A stretch of DNA of 62,584 bases from Capsulimonadaceae bacterium (GTDB lineage: Bacteria; Armatimonadota; Armatimonadia; Armatimonadales; Capsulimonadaceae). The stretch is from positions 1-62,584 of the forward strand of contig JARLGU010000055.1 of assembly GCA_031292625.1 (NCBI GenBank), read 5' to 3'. Numbering within the stretch: position 1 is the first letter of the stretch; every line of letters begins with the position of its first letter. The notes under the pieces were generated by a model. It did not search any database. It worked only from the letters and a program-made list of their open reading frames with translations, and had not been told where the DNA came from. Of the stretch, positions 1-62,584 are shown one piece after another. Position numbers and translations under genes: made by a program.

Positions 1-281
1 CGCAACCGGCGCGGGCGGAGCGAAGACCACCGGCGTAGGCGCGACCGGCGCGGGCGGAGCGATGACCACCGGCGTTGGCGCGACCGGCGCGGGCGGAGGG
101 ACGACCACCGGCGTAGGCGCGACCGGCGCGGGCGGAGCGATGACCACCGGCGTTGGCGCAACCGGCGCGGGCGGAGCAATGACCACCGGCGTTGGCGCGA
201 CCGGCGCGGGCGGAGCAATGACCACCGGCGTTGGGACGACCGGCGCTGGCGGAGGGACAACCACCGGCGTTGGCGCGACGC
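1..281. repeat. 39-bp tandem repeat, about 7 units, continuing off the left edge
   Basis: Seven near-identical 39-bp units follow one another, differing at a few positions such as gcgatgacc versus gggacgacc. The unit is a multiple of three. On the minus strand it reads as a 13-residue proline-rich unit (PVVIAPPAPVAPT), so it lies inside the coding sequence of the WD40 gene and forms a linker. The plus-strand reading of the same repeat (Thr-Gly-Val-Gly-Ala) is a shadow. Confidence 0.9.
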
Positions 282-2478
282 CTTTCCAGTAGAGGACGAC
301 GATTGCGGGTTCTGAATATCCGTTCTCATCCGACGCGATCACGCTCACCTTGCAGTCTCGTTCAGGGATAAGCATGGAAATCGACGTGGCCGATTGACCG
401 TTGCCATGCGCAAAAGGCGTAGGGCGGCCGTCCACAAGCACACGGACATCCTTAGGCGGCGCTCCAGATGCCGTGTGGACTTCATACGAAATCGTTACGG
501 CGCTTTTCGTTACGAAGGAGCCGGATTCCGGCGATGAGATCAGCACGACCGGCGGATGCTTGATCGCTACGACATTTGCCGGCGGTTCCACGACCGGGAC
601 GGAGTTAGCGCCGGAATGCTTGCGCGCTTCGTCATTGGCTTCGCTCACCGCCTTATCCTCGTCGAGCGTCGTGAGCACCCTGGCAAGCACGTCGGGCCGG
701 TAGTACCGGTTGCGGAAGCGGGACGCGCCGAAAAAGTCGTAGTCGGCGGCGCTCTTGGGCCGCTCGACCATCCAGCCGATCAGGTCTTCTCCGCCGGCGG
801 AGCAGTCGTAGTAACCGGATGGCGTATGTAGTACCCATCGTGCGTAGTCGGCCTGCGGAAAGAAGCTGCAGATTTCGATTAGATCCGGGAGGCGATACCA
901 GCGCACCGTGCCGTCGCCAAGCGTCGCAACCGCAACATTGGCGTCATGGGAGACGTTGACATGGTAGACCGGCGCGGGCACATCGATCCGGAAAACAAAG
1001 TGCGCGGCGTCCTTGTTTTGCAAGACACCCGAGTAGAGGGACCACGCGGTCCCGACGACAAACGTCCTTGCGTCGCTTGCGAAGGCGTGGCAGTACGCAA
1101 TCTCGTTGGACCTGTCGCCGGTCTGGTTGGGGAAGCTAAACTGCCGTCCGTTTACGCGAATGCCGCCAACGGTGTTGGAAGAGACCTCGGCATTTGGCAC
1201 GGATGTGACTGGAGGAGACAGATCCTTGCAGCGCGCCGCTGCCTCGTTTGCCGAAAAGGTCAGTGACGACCGATCGCGCATCGAAAATCGAAGACCGCCG
1301 GACGGACGGACGATTCCAATCGTCGCGGCGTCCCCGGACAAAAGCAGGTCCGGCTGGTCGGCGCGGTTGTCGATAATTCCCGCGTCCTGGAATATGTGCA
1401 TCTTCCTGTCCGAATCGATGAAGCCCAGACGCGGGCTCTCGCAGGCGAAGAGGACGATTTCGGCATTGATCGGGGCAAGTTGCGTGATGCCGCCATTGAC
1501 CGGCTCGCTATCCTGCGGGCGGTCGGACATAAAATTGGGCCACGTGCGCACGACGCAAGCTTTCCGCTCACGCGTCGATTGCTGCCCCGCGTATAACGTA
1601 CCGTTCGCCGACCACGCGACGACGCTGAACACGCTGGTTTCCGTAGCATTAAGGGTCGAGACGACGGAAAGTTTAGGAATCGAGAAAATCGTAATTCTGC
1701 CGGAGTCCGCATAACCGACCGCGACGTGCTTGCCATCGGGTGAAAAGCGCGCGGAAAACGGCGTATGCTCCAGCGTCGTTTGTGAGATCTGTCTCAGGTT
1801 GTCGTCGTAGAGCCGCAGAGTGTGGTCGATGCCGCCCGCCACGATGATCCCTGTCCTCGCAAAATCCAGGGCGTAGATGCTGCCCGTGAAGCTGGCGTCG
1901 CTTGCGATCTCCTTGTAATGGCCGGTCTCATAGAGCCTGATGCCGCTGCTTCCGAGCGCGACCGCGATCTTGCCGCCGTCAGGACTGTACGCTAGGGAAA
2001 GAGGCACGTTGGGCAGACCGGAGATAACCGCAGCGGATGCGCCTGTTTGGCGATCGTAAATGTAAACGTCGAAGAGCGGGTGGTTGACGGTCGAATCTGG
2101 ATCGGATGTCCAGCCAGCGCAGGCGATCCGGCTGCCATCGGGACTGATCGACACCGCATAAAGCTGCCCGATGTTGCCGCCGCCGATCGGAGGGCGGATC
2201 GTTCTTAGGAGTTGACCGGATTCGAGGCTCCAGACGCGAACGGTCTTGTCATCGGATGCGGTTGCAAGATAGCGCTTATCCCGGTCGATGGACACGGCAT
2301 TGATGTTCGCCGAGTGCATCCCGTTTTCCAGACGTAGAAATGGGCCTCCGTCTTCCTTCGCCGCTCCCAGCGCAGAACTACCACCGATGAGGGCGAAGAT
2401 GACAGCGAGCATAAAGAGTGCGCGCTTTGGTCCATCAAAAAATGCCATTGTCGTAAGCAGCGTAGGGGCGACCGCCAT
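1..2478 (-). CDS. Secreted WD40-repeat protein with proline-rich linker, C-terminus off the window; probable caspase-family (orthocaspase) protein
   Basis: An uninterrupted minus-strand frame runs from ATG 2478 (alternative ATG 2448; an in-frame TGA lies just upstream) to the window edge, about 826 codons. The N-terminus carries a Sec signal (hydrophobic LFMLAVIFALIGG, then SALGA). Beta-propeller repeats follow, with typical WD signatures such as ATASDDKTVRVWSLESG and FSPDGKHVAVG. After the propeller comes a segment with GYYDCSAGGEDLIGW and FRNRYYRPDVLARVL, then an Ig-like part (VLISSPESGSF) and the 13-residue Pro/Ala/Val repeats. As I recall it, that order (WD40, GYYD..GEDLIGW, FRxRxYRPDV, Ig-like) precedes the p20 caspase domain in bacterial WD40-caspase proteins. 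The caspase domain would lie beyond base 1 and is therefore inferred, not seen. An alternative is a WD40 scaffold with a different effector domain. Confidence 0.85.
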   Translation of the reverse strand, partial: MAVAPTLLTTMAFFDGPKRALFMLAVIFALIGGSSALGAAKEDGGPFLRLENGMHSANINAVSIDRDKRYLATASDDKTVRVWSLESGQLLRTIRPPIGGGNIGQLYAVSISPDGSRIACAGWTSDPDSTVNHPLFDVYIYDRQTGASAAVISGLPNVPLSLAYSPDGGKIAVALGSSGIRLYETGHYKEIASDASFTGSIYALDFARTGIIVAGGIDHTLRLYDDNLRQISQTTLEHTPFSARFSPDGKHVAVGYADSGRITIFSIPKLSVVSTLNATETSVFSVVAWSANGTLYAGQQSTRERKACVVRTWPNFMSDRPQDSEPVNGGITQLAPINAEIVLFACESPRLGFIDSDRKMHIFQDAGIIDNRADQPDLLLSGDAATIGIVRPSGGLRFSMRDRSSLTFSANEAAARCKDLSPPVTSVPNAEVSSNTVGGIRVNGRQFSFPNQTGDRSNEIAYCHAFASDARTFVVGTAWSLYSGVLQNKDAAHFVFRIDVPAPVYHVNVSHDANVAVATLGDGTVRWYRLPDLIEICSFFPQADYARWVLHTPSGYYDCSAGGEDLIGWMVERPKSAADYDFFGASRFRNRYYRPDVLARVLTTLDEDKAVSEANDEARKHSGANSVPVVEPPANVVAIKHPPVVLISSPESGSFVTKSAVTISYEVHTASGAPPKDVRVLVDGRPTPFAHGNGQSATSISMLIPERDCKVSVIASDENGYSEPAIVVLYWKGVAPTPVVVPPPAPVVPTPVVIAPPAPVAPTPVVIAPPAPVAPTPVVIAPPAPVAPTPVVVPPPAPVAPTPVVIAPPAPVAPTPVVFAPPAPVA

Positions 2479-3177
2479 CGAAGACGTTGCGCCTCAAGAA
2501 ATGCCCGGTTAGCCGTCGCATCGACGGAGACGGAGCGGTTGTTCCGAGGCCTGCATATCAAAGTTAGTTTACCGCATCGTTTGACGACGACTGGCTTAGT
2601 ATGAAAAAATTCACGCTCCATTGTCGTTTTGCCGCCAATCGTTGCATCACTCTCCCCAAGCAGCCATGCTTGACGCATGTTAACGGCGAGCATTATGGAC
2701 GCTAGCTCCCTATTTCGTACCCTAAAGCGGTAACTTCTGAAACGGACGACAGATACGATCAGGACGGAAGCGCACTGTATGGAGGTTTGGAAATGGTTTA
2801 GCGAAAGAAGGGGGATAGCGCTTGAAGATTCAAGATGCCCCTTACGACCGGACTGGCCGCAGCTCGCCCGCCGCACACGGCGTTTCATTGCTAAATGCCG
2901 TGTGCGCTCCGTCTAAATCCTCTCTTTCGCAGACAGGGGGGGCGCATCTACTAATATCAACGATTGTCACCGATATTGGCTCGGTTTCCGGCCGTGAACG
3001 ACCGGCCTGAGATGTCAAACCCCATCAATGGGGCTGCTGGCTCACGAAAATGCTGGCCGTCTACCGATGAGGCCCGTTCACGGGCTTTCTCAACACAGGC
3101 CGGCCCTTTCAGGACCGGACTCGCGCCGCTGTTAACAGTTATAGATTCGATCGCCCTGCTTTCGCAGACGGTTTGTG
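2479..3177. other. Intergenic region with a strong hairpin and a 182-bp repeat
   Basis: No convincing gene was found between the divergent WD40 and LacI genes. A perfect inverted repeat lies at 2872-2906: CGCACACGGC pairs with GCCGTGTGCG, extended by GTTT/AAAT, around a 7-nt loop. It has no T-tract, so it may be a transcript-ending or protective hairpin. The 182-bp repeat at 2943-3124 is listed separately. The remaining ~450 bases show nothing recognisable. Confidence 0.6.
2943..3124 (+). repeat. 182-bp structured repeat, copy A (pairs with 62344-62527)
   Basis: About 92% identical, without indels, to 62344-62527, in the same orientation, with roughly 14 substitutions counted by eye. It contains several short hairpins: GGCCG/CGGCC, CCCCAT/ATGGGG, GCCCG-TTCA-CGGGC and CCGG-CC/GG-CCGG. 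A long-range pair CCGTGAACG/CGTTCACGG is also possible. On the minus strand a ~55-codon frame ends at the same TGA in both copies, but copy B has an internal stop, so coding is doubtful. It is probably a dispersed structured repeat or non-coding RNA. Confidence 0.75.
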
Positions 3178-3218
3178 TTGACAACCGGTTGTCCTCATGA
3201 TACAATGCAACCGGTTGC
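3178..3218 (+). promoter_or_regulatory. LacI-gene promoter with two LacI-type operators
   Basis: TTGACA (3178-3183) and TACAAT (3201-3206) are separated by 17 bp, a near-consensus sigma-70 promoter. Two perfect LacI/GalR-type palindromes overlap it: ACAACCGGTTGT at 3181-3192, touching the -35, and GCAACCGGTTGC at 3207-3218, just after the -10. They share the AACCGGTT core with a centre CG, as LacI-family operators do. This arrangement predicts tight autorepression. The expected transcript start (about 3213) leaves a leader of only ~15 nt without a Shine-Dalgarno sequence. Confidence 0.88.
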
Positions 3219-3228
3219 CCTTTCCATT

Positions 3229-4242
3229 ATGCCGACGATTAATGACATTGCGAAACGCTGCGGGATCAATAAATCGACCGTCTCCCGCGTCATCAATAAC
3301 ACCCCAGGTAAAGTGAGCGCCCGTACGCGCGAGCAGGTTCTACTGGCCATCCGGGAGATGGGCTATCAACCGAGCGTATTTGGGCGGGCTCTCTCGATGA
3401 AGCGCTCGAACACCATTGGGGTTGTCACCTGGCTGCACAATCACCTTCTTGCAATGCCGTATTTTGCGGCCATCGTCAGCGCTGTGCTCGATGAGGCGAC
3501 TCAGGCGGGAATGACGATGGCATTGTTTAACGGGAACGTCTTTGCGCCGCAATATCCGGGAAGATTGATCTTTTCGGATGGCCGCTGCGATGGCCTTATT
3601 ATCATCGGCTCATGGAAATTCGAGGGGCTGGTCGATGCGCTCTTGGAGGCGGGCCTCCCCTTTGTCGCCGTAAACAGCGGCGAGCTGCCAGACGGCTGCG
3701 ACTCGCTCGATATCGATAACGTGGATGCCGGCCGCATCGCCACCCAGCACCTAATTGACCTTGGGCACAAGCGCATCGCATTCTGCGACGATAGCGCGTA
3801 CTCGCCATTTTCCCGGCAGCGTTATGACGGCTATGCGGCGGCAATGTCAGCGGCAGGCCTCGCGGTTGACGAGCGTTTGCTGCTTAACGGCGATTCCACG
3901 GAGTCGAGCTATCAGCGCGGTCTTCGCGCGGCAGGTATGGTCCCGGACCTAACGGCGATCTTTTGTACCGGGGATCAAATCGCGCTGAGCCTCATACAGG
4001 GGCTGCGCGACGCGGATGTAAGGGTCCCGGCTCAAGTTTCGGTGCTTGGCATCAACGGCGAAACGTGTGGAGAGGTCTCGGCGCCGAAATTGACGACGGT
4101 TAGCCAAAGGCTCGAGGATCTCGGGACGGAGGCCGCGCGGATGCTGCTCGCTCGAATCGAAGACCGCTCCCTACCGCCGCGAAACATCGTCTGGCCGATT
4201 GAACTCGTCGTTCGAGAATCGACGGCCCCGCCTCTCGGTTAG
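3229..4242 (+). CDS. LacI/GalR-family transcriptional regulator
   Basis: 337 aa. The N-terminal helix-turn-helix is visible at residues 1-24 (MPTINDIAKRCGINKSTVSRV) with the hinge helix after it; the rest is a periplasmic-binding-protein-like sugar-sensing domain (ICTGDQIA-like FCTGDQIALSLIQGLRDADVRVP near residue 245, GEVSAPKLTTVSQ near 285). ATG 3229 is chosen because the HTH begins directly there; upstream in-frame starts fall inside the promoter. Twin operators sit on its own promoter. The gene is followed 78 bp later by a secreted glycoside hydrolase in the same direction, so it probably controls that enzyme in response to a sugar. The ligand cannot be told from sequence. Confidence 0.93.
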   Translation: MPTINDIAKRCGINKSTVSRVINNTPGKVSARTREQVLLAIREMGYQPSVFGRALSMKRSNTIGVVTWLHNHLLAMPYFAAIVSAVLDEATQAGMTMALFNGNVFAPQYPGRLIFSDGRCDGLIIIGSWKFEGLVDALLEAGLPFVAVNSGELPDGCDSLDIDNVDAGRIATQHLIDLGHKRIAFCDDSAYSPFSRQRYDGYAAAMSAAGLAVDERLLLNGDSTESSYQRGLRAAGMVPDLTAIFCTGDQIALSLIQGLRDADVRVPAQVSVLGINGETCGEVSAPKLTTVSQRLEDLGTEAARMLLARIEDRSLPPRNIVWPIELVVRESTAPPLG

Positions 4243-4320
4243 CGTCGGCACATTGAGGACAACAGCCTTATCTTTGCTTGGATATCTTGCACTCCCACGA
4301 TGGGATGCGCCAGGAGGACT

Positions 4321-6954
4321 GTGAAATTGGGAATTCGACAATATCTGCGTCTCGCCGGAATATGTGCGGCCCTGGTTGCGTCCACGTCGACGCTGGCGTG
4401 GGCCGATCCTGCCGCGATGTTCCCGTTCGTCGCCGATTGGGACAACGCGCCGGCCGGCAGCGCCATCGACGTCTCCGCGCTGAACGCAAAGCCCGCCGGA
4501 GCGAACGGGCGGATCGTGGTCAGGGACGGACATTTCGTCGAGTCAAGAACGGGACGGCGGGTGAAGTTCCTGGGAGTCGACTTTACGGGAGCGGCGGATT
4601 TTCCGACTCACACGGACGCTGATAAGATCGCTCTTCGCCTGGCCCGCATGGGCGTCAATATCGTTCGCATCCACCATCATGATTCGCGCTCGATGCGCGG
4701 CGCCGCAGCGCTCTGGGAGCGAGGCACTGGCCCCGCGAAGTTCTCCGCCGACGGCCAGGAGCGCCTCGACTACTTGATCTCTCAGTTCAAGAAACAAGGG
4801 ATCTATGTCAACCTGAACCTGCACGTCAGCCGCTCCTATATTCCGTCCGACGGATTCCCGGATTCGGTTCTGCAGATTACCACCGAGTTCGACAAGCGCG
4901 TCGACAACTACGATCGCCGTATGATCGAGCTACAGAAGCAGTTCGCGCACGACTACCTCGCACACGTCAATCCGTATACAGGCCTCAGCTACGTCGACGA
5001 CCCGTGCGTTGCGGTTGTCGAAATCAACAACGAAAACTCGCTGGTCTCGTGGGGGCCCGAACGAATTTCGTTTTTCGATCAATTGCCGGAGCCGTTCCGA
5101 GGCGAACTGATCGGTCCGTGGAATGCGTGGTTGAAGAAGAAGTACGGAACCGATGCCGCTCTGCGGAAGGGGTGGCTTCCGGCCGCGCCGGCGAACGCTC
5201 AGGCAGGCGCGCTGTTGCCGGCAGGCGCGAACTTCCCTGCGTGGAACCTCGAAGATGCTACGAAGGCGGCGAAGGCGACGGCATCAACGTCACCCAGCGC
5301 GGAGGGGGCGGCCGATGTGCGAATCGATTGTCCGGTCAAGCCCGACGCGGACTGGAAGGTGCAGGCGAAGCTCGGCGGCCTCAACTTTGTTGAAGGCGTG
5401 GCGTATATTCTGACATTTCGCGCGAAAGCCGACGGGGATCATCCGGTCAGCGTCTACGCTGGCATCGAGCAAGCGGACTGGCACGGGAACGGCCTGCACC
5501 GCGCTCTTGACCTGAAATCTGACTGGCAGTCTTACCGCATGCCCTTCATCGCATTAAACGTCGTTCCGCAACACGGACGAATCGTTTTCTCGGTCGGCGG
5601 CGCGACAGGAACCGTTTGGCTCAGCGATGTTCGCCTGAAGGAAGTCGCTGTAGACGATGTCATCCCCGCGACACAGTCCCTCGCAGCGGGCAATATCGAC
5701 ATGCCGGCAAGCGGCACGGCTCCGGCCGCCGCGGACTGGACGCAATTCCTGGTCGATGCGGAGCGCGCTTACGCCGATGAAATGCGGGCGTACCTGCGCA
5801 AAGATCTTGGCGTAAAGGCCTGTATTGTCGACACACAGATGGAGTACGGCGGACTTTCCGCGTTTTCTCGCGAGGCAGGCAGCGATTACGCGGATGGGCA
5901 CGCCTACTGGCAACACCCGAAATTCCCCGGAAAGCCATGGGACGGGGCAAACTGGCTGATCGGCAACTCGCCGATGGTTAACGATCTAGCTGACGGCAAG
6001 ACCGTGACGCTTCACCGGCTCGCGTTCGACCGGGTTGCCGGAAAGCCGTTCACCGTGTCCGAATACAATCATCCCGCGCCCAGCGATTACCAGGCGGAGA
6101 TGATGCCGTTCCTGGCGAGCTACGCCGCCCTGCAGGACTGGGACATGGTTTATCCCTTCGACTACGGAAGGTACGACGCAGCGCAGCCGCGCGACCGGAT
6201 ACAGAGTTACTTCGCAATAGCGCAGAACCCGGCGAAAGAGGCGTTCTATCCGCTCGCGGCGTTGCTCCTGCGGGCAGACGAAATTGCCCCGCTGGCATCG
6301 ACGACGACGCTCAATATTGCCCCCTCGGCGATTGAAGCCGCCGGCGATGCGTCTCGCGAATGGACCAGCGCAAACGGCGGCAAACCGGTCGACTTGCTTG
6401 CATCCCGCATCCAGGCGAGAGTCGCACCGGACGCCGTCGCCAGCACGCTCACCGTACAGACGGACAAACGAGCAAGCACCTCGTCCGTTACCGTTCAGCG
6501 CAATAGCGCCGGAGCGGTTTACGTGGCTCAGGGCAGGGCCGCCGTTACGGCAACCGGCTTCGTCGGCGGGCAGACAATCAACATGGGACCGGCGACAATT
6601 ACGTTCCCGTCGTTCGGCAACAATTTCGCGTCCCTGATGCTTGTTTCGCTCGATGCCAAGCCGCTCGCCGTTTCGAGCCGCTTGCTTCTGGCGATCACGG
6701 GCAAGGCGGAAAACCTCGACATGGTCTGGAACGCCGATCGCACGAGCGTCAGCAACCATTGGGGGCACGGCCCCGTGCAGGCGGAAGGCGTTCCGGCTAC
6801 ACTCGTGATCGCGAACACGGCCTTGCGCCGCGTTTGGGCGCTCGATTCTACCGGTGCGCGCACGACAGAGGCGCCCGTGACGATCAAGAACGGCAGGGCG
6901 ACGTTCGATATCGCTCCGTCGTATCACACGGTCTGGTACGAGATCGGCCGCTAA
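4321..6954 (+). CDS. Secreted clan GH-A-like glycoside hydrolase with an inserted carbohydrate-binding-like domain
   Basis: 877 aa from GTG 4321 (AGGAGG at 4312-4317; ATG 4300 and TTG 4327 are alternatives). A Sec signal ends near ALVASTSTLAWA. A first (beta/alpha)-barrel half contains FLGVDFTGAADFP, VNIVRIHHHD and VVEINNENS, where Glu238 is the likely acid/base. Residues ~340-450 look like a CBM4/9-type jelly roll (FRAKADGDHPVSVYAG through TVWLSDVRLKEV). The barrel then resumes, with TVSEYNHPAP where Glu581 is the likely nucleophile. The C-terminus is beta-rich. The sequence resembles GH5/GH42-type clan A enzymes, but I cannot assign a family or substrate. LacI-linked expression suggests induction by a plant or microbial glycan sugar. 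It acts outside the cytoplasm. Confidence 0.8.
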   Translation: MKLGIRQYLRLAGICAALVASTSTLAWADPAAMFPFVADWDNAPAGSAIDVSALNAKPAGANGRIVVRDGHFVESRTGRRVKFLGVDFTGAADFPTHTDADKIALRLARMGVNIVRIHHHDSRSMRGAAALWERGTGPAKFSADGQERLDYLISQFKKQGIYVNLNLHVSRSYIPSDGFPDSVLQITTEFDKRVDNYDRRMIELQKQFAHDYLAHVNPYTGLSYVDDPCVAVVEINNENSLVSWGPERISFFDQLPEPFRGELIGPWNAWLKKKYGTDAALRKGWLPAAPANAQAGALLPAGANFPAWNLEDATKAAKATASTSPSAEGAADVRIDCPVKPDADWKVQAKLGGLNFVEGVAYILTFRAKADGDHPVSVYAGIEQADWHGNGLHRALDLKSDWQSYRMPFIALNVVPQHGRIVFSVGGATGTVWLSDVRLKEVAVDDVIPATQSLAAGNIDMPASGTAPAAADWTQFLVDAERAYADEMRAYLRKDLGVKACIVDTQMEYGGLSAFSREAGSDYADGHAYWQHPKFPGKPWDGANWLIGNSPMVNDLADGKTVTLHRLAFDRVAGKPFTVSEYNHPAPSDYQAEMMPFLASYAALQDWDMVYPFDYGRYDAAQPRDRIQSYFAIAQNPAKEAFYPLAALLLRADEIAPLASTTTLNIAPSAIEAAGDASREWTSANGGKPVDLLASRIQARVAPDAVASTLTVQTDKRASTSSVTVQRNSAGAVYVAQGRAAVTATGFVGGQTINMGPATITFPSFGNNFASLMLVSLDAKPLAVSSRLLLAITGKAENLDMVWNADRTSVSNHWGHGPVQAEGVPATLVIANTALRRVWALDSTGARTTEAPVTIKNGRATFDIAPSYHTVWYEIGR

Positions 6955-6965
6955 CCGTTCAGGTC

Positions 6966-7033
6966 GCCCGCGCGACGTTAACAGCGGTGATAGACGATGC
7001 GGCGTCGACACGCGGACAGCCTTTCGCCAACTG
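6966..7033 (+). repeat. 79-bp repeat family, copy 1 (divergent, without the 5' hairpin)
   Basis: Aligns to 17868-17946 and 23355-23433 over its 3' two-thirds. Shared blocks include GTGATxGACGATGC and GCGTCGACACGCG. All three copies sit just after or between genes. This copy has lost the GGCATTTTTTTGC stem-loop and ends in a strong hairpin (7014-7046). Confidence 0.55.
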
Positions 7034-7046
7034 CGAAAGGCTGTCC
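7014..7046. terminator. 14-bp stem-loop between convergent genes
   Basis: GGACAGCCTTTCGC (7014-7027) pairs perfectly with GCGAAAGGCTGTCC (7033-7046) around CAACT. It lies between the glycoside hydrolase (+) and the phosphofructokinase remnant (-). No long T-tract follows on either strand, so it is a likely bidirectional terminator or stabiliser rather than a textbook one. Confidence 0.65.
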
Positions 7047-7092
7047 GGCGCACCGCGAAGCCAGGCGGTTGTTCCGGCGAAAGCCGCCGTTC

Positions 7093-7617
7093 TCAATCCG
7101 CAATGTACCGGATCCGCTTGTTCACATCCGTGTTTGGCGAATGGTACGGTTGCGTCAGATTGCCGGGCGCGAACGCTGTTCTGAGAATATGTTCGGCGTC
7201 CGATTCGTTGAAGGCGTTCGTGAAGATGGGTTGCAGGTAATCGATCCCGAGTCGTGATGGACGCAACAGTTTCGGATCGAAGAGCGCCGCGGGCATCTTG
7301 CGGGCGTGAATATGCCCCCACTTGTCGCGAAACCGGTTGGCATCGAAGCTGGAGACCTGAAAGCCTCCCGCGCGCGTATGCTGCAGAATCGCAACGTGAT
7401 TGTTGTAGCCTTCCGCGAGCAGGTCAACAGCCTTGCCGCCAAGCTGTGACGCGTAAAACCGGTCGAAATAGATCGGCCGGCCGCCGCGTTGCGTATGTCC
7501 CACCTTTCTGGTAAAGATCGCCTCGCTCGCGGTTTCTCCGCGCCGGTAGCCGCGAAAGAAGTTGTCCCCGATTGCCTCGATCAGCAAATCACGCAACGCC
7601 TCGGCGGCGCCGGTCAA
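7093..7617 (-). pseudogene. 6-phosphofructokinase C-terminal remnant
   Basis: 174 codons from TTG 7617. The segment FTRKVGHTQRGGRPIYFDR, followed by GGKAVDLLAEGYNNHVAI, is the C-terminal substrate-binding part of ATP/PPi-dependent phosphofructokinase (family: GHxQRGGxPxxxDR). The region upstream of the start still reads like the family (DPAGNIRLTGAAEAL). The N-terminal nucleotide and catalytic half (GGDxPG, PxTIDND) is absent, because the SDR gene ends 60 bp upstream. The tail beyond residue ~95 fits the family less well. It is best read as a truncated, non-catalytic relic; the alternative is a short paralogue with a new role. Confidence 0.7.
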
Positions 7618-7676
7618 CCTGATATTGCCGGCCGGGTCCGTAGACCGGTTTGCGGCGTGCGCCGGGGATCGTTGCC

Positions 7677-8612
7677 TTACGCCAGCATCCGCAGCGACAA
7701 ATCCCAGAGGCGATCCGCGTTGGCGGGATCGAGCGCGTAGGGGGCGACGCCGTTAAGGCTCGCCTCGCCTGGGCGGCGCGTGAGAAGTTCGCTCTCGTTG
7801 CAATCGTCGAAGTAGCGCCCTCCGATCCCGTCGAGCAGCGGCGACGTCGCCAGCAGAACCGATGTCGCCGCGCCCTGTTGAACGGTCTTGCGAAGGCTGT
7901 CAGGAAGCGATGCCGGCCGTCGATTGTTGCCGTCGATGTATCGCTGCAGGTTGGTCGCGATCGATCCCGGCATGAGGGCGTTGACGGTGATGCCGTCGCT
8001 GGTCCAACGAGCGTTCGCGGCAACTGCGAAGAGCACGTTGGCGGTTTTTGACTGCGCATAGGCAGCCCACGGGTCGTACGGGCGGAAAGCGAAACGGATG
8101 TCGTCGAAGATCACCGGCGAACGCAGATGAGCGCTGGAACTGACCGCGACGATCCGTGCGCCTCCCGCGGACACGAGCGCGTCGTAGAGGCCCAGCGCGA
8201 GTGCAAAATGGCCAAGATGGTTGGCGGCGAACTGCGTTTCCCATCCCTCGGCCGTCAGCTTCAGCTCGGGGATCGCCATGACCCCGGCGTTGTTGACAAG
8301 GATGTGCAGCGGCCCGTCCCACGCCGCGACAAACGCGTCGATGCTCGCGCGATCGAGCAGCTCGAGCGGCGCGACGTTGACCCGAGGGTTGCCGGTCGTT
8401 GACACAATATCCGCCGCGACCACGGCGCCGGCTTCCGTATTGCGCACCGCAAGCGTGACCTCAGCGCCGCACTGCGCGAGCGCGCGGGCGGTTTCGACGC
8501 CGATCCCGGACGCCGCCCCCGTAACGATCGCGCGCTTTCCGGTCAGATCAATGCCGGCAGCCACTTCGGCAGCCGTTGAGTGAAAGCCGAACGGCGTTGT
8601 GATGCGTATCAT
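7677..8612 (-). CDS. Short-chain dehydrogenase/reductase (retinol dehydrogenase/WWOX-like)
   Basis: 311 aa from ATG 8612, preceded by AGGAG at a good distance. It is a classical Rossmann-fold SDR. The cofactor motif is TGAASGIG (residues ~35-42), followed by NNAG, the active-site serine in AVSSSAH and the YAQSK catalytic Tyr/Lys pair. The ~310-residue length and the IRFAFRPYDPWAAYAQSK context match the retinol-dehydrogenase-like subgroup acting on lipophilic carbonyls or alcohols; the real substrate is unknown. It is last in a merR-SDR-SDR operon, with a 100-bp gap after the upstream SDR, so it is probably induced through the MerR regulator. Confidence 0.88.
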   Translation of the reverse strand: MIRITTPFGFHSTAAEVAAGIDLTGKRAIVTGAASGIGVETARALAQCGAEVTLAVRNTEAGAVVAADIVSTTGNPRVNVAPLELLDRASIDAFVAAWDGPLHILVNNAGVMAIPELKLTAEGWETQFAANHLGHFALALGLYDALVSAGGARIVAVSSSAHLRSPVIFDDIRFAFRPYDPWAAYAQSKTANVLFAVAANARWTSDGITVNALMPGSIATNLQRYIDGNNRRPASLPDSLRKTVQQGAATSVLLATSPLLDGIGGRYFDDCNESELLTRRPGEASLNGVAPYALDPANADRLWDLSLRMLA

Positions 8613-8712
8613 AGCGAACTCCTGTGATAACGAAAAATTAGAAAGCGCTCTCCGCGCGGGTTCCCCGCGCGGTCGGCGCATTGTTCTCTCTTCCTAAGCT
8701 TTTTCCATAACG

Positions 8713-9528
8713 CTACTCGCCGTCAGCGGCCTTGGCGACGTCTTCCCAGGCGGCCCATTCGGCCAACTTCCGAGGGTAGAGCGTCTTCACGTATTCCGCC
8801 GCGAAGTTGCCGAGAAGCAGACGCAGGGGCGGATTTTCGGCGTCCACAACCTTCAGAATAGCGCCGGCGGATGAAGCAGGGTCGCCGCGACGGACTTTCG
8901 ACCACCCCTCGGCGCGCGCTTTGCGGATGCCATCGTAGGCCGGGTTGAGCGTCGCGTGCATCGACGACGAGCCGCTCCAATCCGTGGTGAAGCCGCCGGG
9001 TTCTATGATCGTCACGTGGACGCCAAACGGGGCCAACTCCTGGCTGAGCGCATCGCTGAAGCCCTCCAGTCCCCACTTTGATGCATGGTAGAGCCCAAGA
9101 CACGGGAATGCCGCGACGCCGCCGATACTCGACACCTGAATGATGTGCCCGCTGCCTTGCGCTCGAAGATAAGGCGCGGCCGCCTGAGACACCCAAAGCG
9201 CGCCGAATAGATTGGTCTCGATCTGGGCGCGCGCCTCGATCTCGCTTACCTCCTCGACCGCTCCAAAGAGGCCGTATCCTGCGTTGTTGACGATGACGTC
9301 CAACCGGCCAAAGTGGTCATGAGCCAGCTTGATCTCGGCAAAATCGGCGTCGCGATCGGTGACGTCTAGGGCGATTGGCAGGATGTTGGCGCCATACTCC
9401 GTGACGAGATCCTCGAGCGTGTCGACATTGCGCGCCGTTGCGGCAACTTTATCGCCCCGCTTAAGAGCCGCAATCGTCCATTCGCGACCAAAGCCCCTCG
9501 ATGTTCCCGTGATAAACCAGACTTTCAT
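8713..9528 (-). CDS. Short-chain dehydrogenase/reductase
   Basis: 271 aa. The TGTSRGFG cofactor motif lies at residues ~7-14, with NNAGYGLFG, the SSIGG serine and YHASKWGLEGFSD (Tyr/Lys). This is the oxidoreductase type often annotated as NAD(P)-dependent 17-beta-HSD-like. It follows the MerR gene by 15 bp and is probably co-transcribed with it. No membrane segment. The substrate cannot be predicted. Pairs of SDRs under a MerR regulator often handle reactive carbonyls, but that is inference. Confidence 0.9.
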   Translation of the reverse strand: MKVWFITGTSRGFGREWTIAALKRGDKVAATARNVDTLEDLVTEYGANILPIALDVTDRDADFAEIKLAHDHFGRLDVIVNNAGYGLFGAVEEVSEIEARAQIETNLFGALWVSQAAAPYLRAQGSGHIIQVSSIGGVAAFPCLGLYHASKWGLEGFSDALSQELAPFGVHVTIIEPGGFTTDWSGSSSMHATLNPAYDGIRKARAEGWSKVRRGDPASSAGAILKVVDAENPPLRLLLGNFAAEYVKTLYPRKLAEWAAWEDVAKAADGE

Positions 9529-9543
9529 TGTGCGTTCCTTTCG

Positions 9544-9987
9544 TCACTTGAGCTTTTTCGCAAGCTCTGCATTTTGCTGCCCGATGCGTCGTGCTCTTTC
9601 GTCGTCACCCGCCTGGATCGCATCCCAGTAGGCGACCTTGCCGTCAAGATAGTTCCGCCGGATCTTGAGATCCTCGATTTCGCGATCGATTCGATCTCGA
9701 TGTTCCATGAAGAGCTTCCTCTGCTCAGCGGCTGCCGGCGCGCCGTACTTGCGAAGCTCGATAAACCGGCGCATATCCTCAATGGAGAGTCCGGTTTTCC
9801 TTAAACAGCTAAGCCCTTCGATAATGCGGACGGTGTCAGCGGAGTAGCGCCGGTGTCCGCTGCTTTCGTGGCGCGGGATCGGCTCGATCAAGCCGATCCG
9901 TTCGTAATAGCGTAGCGTATGTTCGCTCAGCCCGCTGAGCAACGCCATCTGCTGGATCGTAAGAACCTCTAAGGTGCTGGTACTCAT
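9544..9987 (-). CDS. MerR-family transcriptional regulator
   Basis: 147 aa. The N-terminal winged HTH is clear: LTIQQMALLSGLSEHTLRYYERIGLI at residues ~9-34, then HRRYSADTVRIIEGLSCLRKTGLS. A dimerisation coiled coil (EQRKLFMEHRDRIDREIEDLK) and a short tail without conserved cysteines follow, so it is an organic or redox sensor type rather than a metal sensor. Its own promoter carries the 19-bp spacer and dyad typical of the family, and two SDR genes follow directly. It probably activates the whole operon when it senses a small toxic molecule. Confidence 0.93.
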   Translation of the reverse strand: MSTSTLEVLTIQQMALLSGLSEHTLRYYERIGLIEPIPRHESSGHRRYSADTVRIIEGLSCLRKTGLSIEDMRRFIELRKYGAPAAAEQRKLFMEHRDRIDREIEDLKIRRNYLDGKVAYWDAIQAGDDERARRIGQQNAELAKKLK

Positions 9988-9993
9988 AGCGGA

Positions 9994-10024
9994 AGTATGG
10001 CGAACTTAGAGCGCTCTAAGTCAA
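9994..10024 (-). promoter_or_regulatory. MerR-type promoter with 18-bp perfect dyad
   Basis: On the minus strand TTGACT (10024-10019) and CATACT (9999-9994) are separated by exactly 19 bp. The perfect palindrome ACTTAGAGCGCTCTAAGT (10004-10021) lies in the spacer and overlaps the -35. An over-long spacer with a central dyad is the hallmark of promoters untwisted by MerR activators. It drives merR-SDR-SDR. Confidence 0.92.
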
Positions 10025-10183
10025 CGCTGGTATAATAAATTTCAAGAATCATTTTCGACAGCGCGGCTCGCATGTAGGCGTTATCCCTGGGAACAGAACA
10101 AGCGGCAGTCGTGGTTTTGGAATTGGGACGGAACGAGATTGTGGATACCGATCCCGGATTCGGATCGAAACGAACGATTGAAG

Positions 10184-10212
10184 TTACAGGCTTTCGATTC
10201 GTCCGGTAAAAT
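10184..10212 (+). promoter_or_regulatory. Putative sigma-70 promoter of def
   Basis: TTACAG (10184-10189), a 17-bp spacer and TAAAAT (10207-10212) lie 51 bp before the def start. The boxes are reasonable but not perfect. A second AT-rich TATAAT at 10031-10036 lacks a matching -35. Confidence 0.6.
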
Positions 10213-10262
10213 GAATCGTTCCAACTTCCTTCTGGGGAGGCTGAATCAAGGAGATGAGTGAA

Positions 10263-10817
10263 ATGGCGAAGCAACCGGTTAAGCTGGTAGATCACATACG
10301 AAAAGACGATCCGATAATCAAGTACGGCGATCCCGTTTTGCGCCAGGTTGCTAAAAGAGTGAATCAGGTTCCCGACGATATGCCGGAGTTTGTTGCGCGC
10401 ATGGGACAGATCATGCACGAGGCCAACGGCGTCGGGCTTGCCGCTCCCCAATTGGGGCTATCCATTCGCGTCATTGTCTACGATGTCGGTGAAGGTTTTC
10501 GCGCGATCGTGAATCCTCAGATCCTAAAGATGTCCGGCGAGCAGTTCGATCCGCCGGAAGGCTGCCTTTCACTTCCTGGCCTGCTGGGCGTCGTGCAGCG
10601 CGCTCAGAACGTCGTGGTCAAGGGACTGGACGAATATGGAAAGCCCATGCGGATACGTGGTGAAGGCTACACCGCGCGCGTCATCCAACATGAGGTCGAC
10701 CACCTCGACGGAATTCTCTTTATCGATCGCGCCGAGAAGGACACCCTGCACTGGGTGACCGCCGACGAAGAAGAGGAAGAGGAAGAAGAGGGCGTCCTCC
10801 CGATGACGCGGGAGTAA
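10263..10817 (+). CDS. def: Peptide deformylase
   Basis: 184 aa. Removes the formyl group from the N-terminal methionine of nascent proteins. All three family motifs are present: GVGLAAPQLG, EGCLSLPG (metal-binding Cys) and QHEVDHLDG (two His ligands and the catalytic Glu). ATG 10263 is preferred because AAGGAG (10248-10253) directly abuts the earlier ATG 10254. The C-terminus ends in a run of glutamates (EEEEEEEE) not needed for catalysis. tldD follows with a 2-bp gap, so the two are co-translated. Confidence 0.96.
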   Translation: MAKQPVKLVDHIRKDDPIIKYGDPVLRQVAKRVNQVPDDMPEFVARMGQIMHEANGVGLAAPQLGLSIRVIVYDVGEGFRAIVNPQILKMSGEQFDPPEGCLSLPGLLGVVQRAQNVVVKGLDEYGKPMRIRGEGYTARVIQHEVDHLDGILFIDRAEKDTLHWVTADEEEEEEEEGVLPMTRE

Positions 10818-10819
10818 TT

Positions 10820-12292
10820 TTGGCTCAACACGAAATCTCCAACAGCGCGGTCGCTAGCGCCGCAATCGACGCGGCTTCTGCCGCCGGCGCGACCTACGCC
10901 GATATCCGCATCAGCCGGCGCCTGTCACAGTTCGTTCATGCGCGGGAGCAGACGCCGCTGTCGGCGACCGATAGGCGCACTCACGGATTGGGCGTCCGCG
11001 TGCTCGCAGGCGGCGCGTGGGGCTTCGCCGCGTCGACCAGCGTCACGCCCGAGGAAGGGGCATTGTGTGCTCGCCGGGCGGTGGAGATCGCCAAGGCGAA
11101 CTCGCGACTGATCGAGACGCCCGTGACGCTTGCGCCGTCAACGCCGGTTCAAGCCGTCTGGGCCACCCCCGTTGTCCGCGATCCGTTCGATGTGCCAGCC
11201 GGGGAGAAGCTTGAGCTGCTGCTGGCAATCAATGCCGAGGCGATGCGAACCGCTAGGGTGAAGTTCTGCCAATCGATGATCTACTCCACCCGCGAGCAGA
11301 AGTTTTTTGCGTCCTCCGAAGGCGCTTCCATCGATCAGAACATCTGCCGCATCTGGCCCGAGTTTAAGGCGACCGCCGTTTCCAGCGATGGCGCGGATTT
11401 CCAATCGAGACGCAGTCTAGCCGCTCCCGTGGGGGCAGGCTATGAGGCGGTGACTTCGCTGGATCTCCTGGGCGAGGCCGCGCGCGCCGGCGTCGAGGCC
11501 GCCGCCAAGCTCGATGCGCCGCCGCTCGTGCCGGGGCGCCGCGACCTGATCCTGATGCCGAGCATGCTTTGGCTCGTCATTCACGAATCGATCGGCCACG
11601 CAACGGAACTCGACCGCATCCTTGGATACGAGGCGAATTTCGCAGGAACATCGTTCGTCGGAGCCGATCAGATCGGCAAGCTCCAATACGCGTCGCCGAT
11701 TGTCAACGTCATTGGCGAGCGTACGCGTCCCAATGGTCTTGCAACGGTGGGTTTTGACGACGAGGGCGTCGCGGCATCACAGTTCGACATTATCAAGAGC
11801 GGCGTGCTCGCAGGCCTGCAGACGATCCGCGAGCAGGCGCACATTATCGGCGACGCCGCCTCGCACGGCTGCGCGTTCGCGGATAGCTATGCGACGACGC
11901 CGCTGCAGCGAATGCCCAACATCTCGCTCCTGCCTGGAAAGAGCGCCTTGACGCGCGAGGACTTGATCGCTGGCGTCGAGGACGGCCTGCTTATCGAGGG
12001 CGACGGGTCATGGTCGATCGACCAGCAGCGCCGCAACTTCCAGTTCGGCGGTCAGCTCGGTTATTCTATCAAGAACGGCAAGGTCGACTCCCTGGTGCGC
12101 GATTTCGCCTTCCAATCTAACACGCTCGAGTTTTGGAATAGCTGCGACGCGATCGGCGGTCCGGACACGTTCGAACTATACGGCACGTACTTTTGCGGCA
12201 AGGGGCAGCCGTGCCAGGCTGCTCCCGTATCGCACGGCTCGTCGCCCGCGCGGTTCCGCAACGTGAATACGATCAACACGGCGAAGTGCTAG
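10820..12292 (+). CDS. tldD: TldD-like metalloprotease subunit (TldD/PmbA family)
   Basis: 490 aa, starting at TTG 10820 with GGGAG upstream, two bases after def. The zinc-binding HESIGH motif (HExxxH, about residue 254) within MLWLVIHESIGHATELDR identifies the catalytic TldD partner. TldD/TldE heterodimers degrade unfolded peptides and in some bacteria mature RiPP peptides such as microcin B17. The partner gene follows after 22 bp. There is no signal peptide, so it is cytoplasmic. No precursor-peptide gene was noticed nearby, which argues for general peptide turnover. Confidence 0.93.
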   Translation: MAQHEISNSAVASAAIDAASAAGATYADIRISRRLSQFVHAREQTPLSATDRRTHGLGVRVLAGGAWGFAASTSVTPEEGALCARRAVEIAKANSRLIETPVTLAPSTPVQAVWATPVVRDPFDVPAGEKLELLLAINAEAMRTARVKFCQSMIYSTREQKFFASSEGASIDQNICRIWPEFKATAVSSDGADFQSRRSLAAPVGAGYEAVTSLDLLGEAARAGVEAAAKLDAPPLVPGRRDLILMPSMLWLVIHESIGHATELDRILGYEANFAGTSFVGADQIGKLQYASPIVNVIGERTRPNGLATVGFDDEGVAASQFDIIKSGVLAGLQTIREQAHIIGDAASHGCAFADSYATTPLQRMPNISLLPGKSALTREDLIAGVEDGLLIEGDGSWSIDQQRRNFQFGGQLGYSIKNGKVDSLVRDFAFQSNTLEFWNSCDAIGGPDTFELYGTYFCGKGQPCQAAPVSHGSSPARFRNVNTINTAKC

Positions 12293-12314
12293 GGCCGCGC
12301 AAGGCATCCTTAAC

Positions 12315-13637
12315 ATGATTCTGTCCAACGAAGAGATCAAAAGCATCACGGACGCCGCCATCGAGGCGTCGCCAGCGGACGAGGTCGAGATCCAGATCGA
12401 GGCAGGCGAGCGCGCCGACCTTCGTTTTGGGCGAAACACGCCGACGAATGCATCGCTGACCCGGTTCGTAGACGTGAACGTCAAGTGCGCCTATGGCGCG
12501 CGAGAGGCATTTGCGGCGTCATCCGGCGCGGATCCGGAAACCGTGCGCGAGACCGTCTTGCGCGCCGCGGAGCTCGCACGAAGCGCTCCGGAAAGCCCCG
12601 AATACGTCCCGTTGCTTGGCGTCCAGGAATACGAGGATGTCGATGGCTGGGACGATGGCACGGCCTCTCTCTCGCCGTCGCTCAGAGCCGATACGGCGTT
12701 GACGACGATCGCGGAGGCGCGAAGCCGGGGATTGGTCTCGTCGGGCTACTGGGAGAATGCCGCGACGGTCGCCGTGATTGCGAACTCCGCCGGCCTGACG
12801 ACTTCACAGCGCGCAACGAATGCGAATTATAGCGTGACGATGCGTTCGTCGTCCGGCGCAAGCGGCTGGGCGGCGGCGGCCTCGCACCGCGCTGCGGACA
12901 TTGACGGCAGTCGTGTTACCCGTGCTGCGGTCGCAAAGGCGCTTGCTTCCGAGAACCCGATCGAGCTGCCGCCCGGTGCGTATCAAACCGTGCTGGAGCC
13001 GTCTGTAATGGCGGACATGCTCGCCTACATGATGGGTTGGATGAGCCGGCGGGAGGCCGACGAGGGACGCTCGTACTTTGCGTTGAACGGACAGCGGCTT
13101 GGGGATGCGCCATTTCCCGAAAACATCGTTATTCGATCGGATCCCGCCTATTCCGCGCTGCCGTCGCGCAAATGGGGCGAGGGCGGTCTGCCGCTTCGCC
13201 CAACGACCTGGATTGATCACGGACGCGTCAAAAACCTGTCCGTGTCTCGCTATTGGGCGGCGCGCAATGGGCTTGAGGCGATCGGCAGACCGGATGTTGC
13301 GATCATGGATGGCGCGGATGCGAGCCTTGACGAGCTCGTGGCGGACGTTCGCTACGGGCTGCTGCTCGGATCGCTCTTTTATGTGCGACTGGTGGACCCG
13401 CGTACGATGCTTCTTACGGGACTGTCGCGAGACGGGCTATTTCTGATCGAAGGCGGGAAAGTGACGCGTCCGGTTGTCAATTTCCGCTGGAACGAAAGCC
13501 CCGCAGCCTTGTTGCAGTCGGTTCAGCGCCTCGGCGGATCTTGCGTCGCCGTCGGCAAGGAAACGGGCGCATCGATGGTTGTCCCTCCGATCCTCGCCCG
13601 CGAGTTTCATTTCACGAGCGTCGCGCCGTCTACTTAG
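12315..13637 (+). CDS. pmbA: TldE/PmbA-like metalloprotease partner subunit
   Basis: 440 aa. It belongs to the TldD/PmbA superfamily but lacks the HExxxH zinc motif, as expected for the non-catalytic TldE subunit. Typical features are NVKCAYGAREAFAASSG in the N-terminal half and the C-terminal LGSLFYVRLVDPRTMLLTG and LIEGGKVTRPVVNFRWNES. It forms one operon with def and tldD. A strong hairpin at 13655-13684 follows the stop. Confidence 0.92.
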   Translation: MILSNEEIKSITDAAIEASPADEVEIQIEAGERADLRFGRNTPTNASLTRFVDVNVKCAYGAREAFAASSGADPETVRETVLRAAELARSAPESPEYVPLLGVQEYEDVDGWDDGTASLSPSLRADTALTTIAEARSRGLVSSGYWENAATVAVIANSAGLTTSQRATNANYSVTMRSSSGASGWAAAASHRAADIDGSRVTRAAVAKALASENPIELPPGAYQTVLEPSVMADMLAYMMGWMSRREADEGRSYFALNGQRLGDAPFPENIVIRSDPAYSALPSRKWGEGGLPLRPTTWIDHGRVKNLSVSRYWAARNGLEAIGRPDVAIMDGADASLDELVADVRYGLLLGSLFYVRLVDPRTMLLTGLSRDGLFLIEGGKVTRPVVNFRWNESPAALLQSVQRLGGSCVAVGKETGASMVVPPILAREFHFTSVAPST

Positions 13638-13654
13638 CGACCGCAAAAAGCAAC

Positions 13655-13684
13655 GCGCACCCTGCCGGATTGGTCAGGGTGCGC
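13655..13684 (-). terminator. Intrinsic terminator of motB-fliL (shared convergent hairpin)
   Basis: GCGCACCCTG (13655-13664) pairs with CAGGGTGCGC (13675-13684). Read on the minus strand it is followed by GTTGCTTTTTG, a T-rich tail, so it terminates the flagellar pair. The plus strand has no T-run. Confidence 0.8.
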
Positions 13685-13703
13685 GCAAGTCTGTAAGAGC
13701 TCG

Positions 13704-14177
13704 TCACTGCGTGGCGAATGTCTCGAAGTCGACCTCAAGCACCTCGTCTTTGCCGAGAGCCTTGTTGACGGCGGTCTTGAGCTCTTCCTTCAGCTTAACT
13801 TTGCCTTCCGGAGTTCGAACGTCGTCCAGCTTCTTCGTCGTGAGAAGCATCAGCACGGCATCGCGTACCGGGGCGGTGTTTTCCTTGAACTGCTCTTCTG
13901 CAACTCCCTCTTTGAGACCAAGCGTGATGTTCGTCTTCAAATAGTGATCGTTGCTCGGATCGGCAAGATTGACCAGGAATTCATCGAGACGGAGATGAGC
14001 CCCCACCTTCGCGACTTCTTGCTTCTTGGACGGATGCCCCATGAGTTGCTTTGCGACCAGTCCGCCCGCAAGCACCGCCACGACGACGCCTACGATAACA
14101 AAAATCATTGCCTTCGGCTTCTTCGCCTGTTCCGGCGTCTTTCGGTCCGCCTCAGCCGTCTTTGCTTTGTCTGCCAT
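13704..14177 (-). CDS. fliL: Flagellar basal-body-associated protein FliL
   Basis: 157 aa from ATG 14177 (GTG 14183 is possible; AAGGA lies 9 nt before the ATG). A charged Lys-rich N-terminus is followed by one membrane helix (AMIFVIVGVVVAVLAGGL, residues ~22-40) and a periplasmic FliL domain. That domain includes LRLDEFLVNLADPSNDHYLKT, an acidic-residue block and DAVLMLLTTKKLDDV. FliL surrounds the MotAB stator and supports torque. It follows motB by 39 bp in one operon. Confidence 0.88.
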   Translation of the reverse strand: MADKAKTAEADRKTPEQAKKPKAMIFVIVGVVVAVLAGGLVAKQLMGHPSKKQEVAKVGAHLRLDEFLVNLADPSNDHYLKTNITLGLKEGVAEEQFKENTAPVRDAVLMLLTTKKLDDVRTPEGKVKLKEELKTAVNKALGKDEVLEVDFETFATQ

Positions 14178-14216
14178 TTCCACACATCCTTCCGTTATCC
14201 AATATAATTTTCGGTC

Positions 14217-15089
14217 CTAGCCAGCAGCCGCATGAGGGCCTAGGCCCGGTCCGATTTGCCAGGTTTTGTTAATACTTTCGCCAATATTGCCGGTATCGTC
14301 CGAGTGTCCCGTGTCTTCAGGCTCCTTGAGGATCACAATCTCGACCCGCCGATTCTTGGCCCGGTTCTGCTCGGTCGAGTTCGCCGAGATTGGGCGGCGG
14401 TCCGCATACCCTACGCAGTTGACTCGATCGGGACTTAGCCCACTGTTCGAGACGAAGTAACAAAGGACGTTGGCGGCCCGCACGGCGGAGAGCTGCCAGT
14501 TGGACGGGAACCTGTCGTTGCTAATCGGCAGATCGTCCGTGTGTCCTTCGATGCGGATCGAGTTCGGTTCGGTTTTAATCACCGACGCAATCCCATCGAG
14601 GATCGGCTTCAAGCTGGGCTTCATCTCGGCCGATCCGCTATCGAATGAGTACTTGTCCGCAAGAACCGTTACGACGATTCCTCGCTCTTCCATACGAACG
14701 GAAACGTGCTTGGACAGATCGTTTTGGGCAAGAAGCTTCTGAAGCTTTTTGAGTAACTGTTCAGCCTTCGCGCCATTCTTGCTCGTTTGGTTTGCCCCAT
14801 CGCGGCTCTTGCCCAGATCGGTAGACGGTTTCTTGGGCATGTTAACCGTAATCTTAGTGTCCGGCGTCCCTGCCCCCATCCCGTCAAGGATCGATGGCTT
14901 GTCGGGGACGGGATTGCCAAAGCCGCTGCGCACTGAGATCGCCAGGCTATTGAACTTGGCGGAATTGGTGACGGACATGGCGTACAACATGATGAAGAAG
15001 GCCACCAGCAGCGTGATCATGTCGGCATACGTCAGGAGCCATCGCTCCTCGTTGTCGTGACCTGCAGCATGTTTAGTCTTGCGCGCCAT
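14217..15089 (-). CDS. motB: Flagellar motor stator protein MotB
   Basis: 290 aa. A short cytoplasmic N-terminus precedes the single membrane helix WLLTYADMITLLVAFFIML; Asp23 is the conserved proton-carrying residue. A plug/linker region and an OmpA-like peptidoglycan-binding domain follow, with IRIEGHTDDLPI, NWQLSAVRAANVL and GYADRRPI plus NRAKNRRVEI. No motA is found upstream: the 344 bp before the start hold no gene. The partner must be elsewhere, or the stator is arranged unusually. Confidence 0.95.
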   Translation of the reverse strand: MARKTKHAAGHDNEERWLLTYADMITLLVAFFIMLYAMSVTNSAKFNSLAISVRSGFGNPVPDKPSILDGMGAGTPDTKITVNMPKKPSTDLGKSRDGANQTSKNGAKAEQLLKKLQKLLAQNDLSKHVSVRMEERGIVVTVLADKYSFDSGSAEMKPSLKPILDGIASVIKTEPNSIRIEGHTDDLPISNDRFPSNWQLSAVRAANVLCYFVSNSGLSPDRVNCVGYADRRPISANSTEQNRAKNRRVEIVILKEPEDTGHSDDTGNIGESINKTWQIGPGLGPHAAAG

Positions 15090-15433
15090 AGAAGTGCCTT
15101 GTCATCCAATCCATCATTATCGCAAGGGAGCAAGCTTGAAATCGCTTCCCGCCATCGGCTCCGCGTCGCGTCTACGAAACGATTCTTGGCTGGCACTTCT
15201 ACCATCTGAAGGTAATACGGGGGAAAATAAGCATAAACTGGTAATATTGCAAGCATTCGGCAGGCATAATTACCAGGTTCCTGGCTATTGCATGGGCGGT
15301 CAGCAAGGAAGCTAGGGCGCGAACAAGAGAGAACTCGGAGCAGGTTGGCGACCGTGAGGACTGGCCGGAAATCGGGGATTAAATGCAATAGGGCGGCAGT
15401 TCGTTCACACGGACTGCTGCCCCCGCCGCAAGG
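15090..15433. other. Gene-free region upstream of motB
   Basis: No coding sequence was recognised. An imperfect inverted repeat, CTGGTAAT (15238-15245) with ATTACCAG (15269-15276), extended by TGC/GCA, could be an operator or small hairpin. Short overlapping frames here show no family signature. Confidence 0.5.
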
Positions 15434-16183
15434 CTACAGCAGATGCTCGAGGCCGTAGATCAGGTCGCCGGAACCCGCGAGGCGATCGACCTGGCGGACG
15501 GCGTGGATGACGCCGGGCATGAAGCAGGCGCGGTCGATGGAATCGTGGCGAATCGTAAGCGTCTGCCCCGGTCCGCCGAGGATGACCATCTGCGATGCGA
15601 CAAAGCCGGGAAGGCGGACGGAGTGCACGGGGACATCTCCGGCGCCGTTCGCGCCGCGTGCGCCGGGCAGCTTCTCGAATGCCCCGGCGGGCAGCTGCGT
15701 GGGAGGCTGAGTTCGTCCCTGCGCGATCAGCTCCGCAGTGAGGGCGGCCGTGCCCGAGGGTGCGTCCAGCTTCTTCTCGTGGTGCATCTCGATAACTTCG
15801 GCATCGGGGAAGTAGCGCGCCGCTTCCTGGGCGAAGCGCATCATCAACACGGCTCCCAGGGCGAAGTTCGGCGCAATCAGGCAGCCGGTGGCATACTTCC
15901 GGCAAAGCGCCGCGACCTCGTCGCGGTCGTCCGCCGAAAGCCCCGTGGTGCCGACAACTGGGACGACCTTGCGGGCAAGCGCGGTCCGGATGTTGCCCAA
16001 GGCGGATTCGGGTACGGTGAAGTCCACCATCACCTGTGGAGCGGCGCTCGCGAGCGCCTGATCGAGATCGTCGCCGAGATCGACGCCTCCAACTAACTCG
16101 AGACCATCGGCCGCGTTGACCGCCTTGATCACTTCTTGCCCCATGCGTCCCTTAGAGCCGCTTACCAAGACCGTTATCGCCAT
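15434..16183 (-). CDS. dapB: 4-hydroxy-tetrahydrodipicolinate reductase
   Basis: 249 aa from ATG 16183 with AGGA upstream. It catalyses the NAD(P)H-dependent step of lysine and diaminopimelate synthesis. The Rossmann motif VSGSKGRMGQ is at residues ~7-16. VDFTVPE, VPVVGTTGL and APNFALGAVLM follow, then the catalytic EMHHEKKLDAPSGTA block (His/His, Lys). The length is normal for the family. An M16 protease gene lies 49 bp upstream in the same direction, an arrangement also seen in Gram-positive lineages. Confidence 0.96.
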   Translation of the reverse strand: MAITVLVSGSKGRMGQEVIKAVNAADGLELVGGVDLGDDLDQALASAAPQVMVDFTVPESALGNIRTALARKVVPVVGTTGLSADDRDEVAALCRKYATGCLIAPNFALGAVLMMRFAQEAARYFPDAEVIEMHHEKKLDAPSGTAALTAELIAQGRTQPPTQLPAGAFEKLPGARGANGAGDVPVHSVRLPGFVASQMVILGGPGQTLTIRHDSIDRACFMPGVIHAVRQVDRLAGSGDLIYGLEHLL

Positions 16184-16232
16184 TTTTCCATCCTGTCCTA
16201 ATCGTTGCAATGCGGTGAGTGTCCACCACGCC

Positions 16233-17522
16233 CTACTCGGGTTCGTCCGCCTCTTCTTCTTCGTCGCCGACCTCGGCCGCAAGACGGTCCGCTTCGTCGA
16301 ATGGCCCGACCTGCGCCATCGTGAAGTTTTCCAGGTGCAGAATATCGGCTGCTATGGCCTGTACGTCGGTTGTGCTGGCAGCCAGGATCTTGTCCATGAT
16401 CTCTTCAAGAGGAATGATGCGGTCAAACAGGATCTCGTCCTTCCCGAGGCGGCTCATCCGGTTGGACATGCTTTCCTGGCCCATCAGCAACCCGGCGCGC
16501 ACCTGGTTCTTGGCGCGCAGCAACTCGTCCTCGCTCGGGGCCTCCTCGATGATCCGCACGCATTCGGTTCGCGATATATCGACGACTTGCTCGGCCGTTT
16601 TCGGGCTCGTGCCCGCATAAAGCGCGAAAAGCCCGCCTTCCTTATAGCTCGCGGCATAGCTGCCAACGGAGTACGCAAGGCCGCGCTTTTCGCGAATCTC
16701 CTGAAAGAGACGGCTCGACATGCCTCCGCCCAATATGATGTCCAACAAAGAAAGCGGATACTTGCGCTCATCGAAGACCGAATAGGCCGGGACGCCAAGG
16801 ACGATCTGGATCTGCTCAACCGGCTTCGAGACTTGCTTTTCCGCGACAACCGGAACCGGCGGCGTCGGCGCATCCCGCCACTCTGTTTGGCTGCCCGTTA
16901 GGCCGCCAAAGCGCTCGGCGACAAAGTCGACGATCTGTCGATGGTCGAGATTGCCGGCGGCGGCGACGACGATCGTGTCTGGCGTGTAGCGGCGGCGAAT
17001 GTAAGAGAGAATATCGTCACGCGTAAGCGCCGAGACAGTCTCTCGCGTCCCGATGACCGGCTGGCCGAGGTCGTGGCCGGGCCAGAGCGCCTCATAGAAC
17101 AGCTCATGAACCAGGTCGTCCGGCTGGTCCTCGTGCCGCTTGATCTCTTCGATGATCACATTCTTCTCACGCGCCAATTCACCGTCGTCGATAACGGATT
17201 CGAGGAACATGTCGGCAAGAATGTCGAGGCATTCGGGGATATATTCGCAAAGAACCTTGGCGTAATAGGAGGTGTATTCCTTGTCCGTAAAGGCGTTCAA
17301 ATAACCGCCAATCCGGTCCATGTCATCCGCAATTTGCTGGGCGGAGCGCCGTTGCGTCCCTTTAAACAGCATATGTTCGATCACATGCGAAATCCCTCGG
17401 ATTTCGGTCGTTTCATCCCTTGCGCCAACACCGACCCAGAGCCCGATAGATGCGGACTGCACCGAGTCGATCCGTTCCGTCACGATTCGCACGCCGTTCG
17501 GAAGAAGGTCGCGTTCCAGCAT
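16233..17522 (-). CDS. M16-family zinc peptidase (mitochondrial processing peptidase-like)
   Basis: 429 aa. The inverted zinc motif HVIEH (His46, Glu49, His50) lies in GISHVIEHMLFKGTQ, and the distal glutamate lies in the REKNVIIEEI segment. The C-terminal half contains YPLSLLDIILGGGMSSRLFQEIREKRGLAYSV-type sequence, the family's glycine-rich and substrate-side elements. It has no signal peptide, so it is probably cytoplasmic. It ends in an acidic tail (DEEEEADEPE). GAGG stands ~9 nt before the ATG. It is first in an operon with dapB. Confidence 0.92.
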   Translation of the reverse strand: MLERDLLPNGVRIVTERIDSVQSASIGLWVGVGARDETTEIRGISHVIEHMLFKGTQRRSAQQIADDMDRIGGYLNAFTDKEYTSYYAKVLCEYIPECLDILADMFLESVIDDGELAREKNVIIEEIKRHEDQPDDLVHELFYEALWPGHDLGQPVIGTRETVSALTRDDILSYIRRRYTPDTIVVAAAGNLDHRQIVDFVAERFGGLTGSQTEWRDAPTPPVPVVAEKQVSKPVEQIQIVLGVPAYSVFDERKYPLSLLDIILGGGMSSRLFQEIREKRGLAYSVGSYAASYKEGGLFALYAGTSPKTAEQVVDISRTECVRIIEEAPSEDELLRAKNQVRAGLLMGQESMSNRMSRLGKDEILFDRIIPLEEIMDKILAASTTDVQAIAADILHLENFTMAQVGPFDEADRLAAEVGDEEEEADEPE

Positions 17523-18296
17523 CGTGTATTTCCTCGCAGTGAAGAATTATACCCGAGCCGCAATCAGCCGCCGGCACGAAATCCGCGACATTCGTAAGCG
17601 TTCAGCGTTGCGTCAAGCCGGATAGCTGTTCGCTCGAAGGACGTTTTTGGAGTGGGCGGCAGGATCGAGGCTGTGCGGACGCCCCGCGGCAGAAGCCGTC
17701 TTAATGGCGGAAGCCGCGCGCAGGTAGTCGTTCACGATTGGAGAGCGAATTAGGACTCTCGCTCGGTGTGCGTTTAGCGATTGGTTATGCTAAATTGTAC
17801 AGGACGTAGAGTGTGTGTAATAGACTGGCGCACTGCGGGAAAGATTCAGGACGGCTCGTGCCGCCGGGGCATTTTTTTGCTCACGCATCGTTCACGGCGG
17901 TGATTTACGATGCTTCGTCAACACGCGTACGGCCTTTTGCCGCCATCGTCTGATCCCAGCGCATATCGTGAAGCAGTGAATGCGCTGTGACGGCCCTTTT
18001 TCAAATACGGCCAGCCCGGCCAGAGAGCGCATCTTAATCCTCATCTTCTCTTACAAAGCGAAAGTCCCACGAAAATCAGGGCATGCTGCAGATTTGTCGG
18101 CGTAAAAGTTCTTGGGTTTGTGCGTTTAAAATTGTCGATGAGAGTGTAAATATACGCACATATGGTCGTGAGGCGTCATTTTTCTTCCTCGATCCATTTG
18201 TTTAACCGCGTTCCGGATTCAATTCATAGCCGTGAGTAACCCGGTAGCGGCGCCGGTCTGACGCCGTGACACGTATCGCCAAGGAGTCGCGTTTCG
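17523..18296. other. Long divergent intergenic region with promoter, repeat and hairpin
   Basis: No gene was recognised in these 774 bases. A TATAAT-type -10 for the M16 operon lies on the minus strand (ATTATA at 17546-17551). Copy 2 of the 79-bp repeat is at 17868-17946. A hairpin CAGCGCAT/ATGCGCTG spans 17957-17987. The following 300 bases before the first island gene are less GC-rich than the surroundings and may hold the island promoter, but no box pair stands out. Confidence 0.5.
17868..17946 (+). repeat. 79-bp repeat family, copy 2 (left flank of the island)
   Basis: Starts with GGCATTTTTTTGC and ends with TTTTGCCGCCAT. Over the 66 bases after the T-run it matches 23355-23433 at 50 positions (76%, hand-counted) with no indels. 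The T-run forms the loop of a stem-loop with flanking CGTG/CACG. It lies 350 bp before the first of five island genes, in direct orientation to the copy that follows the last one. Confidence 0.75.
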
Positions 18297-18998
18297 ATGC
18301 TACGAACGAGCAAAACATTTCGTCCGCACACAATAGAGCGTCCGTACACCCCGAAGGAATGCGCAATCATTCGCGACGTTCCGCGACCTGAGTGGACGCC
18401 AGTAAGCAAAGAATTTTGGATGCCGTTGTGCGCCATCCTTTTGGGAGGCTGGCGGTGCAAGACGCTTTTGATAAATAATTTGCAATCGAGCGGCGCTTGG
18501 CCAATGGGTGTGATTGTGTTTTCGACAGTGCTTGTCCTTCTTACTGTGGCAGCGACCTATTACTACGTTCTGGGCTCGTTTGGCGATATATTCGACAATA
18601 TCGAGATCCAACTCTCGACGCAGCAGACGCCAAATCTTATTCTAAAAGACGGAATGGCCGTCGTGGAGACTTATGAGGTCTTCAATAACGACATTCGCGT
18701 GGTCGGCAGGGGCTCCAATTCTTCGTTATGCTACCTTGTCGCGCTTGATCCCAGGCACACGCTGTATGTTGACGGCCGGTTCTTGCGCGACGTCGGCACG
18801 TCGTGGCCGTGCAGCAAGTTCGAGGTTGTCTGGACCCGCGAAATGCGACACGTGATCGCAATCAACTGCCTGGGCGGTCCGATTGGCGCCATGCGGCCGG
18901 CCACGGCGTCGATAAGCCGCAAGGATCAACGCATTCTGTCCGATGGCGTCGTGGTCTTGTTTGGCTCCATTGAGAATCTTACGGAAAAGCTCCGATAA
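18297..18998 (+). CDS. Membrane protein of an unrecognised paralogous family, member 1
   Basis: 233 aa, ATG 18297 with AAGGAG 10 nt upstream. I recognise no family. The N-terminal cytoplasmic stretch contains TFRPHTIERPYTPKE. One or two hydrophobic segments follow (PMGVIVFSTVLVLLTVAATYYYV, split by length; residues ~75-100), then a soluble domain. That domain shares a core with the proteins at 19057 and 20691: DGMAVVETYEVFNNDIR, YLVALDPRHTLYVDGR, WPCSKFEVVWTRE, INCLGGPI and a final GSIENL. It is the most diverged of the three. It is first in the repeat-flanked island. The function is unknown. Confidence 0.8.
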   Translation: MLRTSKTFRPHTIERPYTPKECAIIRDVPRPEWTPVSKEFWMPLCAILLGGWRCKTLLINNLQSSGAWPMGVIVFSTVLVLLTVAATYYYVLGSFGDIFDNIEIQLSTQQTPNLILKDGMAVVETYEVFNNDIRVVGRGSNSSLCYLVALDPRHTLYVDGRFLRDVGTSWPCSKFEVVWTREMRHVIAINCLGGPIGAMRPATASISRKDQRILSDGVVVLFGSIENLTEKLR

Positions 18999-19056
18999 GA
19001 GCGACGATATCGCGACCGCTACGCGACCTGAACTTTGCGCGAAAGGAGCGCCGCCT

Positions 19057-19812
19057 ATGAAGATGCCTGTCGAAATGTCTTACCAGCAGCCGGATACGTT
19101 TCGTCACATGACGGATGAGGAGCGCCGGCGTTTCCAGAACGTCTTGGATTCGCAGACGCCGTCCAAAATGGCCGTCAGTTGGTATTTGCTGAGGCCGTCG
19201 ATACTGTACGGTGTGCTAGTTCTTGTCAGCGTCGCTTGTTCCGTCTATTTTATTGCGACGAACCACCATGATGGCGGGCGGCTTATCGCGGGGATCGCGT
19301 TGGCGTCGCTCGCGCTTTGCGCGTCGTTCAGCCTTCTCGACAGCCTCAGCACGCTGCGCACTATCCAGAGTATTGGGCAAGCCGACCGCCAGCCTCATCC
19401 GGAGCGCGTGTTACGTGAGACGAAAGAGCTTTTGGAGGACGGGTATGTCCTCGTCCACACGTATGCGGTTTACCAGGACGATGTTCGGGCGATTAAGGAG
19501 GCCGGCGGCGGCCTCAGCTATTTGGTTGCGCTGGATCAAACGCACACCTTGTTCGTTGACGGCGTCGTTGTCCAAGATGTCGCACTCTTTGATCCGGATT
19601 ATGGCGAATGGGAATGGCCGTGCAGCCAATTCGAGCTCACAACCACGCGCAAGCATGGCTATGCGTTGGAGATCCGTTGCTCGGGCGAGCAAATCGTTCC
19701 CCTGATGGGAGGCAGGTTTGATCCCGGCAAGCACGACGAGATTCGAGATCGCTCGGTCGTCACTTTGGGCATGTCCATCGACGATTGCGAACGCGTTATG
19801 ACATCCGGGTAG
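19057..19812 (+). CDS. Membrane protein of an unrecognised paralogous family, member 2
   Basis: 251 aa, ATG 19057 with AAGGAG upstream. Two membrane helices (ILYGVLVLVSVACSVYFIA near residue 55 and RLIAGIALASLALCASF near 80) follow an N-terminal TFRHMTDEERRRFQNVL element. The soluble C-terminal domain has the family core: DGYVLVHTYAVYQDDVR, YLVALDQTHTLFVDG, EWPCSQFELTTTRKHGY, IRCSGEQIV and MSIDDCER. The conserved pattern YLVALDxTHTLFVDG then WPCSxFExxTTRK may be a ligand- or partner-binding fold. It starts 58 bp after member 1 and is probably in the same transcript. No known family recognised. Confidence 0.82.
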   Translation: MKMPVEMSYQQPDTFRHMTDEERRRFQNVLDSQTPSKMAVSWYLLRPSILYGVLVLVSVACSVYFIATNHHDGGRLIAGIALASLALCASFSLLDSLSTLRTIQSIGQADRQPHPERVLRETKELLEDGYVLVHTYAVYQDDVRAIKEAGGGLSYLVALDQTHTLFVDGVVVQDVALFDPDYGEWEWPCSQFELTTTRKHGYALEIRCSGEQIVPLMGGRFDPGKHDEIRDRSVVTLGMSIDDCERVMTSG

Positions 19813-19964
19813 GCCACGCAGACCGGCGCAGGGGCGATTTACGCGGGAGGCGATACAGGGCATAACGCAGATGGGCGGCGCAAATCCCGGATGAGGCAAG
19901 CTGGCTTATCCCGCGTGTTTCTCTGCGTCTCGTCCCACTGCAAATCCCCAAGGAGGTCTGTTTG

Positions 19965-20465
19965 ATGTCCGTCGATAATATCGAGTGCGTGAGTAATGCG
20001 GTTGGTTCGGTGCGGTATGCGACGCCGGAGGAGGTGTTGGCGCACCAAGGCGCGGAACCGCTCAGTGAGGACTACCACGATGAGGAAACCGGATTGTCGT
20101 ATCGCATCGAAGGTCTGGCGAAGTTTCACGCAAAAGTGGCCGCGATGGCGGCGGCGGCAGAGCTTTCGGAGCGCGTCCGGCGCGGCGCGATTCTCGTCAA
20201 GGATATGAGCGGCGAGCAGTTCATCCCGACGGATGAGGAGATCGAGGCGGCGGTGCTTGCATCGAAGTGCGTCATCCAGCCCAAGCTTGGCGAGATGCAG
20301 TGGCTGGCGACGCTCGGGCAATCCGATCTGTTGGCGCGGCTTTATCTGCGCATCCTGATCTGCAACCGTGAGATCGGCGACGGAAGCGCGGCGGCAGCGG
20401 TCGAAAGTGCCCGGGAGGCGCTTGACGGCCGCCCTTTCTCCGCGACTACTACGAATTCTGCGTAA
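19965..20465 (+). CDS. Small acidic protein with -1 slippery site; candidate tail-assembly-chaperone-like protein
   Basis: 166 aa in the zero frame, ATG 19965 with AGGAGG 8 nt upstream. It is mostly helical. The C-terminal half has EEIEAAVLASKCVIQPKLGEMQ followed by LARLYLRIL. That order (residues declared as outcomes of a -PKL- turn, then a short helix with aliphatic spacing) resembles phage tail-assembly chaperones of the XkdN/gpG type; this is a weak similarity by eye. Eleven codons before its stop is the heptamer CCCTTTC in the correct reading phase (see 20432-20438). After it the -1 frame stays open for 40 codons of plausible protein. A sequencing or natural frameshift is the simpler alternative. 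Confidence 0.7.
   Translation: MSVDNIECVSNAVGSVRYATPEEVLAHQGAEPLSEDYHDEETGLSYRIEGLAKFHAKVAAMAAAAELSERVRRGAILVKDMSGEQFIPTDEEIEAAVLASKCVIQPKLGEMQWLATLGQSDLLARLYLRILICNREIGDGSAAAAVESAREALDGRPFSATTTNSA
20432..20438 (+). promoter_or_regulatory. Candidate -1 ribosomal frameshift site C_CCT_TTC
   Basis: The zero frame reads CGC CCT TTC TCC, so bases 20432-20438 are X_XXY_YYZ with X=C, Y=T, Z=C. After a tandem -1 slip the ribosome reads CCC TTT CTC CGC. A clear downstream pseudoknot was not established by eye. Confidence 0.5.
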
Positions 20466-20560
20466 ACAAGCTGCACAGGTTGCCGTCGGAGGTTGCCCGC
20501 GACTGTCCGGATTTATCCGAACGCGAAGTAATCTTGTGCTTCGCGGCGGCGTGGGGGTAG
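20435..20560 (+). CDS. -1 frame extension of the 19965 gene
   Basis: Read after the slip, this frame encodes PFLRDYYEFCVNKLHRL, continuing with PSEVARDCPDLSEREVILC and AAAWG, then TAG (20558-20560). Codon choice and amino-acid composition look coding (Tyr, Phe, Glu, Leu spaced as in helices), unlike the zero-frame tail SATTTNSA. The fused product would be 198 aa. There is no independent start or ribosome binding site for this frame, so it is only translated by frameshift, or the gene is one frame broken by an indel. Confidence 0.55.
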   Translation, partial: FLRDYYEFCVNKLHRLPSEVARDCPDLSEREVILCFAAAWG

Positions 20561-20690
20561 GTGCGGACGGCGGGGCGAACTTCGGGCGCGGCCACTTAGT
20601 TTTCCGCGGCCTTTCCGGTTTCGGATGCCGGAGGTGAGTTTCTCAACACGATGCGACGGTTTTTCGTTAGCACATAGGAGGACATGAAAA

Positions 20691-21527
20691 ATGGAGCTGA
20701 CCATTAGCGAAGACTATCAACCGCAGGAGACGTTTCGTCCGTTGACGCTCGAAGAGCGGGCGGAGATCGAACGCTCTCTCGTGCCGGATAAACCTTACGT
20801 GCCGCCGCCGCTCTGGACATACCTAATTTCGCCCCTCGGTTGGCCCTTGACGCTGGTTGGCAGTCTCTGGGCGGCTTACTACTTTGGCTTCCGCGATTGC
20901 CGGGGCTGGCATATATATGTTGCGCTTTTGAGCATTATCCCCATGGCGATCGCTGCATTGCAAACGGTTATCGTTGCGGGTGATTTGTTTCGTGAACTTC
21001 GCTATCGACTTCAGTCCGCAAGCCGGGAACGGAGGCCCGCAGCCGATGTTGCAAAAAGTGTCGAGGAATCTCGGATTCAATGGGCTCGCGAGATACTGGA
21101 TGACGGTTATGCGGTTATCCGCACATTCACGGTTTACGATAAGGACGTGCAGACGATCTCCGTCAATGAGGACATCGATCCGAGCTATTTGGTTGCTCTC
21201 GATAAGACACACACGTTATTCGTCAATGCCCGGCTAGTAGCTGATAAGAATGTCACCTGGACATACGATTATGACGATGAGGATGACGATGACGAAAGGG
21301 AGAAGTGGCCGTCTACCTTGTTCGAGATCGTCACTACGCGTAAAAATGGGTATTTTCTCGAGTTCAATTGTCTTGGCGAGCCGATCGAAAGCGGTGACAG
21401 TCACGACGTAATCGACGACGACGTATTCAACGAGGACTACGCTGTCCTGAGCGGATCGATCGACTCGTGCGTGGACATCCTCACTTTGCCGATTTTGAAT
21501 GAGAAAAAGAAGACAAGTTGGTGGTGA
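20691..21527 (+). CDS. Membrane protein of an unrecognised paralogous family, member 3
   Basis: 278 aa. ATG 20691 follows AGGAGG (20676-20681) at 9 nt; the nearer ATG 20684 is out of frame. It is built as member 2: TFRPLTLEERAEIERSL, two membrane helices (WPLTLVGSLWAAYYFGF and VALLSIIPMAIAALQTV, residues ~50-100), a short charged linker, then the family core DGYAVIRTFTVYDKDVQ, YLVALDKTHTLFVNAR, WPSTLFEIVTTRKNGYF, FNCLGEPIE and GSIDSCVDIL. It differs by an acidic insert (DYDDEDDDDERE) between the last two core blocks. It stands between the chaperone-like gene and the 574-aa gene. The function is unknown. Confidence 0.82.
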   Translation: MELTISEDYQPQETFRPLTLEERAEIERSLVPDKPYVPPPLWTYLISPLGWPLTLVGSLWAAYYFGFRDCRGWHIYVALLSIIPMAIAALQTVIVAGDLFRELRYRLQSASRERRPAADVAKSVEESRIQWAREILDDGYAVIRTFTVYDKDVQTISVNEDIDPSYLVALDKTHTLFVNARLVADKNVTWTYDYDDEDDDDEREKWPSTLFEIVTTRKNGYFLEFNCLGEPIESGDSHDVIDDDVFNEDYAVLSGSIDSCVDILTLPILNEKKKTSWW

Positions 21528-21606
21528 GCGTCCGACTGAGCGATGCGGATGTCGAAGGGCATGACGACGGGACGGAGGGGTGAATGAGAATAGGAGATAG
21601 CTGAGT

Positions 21607-23331
21607 ATGGGACTGGATAAAGGCGATGAAAAAGCCGAAAACGCATTGCTTGGGTTTGCGGACAGCGCTACGTTTGGCCTCTCTGGCATTGCGTCACACG
21701 CGTTGTATCGGGCAATGTACCATGAGGATTTCGAGACCGACACGTCAAGTCGGGAATACATGATAGGCGAAGCCGTTGAGGGAGCTGGCGAGGTCGTGTT
21801 TGGCGGGCCCACAAGTTTATTGAAGTATGCGGCTCGAAAGGTCGCATTCAAAGAGGGAAAACGTTTAGCAACGGAATCCGCAGCTAGGGAGCTCTCCGAA
21901 GCAACGATCGCCAGGCGAAAGTCTATTGCGGAAGGACTCAAAAGTGCCGACAAAGCCAAAAGGGCGATCGCCCGAAAGGCTGCTGAAGTGTATGGCAATA
22001 AGGTTCTGGGAGACCGCGCTCGCGATTATGCCAGAAGGCAAGCGCGACCTGTCGCACAGCTTGTGAAGGGACTTCAGGAGGAGATCGCGAAGAACGCGAC
22101 AAAGTCAGGAATTGCTGCTGCTGCGCGCCATGCGGTAGCTACTCGTTCGCTGAGAGCGATTTCCGGTTTCCAAGAACGTTTGGAAAAGCGTGAACTCAAG
22201 GCCGTCACAAAGTTCATAATGGAGAGAGCGCGTAGAAAAGGCAAAGAGCTGTCGAAAGAGGAGGCGGAGAAGCTAGCAGAGGTAATAGATCCTCAGCTCC
22301 ATCACTCAGCCGTTCTTGTCGGTCATCACGGCATCGCTGGGCACTTTGGACCGGTTTCAGCGCTGGTTCCCTCACTTGCGTTGCCAAAGGAAATAAACGG
22401 ATTGGCGATGTTTACTCGCGTTGCGAGAAACCGCGCCGTGCACGATATGTATCAAACTCGGGACTCTGCGTTCGAACGACTTGTACGTCCCTCGTTCCTT
22501 CTAGCGCCGGCTCGCATCACACGGGATGTTTACAACTTGGTAGCTCCGAGTTTGCGTCATGCCCTTTCGGCAGCGCATGCTAATATCCGACCATCCCATT
22601 CTCCCTCCTCTCCCAAACGTCCGGTCGCACACGCCTCCGGCGAGCCGGAGGGCATCGAACGGGACGCACAGGCCGTTCTTCGTTGGCATAGGGCGTATGA
22701 AAGCGGCGTCGACTACCGGACGGGGCAGCCGTTTGCCAGCCCCAAGGCAAAGGCGGAGGCTGCCCGGCATATCGCGGCGGCACGGACCGACCTCGACCGG
22801 CGGCAGTGGGCGCACAGCTTGCCGCGCGGGAAGAACCCGCTTAAGCAGCCCGTGAGCGCATCCCTCGAAGAGGTGTTCAAGCAAACCAAGGTCCCGTCCC
22901 AAATGCGGCGAAAATGGTCGCTTGCCGAGACCGGGTCCGCCGGAGCCATTTCAAGCGCTTCCAGGGCGGCGCACGCACGCAACCTTATCTCGGGGGCTCG
23001 CCTCGCTGCCGCAAACCGGCAGCGCAGTGCGCCACCTGCCGCCGGCGTTGCGACGAGCGGACACGCGAGGCGGATCGCGCGCAACGCCAGCCGCGGGCCG
23101 GTGAAAGCGAAGCCCGGCGGCGAGCGCGCGGTCGGCACGAAAGCTGGCTCGGTTACGTCCGTTGCAGCGCAAGCTGAGCGGCGGCGCTTGGAGCGGCTCG
23201 ACGCGATTGCGAAGCGTCCGCTGGTCGTGAACGTCTCCCTCGACCGCAAAATCGTACAGACCGTCAAAACAGAGATGATTGACGATGTTCTTAAGGTCTT
23301 TGCCGAAGAAGTTTACGCGAGCAGACGATAG
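21607..23331 (+). CDS. 574-aa Ala/Arg-rich protein, unrecognised; tape-measure-like or polymorphic-toxin-like
   Basis: ATG 21607 with AGGAG ~10 nt upstream. The N-terminus (LLGFADSATFGLSGIASHAL) recalls the D-TFGL-G stretch that opens many secreted or toxin-type and phage structural proteins. Residues ~60-260 are long charged helices (RKSIAEGLKSADKAKRAIA, KGKELSKEEAEKLAEVI). From ~residue 325 the protein becomes proline- and alanine-rich with RTGQPFASPKAKAEAARHI and LDRRQWAHSLPRGKNP. The last 40 residues (LVVNVSLDRKIVQTVKTEM) look like a folded cap. Base composition changes sharply inside the gene (52% GC at 21841-21900, 80% at 23041-23100, counted by hand), suggesting fusion or recent assembly. 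No catalytic motif was identified. Confidence 0.8.
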   Translation: MGLDKGDEKAENALLGFADSATFGLSGIASHALYRAMYHEDFETDTSSREYMIGEAVEGAGEVVFGGPTSLLKYAARKVAFKEGKRLATESAARELSEATIARRKSIAEGLKSADKAKRAIARKAAEVYGNKVLGDRARDYARRQARPVAQLVKGLQEEIAKNATKSGIAAAARHAVATRSLRAISGFQERLEKRELKAVTKFIMERARRKGKELSKEEAEKLAEVIDPQLHHSAVLVGHHGIAGHFGPVSALVPSLALPKEINGLAMFTRVARNRAVHDMYQTRDSAFERLVRPSFLLAPARITRDVYNLVAPSLRHALSAAHANIRPSHSPSSPKRPVAHASGEPEGIERDAQAVLRWHRAYESGVDYRTGQPFASPKAKAEAARHIAAARTDLDRRQWAHSLPRGKNPLKQPVSASLEEVFKQTKVPSQMRRKWSLAETGSAGAISSASRAAHARNLISGARLAAANRQRSAPPAAGVATSGHARRIARNASRGPVKAKPGGERAVGTKAGSVTSVAAQAERRRLERLDAIAKRPLVVNVSLDRKIVQTVKTEMIDDVLKVFAEEVYASRR

Positions 23332-23354
23332 GAGAGAGACCGAAGAGGCGCCGT

Positions 23355-23433
23355 GGCATTTTTTTGCCCGCGCCTCGTTCACGGCGTCGATCGAAGAAGC
23401 CGCGTCGACATACGTACGGTGTTTTGCCGCCAT
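23355..23433 (+). repeat. 79-bp repeat family, copy 3 (right flank of the island)
   Basis: Begins 24 bp after the stop of the 574-aa gene with GGCATTTTTTTGC, flanked by GAGGCGC/GCGCCTC, which form a stem closing the T-run as loop. It ends in TTTTGCCGCCAT like copy 2. A terminator role for the hairpin is possible. In the minus frame it encodes MAAKHRTYVDAASSIDAV, similar in copies 1 and 2, but copy 2 has stops there. Confidence 0.75.
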
Positions 23434-23543
23434 GCCGATTCCGGTCACCGAGCGTCGTGCGCGACCCTCGTCGAGCAGGGGCGGGAAGCGGATCCGCTCA
23501 TCAGGCGCTGATTCGCGCCTTGGAATGTGGACAATAGGGAGTT

Positions 23544-24704
23544 ATGGAACACGATCTGAAGACAGCTATCCAAGCCCTTGTCCCGAACCTCGCCGGAATT
23601 CGTCACGCGCTTCACGCACACCCGGAGCTTTCGGGCGATGAGGCGTGGACGGCGGCGTTTGTGGCCGATCAGCTTGCCGGGATTGGGCTCGATAGCGTCC
23701 GCGCGGGCGTCGGCGGGCACGGAATCGTCGCGGAGATCCGAGGCGCGTCGGTTGGCAGGACCGTGGCTCTGCGGGCGGACATGGACGCGCTGCCAATAGT
23801 CGAGCAGACAGGCGCGTCGTATTGCTCCACGATTCCAGGTGCAATGCATGCCTGCGGTCACGATGGACACACGACCATGCTGCTTGGGGCGGCGACGTTG
23901 CTCGCGGCCCACCGCGAACTCTTGCATGGATCGGTTCGCTTGCTATTTCAGCCGGCTGAGGAAAGCGTCAAAGGCGCGGAGGCGATGTGCGCGGAAGGGG
24001 CCATGGATGGCGTCGATTCGGTTTTCGCGCTGCATGGTTGGCCGGACCTTCCAGTCGGAAGCGTCGGTGTTCGCACGGGGCCGATGATGGCGTCCGTCGA
24101 TGATTTCGATATAGAGATCGCCGGTAGCGGCGGACATACGGGGTATCCGCATCTTGCGACCGACCCGATCGTCGTCGGCGCGCGCATCGTCGAGGCGGTT
24201 CAGAGCCTGCTCACTCGCGAGACCGATCCGTTCGATCCGGTCGTGCTCGCGATTACGCGATTCGATGCAGGTGCGAACTACAACGTAATCCCTTCCGTCG
24301 CGCGCCTTAGCGGCACGATCCGGACGCATGCACCAGCGACGCGCGAGCGTCTTCGCCGGCGTTTAGCCGAAGTGGCCGTCACGCTTGCGCAGGCCGCGTC
24401 CGCATCCGCGACGCTGACCTTCGTCGGCGGATCGCCTCCGGTGAGCAACGATCCCGCCGCGACTGATCTCGTCGCGCGGGTGGGGCGCGAGACGCTTGGC
24501 GAGAACGCGGTCGTCTGGCTGGACAAGCCGTCCATGGGCGGGGAGGACTTTGCGGTCTATCTCGGCTATGCGCCGGGGGCGTTTTTTCGCCTGGGTTTGG
24601 GCGATGTCACGGGGCTGCATACCCCTACGTTCGATTTTCCCGACGCGGCTCTCGCGGCCGGCGTTGAAATGCTCAGTCGCGTCGCAATCGAGGCGCTGCG
24701 ATAG
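23544..24704 (+). CDS. M20D-family amidohydrolase (hippurate/IAA-amino-acid hydrolase-like)
   Basis: 386 aa. It is a metal-dependent hydrolase of N-acyl amino acids. The family motifs are in order: RHALHAHPELS (residue ~20), RADMDALPI (~78), MHACGHDGHTTMLLGAA (metal-binding Cys/His, ~101-117), QPAEES, and the dimerisation domain with GSGGHTGYP. GGEDFAVYLGYAPGAFFRLG (final metal ligands) sits near the C-terminus. The Cys in HACGHDGH is typical of subfamily D. It is cytoplasmic with no signal. It stands alone between the island and the nitroreductase. The exact substrate (acyl-amino acid, peptide or auxin conjugate) is unknown. Confidence 0.93.
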   Translation: MEHDLKTAIQALVPNLAGIRHALHAHPELSGDEAWTAAFVADQLAGIGLDSVRAGVGGHGIVAEIRGASVGRTVALRADMDALPIVEQTGASYCSTIPGAMHACGHDGHTTMLLGAATLLAAHRELLHGSVRLLFQPAEESVKGAEAMCAEGAMDGVDSVFALHGWPDLPVGSVGVRTGPMMASVDDFDIEIAGSGGHTGYPHLATDPIVVGARIVEAVQSLLTRETDPFDPVVLAITRFDAGANYNVIPSVARLSGTIRTHAPATRERLRRRLAEVAVTLAQAASASATLTFVGGSPPVSNDPAATDLVARVGRETLGENAVVWLDKPSMGGEDFAVYLGYAPGAFFRLGLGDVTGLHTPTFDFPDAALAAGVEMLSRVAIEALR

Positions 24705-24963
24705 CCGGGCTCTGGTAAGCCCTCCCTCGCCCGCGGCTTGGTCGCGCCTTCTCAGGGAATCGGCCAGATGAGGAGGCAAGCCTCGGGCTTGAAGCCAGCT
24801 TCTTCGCCTTGGCAAGACGGGGCGCTCAAAGAACGTTGGGACTGCTGCGTTTTGGCAGGTAAGGGAACTTTCTTACTGTGCCATTATTTATAATAGAACT
24901 ATCGATTGGTGAACTAGTTTTGTGGAGTTCGCCGTCTCCAGCATTAGGATTAAGGATGGTTAC

Positions 24964-25635
24964 ATGAGCAAGGATTCGGTCAAGAAGCTGATTCGCGAGG
25001 CCTACCGGTTTAGGCATGCTTGCAAGCGGTTCGACGAGAGGAATCGGGTGCCGGACGAAGATTTCAATTTTATTCTCGAAGCCGGTCGTTTGTCTCCGAG
25101 TTCCTATGGTTTCGAGCCGTGGAAGTTTCTTGTTGTGGAGAATCAGGCGATTCGCGAGAAGATGAAGCCGATCGTTTGGGGAGCGGCCAACCGGCTGGAG
25201 GCGTCGACCCGCGTGGTCGTTCTCTTGGCGCGGCGGAAGGTCGATCTCATGCCCGATTCGCCGTATATTGAGCACGTCCTCAACAACGTTCAGCAGCTTC
25301 CCGAAGAGATCAAGACCACGAAGCGCGGCGTCTACCAGAGATTTCTCGACGAGGAGTTCGCGCTGTTGGGCGATGACCGGTATGTATTCGATTGGGCCTG
25401 CCGGCAAGCGTACATTCCGCTCGCCAATATGTTGACGACGGCCGCGATGCTTGGGATCGATTCGTGTCCCGTCGAAGGCTTTCATCTCGCGAATCTGGAG
25501 GCTTTGCTAGCGAGCGAAGGAGTGCTCGATATCGAGCACTTTGGGGTGGCGAGTCTGGTGTTTTTCGGATATCGAACCAAGGAGCCGCGAGAGAAAACGC
25601 GGCGTTGTTTCGCCGAGGTTGTGCAAACGGTCTGA
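24964..25635 (+). CDS. Nitroreductase-family NAD(P)H oxidoreductase
   Basis: 223 aa from ATG 24964 (AAGGA 8 nt upstream). It is an FMN-dependent reductase of the NfsB type. The phosphate-binding stretch RFRHACKRFDERNRVPDED is at the N-terminus. LEAGRLSPSSYGFEPWKFLVVEN forms the flavin site (residues ~35-57). AYIPLANMLTTAAMLGIDSCPVEGF is the dimer/flavin-contact helix pair. It may reduce quinones, nitroaromatics or enones; the substrate cannot be told. A TATAAT element lies at 24889-24894 without a clear -35. A 10-bp hairpin follows the stop. Confidence 0.92.
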   Translation: MSKDSVKKLIREAYRFRHACKRFDERNRVPDEDFNFILEAGRLSPSSYGFEPWKFLVVENQAIREKMKPIVWGAANRLEASTRVVVLLARRKVDLMPDSPYIEHVLNNVQQLPEEIKTTKRGVYQRFLDEEFALLGDDRYVFDWACRQAYIPLANMLTTAAMLGIDSCPVEGFHLANLEALLASEGVLDIEHFGVASLVFFGYRTKEPREKTRRCFAEVVQTV

Positions 25636-25643
25636 AATGCTTG

Positions 25644-25667
25644 GGGGACGGACAAACGTCCGTCCCC
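25644..25667. terminator. Convergent terminator hairpin (with second hairpin 25678-25710)
   Basis: GGGGACGGAC pairs perfectly with GTCCGTCCCC around AAAC. A second perfect 10-bp stem (GCAGCGAGGC/GCCTCGCTGC, 25678-25710) follows. They separate the nitroreductase (+) from the rhamnosidase (-). T-tracts are weak on both strands. Confidence 0.65.
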
Positions 25668-25724
25668 TTGAGTGTTTGCAGCGAGGCGATCGGCCTGCGT
25701 GCCTCGCTGCCGTGCCGCAGGGCG

Positions 25725-28700
25725 CTAGCCCTTCTTGATTTCCGGCGCCGTCAGAAGGCCCATCGGCCTGATCTGGTACTCGTATGCCCACTGCGTACCC
25801 GTCGTTCGCCAGGAGTCTGGCCCGTACCAGCGTAGCTCCGGGTTGAAAAGATGGAGCTGGCCGAACGCATTGAACCGATTGCCGAATGCCGTGATGTCCA
25901 GCCGGTGCGCGCCCGCCGCCGGGGAACCGAGGCTGGCCGCGAACGGCGCGAACGCGATCTTGCCAGCGCTTTCGCCGTCAAGCGCGAGCGACAGCAGCGG
26001 AGCCATGAAATGCGCAGCCTGGATCGAAAGCGGAGCGCCGTCGGCTTCGATGTTCAGGTGGTAGGTGACATTCCCCGCGTAGAACGGCAAGCCCTGGCGG
26101 GTCCAATCCCCGAACGAGAGCTCGCGCACTGGCTCTACGATACGCGCCTTGCTTCCGCGCACTTCCACTCCGAAATCGCCTAGCAGGTAGAACCACTCAA
26201 GGTTGGACTTCAGCGACACGGGAACGCGGATTACCAACTCGTGCGTTCCCGCGGCGAAGCTAGGCAACGCGACTGTCTTGATATCCTCGTCCACCCACCA
26301 GCCCGCCGCTACGGATGGTACCGCAACGCCATCCAATGTAATCGTCGACTGCTCGGGCTCCTCGATCGCAAGGCCAGCGCCGCTGACATCGATTGCGCTC
26401 TCGATCATAAAGCGGAGCGCGACATGAGCGAGCACCGGCGCCGTTTTTCCCTCGGTCCACGGCTGCGCCATGTGACCGCGGCGCACTGGCAGGCCGAGTT
26501 CGTTGCGCGCGGCATCGCCGATTCGCAAGACTTCTTCGCGTGCGCGCCACTCCGGCGCGGGCGCCGCCTCGGTTTCGATGCGCCACTCAGCGAGATCGAG
26601 CAACAGCACGTTCGGTTCCGAAAGCGTTACGGGAACCGGATCGGCAAAGCGGCCCAACGACGTTTGTGCGGGTAGCGCGGTTGTTCGTCCGCCCTCGCTC
26701 CAGCCAGGCTCCAGCGTGGCCAAGAGATGGCCGTGCGCCGGAAATGTCCAGATAATCTCTGTCCACGATTCGTCGGATGTTTCTTCCGCGTTCGCTACCG
26801 AAACCAGGCGGCTCTGGATGCGTTCGCTCGTCCCGGCGACCGTGTCCCGCGCCGTCACGTTCCATTCGCCGCGGAAGCGCAGCGAGACGGACGGCAGCTC
26901 GTGCGCACGGTCCGTGTTGACCAGGAATACGTGGCGGCTCTGACCATCCTGGCGCACCTGATGGACAAGCGAACTTGGGACAGTGCCGTTCGGCAGGAGC
27001 GCGCTGATTTCGCGATAGGGCTCGATTACGGAATAAATGCGCGTCTGCGTCAGGTCGACCCGCGCGCAGTGTTCCGCGAGGCGCGCCGGCCGGTCGGATG
27101 GCTCGGCATCCACGAACGCCGGCGTCTCGCCCGCGAACACGACGTGTCCCCCAGCGTTGGCGAACCGTTCGAGGCGGATCATTGTCGTTCCGCGAATCGT
27201 CCGCATGCCTGGGACGATCACGACCTCATACCCCATAGAGCCGACATGCAGGCGGTCGCCTTCTTGTAGCGGACACTGTGACGGCAACAGGGACTCGGCG
27301 ATGAAATCGAAGTCGACGAGGCTGGCGACAAGCCATTGCGTCAGATCCTGGAACTGCTTGTCGCGTTCTTCGCGCTCGGGACGCGTTTGTTGGGCGGGTC
27401 CGTAGCAAAGCCAGTAGGATTCGATCGGATGAATCACGCCAACTCGGACGCGCGGCGTTCCGCGCGTGAGGACGGTGGCGACGCGGGCGAAATGGTTCTC
27501 GATTAGCTTGTATTCCGTTGCCCACGGAGATTGGTATCCAATGGCGGCCGGGTAGTCGCGCTTGGCTTCCCCGCGCATCGAGACCCAGGCAAGGTGCGGA
27601 ACGCGGACGGAGACGCCGAGAGCCGCCTGCCAGTCGCCTTGCGCCTTGTGGCCGATAAAATCGAAGTCCCAGTTGGTTACGCCATAAAGTTCGCTCACGA
27701 CCGCAGGACGATTGTACTGATGAGCGATGCTTTGAGCCTGCTTGGCGGTCGTGAACTCGCGGCCGTCGCACAGCATGTCGATACCGGGAATCTGAAACGA
27801 GCGCAGGGAACGCATCGCGTCCCCAATCGACTCTGTCTGCGACAGGAGCGTGGGCTCTTCCATCATGTGTCCGGTCAGGGCGATCCCGTGCGCCTGGCAC
27901 CAATCCCCGACCGTGTCGGCGAACGCTTCCGCAAATCGTTCAGCGATGTGGTCGTGATAGCGGTAACGCGCCGGGGAGACGCGTCCGGCGGGAAGCTCCC
28001 AGAACAGTTCGGGCAGGTGATCGTCGAGCCGATCGTCGTACTTGGCAAAATAGCTCTCGAAAAAATCGCCGGTGAACGGGATAACCACGTCGTTCGTTGA
28101 CTCGGGCGTCGGGAGCGTCTGTTTGCGGGCGAATTGTGGTTCATCCGTGAAGATAGCGAAAATGCTCTTGCCGAACCGGTCGCCGACTGTTTCAGCATAG
28201 CGTTCGTGCGTGACCTCGATAAAGCGTTCGATGGCCTCGCGGCTGAATGTGTCTACATAAGCTTCGTTGTTGTACCAACTGGACGGTCCCGACGTTTCCA
28301 GATAGGCGTACCAGATGCGCGCCTGCGGGTCCCGGTCATTCGGATCGGACGGCAATCGGCGGTAGCGGGCGAGGCGTCCGTGGAGAAGGACGACCTCATA
28401 TGCCGCGAACAGCATCGGATTTTCACCGCGCGGAGCCCGTGGAGCGGGGGCGTCTTCATATGACGTTGCGGTCCAGCGCAGCCACTTTTGGCGATAGCGG
28501 TGGTCCTTCGTGACCAGTCCGCCTCCGGCGCCCGACGGCCATCGGTCTTCGTCGTAGAGCCACGTAAGCATGCCAAGCGTTTCGCCAAAATCCGCGGACG
28601 CCACAACCGCCTTCATGAAGTCTTCGCCGAGGTACGGCGTGTCGAGACCGGTGCGCGAGTGTATGTGGTAGCCGCCAAACCCCATCTCCTTCATGATCGC

Positions 28701-28853
28701 GATCTGCCGCTTAAGCGCCTCGATGTCGAGGCGCGTGTTCCACGACCAGAACGGGGCTCCCCGGTACTCGGACGTTGGATTTGCAAATAGGTCGTCGGAT
28801 AGCTTTGGACTGTGGTTTTTAGGATACAGGTCGTTGGGTTGTAAGGATGACAT
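25725..28853 (-). CDS. GH106-like alpha-L-rhamnosidase family protein
   Basis: 1042 aa from ATG 28853 (GGAG 7 nt upstream). No signal peptide, so it acts in the cytoplasm or leaves by another route. The N-terminal signature EYRGAPFWSWNTRLDIEALKRQ, followed by MKEMGFGGYHIHSRTGLDTP, matches GH106 and related large glycosidases. Candidate catalytic glutamates are in IFAIFTDEPQFARK and VVSELYGVTNWDF. Middle and C-terminal beta-sandwich domains follow (LLLDLAEWRIETE, FYLLGDFGVEVRG, FYAGNVTYHLNIEA). GH106 enzymes remove rhamnose from plant glycans. A rhamnose-H+ symporter gene lies 26 kb away at 54686, which fits the assignment but is not linked. Confidence 0.82.
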   Translation of the reverse strand: MSSLQPNDLYPKNHSPKLSDDLFANPTSEYRGAPFWSWNTRLDIEALKRQIAIMKEMGFGGYHIHSRTGLDTPYLGEDFMKAVVASADFGETLGMLTWLYDEDRWPSGAGGGLVTKDHRYRQKWLRWTATSYEDAPAPRAPRGENPMLFAAYEVVLLHGRLARYRRLPSDPNDRDPQARIWYAYLETSGPSSWYNNEAYVDTFSREAIERFIEVTHERYAETVGDRFGKSIFAIFTDEPQFARKQTLPTPESTNDVVIPFTGDFFESYFAKYDDRLDDHLPELFWELPAGRVSPARYRYHDHIAERFAEAFADTVGDWCQAHGIALTGHMMEEPTLLSQTESIGDAMRSLRSFQIPGIDMLCDGREFTTAKQAQSIAHQYNRPAVVSELYGVTNWDFDFIGHKAQGDWQAALGVSVRVPHLAWVSMRGEAKRDYPAAIGYQSPWATEYKLIENHFARVATVLTRGTPRVRVGVIHPIESYWLCYGPAQQTRPEREERDKQFQDLTQWLVASLVDFDFIAESLLPSQCPLQEGDRLHVGSMGYEVVIVPGMRTIRGTTMIRLERFANAGGHVVFAGETPAFVDAEPSDRPARLAEHCARVDLTQTRIYSVIEPYREISALLPNGTVPSSLVHQVRQDGQSRHVFLVNTDRAHELPSVSLRFRGEWNVTARDTVAGTSERIQSRLVSVANAEETSDESWTEIIWTFPAHGHLLATLEPGWSEGGRTTALPAQTSLGRFADPVPVTLSEPNVLLLDLAEWRIETEAAPAPEWRAREEVLRIGDAARNELGLPVRRGHMAQPWTEGKTAPVLAHVALRFMIESAIDVSGAGLAIEEPEQSTITLDGVAVPSVAAGWWVDEDIKTVALPSFAAGTHELVIRVPVSLKSNLEWFYLLGDFGVEVRGSKARIVEPVRELSFGDWTRQGLPFYAGNVTYHLNIEADGAPLSIQAAHFMAPLLSLALDGESAGKIAFAPFAASLGSPAAGAHRLDITAFGNRFNAFGQLHLFNPELRWYGPDSWRTTGTQWAYEYQIRPMGLLTAPEIKKG

Positions 28854-29223
28854 GAATGGCTCCATTGGCGCTCCGTGCGAGCGGAAGCGCATCAAATTGG
28901 CGAACGTTGCCAGAGGCGGTTCGGAACGGCGTACAAGGCCGGTGCATGCAGCGCACTGGAATAAGCGCGTACGTCGAAAAGGTTTTGACGCAATTATCCC
29001 CTTCTTGCCTTGCCGCGTCAACGATAATCGGGACAAAAACCTGCACTATCGGGCCAAATCGAGTGCGACGGCTATTCCTCGGCTCGTTGAGCAGACACAA
29101 CGCGCCAACCGTTCGCGGCTCGCAAGACGCGCAGTCATGTTCGTCCACAATGCGTGGAATTCCTGTTCCGCATCCTGTTGCCGACGGGGTATTATCGGCC
29201 ACGCAGCTTTGGTCGCGCCTGAT
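28854..29223. other. Divergent intergenic region
   Basis: No gene was recognised in these 370 bases between the rhamnosidase and pabBC starts, although frames run on from both neighbours. No palindrome or promoter pair stands out. Confidence 0.4.
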
Positions 29224-30966
29224 ATGCAATTGATCTTCGATTTCGTTAACGACGTCGGCGAGTGCGAGCGGGTTTGTTTCACCAAGCCGCACGCGCTTCA
29301 CGTCGCCAACTCAATCCGCGACGTTCGCGGCGTTCTCGATGCGGCCTCGGAGGCTGTGGCGCAAGGCTTCTATACGGCTGGCTTCGTGGCTTACGAGGCC
29401 GGTCCGGCGTTCGATCCCGCGATTATTGCAAAGCCGGATCCGAGCTTTCCTCTCGCTTGGTTCGCCGTTTTCGAGCGTCCTACAGCGCAGCGGCCGTCGC
29501 CATCGAAGAACTATCGTGTTGGCGATTGGCGCCCGGAGATCGAACGCGGGGCATACGATGAGGCGGTAAACGTCATTCGCGACCAGATCGCAAAGGGCGC
29601 GACCTACCAGACCAATCTCACCATGCGCCTGCGGGCAGAGTTCGACGGCGATCCGTTGGCGTACTACGAGACGCTCCGCGCAGCGCATCCGGCTCCCTAT
29701 TCAGCATTCCTGGACACCGGCCGCTATGCCATCGTCTCGCTTTCGCCGGAGCTGTTTCTGCGCCGTGATAGGAACCTGCTGGCTACCGAGCCGATGAAAG
29801 GGACGATTGCGCGTGGGCGTTGGCGCGCTGAAGATGATGCGAATGCCGCCGCGCTCCGAGAGTCGGCCAAGGACCGGGCCGAAAACGTCATGATCGTCGA
29901 TTTAATGCGCAGCGATCTTGGGCGGATTGCAGTTCCCGGCAGCGTGCGGACGCCGCGTTTGTTCGACGTTTGGCCGTTGCCGACCGTCTGGCAGATGACG
30001 TCGCGCGTAGAGTGCGAGATCGATCCCGCGACGTCGCTTACGGAGCTTTTTGACGCCGCCTTTCCGCCGGGCTCGGTAACCGGCGCGCCAAAACCGATGA
30101 CAACCGGCATCATCGATCGCCTGGAGGTCTCTTCCCGGCGCGTTTATTGCGGCGCGATTGGCTACGCGTCGCCGGGTGCGTCGGCGGTATTCAATGTGGC
30201 GATCCGTACGGCGATAGTGGATAAGGAGCGAGCGTCCGTGGAATGTGGCGTCGGCGGCGGAATCACGTGGGATTCCCGGGCGGACGACGAGTACCGGGAA
30301 GCGCTTGCGAAGGCGTCGTTTCTGAACCGCAAACCTCCCGATTACCGCCTGCTGGAAACATTGCGCCTGAATGAGGACGGCTTCTTCCTCCTCGACCGGC
30401 ATCTGCGGCGCATTGAGTTTTCGGCGGGCATCCTCGGTTTTGACTTAGCCGTCGACGCGCTTAGGCACTCCCTGCAGAACCATGCGATGCTGGCCAGGGA
30501 CTTTCCGCGAAGGGTTCGTTTGCTCGTTGGGCCGAATGGCTCAGTCGATGTCGAGTCGAGCCTCTTGGCGCCTGATCCAGCCATCGCGACCGTCGTGCTC
30601 GCCGCCCGTCCGATCGATGTCGACGACCCGTTGATTTTCCACAAAACCGACAGGCGAACGATTTATGAGGAGCATTTGGCCGATGCGGGCAGCGTGTTCG
30701 ACGTGCTGCTTTGGAACGCGAAGGGGCAGGTTACCGAGTTCACGCGCGGCAATTTTGTCGCGCGCCTAGACGGGCATTTCGTGACGCCGCCGCTTGCGTC
30801 CGGCCTACTGCCGGGCGTCTATCGCGAAGAGTTGCTTAGCCAGGGAGTGCTTGCCGAGCAGGAGATTGGCATTGAGCAACTTGCGAGATGCGATGAGCTT
30901 TGGTTTATCAACAGCGTCCGCAAATGGGTGCGCGTTGCGACTGGGGCAGAGGCCTCCGGAGGCTGA
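29224..30966 (+). CDS. pabB: Bifunctional aminodeoxychorismate synthase component I / 4-amino-4-deoxychorismate lyase (PabB-PabC fusion)
   Basis: 580 aa. It makes p-aminobenzoate for folate. Residues ~1-345 are the chorismate-binding PabB half, with GATYQTNLTMRLR, LSPELFLRR, EPMKGTIARGR (the PabB-type lysine), ENVMIVDLMRSDLGRIAV, FPPGSVTGAPKPMT and CGAIGYASPG. Residues ~350-580 are the PLP-dependent PabC lyase (LLETLRLNEDGFFLLDRHLRR, FHKTDRRTIYEEH with the PLP lysine, EFTRGNFVARLDG, LLPGVYR). ATG 29224 is chosen because the family N-terminus fits (GFYTAGFVAYEAG ~70 residues in). No clear ribosome site. The partner glutaminase PabA is not nearby. Confidence 0.93.
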   Translation: MQLIFDFVNDVGECERVCFTKPHALHVANSIRDVRGVLDAASEAVAQGFYTAGFVAYEAGPAFDPAIIAKPDPSFPLAWFAVFERPTAQRPSPSKNYRVGDWRPEIERGAYDEAVNVIRDQIAKGATYQTNLTMRLRAEFDGDPLAYYETLRAAHPAPYSAFLDTGRYAIVSLSPELFLRRDRNLLATEPMKGTIARGRWRAEDDANAAALRESAKDRAENVMIVDLMRSDLGRIAVPGSVRTPRLFDVWPLPTVWQMTSRVECEIDPATSLTELFDAAFPPGSVTGAPKPMTTGIIDRLEVSSRRVYCGAIGYASPGASAVFNVAIRTAIVDKERASVECGVGGGITWDSRADDEYREALAKASFLNRKPPDYRLLETLRLNEDGFFLLDRHLRRIEFSAGILGFDLAVDALRHSLQNHAMLARDFPRRVRLLVGPNGSVDVESSLLAPDPAIATVVLAARPIDVDDPLIFHKTDRRTIYEEHLADAGSVFDVLLWNAKGQVTEFTRGNFVARLDGHFVTPPLASGLLPGVYREELLSQGVLAEQEIGIEQLARCDELWFINSVRKWVRVATGAEASGG

Positions 30967-31074
30967 AGACTCAATATCCAGGAATGGCGGCACGCAAAAC
31001 GGGAGAGAACATGCGCTGCATCCAGCGTGATTCCTCAGGTTAACGAAGTGCCGCCTCCGGAGTACGGAATGTGG

Positions 31075-31080
31075 TATACT
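31075..31080 (+). promoter_or_regulatory. Probable -10 box of the rpsB operon
   Basis: TATACT lies 172 bp upstream of the rpsB start in an otherwise GC-rich stretch. No strong -35 could be fixed. The resulting ~165-nt leader is long and GC-rich and could host ribosomal-protein feedback control, but no known S2 leader structure was recognised. Confidence 0.5.
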
Positions 31081-31252
31081 AACACGGCTGTTTTGTGTGC
31101 GTTATTCGCGTGCAGGCGCTAGAGCGGATGCCTGGCATCCGCGACACACCCGCCGGGACGTTCCCGCGCAGTGCTTCCAAGGGCCATCCAGCTGGAGGAA
31201 GTCGCGGAGGACGGATGATCGACGGGGAGGATACAACAAAGGAGACAATGAC

Positions 31253-32113
31253 TTGTCAGCATTAGCAATGAAAGACCTGCTCGAAGCAGGCGTCCACTTT
31301 GGGCACCAGACCCGCCGCTGGAACCCCAAGATGAAGCGGTACATTTATGGCGGCCGCAACGGCATCTACATTATCGACCTCCATCAGACCCTCAAGCTGT
31401 TCGATGAGGCGTACGATTTTGTCAAGGAACTTGCGACCAATAACGGCACGCTGCTGTTCGTCGGCACCAAGAAGCAGGCGCAGGAAGCGGTAGCCGACGC
31501 CGCCAAGCGCAGCCGCCAGTATTTCGTCAACTCCCGCTGGCTCGGCGGCATGTTGACCAACTATCGCACGCTGTTGACCCGCGTCGCCCGGCTTCGCGAA
31601 ATCGAGAAGATGGATGCCGAGGGCATCATTGACTCCCTTCCGAAGAAGGAAGCGGCTGAGCTTCGCGAGCAGCGCGACCGGCTTGAGCGCTACCTTGGCG
31701 GTATCAAGGATATGCCCGGCCTTCCGTCGGCGTTGTTCATCATCGACCTGAAGAAGGAGCGCATTGCCGTTCTGGAAGCGCGCAAGCTCGATATTCCGAT
31801 CATTGCGCTCGTCGATACCAACTGCGACCCGGACGAGGTCGACTACGTGATCCCAGGCAACGACGACGCCATTCGCGCGATCAAGCTGATCACCAGCAAG
31901 ATCGCCGACGCCTATATCGAGGCCAAGGGACCCGAATGGGAAGTTCGTGAGGAAGAGGCCGTCCCGGCAGTTGACGAAGAAGCCGCTCGCGTTCAAGCGG
32001 AGTGGGCGCAGCTTGAGGCGAAAACCGGAGCCGCAGTCGCCGATACCGACGCCGCCGAAGACCTTACAGAGGTTCCCGACGCCGAGGATGTCGCGGTCGT
32101 CGAGGCTTCCTAG
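31253..32113 (+). CDS. rpsB: Ribosomal protein uS2
   Basis: 286 aa from TTG 31253 ([18 protein letters not shown]); GGAG stands 8 nt upstream. ATG 31268 is an internal alternative. Family landmarks: [66 protein letters not shown] and [25 protein letters not shown]. The C-terminal ~50 residues form an acidic, Ala/Glu-rich extension beyond the usual ~240 residues. It opens the operon rpsB-tsf-pyrH-frr-uppS-dxr-rseP. Confidence 0.97.
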
Positions 32114-32369
32114 TGATTTGTTGAGCCTCTTTACTCCTGAGAATGGCTGCAAAGAGGAATTGTCGCGTAAGCGAGGCTCTTTTTCACCCTTCCGGCGGAA
32201 GGGTGGGACTATCGAGTGGAACGGTTGGGTTTCCGGAGGAAACGAACTATTCTCATCGCCGAAGCGACACGCGCTGTTGTCGGGCAGGCCACTAGCGCCT
32301 GCCCACTCTCTTGTTTGTGGCAGATACGATGGAATTGCGCGCGGAATGCGCGACGGAGGAGATATTCTC
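32114..32369 (+). other. rpsB-tsf intergenic region with two strong hairpins
   Basis: 256 bp without a gene. CACCCTTCC/GGAAGGGTG (32185-32205) follows a GGCTCTTTTTC run, and GGGCAGGC/GCCTGCCC (32282-32304) precedes the tsf ribosome site. The pair could act as attenuator/processing elements tuning S2 and EF-Ts output. Confidence 0.55.
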
Positions 32370-33290
32370 ATGGCCGAGATCACAGCCAAAATGGTCAGCC
32401 AGCTTCGTGAAGAGACCGGGGCCGGCATGATGGATTGCAAGAAGGCGCTGACCGAAGCAGGCGGCGATATTGAGGAGGCTCGCACGATCCTTCGCAAGAA
32501 GGGCGCGGCCAAGGCCGGGCAAAAGAGCGAGACCCGAACCGCGTCCGAAGGTATTACCGATGCGTTCGTTTCCGAGTCGGGCAGCGTCGGCGTGCTTCTG
32601 GAAGTGAACAGCGAGACGGACTTCGTCGCGCGCAACGAGGCGTTTCATGCGCTGGCTCACGAGCTTTCGCGTGCGCTTGCGGATGCCGGCAAGCCTTTCT
32701 CCAGCGTCGAAGAGTTTCTGGCGTCGCCCGCTGCCGATGGCAAAACGATTAATGATGTCGTAACCGAAGCAATCGCTCGCCTTGGCGAGAAGATCGCCGT
32801 CGCCCGTTTTGAGCGCTTCGATGCATCCACTGCGCGTGGCGCGGTGGGGGCCTATATCCATCGGACCGATTTCAAGACCGGCGTCCTCGTCGAGATCGCC
32901 TCGGACAAGGAGATTACGAATATCGATGCGCTGACGCAACTTGCGCGTGACGTTGCCATGCACGTCGCGGCGACTCGTCCGCAGTATCTGAACCCGGAAG
33001 ACGTCCCTGCGGAGCTGCTTGACAAGGAGCGGGAAATCGCGATCGCCAAGCAGGATGCGGATCCTTCGTTCGCAAACAAGCCGGAGGCGGCGAAGAAGGC
33101 GATGATCGAGGGGCAAGTTCGCAAATATCTCGAACAGTGCGTTCTCACCGAGCAGGGTTTCGTGCGCGATCCGTCGGGCAAGCAGAAGATCAAGGCGCTG
33201 GTCGCCGAAGTCGGCAAGTCGGCGGGCGCAACGCTCAAGATTGTCCGGTTCGCGCGCTATCGCGTTGGGGAAGTGGGTGGAAATGGCTGA
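32370..33290 (+). CDS. tsf: Translation elongation factor Ts
   Basis: 306 aa from ATG 32370 (GGAGGAG upstream). It recharges EF-Tu with GTP. N-terminal UBA-like part: MVSQLREETGAGMMDCKKALTEAGGDIEEA, with the TGAGMMDCKKAL signature. Core: VGVLLEVNSETDFVARNE and AVGAYIHRTDFKTGVLVEI (His contacting EF-Tu), then two dimerisation halves. Its last 8 bases overlap the pyrH start, so translation is coupled. Confidence 0.97.
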   Translation: MAEITAKMVSQLREETGAGMMDCKKALTEAGGDIEEARTILRKKGAAKAGQKSETRTASEGITDAFVSESGSVGVLLEVNSETDFVARNEAFHALAHELSRALADAGKPFSSVEEFLASPAADGKTINDVVTEAIARLGEKIAVARFERFDASTARGAVGAYIHRTDFKTGVLVEIASDKEITNIDALTQLARDVAMHVAATRPQYLNPEDVPAELLDKEREIAIAKQDADPSFANKPEAAKKAMIEGQVRKYLEQCVLTEQGFVRDPSGKQKIKALVAEVGKSAGATLKIVRFARYRVGEVGGNG

Positions 33291-34008
33291 AGCGAAACAG
33301 CCGCGCTATAAGCGAGTGCTCGTCAAACTCTCCGGCGAGGCCCTCGCCGGAGAAGCCAGGCAGGGGCTTGATTACCCGTCGATCGACACGATTGCCGCCG
33401 AGGTCGCCGATTTGCGCGCCCTTGGCGTCGAGGTTGCGGTCGTCGTCGGCGGCGGTAATCTTGTTCGCGGACGCAGCGCCGCGGACAGGGGCGTCGAGCA
33501 GGTGACCGGACACTACATGGGTATGCTCGGAACGGTCATCAACTCGCTCGCGCTCCAGGACTCGCTGGAAAAGATCGGAGTCGCGACGCGGGTTCAGTCC
33601 GCGTTGACGATTACCGCGGTCGCTGAGCCGTACATCCGGCGCCGCGCGATGCGCCACCTCGAAAAAGGGCGCGTCGTCATCTTCGGCGCGGGCACCGGCA
33701 ACCCGTACTTTACGACCGACACCGCCTCGGCTTTGCGCGCATCGGAAATCGGCGCGGAGGCCATCTTGATGGCAAAGAACGGGACCGACGGAATTTATGA
33801 CAAGGACCCGCGCCAGTTTCCTGATGCGGTCAAATTCGATCATATCGAGTACGCCGACGCGATCAATCGGCAGCTCAAGGTCATGGACCTCACTGCGTTC
33901 ACCTTCTGCATGGAGAACAAGATGCCGATCGTCGTGTTCGATATGAAGGTGTCCGGCAATATGGCCCGCGTCGCTTTGGGCGAACCGATTGGAACCCTGG
34001 TCGGGTAA
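33283..34008 (+). CDS. pyrH: UMP kinase
   Basis: 241 aa from ATG 33283, overlapping tsf by 8 bp. It phosphorylates UMP to UDP. Amino-acid-kinase fold: RVLVKLSGEALAGE (phosphate loop), VVVGGGNLVRGR, MGMLGTVINSLALQDSLE, VVIFGAGTGNPYFTTDTAS and AKNGTDGIYDKDPR. The length is normal. It sits in the classical order between tsf and frr. Confidence 0.97.
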   Translation: MAEAKQPRYKRVLVKLSGEALAGEARQGLDYPSIDTIAAEVADLRALGVEVAVVVGGGNLVRGRSAADRGVEQVTGHYMGMLGTVINSLALQDSLEKIGVATRVQSALTITAVAEPYIRRRAMRHLEKGRVVIFGAGTGNPYFTTDTASALRASEIGAEAILMAKNGTDGIYDKDPRQFPDAVKFDHIEYADAINRQLKVMDLTAFTFCMENKMPIVVFDMKVSGNMARVALGEPIGTLVG

Positions 34009-34184
34009 TCTAACGTCTATGTAATACGGCTGGATGATTTTGGCTGGCCGGGCGCTGCGTTTGGCGGCCGTCCGGCCGATGTTCTAATCCCAGGCCGTTC
34101 GCGAATTGCAGGCGTAGCGTCCCGGTTTTCCATTTCACAATGGAGGCCGCTTGGGACGGCGTCTGGCGAGGAGATTATCGTCTC

Positions 34185-34748
34185 ATGGCAACCATTGTCG
34201 AACTGACTACCGAGGCCGAGCATAAGATGCAGAAGAGCATCGAGGCTTCTCAACACGAGTTTTCCACGCTGCGGACCGGTCGCGCTCACCCGGGCATGCT
34301 CGACGGCATTCTGGTTGAGGCTTATGGCAGCCAGATGCCGATCGGCCAGTTGGCTCAGGTGCACGTCCCCGAACCGCGCCAACTTACGATCACGCCTTAT
34401 GATCGCTCGACGGTTGGAGCGATTGAGCGCGCGATTAAAATGAGCGACTTGAACATCAACCCGATTAACGACGGCGCCGGCATCCGGCTCAATCTCCCGC
34501 CCCTCACGGAAGAGCGGCGAAAGGATATGGTCAAGCTGCTGCACAAGAAGGCCGAGGAAGGCCGTGTTGCAATCCGCAATGTCCGCCGCGAAGCCAACGA
34601 CCACTTCAAACAGCTCGAGAAGAAGAGCGAGGCGTCCGAGGACGAGAGCAAGCGCGCACAGGAGAAGTTGCAGAAGCTTACCGATAAGTATATCGCCGAT
34701 CTCGACCAACTGCAGAAGGCCAAGGAAGCCGAACTGCTGGAAGTGTAA
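34185..34748 (+). CDS. frr: Ribosome recycling factor
   Basis: 187 aa from ATG 34185 (GAGGAG about 12 nt before). It splits post-termination ribosomes with EF-G. Signature: LRTGRAHPGMLDGILVEAYG, PIGQLAQVHVPEPRQL, GAGIRLNLPPLTEERRKDMVK and a long C-terminal helix RRAxNDxFKxLEKK-like (EANDHFKQLEKKSEASEDE). It ends one base before the uppS ATG. Confidence 0.97.
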   Translation: MATIVELTTEAEHKMQKSIEASQHEFSTLRTGRAHPGMLDGILVEAYGSQMPIGQLAQVHVPEPRQLTITPYDRSTVGAIERAIKMSDLNINPINDGAGIRLNLPPLTEERRKDMVKLLHKKAEEGRVAIRNVRREANDHFKQLEKKSEASEDESKRAQEKLQKLTDKYIADLDQLQKAKEAELLEV

Positions 34749-35513
34749 ATGCCCGCAATCGCGCAGAACGCCCGCATCGACACGATTAAGAAACGGCTCG
34801 ACCTGTCGCGCCTGCCCGCGCACGTCGCCATCATCACGGATGGCAACGGGCGCTGGGCGAAACGTCGCGGCATGCCCCGGATCTACGGCCACGGTGAGGG
34901 CTACAAGACCGTCCGCCAGATCGTGCGCGATGCCGGCGAGATCGGTATTCGGGTCTTGACCCTGTACGTCTTCTCCGTCGAGAACTGGAAACGTCCGAAG
35001 ACCGAGACGGACGCTCTTATGCGCTTAATTGAGCAAGCGGCGCGCAGTGAGCTTCGCGAGTTGCACGAGAACAACGTGCAGATACGGTTTCTTGGACGTC
35101 GTGAAGGTTTGCCGGACAGCCTGATCGCCGAGATGGACCGCGCAACGGCGCAGACCGCAAAGAACACGGGACTGATCTTGAACCTGGCAGTCAATTATGG
35201 CGGGCGGGCTGAGTTGGCCGATGGCGTTCGCTCGATTGCTCGGAAAGTTGCTGCCGGCGAAATTGATCCCGAAGCCATCACCGAAGAGACCATCGCCGCG
35301 CATACATACGCTCCCGATCTGCCCGATCCGGACCTGCTCATACGCACTGCCGGAGAAATGCGTTTTTCGAACTTTCTCCTCTGGGGCAGCGCCTACGCCG
35401 AGTTTTGGGTCACGCAGACACTTTGGCCTGATTTCACGACCGAACTGCTCGCCGATGCAATCGTCGATTTCCAGGGGCGCGTGCGCAAGTTCGGGATGGT
35501 TGTCGATCCATGA
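34749..35513 (+). CDS. uppS: Undecaprenyl diphosphate synthase (isoprenyl transferase)
   Basis: 254 aa. It builds the C55 carrier lipid for peptidoglycan and glycans. Signature near residue 27: HVAIITDGNGRWAKRRGMPR (catalytic Asp). Then TLYVFSVENWKRP, the RFLGRREGLP and LNLAVNYGGRAEL blocks, and DLLIRTAGEMRFSNFLLWGSAYAEFW close to the C-terminus. The start codon follows the frr stop directly, and its end overlaps dxr by 4 bp. Confidence 0.96.
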   Translation: MPAIAQNARIDTIKKRLDLSRLPAHVAIITDGNGRWAKRRGMPRIYGHGEGYKTVRQIVRDAGEIGIRVLTLYVFSVENWKRPKTETDALMRLIEQAARSELRELHENNVQIRFLGRREGLPDSLIAEMDRATAQTAKNTGLILNLAVNYGGRAELADGVRSIARKVAAGEIDPEAITEETIAAHTYAPDLPDPDLLIRTAGEMRFSNFLLWGSAYAEFWVTQTLWPDFTTELLADAIVDFQGRVRKFGMVVDP

Positions 35514-36655
35514 AAAGAATTGCCGTTCTCGGCAGCACCGGTTCCATCGGCAGACAGACCCTCGACGTTGTCCGCCGCTTGCCGGACCGCCTAACCGTCA
35601 CCGCTCTGGCAGCGGGATCGAACGCCGAGGCACTCGCGCATCAGGCGCTTGAGTTCGGCGCGCTTGCCGCCTCGCTGGTGGATGAGCACGGACGCCATAC
35701 GCTTGACGCAATGCTGCCCAGGCAAACTGAACGCACCTATGGCAGCGACTCCCTCGAACGCATTGCGACACGCGACGATGTGGATATCGTGGTTGTCGCG
35801 GTCGCCGGAGCAATTGGGACGCGCGCAACCATTGCGGCACTCTGCGCGGGTAAGGATGTGGCGCTCGCGACGAAGGAAGTGCTTGTCGCGGCTGGCGAGA
35901 TCGTCGTTAGCGCCGCAATGATGGGGGAAGGCCGTCTTTTGCCGATCGACAGCGAGCATTCGGGGCTCCTGCAATGCTTGGAAGGCCGGGACCCGGCGAC
36001 GGTCGAAAAGCTCTGGATCACTGCATCCGGCGGTCCGTTGCGGACATGGACCCTTGACCAGATGAAGAGCGTCACCGTCGCCGATGCTTTGAACCATCCG
36101 ACCTGGAGCATGGGCAATAAGATTACGATCGATTCCGCGACGATGATGAACAAGGGCCTTGAGATGATCGAGGCGCATTGGCTGTTTGGTGTCGCGCCAG
36201 AGAAAATCGATTGCGTCGTGCACCCTCAGAGCATTGTTCACGCGATGGTTGAGTTCGTGGATGGCTCGATCGTTGCACAGCTTGGCTTGCCTGATATGCG
36301 CCTGCCGATCGAATACGCGCTACTCTATCCCGAGCGAGTCCCCGCAGGCTTGCCGCGACTCTCTCCAACCCAGATCGGAACGTTGACGTTCGAGCCGCCT
36401 GACGAAGAGCGATTCGAGTGCCTTGCGCTAGCGCGGCGGGCGATGACGTGCGGGGGCACGGCGCCTGCGGTGCTGAACGCCGCCAATGAGGTGGCCGTTG
36501 AACGGTTTCTTGGCGGTACGCTGTCGTTCTTGCAGATCGCGGCTGCCATCAAGGGCGCAATGGACGCGCACGAATCGACGCCATCGCCGTCACTTGATCA
36601 GGTTCTCGCGGCGGATTCGTGGGCAAGAGAGTACGTCTATCGTTTGAAGGTGTAA
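35510..36655 (+). CDS. dxr: 1-deoxy-D-xylulose 5-phosphate reductoisomerase
   Basis: 381 aa, starting in an ATGA overlap with uppS. It is the second enzyme of the MEP isoprenoid pathway. NADPH motif LGSTGSIGRQTLDVVRR at residues 6-22; ALATKEVLVAAGE; the metal and substrate block PIDSEHSGLLQCLEG; WITASGGPLRTW (flexible loop); WSMGNKITIDSATMMNKGLE and HPQSIVHAMVEFVDGS. Together with uppS it supplies polyprenyl carriers. Confidence 0.96.
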   Translation: MKRIAVLGSTGSIGRQTLDVVRRLPDRLTVTALAAGSNAEALAHQALEFGALAASLVDEHGRHTLDAMLPRQTERTYGSDSLERIATRDDVDIVVVAVAGAIGTRATIAALCAGKDVALATKEVLVAAGEIVVSAAMMGEGRLLPIDSEHSGLLQCLEGRDPATVEKLWITASGGPLRTWTLDQMKSVTVADALNHPTWSMGNKITIDSATMMNKGLEMIEAHWLFGVAPEKIDCVVHPQSIVHAMVEFVDGSIVAQLGLPDMRLPIEYALLYPERVPAGLPRLSPTQIGTLTFEPPDEERFECLALARRAMTCGGTAPAVLNAANEVAVERFLGGTLSFLQIAAAIKGAMDAHESTPSPSLDQVLAADSWAREYVYRLKV

Positions 36656-36749
36656 GCTGCGAAAGTATCGTAGCGAAGAGACGCCCTGAAGGGCGCAATG
36701 GGCGCAGGCGCAGCCTGCCCAAGGGTACGACTGACTGAAGGAGCCGGCA

Positions 36750-37964
36750 ATGGACATCTTGGTCACCGCAATCGTTCTCGTGATCTTGTTGGGAGTTCTC
36801 GTAATTGCGCACGAATGGGGCCACTTTATCGTTGCGCGAATCTTCGGGATCCGGGTCGATGAGTTTAGCATCGGATGGGGCCCCCTGGCTGTTCGCATGG
36901 CCAAGCACGGCGACACCGAGTACACGATCCGCTGGATTCCAATCGGAGGCTTTGTCAAGATCGCCGGGATGGAGGCGGACGAGGAGCCGATCCTGGTCGC
37001 CAAAGAGAAGGTGCGCGGCCTCGCGGGACTGGGCGAGAGCGATGCGCACTCGTCGGAAATTCCGCTTGTCGCCGAGAACACGCCGGATCGCGCCGAAACC
37101 GACGAGCAGCGTGCGCGCGATGACAAGGACGGCTTCTATTCAAAGCCCATTTGGCAACGCTCGCTGGTGATTTTTGCGGGACCGTTCATGTCGTTTCTCT
37201 TAGGGCTGCTGATCTTCTGCAACATGGGATGGACGACTGGTTTCCCGGCAAGCAGCAACAAAGTCTCGGTGGTGAACAAGGGCAGCGAAGCAAGCCGTAT
37301 GGGCTTGTTGCCGGGCGACCATGTGATCAATATCAACGGCAAGCCCATTTCAACCGTCGATGCGATGATCAGCACGATCCATGGCAACTGCGGCAAGCCG
37401 CTTACAGTGATCGTCGCGCGCGGCAATGCCCGGGTGACGCTGCACGGCACTCCCCGTCCGCTCAAGGACGATGCCGGCAAGCTGATCCTCGACGAGCACA
37501 AGCAGCCGATCGGCGTGTTTGGCTTCGAGCCCGGTTCTGATACGCGGCGCATCGGGTTTATCAGTTCTTGGCGGCGCGGCTTTTTGATTACGGCGGACGT
37601 TTTCGAGGGGCTCAAGATGGTCTTCTCGCATCCCGCGACAATTCGCGAGAACACGGGAAGCATTATCACAATCGGAGCAATCACCCAGAGCGCCGTGCAA
37701 CACGGACCCGATTACATCGCGCTCGTTGCGGGGCAGTTAACGATCAGTCTTGCGGTTTTCAACTTGCTGCCGATCCCGATCCTCGATGGCGGGCACTTGC
37801 TGATCTTCTTCATCGAGGCGGTGCGCCGCGGCCGCCGCTTGACCATGCAGCAGCAGCAGAACTTCATGCTGGCGGGACTCGTCTGCATCGGCCTGCTGTT
37901 TATCGCGGTGATGTCTAACGACATCATGAAGGCGATCCATCACCAGCTGCCGCGCTTTCCGTAG
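36750..37964 (+). CDS. rseP: Site-2 intramembrane metalloprotease RseP
   Basis: 404 aa, GGAG 8 nt before ATG 36750. It cleaves membrane-anchored regulators such as anti-sigma factors and signal-peptide remnants. Zinc motif HEWGH (residues ~22-26) in the first membrane helix; one PDZ domain (ASRMGLLPGDHVININGKPI, ~185-204); C-terminal membrane part with NLLPIPILDGGHLL (third metal ligand Asp). An inserted charged segment (KEKVRGLAGLGESDAHSSEI) follows the first helix pair, as seen in a subset of the family. It is last in the operon; a long hairpin follows at 37978-38021. Confidence 0.95.
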   Translation: MDILVTAIVLVILLGVLVIAHEWGHFIVARIFGIRVDEFSIGWGPLAVRMAKHGDTEYTIRWIPIGGFVKIAGMEADEEPILVAKEKVRGLAGLGESDAHSSEIPLVAENTPDRAETDEQRARDDKDGFYSKPIWQRSLVIFAGPFMSFLLGLLIFCNMGWTTGFPASSNKVSVVNKGSEASRMGLLPGDHVININGKPISTVDAMISTIHGNCGKPLTVIVARGNARVTLHGTPRPLKDDAGKLILDEHKQPIGVFGFEPGSDTRRIGFISSWRRGFLITADVFEGLKMVFSHPATIRENTGSIITIGAITQSAVQHGPDYIALVAGQLTISLAVFNLLPIPILDGGHLLIFFIEAVRRGRRLTMQQQQNFMLAGLVCIGLLFIAVMSNDIMKAIHHQLPRFP

Positions 37965-37977
37965 GAGAAACTCACAG

Positions 37978-38021
37978 CCCCTTGTTTGCCCGCCGGACGC
38001 AACCGGACGGCGAACAAGGGG
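37978..38021. terminator. Long terminator-like hairpin between rseP and the ParB-like gene
   Basis: CCCCTTGTTTGCC... (37978 on) pairs with ...GGCGAACAAGGGG (to 38021) around a GACGCAA loop; about 17 base pairs with two small bulges. It is placed between convergent genes. No T-run. Confidence 0.65.
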
Positions 38022-38055
38022 CGGTGTATTGAGATGCGTGCGTGCGTTTCGATGC

Positions 38056-39270
38056 CTACGCCACCATCTTGAGAGTCTTAACCGCCTGCGCTTCGTACTT
38101 GGGCTTGTAATCGGGGCATTTGTATGAGCGCGAATACTCCTTGGGGTTTTCGGCTTCGGCGATAAAGACCTGAGCGCTGTTCACTGCACACTTCTCAAAC
38201 GCACGGTCGTAATTGGCGCAGTCGTAGCACCGGCGGAGAATCGTCCAGCAAACGGAGCAGCGTAGCGAGCCGATCAGTTCGACGCGTCCGCAGAGCGGGC
38301 AGTGGATGTAGACCTCTTGGAAGCCCGACTCCTTGTTCTTGATCGCCACCCTGACCTTTTTGTTGAAATCGTCCAGGCTGCGTTGCAGTTCCGCGCACGT
38401 TGCCAGCATCTGGTTCATTTGCGTGGGATCGAGGTAGTCCACGACGCGCTCATCCAGCAGATCGGTCAGCTGGGTGGCAACCTTGTCGATCGCCTTCATG
38501 TGCTGTTCGGCGGTGTTGGACTTGTACGGCTTGGCCTTTTCGGCGCGCGCGCCGAGTGTCCGCAGGATTTGTTCCGTAACGACCAAGGGGACGCGCAAGA
38601 ACGCTTCTTTCTTCTCGGGGAACTTGCCGATCGCCTGAATGACCCGGTCGGTGTCGCTTTGGTTCAGCCTCTCTTGCTTGATCTTGTCCAGCATGCGCTT
38701 CTGTGTTTGCGTATCCTGGTTAAGCGCTGCAAGCTGACGCGCATGGCCTTCCGTGATGAGCATCTCTCCCGGCGCGGGTTCGCGCAGGGTAAGCTCGTGC
38801 TGAACGAACGACGGCAGTTCAAGCAGTTCCAACGAACGGCGCAAGGTCGTCTCGGAGACGCCGAGGGTCTTGCCGACCTTCTCCCAGGACATGAACGAGA
38901 GCAGGCCCTGGATAGCCTTTGCCTTCTCGATCGGGTTGAGGTCTTCTCGCTGGAAGTTTTCGAGCAGGGCGTCGGCGGCGGCGTCCTGATCGTTCATCGT
39001 CTTGACGATCGCGGGGATCGCATCCAGGCCCGCGAGCTGAGACGCGCGGAAGCGCCGTTCGCCCATTACGATTTGGTATTTTGCGCCGCCGGGCAGATTT
39101 TTGACAGGCCTGACGACAATGGGTTCGAGAACGCCGCGCTCTCGAATGCTTTCCGCCAACTCCTTGAGCGTGTCTTCGTAAAACGACTTGCGAGGCTGCC
39201 CGGAGTTCGAGGCTATCTCGCCGAGAGGTATCTGCTGCATTCGCCGTGGTACTCCCACCCATCTTCCCAA
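38056..39270 (-). CDS. ParB/Spo0J-like DNA-binding protein with a cysteine-rich C-terminal domain
   Basis: 404 aa (ATG 39270; ATG 39240 at the domain edge is an alternative). Residues ~10-110 are the ParB/sulfiredoxin-like domain: IPLGEIASNSGQPRKSF, LAESIRERGVLEPIVVRP, and the CTPase-type YQIVMGERRFRASQLAG, the GERRxRA motif. IPAIVKTMNDQDA and ENFQREDLNPIEKAKAIQGLL then lead into an HTH (WEKVGKTLGVSETTLRRSL). Instead of the usual short dimerisation tail, residues ~325-395 hold at least nine cysteines in a zinc-ribbon-like array: HCPLCGR, RCSVC, RCYDCANY, EKCAVN and YKCPDYKP. It stands alone, far from parA and not at the usual gid/rnpA locus. It is perhaps a nucleoid-occlusion or plasmid-type regulator. 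Promoter: 39348-39376. Confidence 0.85.
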   Translation of the reverse strand: MGRWVGVPRRMQQIPLGEIASNSGQPRKSFYEDTLKELAESIRERGVLEPIVVRPVKNLPGGAKYQIVMGERRFRASQLAGLDAIPAIVKTMNDQDAAADALLENFQREDLNPIEKAKAIQGLLSFMSWEKVGKTLGVSETTLRRSLELLELPSFVQHELTLREPAPGEMLITEGHARQLAALNQDTQTQKRMLDKIKQERLNQSDTDRVIQAIGKFPEKKEAFLRVPLVVTEQILRTLGARAEKAKPYKSNTAEQHMKAIDKVATQLTDLLDERVVDYLDPTQMNQMLATCAELQRSLDDFNKKVRVAIKNKESGFQEVYIHCPLCGRVELIGSLRCSVCWTILRRCYDCANYDRAFEKCAVNSAQVFIAEAENPKEYSRSYKCPDYKPKYEAQAVKTLKMVA

Positions 39271-39347
39271 TTCAGAAGACGGTTGATTTCCGCATATGGC
39301 CGATTGTCCTCACGCGCGGGTGAGCGGTGCGCGTGATGCGTATGCCA

Positions 39348-39376
39348 ATTATATCAAAGATTCCGCCGCTCCTCAA
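39348..39376 (-). promoter_or_regulatory. Sigma-70-type promoter of the ParB-like gene
   Basis: On the minus strand TTGAGG (39376-39371), a 17-bp spacer and TATAAT (39353-39348) lie ~80 bp upstream of the gene. Confidence 0.7.
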
Positions 39377-39390
39377 GAGCCAGAGAGAGC

Positions 39391-39651
39391 ATGCGGAAAA
39401 AGGAGCCTGCCCGCTATCGTTTTGCGATCAGCGGAACTCCTAAAGATCTCCATTTAGTATATCGGATATCGAGGCAGACCGGACTAGAGGCGAGGCACTG
39501 CGAAGAATACTGTTTTCTTGCTGGCGATTGCTTGGAGGATACACGAGGCGCGTATTTACCCGCGCATGCGTTCGTGGCAGCACTGATAGTGGGACTGCGG
39601 AACAGTTGGACTTCGGAGAGTGTTAAAGTTGAAGGCGACGATATACGATAA
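39391..39651 (+). CDS. Hypothetical small protein
   Basis: 86 aa. Reads MRKKEPARYRFAISGTPK and continues with no family I recognise. It has two cysteines (ARHCEEYCFLAGDC) and a tail of acidic residues. GAGAGAG precedes the start but the ribosome site is unconvincing. The gene sits between the divergent ParB promoter and a terminator hairpin at 39684-39710. It could be real or a spurious frame. No signal peptide, no membrane helix. Confidence 0.4.
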   Translation: MRKKEPARYRFAISGTPKDLHLVYRISRQTGLEARHCEEYCFLAGDCLEDTRGAYLPAHAFVAALIVGLRNSWTSESVKVEGDDIR

Positions 39652-39683
39652 TAATCTCGGTTTATCGTTTTGTTTGACTTATA

Positions 39684-39710
39684 TCGCGCGCCGCGCTATT
39701 CGGCGCGCGA
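39684..39710. terminator. Bidirectional hairpin TCGCGCGCCG/CGGCGCGCGA
   Basis: A perfect 10-bp stem with loop CGCTATT lies 8 bp after the URO-D stop. On the plus strand it is followed by GCTGCTTTTA; on the minus strand by TATAAGTCAAAC. It probably terminates both flanking genes. Confidence 0.75.
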
Positions 39711-39717
39711 GCTGCTT

Positions 39718-40803
39718 TTACCCCTCATAGCCGCCGAAGTCGTCGATCGCTTTGAGCATCGCGAGGATGTTCGCGGTGGGAACATCCGACTCCACGACGT
39801 GGGAGGGGCCGACGATCAGCCCGCCGCCGGCGCCGAGGGACGCAATCGTACGGCGGACGTGTTCGCGCACCTGATCCGTCGTGCCGAATGGCAGCACCGA
39901 TTGTACGCCTAGGCCTCCCGAGAACGCGAGACGCTCGCCGTAGGTCGCCTTGACCCACATGTGATCGACACATTCAGGCTGGACGGGGTTCAAGATGTTG
40001 ATGCCCGTCGCAATCAGGTCGGGGATCAAGTCGTCGATCTTGCCGTCGGAGTGATACCAGATCAGGATCTCGGGGTTGATCTCGCGCGCGGCGGCGATAC
40101 ATTGTTCGAACCGCGGGCGCAGATCATGGTTGAACATTTTGCGGCTCATCATTAGTCCGGTTTGCATCGCGACGTCGTCGCCGATTTCGATGATGTCTAC
40201 GCCAGCGAGAGCGTAGGCGCGCGCGGCTGCAACACGGCGCTCGGCGATGCGGTCGAGGAGGTAGGTTCCCATTTCGTCGCCCGTGAGCAGGTCCTCGCTC
40301 AGCCGGTCGAGCGATCGAAGCTGCCAGGCGATCTCAAAGACGGTCTCCGCCATGTGCCCGATTACCGCATATCCCTGTTGTTGATGGTTTTCGACGACGG
40401 CGGCGAGTCCTTCGTAGCGGTATGCCTCCCGCAGATCCGGCCACGGATAGCTCGCGAGTTCGTCGATCGTTTCGGCGTGTTCGAGCGGATACAGATACTC
40501 GGCGTAGTATCGCCCTTCGTCCCAGATCCGGCCTCGCCCCCATTCATCCCAGGTGACATTCGGCGTCGCGAAATAGCTCGAATAGTCGTTTTTGAGGACG
40601 GTCGGTTTCGGGCCGATCCCGAGCGTGTCGTTGCGGATGAGCCCGGACAGATCGTTCGCTCCGACTTCCTTCTGCAGCCTCTCGACAACGTGCCATTCCA
40701 GGCCAATGTGGCGAGGGACGCGGTCCGGCTGTCGGCGGTGTGCGGCGGCGAGGACTCTCTGGCGCGATGTCATGCTCGCGCTGTGTCCGATATTGACGGT
40801 CAT
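39718..40803 (-). CDS. Uroporphyrinogen decarboxylase-family (URO-D) protein
   Basis: 361 aa from ATG 40803, six bases after the preceding stop, with GGGGAG 11 nt upstream. URO-D fold: RQRVLAAAHRRQPDRVP near the N-terminus, GHMAETVFEIAW, MGTYLLDRIAERRVAAARAY, DIIEIGDDVAMQTGLMMS and PEILIWYHSDGKIDDLIPD, then LNPVQPECVDH. It lacks the heme-type FxxP..RQ N-terminal signature of HemE. It belongs to the catabolic URO-D/methyltransferase-like clan common in Armatimonadota and Planctomycetes, which often occurs with sugar or methyl-compound genes. Co-transcribed with the dioxygenase upstream. Confidence 0.88.
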   Translation of the reverse strand: MTVNIGHSASMTSRQRVLAAAHRRQPDRVPRHIGLEWHVVERLQKEVGANDLSGLIRNDTLGIGPKPTVLKNDYSSYFATPNVTWDEWGRGRIWDEGRYYAEYLYPLEHAETIDELASYPWPDLREAYRYEGLAAVVENHQQQGYAVIGHMAETVFEIAWQLRSLDRLSEDLLTGDEMGTYLLDRIAERRVAAARAYALAGVDIIEIGDDVAMQTGLMMSRKMFNHDLRPRFEQCIAAAREINPEILIWYHSDGKIDDLIPDLIATGINILNPVQPECVDHMWVKATYGERLAFSGGLGVQSVLPFGTTDQVREHVRRTIASLGAGGGLIVGPSHVVESDVPTANILAMLKAIDDFGGYEG

Positions 40804-40808
40804 TTTCT

Positions 40809-41705
40809 CTATACTCCCCATTTTTCGCGCGCCTCGGCCATCGGCAGGGCGGGCGTTTTGTTCCAATCGGTATGCCCCTTCGGCTCAGCGCCGACCCACC
40901 GCTCGTCAGCGGGCTCATCGGCGCGCTGGTAGCGTGTGTCGCAGCTGAGACGGAAGCGGTTGGTGATGTTGTTCAGCGATCCGTGCATGGTGTACATGCC
41001 GAAGAAGATGGCGTCGCCCGGCTCAAACTCCGTAGTGAGCCAACGTCCCCCGAACTTATCGACAATTTCGATCGGGTCGCTCGAAAACCAACCTTCAACA
41101 TTGTCGCGGTCCACGTCCATTTTGCCGTAGGTTTCGCGCAGACGGGCGAACTCGTCCGCTTTGTGAGAGCCCTGCAGGATCGCCAGCGTTCCCATGTCGT
41201 ACGTCACCCGTCCGAGCGGCGTCCATAACGTGAAAAGGTTCAATGTCCCGCGACCCATGTACACGACATCGTAGTGGCTTCCCGTGAAACCGCCTGTTGG
41301 AACCGCGCGCAGCCACTTGAAATCGAACGTGATCGATGGACCCTGCAAGAAGCCGGCAAAAAATGCGAGAAGCTCGTCTGCCTCGACGACCGCGAGATAC
41401 TCCGGCAGACGGCTCGCCGCGCGCGCGCCGCCTTGAAATGCTCCGCGCGCTCCTTCGGCGATCATCGCATCGTCCAGCGGAAAATTCCGGTCAAGCTGTC
41501 CGGCGGCATCCAGGCTCTCAATCAACGCTTTGCGCGCCGCCCGAACCTTGGCCGGCTTGTGCAGGCCGCGTACAAGCACGTAGCCATCCTCGGCGTACCG
41601 GGCGCGAAGGGCGTCGAAGTCGCCCAGAAGATCGTTTGAGTCACGCAGGAAGCCAAGATAGCGGCCGCCCACTTCGAGTTCGCGGGTTCCCATCTGAACG
41701 TTCAT
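40809..41705 (-). CDS. Phytanoyl-CoA dioxygenase (PhyH)-family Fe(II)/2-oxoglutarate oxygenase
   Basis: 298 aa. Iron-binding triad: HYD in TGSHYDVVYMGRG (His, Asp) and the distal His in MYTMHGSLNN. The 2-oxoglutarate arginine is in NRFRLSCDTRYQ. Sequence around YAEDGYVLVRGL is the usual N-terminal entry of PhyH enzymes. Length typical. The stop codon is coupled to the URO-D start. It diverges from an AraC gene across a 104-bp gap with a palindrome. The substrate is unknown, perhaps a methylated or glycosylated small molecule handled with URO-D. Confidence 0.9.
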   Translation of the reverse strand: MNVQMGTRELEVGGRYLGFLRDSNDLLGDFDALRARYAEDGYVLVRGLHKPAKVRAARKALIESLDAAGQLDRNFPLDDAMIAEGARGAFQGGARAASRLPEYLAVVEADELLAFFAGFLQGPSITFDFKWLRAVPTGGFTGSHYDVVYMGRGTLNLFTLWTPLGRVTYDMGTLAILQGSHKADEFARLRETYGKMDVDRDNVEGWFSSDPIEIVDKFGGRWLTTEFEPGDAIFFGMYTMHGSLNNITNRFRLSCDTRYQRADEPADERWVGAEPKGHTDWNKTPALPMAEAREKWGV

Positions 41706-41740
41706 CGTAAATTTCTCCCATATGCGTATCGGATCTTAAT

Positions 41741-41760
41741 ATCCATTATAGTGAATGGAT
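41741..41760. promoter_or_regulatory. Palindrome in the AraC/PhyH divergent promoter
   Basis: ATCCATT(6)AATGGAT is a 7-bp inverted repeat. On the minus strand its core TATAAT (41751-41746) is the probable -10 of the PhyH/URO-D operon, with TGGACG 17 bp upstream as a weak -35. A regulator bound here would cover the promoter, so it is a likely operator of the divergent AraC protein. ATCGATAATGG further on may be a half site. Confidence 0.6.
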
Positions 41761-41809
41761 AACGATGCGTCCATAACGAGAATGGGGTAAAACATATCGA
41801 TAATGGTAA

Positions 41810-42655
41810 ATGTGGGATGCCTCCTCCATGCCTGAACTAAACGTTCGCACGCTTTTGCCTTTTGAGATCCGCGCCGCGCCTGGACGCATTGCCGGCGCTG
41901 CGATTATGAGCGGCGGACGCGGGGTTGGGCGTCGGGCGCTGCGCGTTTTTGGGCAGTACGCGATCGTCTATCTGCTTGACGGCTCTGGGAGTTTTCGGGA
42001 GGCCGGCGGAGCGACAAGCCCCGTTATAGCAGGCGACTGCCTCTTCGTGTATCCCGATATTCCGCACGGATACGGGCCGGGGCGAGGGGAGCGCTGGACC
42101 GAGATCTACGTCGTATTCGACGGGCCTGTGTTCGACTTCTGGCGCGAATGCGGCCTCCTCAATCCCTTGCGTCCCGTCGTGCATATTGAGCCGATTGCGG
42201 AGTGGCTCGGGCGCATCGAAGAGATCGTCGCACCAGCGGAGGACGTCGATTCATCGACGACGATCGCACGCTTCTTGACTCTGTTGACCGAGATCGCGGT
42301 GAAGGGCGGTTTGAGCGGCGCGCAATCGCCGGGCGAGGCGTGGTATGACGTGGCGCAACGGGCGCTTGCGACGGAGCTCGGGGCGGAGATTTCCATCCAT
42401 GATGTCGCGGCGCGGGCGGGAATGTCATACGAGACGTTTCGCAAGCGCTTCACTGCTCGCGCGGGGGTGTCGCCCGCTCGTTACCGCTCTGAAAAGAGGG
42501 TTGACGCCGCGAAGGAGATTCTGACGCGAAGCGACTTGCCGGTCCAGCAGATCGCCGCTTACTTGGGATATAGCAACGAGTTCAACTTCTCGCGCCGCTT
42601 CCGCGAGATCACGGGGGTTAGTCCTCGCGGCTACAGACGCACGGAAGAGCCATAG
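41810..42655 (+). CDS. AraC-family transcriptional regulator
   Basis: 281 aa (ATG 41810; ATG 41828 is an alternative, and neither has a clear ribosome site). N-terminal cupin-like sensor with IVYLLDGSGSFREAGG and CLFVYPDIPHGYGPG (AraC_binding type). C-terminal double HTH: ISIHDVAARAGMSYETFRKRF, then LPVQQIAAYLGYSNEFNFSRRFREITGVSPRGYR. It is divergent from PhyH-UroD and probably regulates them. Confidence 0.92.
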   Translation: MWDASSMPELNVRTLLPFEIRAAPGRIAGAAIMSGGRGVGRRALRVFGQYAIVYLLDGSGSFREAGGATSPVIAGDCLFVYPDIPHGYGPGRGERWTEIYVVFDGPVFDFWRECGLLNPLRPVVHIEPIAEWLGRIEEIVAPAEDVDSSTTIARFLTLLTEIAVKGGLSGAQSPGEAWYDVAQRALATELGAEISIHDVAARAGMSYETFRKRFTARAGVSPARYRSEKRVDAAKEILTRSDLPVQQIAAYLGYSNEFNFSRRFREITGVSPRGYRRTEEP

Positions 42656-42690
42656 GGCTGTCCCGCAGCCGGGATGCGTTCCTGGCCGGG

Positions 42691-43158
42691 TCAACCCGCG
42701 CGCCGCTGTCCTGCCTTGCGAAAGACCGGATCGTCGCGAAGCCTCGTGCCGCCCATGCTGCGTTTTCTGATGCGCAACGCGTTGCGCACGGCTTTGCTTA
42801 CGGACGTGAACGTACACATGCCGAGGATTTCATTGCCTTGCCACACCGGGACGACGAACACGGAGTAACCGCGCATCCGCTTGAGTGTCCGATGCACTTC
42901 CGACGCCGGCGTCGTCCGGAACGGGCAATGAGATGCGTACTCGCCCACGGGGTCCGACAAGTTTACGTCGCCCCGCATTACCAGTTCGCGAAGATCGTGG
43001 TAGCCAATGACTCCCGGATCGTCCTGGCCAGTCTCGACCAGCGCCCCTTCGCTGCCCGCTTGGCGCATTATTTCATAGGCATGCTCGATCGTCATATCAG
43101 GTCGCACCCATATGGGAGCCAGCCACCCAATATCATCGATCGTGATATGCCACGCCAT
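42691..43158 (-). CDS. CBS-domain pair protein
   Basis: 155 aa from ATG 43158 (GTG 43182 is an alternative). Two CBS repeats: IWVRPDMTIEHAYEIMRQAGSEGALV with VIGYHDLRELVM, and FRTTPASEVHRTLKRMRGYSVFVVPV with EILGMCTFTSVSKAV. No other domain. Such stand-alone pairs bind adenosyl nucleotides and modulate partner proteins. It lies next to a divergent HTH gene. A 12-bp palindrome CGGACTAGTCCG (43244-43255) lies upstream of it. Function unknown. Confidence 0.8.
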   Translation of the reverse strand: MAWHITIDDIGWLAPIWVRPDMTIEHAYEIMRQAGSEGALVETGQDDPGVIGYHDLRELVMRGDVNLSDPVGEYASHCPFRTTPASEVHRTLKRMRGYSVFVVPVWQGNEILGMCTFTSVSKAVRNALRIRKRSMGGTRLRDDPVFRKAGQRRAG

Positions 43159-43243
43159 AGTTGAATCATTTCTCTTTCTCACAATTCATAAACATCGCGG
43201 TGATCGGAGAAGTTTCCGGAATTGCCGATTTTGGCGGATTCGA

Positions 43244-43255
43244 CGGACTAGTCCG
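43244..43255. promoter_or_regulatory. 12-bp palindrome CGGACTAGTCCG
   Basis: A perfect palindrome lies in the divergent intergenic region, 30 bp upstream of the -35 at 43285. It may be an operator for the HTH protein at 43358, but nothing links them directly. Confidence 0.45.
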
Positions 43256-43284
43256 CTTATTTAATGGATTTATTGCGTGAATTG

Positions 43285-43313
43285 TTGACAACGGTTAATA
43301 GTTGCGTTATACT
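43285..43313 (+). promoter_or_regulatory. Strong sigma-70 promoter for the HTH gene
   Basis: TTGACA (43285-43290), 17-bp spacer, TATACT (43308-43313): near-consensus. It lies 44 bp before the ATG of the HTH gene. Confidence 0.85.
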
Positions 43314-43357
43314 CTGCTCGGGTTTAATCCATTCCTGGAGACTTAGCATAATAATCA

Positions 43358-43576
43358 ATGGAAACCAATACGCGCGAGCTATTAACGGTTGAACAGGCTG
43401 CGGAGTACCTTCAGCTCAGTCAATCCAGCATCCGATCGTACATCCGCCAGGGCAAGCTCAACGCATTTCGGGTTGCGGGCAAACGCAAGGTCCTAATTCC
43501 CCGAACCGAGTTGCTCAAGCTTCTCGAACCGGCGCGTGGCGGAAGCGTACTCGACGACGAAGCCGACGACGAATAG
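43358..43576 (+). CDS. Excisionase-type HTH (HTH_17) DNA-binding protein
   Basis: 72 aa. LLTVEQAAEYLQLSQSSIRSYIRQGKLNAFRVAGKR is the winged helix-turn-helix of the excisionase/MerR-like DNA-binding family. It has an acidic tail (DDEADDE) and no effector domain. Such small proteins act as Xis-like factors or transcription regulators; no integrase is nearby, so a regulatory role is more likely. Strong promoter at 43285. It precedes a run of glycosyltransferase genes by 64 bp. Confidence 0.88.
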   Translation: METNTRELLTVEQAAEYLQLSQSSIRSYIRQGKLNAFRVAGKRKVLIPRTELLKLLEPARGGSVLDDEADDE

Positions 43577-43640
43577 AACTCAGCGGGCGATCGTCGCCCC
43601 TCCGCCGCCTCTCCGGGTCGGTGGCTGAACCATTCCATCC

Positions 43641-44606
43641 ATGCAGCCCGACCTTCATATCAGCATTGTTTCGTTTAACACCTCGTCGCTTCTCGATGCC
43701 TGCCTCGCTTCGATTTTCAGCAACGACACGCTGGCCTCCTTGCGCGTCGCCGTGGCCGACAACGGATCGACGGACGGCTCCGTCCGAATGGTGCGCGACG
43801 CGTATCCCCAGGTCTGCCTCATCGAGACGGGCTCCAATATGGGCTATGGGCGCGCCAACAACGCCGCACTCTTGGGGACCGACGCGCGCTACTGTCTGAT
43901 CCTCAACAGCGATACGGTTGTCCAACAGGGCGCAATCGACGCGCTTGTCGCGTACATGGACGCTCATTCCGATGTCGGCGCAGCGGGAGCCGCTTTGCTG
44001 GAGCCTGACGGCTCGCCGCAGATGAACTGGGCCGCCGGCGAACTCACGTTATCGAGCGTTGTCTGGGAGCAGTCTTTTCTCGCCAAACTTTTTCCCCGCT
44101 CCCGAATTTTCGGAGACTATTTCCGCACCTTCTGGACGCGTGACGGAGATGCGCTGATTCCGCAAGCCTGCGGCGCCGCATTGATCGTTAGGGCGGGGCT
44201 CTTTAACGAGCTGGGCGGCTTTGACCCCGCGATCTACATGTATGCAGAGGACACCGATCTTTGCAAGCGCATCCGGGAGCGGGGCCTCGAAATTGGCTAC
44301 GTTGCTGGCGCTCATATCACGCATTACCACGGACAAAGCAGCGTGGGCAGCTTGCGCCCCGCAATGATTGTGGAGCACAATCGCGCACGGATCTACTATT
44401 TCCTCAAACACTCAGCGGCAGGAGTCGCGTCCGCAGCGCGCCTCGTCATGGTCGCCGGCGCGTTGCTTCGCGCGTTGATCTGGTCGTGCGCCGCTCTCGC
44501 CGGTCGCAAAGAGGCTGCTCGCGCGGCCTCGTCGTTTTTGACGGTGGCATGCGCGACGGCGTTTGCTCGCATTCCGCGTGTTCAGCCGGGAGCGCGACGC
44601 CCATGA
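43641..44606 (+). CDS. Glycosyltransferase family 2 (rhamnosyltransferase-like)
   Basis: 321 aa. GT-A fold: ISIVSFNTSSLLDACLASI, VAVADNGSTDGSV (nucleotide-binding), NMGYGRANNAAL, then LNSDTVVQQGAID, the DxD-like motif, and GGFDPAIYMYAEDTDLCKRI with the catalytic E/D block typical of polysaccharide-building GT2 enzymes. The C-terminus has a hydrophobic pair (VMVAGALLRALIWSCAALA), which could anchor it. Its end overlaps the next gene by 4 bp. It probably adds a sugar to a cell-surface glycan. Confidence 0.9.
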   Translation: MQPDLHISIVSFNTSSLLDACLASIFSNDTLASLRVAVADNGSTDGSVRMVRDAYPQVCLIETGSNMGYGRANNAALLGTDARYCLILNSDTVVQQGAIDALVAYMDAHSDVGAAGAALLEPDGSPQMNWAAGELTLSSVVWEQSFLAKLFPRSRIFGDYFRTFWTRDGDALIPQACGAALIVRAGLFNELGGFDPAIYMYAEDTDLCKRIRERGLEIGYVAGAHITHYHGQSSVGSLRPAMIVEHNRARIYYFLKHSAAGVASAARLVMVAGALLRALIWSCAALAGRKEAARAASSFLTVACATAFARIPRVQPGARRP

Positions 44607-45727
44607 AGATCGGGATCGATGCGCGCCTCGTCGCAGGGCGCAATACAGGCGATCGAACCTATTGGCGCGGCCTTCTTACAGGGCTTTCGCAAACGCCGTC
44701 CGATCACGAATTCTATCTCTACGTCCGCCGGGATCCCGCTCCTGAAGAACAATTGCCGCTCGACGAGCGCTTCCATTGGAGGGTCATCCCCGCGGCCAAC
44801 GAGCGCCTCTGGTCGTTGACTGCGTTTCCGTTCGCGGCGGGCAAGGATCGCGTCGATGTCGCACATGTGCAGTACACTGTTCCCCCGCTGATGCGCGCGC
44901 CCGTGGTTACGACGATCGCGGATATTTCGTTTAAGATCCTTCCGCAACTCTTCCCCGCAAAGGACGCATTTCTGCTGGGGCGCAGCATTCCGTCCAGTAT
45001 CCGCCGCGCTGCCGCCGTCATTGGCGTCAGCGAATCGACGCGCAACGACATCTTGACGTATTACCCGGGGACGCCTCCGGAGAAGGTCCACGCGATCTAC
45101 AACGGCATCGAATCGCGGTACAGGCCGCGTACCGTTATCGAGCAGGATTTGGACCGCGATGTGGCGAAAGTGCGGTACACTCTCGATAAGCCGTTCGTGC
45201 TTTGCGTCGGTCTTTTGCAGCCTCGGAAGAACGTTCCGCTGTTGCTGCGGGCGTTTACGCGCGCACGAAACGCAGCGGGGTTGCCGCACGTTTTGGCAGT
45301 CGCCGGGCGGCGCGGCTGGCTGGCGAAAGAGACGGAAAATGCGATTGCGGAGGCTGGAGACGCTGTAGTATTCCTGGGATATGTTCCCGATGACGATCTT
45401 CCATCGCTTTACGGGACGGCCGATGCGCTGGCGTTCCCGTCCTTGTACGAAGGCTTCGGGCTGCCCGTCGCTGAAGCGATGGCCTGCGGTTGCCCGGTCA
45501 TTTGCGGGAATACGAGCAGTCTGCCGGAAGTGGCTGGCGATGCGGCGATCCTGGTTTCACCAACCGACGAAGGGGCGTGGACTCAAGCCTTGACGCGCCT
45601 TTTGACAAGCCCGGAATTGCGCAGGAGCCTGGGAGCGCGCGGGATCGAGCAGGCCCGCCGCTTTTCGTGGAGGACGGCGGCAGAGCAGACTCTCGCTGTT
45701 TATGAAGCGGCGGCGCTCAGGGCCTAA
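44603..45727 (+). CDS. Glycosyltransferase family 4
   Basis: 374 aa from ATG 44603 (ATGA overlap with the GT2 gene). GT-B fold: MKIGIDARLVAGRNTGDRTYW at the N-terminus, VIGVSESTRNDILTYY, the linker FVLCVGLLQPRKNVPLLL, and the nucleotide-binding C-terminal EGFGLPVAEAMACGCPVI with the E(x7)E pair and NTSSLPEVAGDAA. Retaining mannosyl- or rhamnosyltransferase-type. Works with the preceding GT2 in surface glycan assembly; the donor is unknown. Confidence 0.93.
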   Translation: MKIGIDARLVAGRNTGDRTYWRGLLTGLSQTPSDHEFYLYVRRDPAPEEQLPLDERFHWRVIPAANERLWSLTAFPFAAGKDRVDVAHVQYTVPPLMRAPVVTTIADISFKILPQLFPAKDAFLLGRSIPSSIRRAAAVIGVSESTRNDILTYYPGTPPEKVHAIYNGIESRYRPRTVIEQDLDRDVAKVRYTLDKPFVLCVGLLQPRKNVPLLLRAFTRARNAAGLPHVLAVAGRRGWLAKETENAIAEAGDAVVFLGYVPDDDLPSLYGTADALAFPSLYEGFGLPVAEAMACGCPVICGNTSSLPEVAGDAAILVSPTDEGAWTQALTRLLTSPELRRSLGARGIEQARRFSWRTAAEQTLAVYEAAALRA

Positions 45728-45751
45728 TTGAAAGCTCCGGCGACAAAAGAT

Positions 45752-45961
45752 ATGAATCAAATCGCGCAAGATTTTTTATCGCGGCTTAAATGCCCGCACT
45801 GTCACAACGGCCGTCTCGTCGACTCCGGCGAAGCGACGCTTGTCTGCGATGTCTGCGGACGAGCTTATCCCGTGACGGACGGCGTCCCCGATCTTCTGCC
45901 GGATAGCGCACAGGTTTCCACTCAGACCGTGAAGACTGTGCTCAGCCAATCAAAAGGATAG
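45752..45961 (+). CDS. Trm112-family zinc-binding protein
   Basis: 69 aa from ATG 45752 (TTG 45728 is an alternative). LKCPHCHNGRLVD and LVCDVCGRAYPVTDGVPDLLP form the four-cysteine zinc knuckle and VxDGIPxLLP end of the Trm112 family (YcaR in E. coli). In bacteria these small proteins accompany lipid A and glycan genes or methyltransferases. Here it lies between the glycosyltransferases and aroQ, so its partner is not evident. Confidence 0.85.
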   Translation: MNQIAQDFLSRLKCPHCHNGRLVDSGEATLVCDVCGRAYPVTDGVPDLLPDSAQVSTQTVKTVLSQSKG

Positions 45962-45968
45962 AACGACC

Positions 45969-46436
45969 ATGCAGCTCACGCGAACTGGACCAATCAAAAT
46001 CTGTCTGATCCACGGGCCTAACCTCAATATGTTAGGCGTGCGCGATCCCGACATTTACGGGAAGGAAGATTTTGACACGCTCAATAAGCGCTTGCGCGAT
46101 TACGCCACGAAGAATGGCCTGGAAGTGCGGATTACGCAATCTAACAGCGAGGGAACGATCATCGACATGATCCAGGATTCGCGGATCTGGGCGGAGGCGA
46201 TCGTAATCAACGCAGGCGCATACACGCACACGTCATACGCCATACGCGATGCGCTCGCGGATAGCCGGTTGCCCGTAATCGAAGTGCACCTTACCAATAT
46301 ACATGCGCGCGAGGAGTTCCGGCATACGTCCGTGATTGCGCAGGTTACGACCGGCCAAATCGCTGGGTTCGGGACTCACTCGTACATTTTGGCGCTTGAA
46401 GCCGCTAAAAATCTTGTGGATGAAAGCCGCCGCTAA
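45969..46436 (+). CDS. aroQ: 3-dehydroquinate dehydratase, type II
   Basis: 155 aa. Third step of the shikimate pathway. ICLIHGPNLNMLGVRDPDIYGK (catalytic Tyr region), QSNSEGTIIDMIQDS, VINAGAYTHTSYAIRDAL and PVIEVHLTNIHAREEFRHTS with the active-site His/Arg are all present. Length typical of dodecameric AroQ. One base overlap with pepP (TAATG). Confidence 0.96.
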   Translation: MQLTRTGPIKICLIHGPNLNMLGVRDPDIYGKEDFDTLNKRLRDYATKNGLEVRITQSNSEGTIIDMIQDSRIWAEAIVINAGAYTHTSYAIRDALADSRLPVIEVHLTNIHAREEFRHTSVIAQVTTGQIAGFGTHSYILALEAAKNLVDESRR

Positions 46437-47611
46437 TGACCGATATCCTCACGGCTCGTCTCGAAAATCTGCGATTGGAAATCCTGCGGACCCACGACAA
46501 GAAGGCGGGCGAATCCGAAGGCTCGACCCGTCGCCGTAAGATCGATGCGCTTCTCGTCAGCGACATCCATAATGTCCGCTATCTGTCCGGCTTTACGGGC
46601 AGCGCCGCGCAGGTTCTTGTCTTGCCGGAAAAGGCCTACCTGATTACCGATTCGCGGTACGCCATTCAAGCGCGCGAACAGTGTCCGCACCTCGATGTGC
46701 GTGTCTCCAAGCTGTCCACCGACGCAGGCGAGCAGCTTGCCAGCCTGCTGGCGGAGCAGAAGAAGAGCCTGCGAATCGGCTTCGAGACGTCGGCGAGTTA
46801 CCGCCAGGTCGAGACGTGGCAAAAATATGGCGCACGGTGGCGTCCGGTCGACGGAATCGTCGAGCGCTTGCGGATGGTTAAGGATTCCGGCGAGGTGGAT
46901 GCAATCCGCAACGCCGCGCGAATCGCGGCGAAGGCTTTCAACGACGCATCCCGGCTGCTCGTTCCGGGAACGTCCGAACGGGATGTCGCGATCGCGATCG
47001 AGACCGCCATGCGCCGTCGGGGCGCGGAGGGGGCATCGTTTCCCACCATCGTGGCCAGCGGTCCAAACGGTGCGTTGCCGCATCATTCAGCGGGCGCGCG
47101 CAAGTTCGAGCCAGGCGATCTGGTGACGATCGATTGGGGCGCGGAAGTGAACGGCTACTGTTCGGATCTGACGCGCACCGTGCTCATTCCTGGCGCGCCG
47201 GCAACCGATAAGCAACGCGACGTGTATCGAATCGTCCTGGAAGCCAAGGAACGGGCGACGGCTGCAATCCGTCCAGGGGTAACCGGCAGCGAAATCGACG
47301 CGATCGCGCGGGAGCACATTACGGCACACGGTTATGGCGAGGCCTTTGGCCACTCGCTCGGCCATTCGATCGGACGCGTGGTCCACGATGGCGCGACATT
47401 GTCGCCGAAGGCCGCGGGGGTCGTGCTGCGTCCCGGAGTGGTCACGACGGTAGAGCCTGGCATCTATCTGGAAGGGTGGGGCGGCGTCCGCATTGAGGAC
47501 GATGTCTTAGTCACCGAAACCGGACACGAACTGCTTAGCGAGCCGGCTGGTCCCCTCGATGCGCCGCGCGCCGCACCGCCGCGAAAACGCGCCAGCGCTC
47601 CGAAGGGGTGA
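46436..47611 (+). CDS. pepP: M24B Xaa-Pro aminopeptidase (aminopeptidase P)
   Basis: 391 aa, start overlapping the aroQ stop. Creatinase-like N-terminal domain (DALLVSDIHNVRYLSGFTGSA) and pita-bread catalytic domain with TIDWGAEVNGYCSDLTRTV (two Asp metal ligands), GHSLGHSIGRVVHDG (His), VVTTVEPGIYLEGWGGVRIEDDVLVT (Glu ligands). Removes the N-terminal residue before proline. The pair aroQ-pepP is a frequent neighbour arrangement (with efp) in many bacteria. A Lys/Arg/Pro-rich short tail ends the protein. Confidence 0.95.
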   Translation: MTDILTARLENLRLEILRTHDKKAGESEGSTRRRKIDALLVSDIHNVRYLSGFTGSAAQVLVLPEKAYLITDSRYAIQAREQCPHLDVRVSKLSTDAGEQLASLLAEQKKSLRIGFETSASYRQVETWQKYGARWRPVDGIVERLRMVKDSGEVDAIRNAARIAAKAFNDASRLLVPGTSERDVAIAIETAMRRRGAEGASFPTIVASGPNGALPHHSAGARKFEPGDLVTIDWGAEVNGYCSDLTRTVLIPGAPATDKQRDVYRIVLEAKERATAAIRPGVTGSEIDAIAREHITAHGYGEAFGHSLGHSIGRVVHDGATLSPKAAGVVLRPGVVTTVEPGIYLEGWGGVRIEDDVLVTETGHELLSEPAGPLDAPRAAPPRKRASAPKG

Positions 47612-47618
47612 TCGGCTT

Positions 47619-49229
47619 ATGTCGACCGCTTCCCAAGAGGCGCCTCCAGACAGAAACCTGCGGCAGATCCGCGTTGCGGCGCTCGTGCTGATTGCTGTCT
47701 CCGTCTGCTTCCGCTTCTGGCGTCTTTCGACTGTCCCTGGCCTCAACGGCGACGAGGCGCAGTATGGGTTTGAGGCGCATAGCCTTTTGGCGGGAAACGG
47801 GCTGGACTGGATTACGCCAAACTTTAGCCTTCTCAGCCCCGTGTACCTCGCGCCGAGCATCTTGCTCAACGCTCTCTTCCCGCCGTCGGTGCTCGTATTG
47901 CGCTCGTTGGCTGTCGCCAGCGGCATAGCGGCTCTTGCGGTCAACTTTGTGCTCTGCCGCAGACTGCTTGGAGAGAGCGCCGCAATCGGTTCGACGCTGC
48001 TGCTCGCGGTCCTGCCCGCGGATATTGCCGTTAGCCGATTCGGCTGCGTTCAGTGCGCGAGCCTGCTGACCGACTTGCCCGTGGTTTATGGGGCGCTGGA
48101 GTTGGCGCTGGGCCAGGCCATGACAGTTCGGGTAATTGCCCGCAATCTGCTCTTTTGTTTGCTTGCCGTGTTGCTCCATTTGCCCAACTTGCTGGCAGCT
48201 CTTTTGTTTCTCGTAGCCGCGGCGTACAGATTGCTTCCCGCGTTGCGTCGTTGGGTTTCGTCGCCAGCAAAGATGGGGCTCGTTGCGGCGGTTGCCGTGG
48301 TGGTTGTGCTGGCTCTCGTCGCCGCGCCGCACGCTTTGCGACAACAGTCGCGCTATGCGGCCCAGATGCGGTCGCTTCCCAATCGAGGACTGGTGTTAGG
48401 GTATGCGAATTTCTTCTCGGGGCGAAACGCATTTGAGTATGTTGCGGGACTGCGGCAGCCATTGCGCGGCGTGGATTGGGCGGACGCCGTCTCGATTGCG
48501 CCATGGGCCGCTATCGCCATCTGGCTAGTTGCGTCGTGGCGCGGCAAAGGACGTTTCGCGCTCGACGACGTGGACCGTATCGTCGCGTCCGGTTGGATGC
48601 TGCAGCTCGTCGCGTTTGCCGTACTTGTCGGCCCGAGCGGCTTGCTGCCCAAGATGGACCGTTACGCATTGTGCCTGATCGTGCCTGCTGTTCTGCTTTG
48701 CATACGCTTCTTGGAGCGCGTGCGCCAGACGATCGATGCGAAGCAATGGGCTGTTTGGGCGTTGCTGCTCATTCTCTGCTCCGTGTCCTTGGCGAGCTTT
48801 AAACTGTGCTATTTCGATCCGATCTTGCGGACGGGCGGCGAGTCGGAGGAGGCGTTTCGGGCCGGTCCGATCGATCCAAAGGAGGCGGCCGTCGATATGA
48901 TTGTAAATCAGTGCCCGGCGGGATCGCCGATACTGATCGCGACGCATTCCTGGTGGACGTACGCTCCCGCGCGCTACTTTTCCGCGCGGTATCCGCAGGT
49001 TAGCGTCTTGTTGTCTGGCGCGCCGGACGCCGCCGGAAGGGTACGCTCGGCTTTGCTCAAAGGCCAGCTTTGGACAATGGAGATGGCGAGCGAGCGAGAA
49101 ACGAGAAGAACATCTGTTAACCGGAGTTTTCAATGGTGGTTTGGAGCAACCACCGACTATTCCGGCCGACTGGTCGTCCTGGTCGGGCATCCTCTTGTAA
49201 CGCCAGTTGGGAGCGAAGGGAAACTATGA
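47619..49229 (+). CDS. GT-C-fold membrane glycosyltransferase (ArnT/PMT-like)
   Basis: 536 aa from ATG 47619 (AAGGGG 9 nt upstream). About ten membrane helices begin with IRVAALVLIAVSVCFRFWRL. GLNGDEAQYGFEAHSLL is the loop with the catalytic acid seen in ArnT and other prenyl-phosphate-dependent enzymes. GTLLLAVLPADIAVSRFG-type sequence follows. A large soluble tail (from ~430) contains NQCPAGSPILIATHSWWTY. It likely transfers a sugar from a polyprenyl-phosphate donor to a surface acceptor. It opens a four-gene operon with ATGA overlaps. Confidence 0.85.
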   Translation: MSTASQEAPPDRNLRQIRVAALVLIAVSVCFRFWRLSTVPGLNGDEAQYGFEAHSLLAGNGLDWITPNFSLLSPVYLAPSILLNALFPPSVLVLRSLAVASGIAALAVNFVLCRRLLGESAAIGSTLLLAVLPADIAVSRFGCVQCASLLTDLPVVYGALELALGQAMTVRVIARNLLFCLLAVLLHLPNLLAALLFLVAAAYRLLPALRRWVSSPAKMGLVAAVAVVVVLALVAAPHALRQQSRYAAQMRSLPNRGLVLGYANFFSGRNAFEYVAGLRQPLRGVDWADAVSIAPWAAIAIWLVASWRGKGRFALDDVDRIVASGWMLQLVAFAVLVGPSGLLPKMDRYALCLIVPAVLLCIRFLERVRQTIDAKQWAVWALLLILCSVSLASFKLCYFDPILRTGGESEEAFRAGPIDPKEAAVDMIVNQCPAGSPILIATHSWWTYAPARYFSARYPQVSVLLSGAPDAAGRVRSALLKGQLWTMEMASERETRRTSVNRSFQWWFGATTDYSGRLVVLVGHPLVTPVGSEGKL

Positions 49230-49789
49230 CGAATACTGGGCTGCGTCCCTTGCATCTTCTCATGCACCTTGCGCCGATTGACCGCGCACTCGACACGGTC
49301 GCTTTGCCTCCCGGTTGCGCATTACGAATTTGTGGCCATGGTGATGCGGACGGTTTGGCGCGCGTATTGAGCGAGGCGTTTGGCGATGCATCGTGGAACC
49401 CCGCGCGTGTTCGCTCGGCGTTGCTGGACGCGCCCGATGTTCTGACGACCTATGCGATCCGTTGCCCGGAGATTGTCGCGACCGCGTCGGTTCGTTACAT
49501 GCCCGATCGTTTTCCTGGCGAGGGGTATCTTCACTGGGTGGCGACGTCGCCGGCGTTTCGCGGCCAACGCTTAGCAGAGGCGGTCAGCGTCGCGGCGCTG
49601 AGAGAATTCGCGGATCGCGGGTATGTGGGCGCGTGGTTGGAAACCGACGACTTTCGCCTGCCCGCCATTCGCCTTTACCTGCGTCTCGGATTTGAACCGG
49701 TCCGTTCGACGGCGGAGTTCGAAGCGCGATGGACAGCGGTGATTGCGGAACTCGAATCCGGCGAACATCGCGGCGGAGGAGCATTATGA
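49226..49789 (+). CDS. GNAT-family N-acetyltransferase (WecD-like by context)
   Basis: 187 aa from ATG 49226 (ATGA overlap; AAGGGA upstream). GNAT fold: HGDADGLARVLSEAFGDASW near residue 34, YLHWVATSPAFRGQRLAEAVSVAAL, with the acetyl-CoA pyrophosphate loop RGQRLA, and SPAIRLYLRLGFEPV-like PAIRLYLRLGFEPVRSTAEF near the C-terminus. Next to a WecE-like aminotransferase it may acetylate a 4-amino-dideoxyhexose; generic GNAT activity cannot be excluded. Confidence 0.85.
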   Translation: MTNTGLRPLHLLMHLAPIDRALDTVALPPGCALRICGHGDADGLARVLSEAFGDASWNPARVRSALLDAPDVLTTYAIRCPEIVATASVRYMPDRFPGEGYLHWVATSPAFRGQRLAEAVSVAALREFADRGYVGAWLETDDFRLPAIRLYLRLGFEPVRSTAEFEARWTAVIAELESGEHRGGGAL

Positions 49790-50754
49790 CCGATTCATCT
49801 CAAGAGCTACCGTCCGTTTCGGTTGTCGTTCCCGTTTTCAACAGCGAGTTGTCGCTGCCGATTCTTGTGGAGCGCCTCACGAAGACTCTCGCACAATGTG
49901 CGGGCGCGTACGAGATCATCCTTGTCAACGACGATAGTCGTGACCGTGCGTGGAGCGTCGTCTGCGATCTGAGCGCGGCCAACGACGCTGTTCAGGGCAT
50001 TTCTCTGACGCGCAACTACGGTCAGCACAACGCTCTTCTCTGCGGGGTCAGAGCCGCCCGCCATGAGATTATTGTCACAATTGACGATGACCTGCAGCAT
50101 CCCCCAGAGGAGATACCCAGCCTCCTTGCGAGGCTCTCCGAAGGCTACGATGTGGTCTATGGCGCACCGGCGTCCGAACAGCATGGGCTTTTGCGCGATC
50201 TCGCCAGCCAGTTTGTTAAGCTGGCGTTGCAGGCGTCGACGGGGTACGAGGTGGCGCGCAGCGTCAGCGCCTTTCGTGCGTTTCGCACATACCTCCGCGA
50301 CGGTTTCGCGCAGTACCGGAGCCCGAACGTCTCGATCGATGTTCTTCTGACGTGGTCGACAACCCGTTTCGCGACAGTCAAGGTTCGGCATGAGAAGCGC
50401 GAGATTGGTCCGTCGAACTATACGCTGCGAAAGTTGTTGGTTCATGCGGTCAACATGATTACGAGTTTCAGCACGTTGCCTCTGCAAATCGCGAGCGTTG
50501 TCGGTTTTGCCTTCACTCTTTTTGGATTTGGGATCCTGGCATGGGTCGTCGGCCGGTGGATCCTGTTTGGGACCACCGTGCCCGGATTTCCGTTCCTTGC
50601 CAGCATAATCGCGATCTTCTCCGGCGCGCAACTTTTCGCCCTTGGGATCATCGGCGAATACCTTGCGCGCATGCATTTTCGCACCATGGACCGGCCCGCC
50701 TATACGATTAGAACCGTCACGAAGGCGGACGAGCCTAACGGAGACGTTCAATGA
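49786..50754 (+). CDS. Glycosyltransferase family 2 with two C-terminal membrane helices (GtrB/ArnC-like)
   Basis: 322 aa, ATGA overlap at the start. SVVVPVFNSELSLPILVERL, EIILVNDDSRDRAWSVV, LTRNYGQHNALLCGVRAA and VTIDDDLQHPPEEIP (DxD) are the dolichyl-phosphate-mannose-synthase-like core. REIGPSNYTLRKL and two C-terminal helices (LPLQIASVVGFAFTLFGFGI, FPFLASIIAIFSGAQLFALGI) are those of GtrB/ArnC enzymes. It charges undecaprenyl phosphate with a nucleotide-activated sugar. It probably feeds the GT-C enzyme two genes upstream. Confidence 0.92.
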   Translation: MTDSSQELPSVSVVVPVFNSELSLPILVERLTKTLAQCAGAYEIILVNDDSRDRAWSVVCDLSAANDAVQGISLTRNYGQHNALLCGVRAARHEIIVTIDDDLQHPPEEIPSLLARLSEGYDVVYGAPASEQHGLLRDLASQFVKLALQASTGYEVARSVSAFRAFRTYLRDGFAQYRSPNVSIDVLLTWSTTRFATVKVRHEKREIGPSNYTLRKLLVHAVNMITSFSTLPLQIASVVGFAFTLFGFGILAWVVGRWILFGTTVPGFPFLASIIAIFSGAQLFALGIIGEYLARMHFRTMDRPAYTIRTVTKADEPNGDVQ

Positions 50755-51929
50755 GCAAACCTGAAGCGAATGCGGCGTCCCATGACGCCTCCGCCGAATC
50801 TCGCATCCCGTTTAACCGCCCTTCGATGGTTGGAAACGAAGCCGTCTACATGATGGATGCGGTCCGCCTCGGGCACGCGGCGGGAGACGGCGCGTATACG
50901 AGAAAGTGCCGCATGCTCCTGGAAGAAGCGCTCTCCCTCTCCGCCGCGCTGCTGACGACATCCTGCACGCATGCTCTGGAGCTGGCTGCCATCCTGCTTA
51001 ATATCTCGCCCGGCGACGAGGTGATCGTGCCTTCGTTTACCTTCGTCTCCACCGCGAACGCGTTCGTTCTGCGCGGGGCGAAGCCGGTCTTCGCCGACAT
51101 CCGGGAGGATACGCTGAACATGGACGAGACTGCGCTCGAAGCTCTCGTCACCGCAAACACCCGGGCGGTCGTGCCGGTCCACTACGCGGGGATTGGATGC
51201 GAGATGGACGAGATCTGCCGCATTGCGGCGGCGCACTCGGTGCCGGTTGTCGAAGACAATGCGCACGGCCTGTTTGGGAAGTATCGGGGGCGGTATCTCG
51301 GGACGTTCGGCGAACTCGCAACGCTGAGTTTTCACGAGACGAAGAACTTTAGCTGCGGCGAGGGGGGAGCCCTGCTTATCAACGATCAGCAGTATGTAAA
51401 TCGCGCCGAGATTGTTCGAGAAAAGGGAACGAACCGTTCAGCCTTCTTTCGTGGAGCGGTGGACAAGTATACGTGGGTCGATATTGGCTCAAGCTACCCG
51501 CCGTCGGACATCTTGGCAGCATATCTTCTGGCGCAACTTGAAGCGCGCGATGCGGTTCTGGCGGCGCGGCGAAGGGTTTGGGAGACGTATCACGAGCAGT
51601 TGTCGAGTTGGGCGAAGGCCTTTGGAGCCAAGCAACCGACTGTGCCCGCGCACTGCGAGTCATCCTATCACATGTATCACCTCGTTCTGCCTACGGCGCG
51701 CGACAGAGACGCCTTAATCGAACATTTGCGTCGGCGTAACATTCTTGCCGTTTTTCATTACGTGCCTCTGCACCTGTCCCCAATGGGCTTGCAGTTGGGC
51801 GGCCAGCCCGGCCAGTGTCCAGTCGCGGAGTCTATCAGCGAACGGCTTGTAAGGCTGCCGTTCTTCAATTCGCTTTTGTATCACGACCAAATGCGGGTTA
51901 TCGATGCGGTCGTCAGCTTTTCCCGTTGA
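50751..51929 (+). CDS. DegT/DnrJ/EryC1 aminotransferase, WecE-like (dTDP-4-oxo-6-deoxyglucose 4-transaminase type)
   Basis: 392 aa, ATGA overlap. PLP fold type I: CTHALELAAILLNISPGDEVIVPSFTF-type sequence at residues ~75-105, VVEDNAHGLFGKY (Asp contacting the PLP ring), SFHETKNFSCGEGGAL (Lys forming the Schiff base) and SHYEQL-free C-terminal HMYHLVLPTARDRDALIEHL and FHYVPLHLSPMG (these resemble WecE/RffA rather than other DegT enzymes). It probably aminates dTDP-4-oxo-6-deoxyglucose. End of operon. Confidence 0.92.
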   Translation: MSKPEANAASHDASAESRIPFNRPSMVGNEAVYMMDAVRLGHAAGDGAYTRKCRMLLEEALSLSAALLTTSCTHALELAAILLNISPGDEVIVPSFTFVSTANAFVLRGAKPVFADIREDTLNMDETALEALVTANTRAVVPVHYAGIGCEMDEICRIAAAHSVPVVEDNAHGLFGKYRGRYLGTFGELATLSFHETKNFSCGEGGALLINDQQYVNRAEIVREKGTNRSAFFRGAVDKYTWVDIGSSYPPSDILAAYLLAQLEARDAVLAARRRVWETYHEQLSSWAKAFGAKQPTVPAHCESSYHMYHLVLPTARDRDALIEHLRRRNILAVFHYVPLHLSPMGLQLGGQPGQCPVAESISERLVRLPFFNSLLYHDQMRVIDAVVSFSR

Positions 51930-52246
51930 TACACGATCGCGAGCGTTATGATATAGGAGTTTTGCTTCGTAAGAGAAGATGAGGATTAAGATGCCCTCCA
52001 TGGCCGGGCTGGCCATATTTCTTTAGCCGCTTAACACTCAACCTGTTGGCAAGCCGCACGCGAAGCGCAACGCGAATCCCCGGCGAACAGCGGACCGTCG
52101 GCTGCTTGGCCGGCCCCAAACAACTCGGACAGATCCCGCATACTCCGTCGCCTGTGCGAGGCTGCAGAACGGCTGCTTTGCGAAAGCAAGCTGAAGCAAG
52201 GTCGAAGGCCGTAGGGAAATCCTTGCCGCAATGCACGGAACATGGC
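51930..52246. other. Gene-poor region
   Basis: Several overlapping frames of 60-110 codons exist on both strands, including a Cys-rich minus-strand one, but none has a ribosome site or recognisable family. A 15-codon reading frame, ATG 51979 to TAG 52026 (MRIKMPSMAGLAIFL), is preceded only by AAGAGAAG. Nothing is called. Confidence 0.4.
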
Positions 52247-53191
52247 TTAAACTGCATCGTAGCCGCAAGCAAGCAGATCGAACGCGCTCATATGGACCAC
52301 GCGGTTATTGTCGATAAGCGCTCCTCCCGTTAGAAACTGCCCCGAGAGCCTCACATTCTCTCCCTGTCCCACGCCGGCGAACCGCAGGGTCCGCGCGGTT
52401 GCGACACGCTGGATGAACCGCGCGGCGCAAGTGAGCTGAGGGGGCGGGACGGCAGCGGGGTTGGGTTCGGCGAGCGCATCGATGGCGGCGCTTGCGATCA
52501 GCTTTGCATGGCATGCTCTATAGGTTTCGCCGCTGTCGAATAAATCCATGCCGATGATCCGGCCGCCGATTCCATAGATGGCCCCTGCCTGACCGGCGAC
52601 AGCCGCAAGCGCGTTTACAAATCGGCTGAGCCTGGATGCAAGCCGGATGTAGATCGCAGCGTGCGCGCGCGTGTCCGAGACGACGCTCAGGCGCGTAGAG
52701 CGTTCGTCGATCGCCGCCCAGACGTCCACCTGATCGCTTGATGGGCCTTCGCCCGCTAGAAGCGATACGGTTACCTGCGCCATCCTTTGCGCGCGCCCCG
52801 TGGCGAACTGAATGCGGGGGGCCAGGCCGAACCCGCTGGCCGCTGGTTCCCAACGGGCAGCTTCGACGCAGCTAACGGGGATATCGAGCGTCTCTCCTGC
52901 CGGGGCCAGGACGCTCATGTTGAGCGCGCGGTCCTGCATTGCCCCGGTCAGCTCCTGTCCATCGAGCAGGAAGACCGCGGCGCTCGATGTGTTCGTAAGG
53001 CGGATCGAGCCCTGCTCTCCCGATCCTGCCTTCTCGACGATATCGAGGTCTCCGCTCTGCGCGGCTGCCTCGGCGGTCGAATGCTCCGAGGGGCGATCGC
53101 CCTGCGCAAGCAGCGGGTAGATGTGCAATCCGCGATAGGACGCGACAGGGCCGATTGTAATGGATGCCAGAGCGCGATCGATTGCTTTCAT
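52247..53191 (-). CDS. ARPP-1-like domain protein of unknown function
   Basis: 314 aa. Signature features: VASYRGLHIYPLLAQGD, DLDIVEKAGSGEQGSIRLTN, AVFLLDGQELTGAMQDRALN, IPVSCVEAARWEPAA and the QFATGRAQRMAQ motif. This layout (VLLLDGEEL.GA.QNR.., IPVSCVE.GRW) is that of the ARPP-1 group, a conserved family of unknown biochemical role, described in conjunction with Rhodanese/phosphatase domains. No signal peptide. It stands alone, and the plus-strand gene at 53403 is convergent on its start side. Family assignment is from memory of the motifs. Confidence 0.75.
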   Translation of the reverse strand: MKAIDRALASITIGPVASYRGLHIYPLLAQGDRPSEHSTAEAAAQSGDLDIVEKAGSGEQGSIRLTNTSSAAVFLLDGQELTGAMQDRALNMSVLAPAGETLDIPVSCVEAARWEPAASGFGLAPRIQFATGRAQRMAQVTVSLLAGEGPSSDQVDVWAAIDERSTRLSVVSDTRAHAAIYIRLASRLSRFVNALAAVAGQAGAIYGIGGRIIGMDLFDSGETYRACHAKLIASAAIDALAEPNPAAVPPPQLTCAARFIQRVATARTLRFAGVGQGENVRLSGQFLTGGALIDNNRVVHMSAFDLLACGYDAV

Positions 53192-53402
53192 GCCAGAACC
53201 TTTCGAGGGTGAGATCTGAAATGTGACTCAAAGCGCGATCGAAGTTCCGGAAAGGGGGCGGGAACATACTTTATGGAAATTACGATGCGCCGGCGGTCCC
53301 CTCCTTTTGGGGGAAAGAAGGAATGCTGCCCTTCGATTGAGAACAGATAAAGGTCCGTGAACCCATACGGAACCTACTTAAATCCAAGGATGAAATACGA
53401 CC

Positions 53403-53912
53403 ATGAATGGGATCAAAACGACGGTTACAATGTTCTCTGCGATTCTGGCGGCGGTAGCGAGTTTTGCCGTGATTTCCAGTGCATTATGCGTGGCGAACGC
53501 CGACACATCTGCCCCAGCGTCCAAGTTGTTGTCGCAGAAACAGCCCGTGAAGGCATCGTCCGTGGAGCGCGACGGTCTTGAGGCCGTGAACGCGGTAGAC
53601 GGCGATGAAAGCACGCGGTGGTCGAGCGAATTTAACGACGCGCAATGGATCTACGTTGACCTGGGAGCAGTCAAGAACGTCACGGAGGTCAAGATAGACT
53701 GGGAAACCGCGACGGCCAAAGCGTATGATATCGAGGTGTCCGACGACGCGACCAAATGGACATGCATTCAATCCGTCAAGGACAACAGCGCCACCGGCTG
53801 GCTCGACTATCCGAAGCTGACGGCGAAGGGGCGTTATGTTCGACTGAATCTAAAGGCGCGCGCAACGGAGTATGGCTACTCGATCTTCGAGTTCCAAGTA
53901 TTCGGGTATTAG
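53403..53912 (+). CDS. Secreted discoidin (F5/8 type C, CBM32-like) protein
   Basis: 169 aa. Signal peptide (TMFSAILAAVASFAVISSAL, cleavage near ADT). The remaining domain carries AVNAVDGDESTRWSSEFNDAQWIYVDLG, VKIDWETATAKAYDIEVSDDATKW and GRYVRLNLKARATEYGYSIFEFQVFG, all classical F5/8C sequence. Such domains bind galactose-like glycans or phospholipids. AAGGAT lies ~12 nt before ATG 53403. The domain is stand-alone, without a catalytic partner, so it may be a surface adhesion module. Confidence 0.9.
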   Translation: MNGIKTTVTMFSAILAAVASFAVISSALCVANADTSAPASKLLSQKQPVKASSVERDGLEAVNAVDGDESTRWSSEFNDAQWIYVDLGAVKNVTEVKIDWETATAKAYDIEVSDDATKWTCIQSVKDNSATGWLDYPKLTAKGRYVRLNLKARATEYGYSIFEFQVFGY

Positions 53913-53955
53913 TTCAAATAGACGGGAAAGCTCCCGTCCGCGAGGAAAGGTTGCC

Positions 53956-54234
53956 ATGGCGACAAAGCGGGTAGAGGCGATAGTTTCGGGACGAGTACAA
54001 GGCGTCGGCTTTCGGTATTTCGCGGCGCACGTCGCCGATCGCTTGGGCGTGGTAGGGACGGTTCGTAACACGCACGATGGCCAGATTGAGGCGGTTGTTG
54101 AAGGCGACGAAGAGGCGCTCGGCCGGTTTCTTGCAGAACTTCGCAAGGGTCCGGCCAAGGCAGAGGTGACTGGCCTGCACACGTCGTGGAGCGATGCAGG
54201 AGGCGAGTTTAGCAAGTTCGAAGCGATAAGCTGA
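53956..54234 (+). CDS. acyP: Acylphosphatase
   Basis: 92 aa from ATG 53956 (AAAGG upstream). Hydrolyses acyl phosphates. Active-site loop GRVQGVGFRYFAAHVADRL (Arg) and GTVRNTHDGQIEAVVEGDE (Asn) are complete, and the C-terminal FxxFEAI is present. Length typical. A strong 13-bp hairpin follows. Confidence 0.95.
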   Translation: MATKRVEAIVSGRVQGVGFRYFAAHVADRLGVVGTVRNTHDGQIEAVVEGDEEALGRFLAELRKGPAKAEVTGLHTSWSDAGGEFSKFEAIS

Positions 54235-54244
54235 CACTTTCTTG

Positions 54245-54277
54245 CGACGCATGCGGCGACGTATGCCGCATGCGTCG
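54245..54277 (+). terminator. Perfect 13-bp hairpin after acyP
   Basis: CGACGCATGCGGC / GCCGCATGCGTCG around GACGTAT, starting 11 bp after the acyP stop. No T-tract on the plus strand. Confidence 0.7.
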
Positions 54278-54478
54278 TGTCGCGCCGGTTATTGATGGCG
54301 GTACGTATCGGCCATCGATAGCGTGTCTTGCGAGCGCTGCGTACCGCCGGTCGGCGCGCCAGCAGACGTGCGCTTGCCATCTACTCTCAATTCCCTCTCG
54401 TAGTACGAATCCATATCTCACTTCGCGGCAACAATCAGTACTCAGTTACATAAGACTTGACAATATTGGCTGTGTGAA

Positions 54479-54555
54479 CCCTCACCCAGCTCTCCCGCAA
54501 GACCGGGCGAGGGAGCCGGAATTTCCTCGCCCATTCCGAAGGGAGAGGGTGAGGG
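54479..54555. repeat. CCCTCACCC...GGGTGAGGG hairpin (widespread REP-like sequence)
   Basis: CCCTCACCC...CTCTCCC on the left (54479-54495) pairs with GGGAGAGGGTGAGGG (54541-54555) around a ~46-nt GC-rich loop. This sequence type occurs between genes in many unrelated bacteria. It may act as a transcription terminator or be a mobile palindrome. Confidence 0.6.
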
Positions 54556-54685
54556 GCTTTGCAACTGAACGCGACTAGAGCAAGTCTTCGTTTACAGAAT
54601 ACTAGTCTGAACCGGCACTGCGCGGAGACGCTGCACGAGCGTTGTTGCACGTGGCGGCAATCACTTACGATGCAAAGGGGCTATT

Positions 54686-55783
54686 ATGGCGGCAAATCCA
54701 CTCCTTGGGTTGATATTTCACTGGATCGGCGGACTCGCGGCCGCGAGTTTCTACATTCCCTACCGGTTTGTCAAACGGTGGTCATGGGAGACCTATTGGC
54801 TCGCCGGCGGCGTCTTTAGCTGGATCGTCGCTCCGTCGCTCTTTGCGTTACTGCTCGTACCCGGGGCGCTGCATGCAATCTTATCAGCGCCAATCCAGAG
54901 CATTGGGCTCGCGTACCTCTTCGGTGCGATGTGGGGGCTCGGTGGGCTGACGTTCGGCCTGACGATGCGGTACCTGGGCATCGCTCTCGGCATGGCTGTC
55001 GCGCTGGGCTACTGCGCCGCGTTTGGCACGGTCATGCCGCCGCTCGTTCACGGCACTTTGGCGCCGTTATTCCAGACAACATCCGGTCACTGCATCATCG
55101 GCGGCGTTGTAATCTGCCTGGTCGGCATCGGCGTTAGCGGCCTTGCGGGCATGTCGAAAGAGCATGAGCTCTCCGCTGAAGAGAAGCAGGCGGTCACCAC
55201 GGAGTTTGACTTCGGCAAGGGGATGATGGTGGCGACATTCTCCGGTATTATGAGCTCCTGTTTCGCGTACGGCCTTGATGCCGGCAAGCCGATCGCGGAT
55301 CTGGCGAAGCAAAGCCTCGTCGCGGCGAATATCAATCTTCCCATACAGAACCTGCCCGTGCTGATCGTCGTCCTTCTCGGCGGCTTCACGACAAACTTTA
55401 TCTGGTGCGTTATCCTCAACATTCGCAACAAGTCGGCCCGTGAATACGTTGGCGGCGTTGCCCCCGCACACATCGATGCATCCACCGAGCCGGTTTCGCT
55501 TCCGCGCAACTATCTGTTCTGTGCGATCGCGGGCGTGACCTGGTATCTTCAATTTTTCTTCTACAGCATGGGCCAGGTCAAGATGGGATCATACAGCTAT
55601 TCAAGCTGGACGCTTCACATGGCGAGCATCATCATCTTTAGCACGTTGTGGGGTATTGCGCTGCACGAATGGAAGGGCACCAGCAAGCGGACCCACCTCT
55701 CAATCGCGCTCGGTCTCGCGATCCTGATTGGATCGACGGTGGTCATTGGCTATGGCAACTACCTGGCGATCCCGCATCCGTAG
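54686..55783 (+). CDS. rhaT: L-rhamnose-proton symporter RhaT
   Basis: 365 aa. Ten predicted membrane helices: FHWIGGLAAASFYIPY (first), WSWETYWLAGGVFSWIVAP, AMWGLGGLTFGLTMRYLGIALGMAVALGYC, LVGIGVSGLAGM and YLQFFFYSMGQVKMGSY among them. These match the RhaT drug/metabolite-transporter superfamily proteins, including GxxxG and the WGLG/GMAVALG stretch. Brings rhamnose with H+ into the cytoplasm, consistent with the cytoplasmic rhamnosidase at 25725. The regulator and catabolic genes (rhaBAD) are not in the window. Confidence 0.92.
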   Translation: MAANPLLGLIFHWIGGLAAASFYIPYRFVKRWSWETYWLAGGVFSWIVAPSLFALLLVPGALHAILSAPIQSIGLAYLFGAMWGLGGLTFGLTMRYLGIALGMAVALGYCAAFGTVMPPLVHGTLAPLFQTTSGHCIIGGVVICLVGIGVSGLAGMSKEHELSAEEKQAVTTEFDFGKGMMVATFSGIMSSCFAYGLDAGKPIADLAKQSLVAANINLPIQNLPVLIVVLLGGFTTNFIWCVILNIRNKSAREYVGGVAPAHIDASTEPVSLPRNYLFCAIAGVTWYLQFFFYSMGQVKMGSYSYSSWTLHMASIIIFSTLWGIALHEWKGTSKRTHLSIALGLAILIGSTVVIGYGNYLAIPHP

Positions 55784-55883
55784 GGTCGGCTGGGATGGCT
55801 TGCGGGCGCAGGTTGTTAAGGTCGAACTCGTGCGCTCCCGGTTCAGCGCACGGAGCATGTCGAGGCGGAATGCAAGACGCTCC

Positions 55884-57698
55884 TTACCGCGCGCTAACCC
55901 CGTCCGTCAGGCCCGTTCCGGTAACGGTTCCATCGGCGTTGACGAACGTCTTTAGCTCGCTGCCTGGTTCAATGACGGTATTGTCCTTGATCGCGACGCC
56001 GTTGCTCTGCGTGATCCAAATGAGCGCGCCGGGAGCGGCGTGTAGGGTCTGAGGCCATGAACCGGGCGCTTCAAGAGGACGCACGAATTGGTTGCCGGAA
56101 ATGGTGATGCCTTGCGTGGAGCTGACCAGGATATTTACGGCCGAGTTATCCTCGAACGTATTCCCCGTGATCGTAACGTTGCGATGCCCGCCGGGTAGCA
56201 GCACATACGCTCCATTGGAGTACGCAGCCACAGTAAGCGCCGCGCCGCCGAAGTTGCACGGCGTGATGATGCTGGTGTCGCGGATTGTGTTGTCGCGGAT
56301 GATCAGGTCGTGGGCGTAGTCTCCTTGCGTCCAAACCGATGTCTCCGGCGCGATCGCGATGCCGCCATAGAGGAGATGCTCGATCGTGCATTTTTCGATC
56401 ACGCCATATCCTGCGTTAACCAGCATTCCTCTGCCGCGCGCGTTACGGATCGTGCAGCCGTGCACTAGAAAGTCGTCGTCCGCCGCATCGGCGTCGCAGG
56501 CTAGCCAGCCGCGCTGTGCGGACACGGGCCGGTCGAGCGTGACCTTGTACCAGAGCTGACGCGCCTGCGTCGCAAACGCGCGCTCCTCGATTGCGTGGAG
56601 GTCCTGCTGTGCATAGTCCTTTGCTTCAGTTAGCGCCGACACGACGGCATCGCCGGCGAGCATTTTGCGGTTATCGTAAAACCGGACATGGTCGCCAACA
56701 CGGAAGGCGTCGACATCCGCCGGCCGTCGCATCATATCGAGGTAAACGGCGCTGCCATCCGAACCGCCCGCGAGCGCATATGCGGAATGGATGGGAATGC
56801 CGTCGTCGTTCATCCCCTCGAACGCGCAGTTCCAGAGGGTCGGTCCCCTGCGCAATCCGTCGCTGTTGAATGCGTCGGCGTTCGACGAGATAAGGGGAGT
56901 CTCGATCGCATTGGGTGGCGTTGGACCGTACGTGACCGTGTAGTTGTAATAATTGCCCCCGTCTCCCGCCTCTTCTTGAACGCAAAAACCAGGCGACGAC
57001 TCGATCGTGACGCCTATGAGCTTCATGCTGCCGGTCAGATAAAGATGGACGTCCGCCGCAACAGTACCGCGCCAGGCGACCCGATCGCCGGCCTCAACCG
57101 ACGGGCTCGGCGGCAGAGCGTTTGCGAGGTGAAACCGGAATGCGGTTGGACCGAGGCGTTCCAGCGACGAAATGTAAATGTCCGGTGCGCCTGGCTTCAA
57201 GATATCCTGGTGCGCTTCGTAGACATCGATAACCGGGATTGCGGCAAAGTATCGCTGGTCGTCGAGGTCCGCCGGGTATCCGGCCGAAATTTGCACGTCG
57301 ACGGAGCGGCGATCGGCGGCGATCACGGTTATCGTGCCCTGAGATGCGGCGGGGACTTCGTGGCGGATCGTGAGACCGTCGAGGGTGACATTCGTGCAGC
57401 GCAGAAAGTCGATCGTGCCGCGACCGCGCGTTGTGTTGACGAACGTGACATCCTTGGCGTGGATCGTAAAGTCGCGCATCTTGGCGAAAACGAAACAGTG
57501 ACGCTTATCGATGCCCGCATCCGCGCTTACGCGATACGCGCCGGGCGGGATCACAACGCTTTTCTTGCCGGACAGGTAAGCTTGATCCACCATCCGCTGA
57601 AGCGAAACCGTGGAGTCGACGATGGCGTCTTGCGCTTGGCACTGCGCGCAGGCCAACGATGCGGCGAGCGCGGCAAGCAACCTATAAACCTTAATCAT
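55884..57698 (-). CDS. Secreted right-handed beta-helix protein (pectate-lyase-like fold)
   Basis: 604 aa with a signal peptide (VYRLLAALAASLACAQCQAQ). N-terminal STVSLQRMVDQAYLSGKKSVVIPPGAYRV resembles the first turn of a pectate-lyase-like parallel beta-helix. The core has several coils: VTLDGLTIRHEV, MKLIGVTIESSPGF, LIIRDNTIRDTSI, VTITGNTFEDNSA and ITISGNQFVRPLEA (right-handed repeats with N/S/I ladders). Polysaccharide-active (GH28, GH110 or PL) enzymes share this fold; I cannot see catalytic residues well enough to choose. It is the last of the carbohydrate genes in this stretch and lies convergent to rhaT. Confidence 0.85.
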   Translation of the reverse strand: MIKVYRLLAALAASLACAQCQAQDAIVDSTVSLQRMVDQAYLSGKKSVVIPPGAYRVSADAGIDKRHCFVFAKMRDFTIHAKDVTFVNTTRGRGTIDFLRCTNVTLDGLTIRHEVPAASQGTITVIAADRRSVDVQISAGYPADLDDQRYFAAIPVIDVYEAHQDILKPGAPDIYISSLERLGPTAFRFHLANALPPSPSVEAGDRVAWRGTVAADVHLYLTGSMKLIGVTIESSPGFCVQEEAGDGGNYYNYTVTYGPTPPNAIETPLISSNADAFNSDGLRRGPTLWNCAFEGMNDDGIPIHSAYALAGGSDGSAVYLDMMRRPADVDAFRVGDHVRFYDNRKMLAGDAVVSALTEAKDYAQQDLHAIEERAFATQARQLWYKVTLDRPVSAQRGWLACDADAADDDFLVHGCTIRNARGRGMLVNAGYGVIEKCTIEHLLYGGIAIAPETSVWTQGDYAHDLIIRDNTIRDTSIITPCNFGGAALTVAAYSNGAYVLLPGGHRNVTITGNTFEDNSAVNILVSSTQGITISGNQFVRPLEAPGSWPQTLHAAPGALIWITQSNGVAIKDNTVIEPGSELKTFVNADGTVTGTGLTDGVSAR

Positions 57699-57755
57699 TA
57701 ACGAGACCTTTCAGACGATAAGGCTTAGGCTGTGAGCTGTCCGCCGGCCAATCAC

Positions 57756-59123
57756 CTACTCCGCCGCTGACTCGACGCCATCGTCACCCTGCTCAGTGTC
57801 CGTCTCCACCCTGGGAGCGACCTTCAAGCGGTAGACGCGCCGGCCGTCGGCGTCCGTAATCGTGAACGAAACCGATTCGTAATCGATGGTCTCGTCTTGC
57901 AGCGGCATGTGGCCAAAGAGGCCGAACACGAAGCCGCCAATCGTGTCAAAATCGTCGCTGGAGAGATCCAGATCAAGCGCTTCGTTGACATCGTCGATGT
58001 GCAGGCGCGCATCGACTTCCGCCGAGCCGTCGTCCGACAGCACGATCTTCGGTTGCTCGACATCGTATTCGTCCTGGATCTCGCCGACGATTTCTTCGAG
58101 CAAATCTTCGACCGTCACAAGTCCGGCCGTCCCGCCGTATTCATCCTGTACGATTGCGATTTGAGATTTGGAGCGCCGGAATTCTTCGAGCAATTCGTCG
58201 ACCCGTTTGTTCTCGGGAACGTGGCCGATCCGGCGCATCATAGGGCGCAGTTCACTGCCGCCGCGGCCTGTTGCGAGGGCAGGGAGCAGGTCTTTCGCGT
58301 GGATAATCCCGATGATATTGTCGACGGTCGTTTCGTAGATCGGGATCCGGGAGTGGCCGCAGTCAACGATCAAGTTGACCATCTTCGTGATCGATGTGCC
58401 GACGTCGGCCGCCTTAATGTCGATGCGCGGCGTCATCACTTCGTGGACCATCGTGTCGCCGAAAGTAATGACATTGCGCAGCATCTCTTTTTCGTCTTGT
58501 TCGATCACTCCCTCTTCCTGGCTGGCTTCTAGAAGCGTCTTGAGCTCCTCTTCGGTGATCACCGGCGCGGCGAATGAGGCCGTCATACCGAACGGGCGAA
58601 CGATCAGGTTGCTCAGGCCGAGGACGACCGCAATTACGGGACGTTCGAGCAGCTCAAGCCACCGAAGGGGTTGCGCGACGAGCAGGGCGATTCGCTCCGG
58701 TTGGCGCTGAGCAACGGCTCGCGGAATAATCTCGCCGACGACGAGCATGAGAACCGCCAGGAGAGCCACTAAGATGACCACGGCAAGCAGAACGGGATGC
58801 GGGACGCGGACGTGCATCAGTACGCGCGATACGTACGGCGCAAGAACCCCGACGGCGATGGCGGCCGCCGCGAGATTGCAGACCGTGTTGCCAATTTGCA
58901 CCGCGGCCACGATTCGGGTCGGCTCGCGCAGCAATTCGTTAATTGCCGCAAGATTTCTGTTGTCGCCCGGCGCCGCCGCTTCGTCGGATCGATCAACCGC
59001 CTGCTCCAGCCGTCCTGTCCGGCAAGCGACCAGGGCCGACTCCGCGAGCGAAAACAGAAAGCTCAGCGATGCGAAGACCAACAGGGCGACGATCGCGAAT
59101 AGTTCGAATTGTGTGAGCGACAT
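57756..59123 (-). CDS. HlyC/CorC-family transporter (CNNM-CBS-CorC_HlyC)
   Basis: 455 aa. DUF21 membrane domain (LFAIVALLVFASLSFLFSLA; AESALVA; IVAAVQIGNTVCNLAAAAIA; VVGEIIPRAVAQRQPERIA; residues ~1-200). Cytoplasmic CBS pair (MVHEVMTPRIDIKAAD, RIPIYETTVDNIIGIIHAKDL, ELLEEFRRSKSQIAIVQDEYGG, EDLLEEIVGEI). C-terminal CorC_HlyC domain (DIDDVNEALDLDLSSDDFDTIGGFVFG-like). Mg2+/Co2+ transport regulator or exporter. Acidic tail. It lies 46 bp after dgkA in the pgpH-ybeY-dgkA operon. Confidence 0.93.
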   Translation of the reverse strand: MSLTQFELFAIVALLVFASLSFLFSLAESALVACRTGRLEQAVDRSDEAAAPGDNRNLAAINELLREPTRIVAAVQIGNTVCNLAAAAIAVGVLAPYVSRVLMHVRVPHPVLLAVVILVALLAVLMLVVGEIIPRAVAQRQPERIALLVAQPLRWLELLERPVIAVVLGLSNLIVRPFGMTASFAAPVITEEELKTLLEASQEEGVIEQDEKEMLRNVITFGDTMVHEVMTPRIDIKAADVGTSITKMVNLIVDCGHSRIPIYETTVDNIIGIIHAKDLLPALATGRGGSELRPMMRRIGHVPENKRVDELLEEFRRSKSQIAIVQDEYGGTAGLVTVEDLLEEIVGEIQDEYDVEQPKIVLSDDGSAEVDARLHIDDVNEALDLDLSSDDFDTIGGFVFGLFGHMPLQDETIDYESVSFTITDADGRRVYRLKVAPRVETDTEQGDDGVESAAE

Positions 59124-59169
59124 GTCGATTTCCGTGCCGGCCGGTTCGGCTCAATTGGGATCGCTGGTG

Positions 59170-59901
59170 TTAGCGTCCGCCGACCTGGAAGAAGTAGACG
59201 CCCGCCGTGACGCAAATGCCGAGCAGCCCGCCAATAATAACTTCTTGAAGGGAATGGATTTTCCCTTCGACGCGCGCCTGCGCAACTAAAAGTGCCAGTA
59301 TCAGCACGAGCAACAGGGTGAAGGGTTCCATGCCTGCCCGCATTGCGACGCACATGGCGATGACGAACGCCACCGCGGCGTGGCCGCTGATGATACCGCC
59401 TTGGAGCATCGTGCCGCGCTCCCCAAGAACCTTCACGATGACGGAGATCACGAGCACGAGAACAATCACGACGATCAGCGCCACTGGCAACAGCTCGTGT
59501 GTCGAAGAGTAGTGAAGCGTAATCTTCTCTTGCGACCCGGCAAAGCGAGCTACGAACAGGAGCGCTCCGACTGAGGCAGCGCCGATCGCGGAGACAAGAA
59601 CAGCGCCCGCCGCGATGTCCTTGGCGAGTTTGGCCAGCGGATGGTACGACTGCGTAATCATGTCGACGACCGTCTCCACGGCCGTATTGAGCATTTCCGA
59701 TACGATCACCGATGCGCACACTAAGCCGAGCATCGCCATCTGCATCGCATCGAACCGGCACAGCAAGCCCAGGGTGAGCACGAGCACCACGATGATGAAG
59801 TGAAACCGCATGTGCCGCTGAGTGCGAAAAACGTGAGCGATGCCCTCGACGGCATAGCGGAAGCTGTCTATGTGGTTTTTCGGTCTGGGAACCGGACGCA
59901 T
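59170..59901 (-). CDS. dgkA: Diacylglycerol/undecaprenol kinase fused to a PAP2-like domain
   Basis: 243 aa. Residues ~10-105 are the DgkA type: SFRYAVEGIAHVFRTQRHMRFH, VIVSEMLNTAVETVVDM (E and N of the active site) and HPLAKLAKDIAAGAVLVSA. Residues ~110-243 add further membrane helices with MLQGGIISGHAAVAFVIAM and GKIHSLQEVIIGGLLG: SGHA and H-x6-G fit the later half of PAP2 phosphatases (SGH..., H...D/E). Kinase and phosphatase of undecaprenol/undecaprenyl-phosphate on one chain would recycle the lipid carrier. Follows ybeY by 9 bp. Confidence 0.88.
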   Translation of the reverse strand: MRPVPRPKNHIDSFRYAVEGIAHVFRTQRHMRFHFIIVVLVLTLGLLCRFDAMQMAMLGLVCASVIVSEMLNTAVETVVDMITQSYHPLAKLAKDIAAGAVLVSAIGAASVGALLFVARFAGSQEKITLHYSSTHELLPVALIVVIVLVLVISVIVKVLGERGTMLQGGIISGHAAVAFVIAMCVAMRAGMEPFTLLLVLILALLVAQARVEGKIHSLQEVIIGGLLGICVTAGVYFFQVGGR

Positions 59902-59910
59902 ATGGTTCTA

Positions 59911-60408
59911 TTATGGCTGCAATGACTGGAAGAATGGATGAGATGCGTCGGGAAGGCTTATTTCGACCGCTGTAAGCACCGCGCGGGTCCGCAATTCCAT
60001 CTCCTGAGCTCCCTCTTCTTCCTCGTCATCGTATCCAATCAGGTGCAAGAGACCATGGACGCCCAGCAGCGCGAGCTCTGACGACAATGGCCAGTGCGCC
60101 TTTTCCGCCTGCGCCAGCGCAGTCTCCACGGAGATGACGATATCGCCAAGAAGCAGGGGATCTTCTTGCGGAAACGAAAGAACGTCCGTCGGCTTGTCCA
60201 TTCCGCGATAGCGCAGATTGAGGTCGTGTAGAAAAGGATCTCCGGCAAGGAGCACGCTGACTTCGCAGTTCGGGGCTAACTCAACAATACGGGCGGTCTC
60301 CCGGAGCGCTTGCCGCAGGGGACGCAGCGTCTGAGCTGAGAGCGGTGACGTAAAGCGGCTCGCGGGGTTGTCCGTCTCCGTTTCCTGACGTAGCTGAAGG
60401 TTCATCAT
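59911..60408 (-). CDS. ybeY: Endoribonuclease YbeY with an altered metal site
   Basis: 165 aa (ATG 60408 or adjacent ATG 60405). 16S rRNA maturation/quality control enzyme. ELSVLLAGD-like CEVSVLLAGDPFLHDLNLRYRG, TDVLSFPQ and LALLGVHGLLHLIGYDDEEEEGAQEM are present. The family motif is HGxLHLxGYDH; here GYDD replaces GYDH, so the third zinc histidine is an aspartate. The N-terminal ~30 residues overlap the end of the pgpH frame by 128 bp; no later start codon fits. It is followed by dgkA 9 bp on. Confidence 0.93.
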   Translation of the reverse strand: MMNLQLRQETETDNPASRFTSPLSAQTLRPLRQALRETARIVELAPNCEVSVLLAGDPFLHDLNLRYRGMDKPTDVLSFPQEDPLLLGDIVISVETALAQAEKAHWPLSSELALLGVHGLLHLIGYDDEEEEGAQEMELRTRAVLTAVEISLPDASHPFFQSLQP

Positions 60409-62197
60409 TCAGTAGCTTTCCGGCATTTCGAGGCAACTTGTTCTTCGGCGAGCGGACGCGCGTCGAGCGAACTTTGGGGACATTGCTGGGCTCGACCGCA
60501 ATTGCGCCCGGGTTTTCCAGCAAGACCTCGACGGGTTGGGGCGCTATTCCGCCATTTACCTTAATGAGCATGTCCGGATACTCGACCCGGCTGTGCAGCA
60601 TGCCGGATAAAACGCGAACGAACGTCGTGCGGATCGTCGCAAGGTCATGCAGGGTAATTGGCGCGTCATCGAACTGTCCGTCGGCCTGCTTGTCCTCAAT
60701 GACTTTGCGCACGAGTTCGTCGATGCGCTGTGGCGTAGGCCGGTAGAGAACATGCGATGCCGCTTCGACGCTGTCGGCCAGCATCATGATTGCCGCCTCA
60801 AGCGTGCTAGGCTTCGGTCCGGGATAACGATAGTGATCCTCGAGCGCCTCGGCTTCCGTCCCTGTCGCGCAACCGCCTGCCGCTCGATGGTAGAAATAGC
60901 GGATGAGACTGGTGCCGTGGTGCTGCAGGATAATATCCCTTACTGCCGGGGGCAGCTTGGCCTTCTCGGCAATCTCGACCCCTTCCTTAACATGTGCGAC
61001 GACGACCAGGGCCGAAAGCGATGGATCCAGGCGCTCGTGAATATTGACGCCAGTTTGGTTCTCGACAAAGAACTCCGGTCTCCGGATCTTGCCGATATCG
61101 TGGTAGTAGGCGGAGACGCGGCACAGGAGCGCGTCCGCCCCGATTGCCTCGGCGGCCGCCGAGGCCAAGTTGCCCACCGATACCGAGTGCGCGTACGTCC
61201 CCGGACACGCCCGGCTGAACTCAAGCAGCAACGGCCGGTTCGGATCGATCAATTCGAGCAAGCCCAGGTGCGTCGTCAATCCGAAGGGCTTTTCGAAAAG
61301 GGCGACGCCGATGGAAACGAGCGCGACGGAGAGCAAGCCGGCGACCGCTCCCCAAAGGGTTCCGACGCCTATCGTCGCCCACGAGTCGGCTGTCACTTGA
61401 CCAAGCAGGAACGTCAGGACAACATTCGCGAGAGCCATTGTGCATCCGGCGCGCAGCATATCCGTCCGTGTGCGCACGGCGCTTACGCTAAGCACCGCAA
61501 CGAGCGACGCAACATAGGTCATCAGGCAGTAGCGCAACTCGTTGCCTAGGATCAGCGTGGAAAGAAGCGAGAGGAGAGCCGCGACAACCAGCGCGACATA
61601 AGGCTCGAGCAGAACGGTAATCAACATCGCCACGGCCGTAATGCACAGCAAAGAGATAAAACCGAATTGGAGGGCCGTCAAATTGATGCCCAGCAGCATC
61701 GCGCCGATTTTAAGTCCGAAGACACACAGCGCCACAAGAAGCGCTAACAGAATAAGGCGGCTTTCAGCGGCATACAGCGCAGGGTCGAATTGGCGCAAGT
61801 AGGCGGCGACAAAGCCGGTCATGAGCGCGACGAGCAGCACGACGCCAAGCACAAGGCTGTATGAGAGACGCAGGGACTGTGAGACCCAGTGCGGCAGAGT
61901 GGGCGATCCAGGCTGCGCCGGAAGCGGGACATCGCGCAGCAACGAGTTCGGCGAGGCGAACGAAACCGCCACGGCGTCCGGATGGGCGGCGTTGTAAGTG
62001 GCCACGGCCGCACCGCGCCGCGGAAGCGGCATGAGAAGCAGTGCGGAGAGAATGGTGATGGTCGCGAAGCAGATGAGGAATCGGGCGCGGGTCAACTCGG
62101 CGCCTAGCCGAGCTACCCCTTGCAATTGATTGCGCAACCGAGAACGTACAGGCCGCTCGAATCGGTCGCCGGCTCCGCCACCCTTATGGGACATCAT
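60281..62197 (-). CDS. 7TM-HD family c-di-AMP phosphodiesterase (PgpH)
   Basis: 638 aa from ATG 62197. A charged N-terminus, one helix (FLICFATITILSALLLMPL), then a short extracytoplasmic part (~75 residues, much shorter than the 300-residue 7TMR-HDED of Listeria PgpH). Six further helices follow (LVLGVVLLVALMTGFVAAY, LILLALLVALCVFGLKIG and others). Cytoplasmic HD domain: TYAHSVSVGNLASAAAEAI, RVSAYYHDIGKIRRPEF (the HD pair), NIHERLDPSLSALVVVAHVKEG, ILQHHGTSLIRYFYHRA, MMLADSVEAASHVL and a conserved C-terminal helix. Degrades c-di-AMP. The ~45 extra residues at the end overlap ybeY. Confidence 0.9.
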   Translation of the reverse strand: MMSHKGGGAGDRFERPVRSRLRNQLQGVARLGAELTRARFLICFATITILSALLLMPLPRRGAAVATYNAAHPDAVAVSFASPNSLLRDVPLPAQPGSPTLPHWVSQSLRLSYSLVLGVVLLVALMTGFVAAYLRQFDPALYAAESRLILLALLVALCVFGLKIGAMLLGINLTALQFGFISLLCITAVAMLITVLLEPYVALVVAALLSLLSTLILGNELRYCLMTYVASLVAVLSVSAVRTRTDMLRAGCTMALANVVLTFLLGQVTADSWATIGVGTLWGAVAGLLSVALVSIGVALFEKPFGLTTHLGLLELIDPNRPLLLEFSRACPGTYAHSVSVGNLASAAAEAIGADALLCRVSAYYHDIGKIRRPEFFVENQTGVNIHERLDPSLSALVVVAHVKEGVEIAEKAKLPPAVRDIILQHHGTSLIRYFYHRAAGGCATGTEAEALEDHYRYPGPKPSTLEAAIMMLADSVEAASHVLYRPTPQRIDELVRKVIEDKQADGQFDDAPITLHDLATIRTTFVRVLSGMLHSRVEYPDMLIKVNGGIAPQPVEVLLENPGAIAVEPSNVPKVRSTRVRSPKNKLPRNAGKLLNDEPSATSGNGDGQPREPLYVTALSSDAASPAASAPGDRPYC

Positions 62198-62206
62198 CGC
62201 AGATTT

Positions 62207-62236
62207 ATTATACACTATGCAATCTGATGCTGTCAA
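62207..62236 (-). promoter_or_regulatory. Consensus sigma-70 promoter of the pgpH operon
   Basis: On the minus strand TTGACA (62236-62231), 18-bp spacer and TATAAT (62212-62207), both perfect. The predicted start (7-8 nt on) is 2-3 bases from the ATG at 62197, so the transcript would be nearly leaderless and no ribosome site is seen. Confidence 0.9.
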
Positions 62237-62343
62237 ACGAGATGAAACGACGTGACTAATCGTTAAGCCTGGCCGCATCAGACGCCGCAAGATCAACCGC
62301 GGTCGATTGGCCCGGCGCGATCTCAACAGATGATGCAGGGCAA

Positions 62344-62527
62344 TCGCATCTATTCAGATCAACGATTGTCACCGATATTGGCGCGTTTTCCGGCCGTGAA
62401 CGACCGTCCTGAGATGTCAAGCCCCATCAATGGGTCTGCCGGCTCACGAAAACGCTTGCCGTCTACCGATTAGGCCCGTTCACGGGCTTTCTCTACACAG
62501 GCCGGCCCTTTCAGGACCGGACTCTCG
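62344..62527 (+). repeat. 182-bp structured repeat, copy B
   Basis: Same element as 2943-3124, same orientation, about 92% identical with no indels across the aligned core. It follows the pgpH promoter by ~110 bp. Some stems are conserved (GCCCG-TTCA-CGGGC unchanged), one is changed but still pairs (CGGC/GCCG with a T-G in copy A), and the CCCCAT stem has lost one pair. What follows is off the window edge. Confidence 0.75.
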
Positions 62528-62584
62528 ACTTTGGCCTTTTAACTAGTTATTCGTTCTTAAATGTCAGGCTCCGTGCGGCTTGAC

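Follow-up and report, generated by a model that had tools for sequence, protein, structure and literature searches.

Gene content of the block

The window analyzed here is the whole 62,584-nt stretch of contig JARLGU010000055.1, from the 5.8-Mb draft genome of a Capsulimonadaceae bacterium. Positions 18297-23331 hold a block of five ORFs that lies in a chromosomal setting, flanked by genes for an M16 peptidase and an M20 amidohydrolase. The M16 peptidase is most similar to sequences from metagenome-assembled genomes labeled Armatimonadota or Chthonomonadales, and the assignment to the phylum is firm. The third of these ORFs encodes a small acidic protein and runs into an open -1 frame. The features of the block and its borders are as follows.

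17862..17946, plus strand: left copy of an 85-nt dispersed repeat
18297..18998, plus strand: ORFan membrane protein A, a paralogue of B and C, with a transmembrane segment by hydropathy
19057..19812, plus strand: ORFan membrane protein B, in the position expected for a major tail protein gene
19950..19956, plus strand: Shine-Dalgarno sequence AAGGAGG, 8 nt upstream of ATG 19965
19965..20465, plus strand: zero-frame ORF for a gpG-like product of 166 aa, ATG 19965 to TAA 20463-20465
20413..20418, plus strand: Shine-Dalgarno-like GGGAGG, 13 nt upstream of the heptamer, a possible frameshift stimulator
20432-20438, plus strand: slippery heptamer CCCTTTC, phased C_CCT_TTC in the zero frame
20438..20560, plus strand: -1 extension encoding a T-like domain, 40 codons plus TAG
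20691..21527, plus strand: ORFan membrane protein C, a paralogue of A and B
21607..23331, plus strand: basic protein of 574 aa, net charge +39, in which only the C-terminus is tape-measure-like
23349..23433, plus strand: right copy of the 85-nt repeat

Membrane proteins A, B and C have no credible relative among 291 genomes of the phylum. A membrane protein match in one genome (G004) was set aside as spurious-looking, as it falls in the frame of an M16-like peptidase. A low-confidence model of a membrane paralogue (pLDDT 59) shows a C-terminal domain of seven or eight strands and a helix, and it matches nothing in the PDB. The 574-aa protein, which the first-pass annotation had placed two genes downstream of the frameshift, is indeed encoded there. 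It lacks any hydrophobic segment, and its C-terminal 32 residues are 56% identical (E 5e-8) to those of a 703-aa tape-measure-like protein of the prophage in a second genome, G002; outside these 32 residues it matches nothing. The gene with the -1 extension has an ORFan membrane protein gene and no recognizable tube protein gene on its 5' side, and on its 3' side, after one gene, the protein with the tape-measure-like C-terminus. Capsid, portal, terminase and tail-tube genes were not recognized in the block or in the ten neighboring genes scanned, and models of defense systems gave no match.

The 85-nt repeat that borders the block on both sides is matched in the genome at least 62 times, frequently in clusters with a period of about 93 nt (contigs C21, C34, C10 and C20), and has no match in Rfam. 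No genome of the family turned up with both flanking genes (M16 and M20) together, so no clean empty-site comparison is available. At the left end of the window (1-2447, minus strand), a WD40-like repeat protein carries a proline-rich tandem repeat tail (VAPTPVVIAPPAP) that runs off the contig end.

A slippery heptamer in a short frame overlap

In the -1 frame, a stop at 20423-20425 is followed by open sequence from 20426 to the next stop, TAG 20558-20560; the translation is LRDYYEFCVNKLHRLPSEVARDCPDLSEREVILCFAAAWG*. The first-pass annotation had described a zero-frame C_CCT_TTC, a -1 frame open to 20560 and a fused product of 198 aa, and all three hold in the sequence, the fusion consisting of 158 + 40 aa. 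The zero-frame product of 166 aa has a net charge of -11. The heptamer falls within the stretch in which both frames are open, which is no longer than 12 zero-frame codons (about 20427-20462). In-frame X_XXY_YYZ heptamers (Y = A or T) occur 8 times in the 18,343 codons of the window ORFs, which gives a chance of about 0.5% of finding one in a 12-codon overlap. Of the eight, just one besides CCCTTTC has a -1 frame that passes the zero-frame stop, and the ORF concerned is spurious, covering the beginning of the WD40-like gene.

Upstream of the heptamer, GGGAGG would form a duplex of -10.3 kcal/mol with a 16S rRNA tail assumed to be standard, an energy reached at 1.1% of in-frame positions in the window genes. 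The first-pass annotation had also proposed folding the bases downstream of the heptamer; no significant structure came out, the RNA folding no better than shuffled sequence by a method that excludes pseudoknots.

Conservation of the site and of the extension

Close relatives of the gene were not found in public collections (viral_contigs; genome_contigs with a chaperone profile; tblastn of phages), and the comparison is therefore limited to four loci in genomes of the phylum (G002, G003, G037 and G207). G002 and G003 represent two other genera of the same family as the window organism, and their proteins are 34% and 35% identical, respectively, to the fused window protein. The sites compared, other than that of the more distant G207, are as follows.

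L003 1908-1914: G003 heptamer C_CCT_TTG, in phase near the ORF end, at the aligned Pro codon
L004 1420-1414, minus strand: G002 heptamer C_CCT_TTG, in phase near the ORF end, at the aligned Pro codon
L027:1435-2004: G037 fused chaperone homologue, one continuous frame

Behind the heptamer, G003 has a -1 frame of 58 codons (GNYAFRFCVERLGRLPGEV...), whose TGA overlaps the ATG of the next gene, and G002 has one of 55 codons (GVRWRAFCLKTLHTTPEAY...). The motif FC[VL]xxL...P is common to the -1 extensions of all three genera. The window and G003 extensions are 60% identical over 15 residues (E 8e-6), and the match between G002 and G003 is weaker (E 0.021). In G003, the -1 frame has a TGA directly before CCC, so that the shift must occur there or later. 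The spelling of DPL seen in G002 and G003 has a probability of about 1% in each, a figure that uses the codon usage of the window (CCT, 12% of Pro; TTG, 18% of Leu; GAC, 55% of Asp) and not that of G002 or G003. For proteins about 35% identical, silent changes in the genes should have reached saturation.

In G037, which belongs to another family of the phylum, the extension is part of a single 189-aa ORF. Residues 128-163 of this protein match the -1 frame of the window (E 3e-7, 16/40 identical), and the alignment runs through the slip point with no gap (PF|LRDYYEFCVNKL in the window, PY|VRRLYTVCVEKL in G037). The aligned codons AAC CCC TAC (C_CCC_TAC) are not slippery. The protein-like character of the -1 extension noted in the first pass is supported by its similarity both to the -1 frame of G003 and to a single-frame homologue. 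The first-pass annotation had reasoned that homologues with the two frames joined, or with no conserved heptamer, would speak against a frameshift. Joined frames occur in the distant G037 only, and heptamer and -1 extension are kept together in three genera (window, G002 and G003). The fusion in G037 speaks for the extension being real protein and leaves the conserved heptamer of the other three loci unaffected.

The more distant G207 has A_AAA_AAC in phase, a 58-codon -1 extension and a stem-loop with a 14-bp stem (-34 kcal/mol, z -5.2). Its similarity to the window protein is weak (E 1e-3) and its assignment rests largely on the shared arrangement; profile matches to sequences built into that same profile were not counted as independent support. 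Possible frameshift stimulators thus differ among the loci: GGGAGG in the window, further Shine-Dalgarno-like stretches in G002 and G003, and a strong stem in G207.

Relatives in prophage tail modules

The G003 locus includes an SPP1-type portal, an SU10-type capsid and a head-tail adaptor. In both G002 and G003, the gene just 5' of the chaperone encodes a protein of roughly 155 aa (39% identical between the two), which we call a tube protein by its position only. In G207, the -1 extension ends about 25 nt before a tape-measure gene that matches several PHROG tape-measure families and Pfam TMP_3 (E 6e-10, just below the curated cut-off). In G037, a tape-measure-like ORF lies 7 nt downstream of the chaperone. 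The chaperone therefore stands directly 5' of a confirmed tape measure in G207 and of a tape-measure-like gene in G037; the G037 and G002 tape measures are putative assignments from length, composition and position.

Two of these modules have unusual layouts. In the G002 prophage (L020 10441-14733), several opposite-strand genes separate the chaperone from the tape-measure-like gene, an unusual interruption of a tail module. In G003 (L019 11983-12594), the chaperone gene is followed directly by one for a 203-aa basic protein and then by tail genes. As this locus shows no long tape measure, the 203-aa protein may be a very short one.

The window chaperone itself has no Pfam, PHROG, NCBIfam or PDB match, so the recognition by tail chaperone HMM profiles envisaged in the first pass failed in all three profile collections. 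Tail assembly chaperones are known for low sequence similarity (PMC5009743), and for this reason a profile match helps in diagnosis but does not define the type. A structure of the 166-aa protein predicted without an alignment (pLDDT 44) was too poor for a structure search.

The same genome contains two other prophages. One, on contig C48 (L038, G000:C48:100000-108681), has an SU10-type capsid and is cut short by the end of the contig, 1.6 kb beyond the capsid gene. The other, on contig C17 (L039/L054), is a separate prophage with a tube-like protein and no recognizable chaperone beside it. Both were considered as possible sites of the rest of the phage, and neither holds a recognizable copy of the window chaperone.

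Discussion

We conclude, with a probability of roughly 87%, that the window gene is a gpG/gpGT-type tail assembly chaperone with programmed -1 frameshifting, carried on an isolated prophage-derived fragment. The assignment to this chaperone type follows from where the relatives lie, in prophage tail modules and in two cases immediately 5' of a tape-measure or tape-measure-like gene. The tail-chaperone-type frameshift claimed in the first pass is upheld by the heptamer and extension in three genera, the fused G037 homologue and the phage modules of the relatives. That the frameshift is real and conserved is very probable; the slippage itself and its efficiency we infer from the sequence signals.

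In the mechanism that we propose, most ribosomes would stop at TAA 20463 and yield the 166-aa protein, while a minority would slip back one base on C_CCT_TTC and yield the 198-aa protein with its T-like C-terminal domain. Pairing of GGGAGG with 16S rRNA probably aids the slippage. If the lambda model carries over, the 166-aa form would coat the tape measure and the 198-aa form would bring in the tail-tube protein. We take the locus to be a probable isolated remnant of a prophage, with the chaperone and a tape-measure-like gene on it.

Two other accounts of the frame change were considered. Had a once-continuous gene gained or lost a base by mutation, sequencing or assembly error, the heptamer would be a coincidence; the single frame of the distant G037 homologue fits such a history, but G002 and G003 contradict it, as two other genera change frame at the same codon with C_CCT_TTG. 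Moreover, CCCTTTC is not a long homopolymer, and a heptamer falling by chance in the window overlap alone is improbable, as calculated above, so that we regard an error of this kind as highly improbable. Equally slight is the chance that, with a real heptamer, re-initiation or transcriptional slippage rather than ribosomal frameshifting produces the extension; nothing specific speaks for it. Because the -1 frame contains no ATG, GTG or TTG before the conserved FCV motif, the extension lacks a separate site for initiation in that stretch. Known transcriptional slippage needs runs longer than the three C and three T present here.

The origin of the surrounding block is a separate matter. The first-pass annotation had suggested that a non-phage operon uses a tail-chaperone-like frameshift. 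It is true that no capsid, portal or tail-tube gene was recognized beside the chaperone, but this part of the claim is unsupported: both the chaperone and the C-terminus of the 574-aa protein have phage relatives, which makes a phage derivation the simplest explanation. Conceivably, the chaperone with its frameshift, the 574-aa protein and the three membrane proteins have been retained by the host for some cellular job, for example as a contractile or secretion-like device. The five ORFs are intact and co-directional and have plausible ribosome-binding sites, virion genes were not recognized beside them, and the chaperone gene lies among those of the membrane proteins. A recent prophage remnant, however, would look intact too, and the five-gene block was not found in any other genome searched in the phylum (291 for the chaperone and a membrane protein, 61 for the 574-aa protein), so there is no sign of long retention. 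We consider such domestication unlikely, and slightly more doubtful still that a phage pair of chaperone and tape-measure-like genes was taken over, with its frameshift, into a non-phage operon with three new membrane proteins. Most likely, we infer, the block is a prophage-derived fragment.

In lambda, a low-level shift sets the ratio between a short form, gpG, that binds the tape measure and a long form, gpGT, that recruits the tube (PMC5009743). Like the lambda gene, the window gene encodes a small acidic zero-frame protein, has an X_XXY_YYZ site close to its stop and continues into a short -1 extension; its relatives lie in tail modules, two directly 5' of a tape-measure or tape-measure-like gene. 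Unlike lambda, it uses CCCTTTC rather than GGGAAAG, and it shows no recognizable sequence similarity to the lambda gene and has no recognizable flanking tube protein gene. Tail chaperone genes of HK97-type prophages gave 6-7% frameshifting in a test system (PMC3711429). The window gene shares with that cluster of HK97-like frameshift genes the gene arrangement and a probable prophage origin; it belongs to a different sequence family and is known here from sequence, whereas the cluster was tested experimentally. The G037 chaperone has a homologous C-terminal domain in the aligned place and likewise directly precedes a tape-measure-like ORF, but it lacks both slippery site and frame change.

The arrangement is thus already known in kind, while the sequence family and the host phylum are new within the searched collections. 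The finding adds a chaperone family, undetected by Pfam, PHROGs and NCBIfam, in prophages of a little-studied phylum, and its members show three solutions: frameshifting at CCCTTTN, frameshifting at an A-rich site with a stem-loop, and fusion in a single frame. If the block were domesticated after all, it would represent a rare cellular use of the chaperone frameshift switch. A frameshift of this type can mark a tail module where sequence search fails, which aids the annotation of unknown phage tails.
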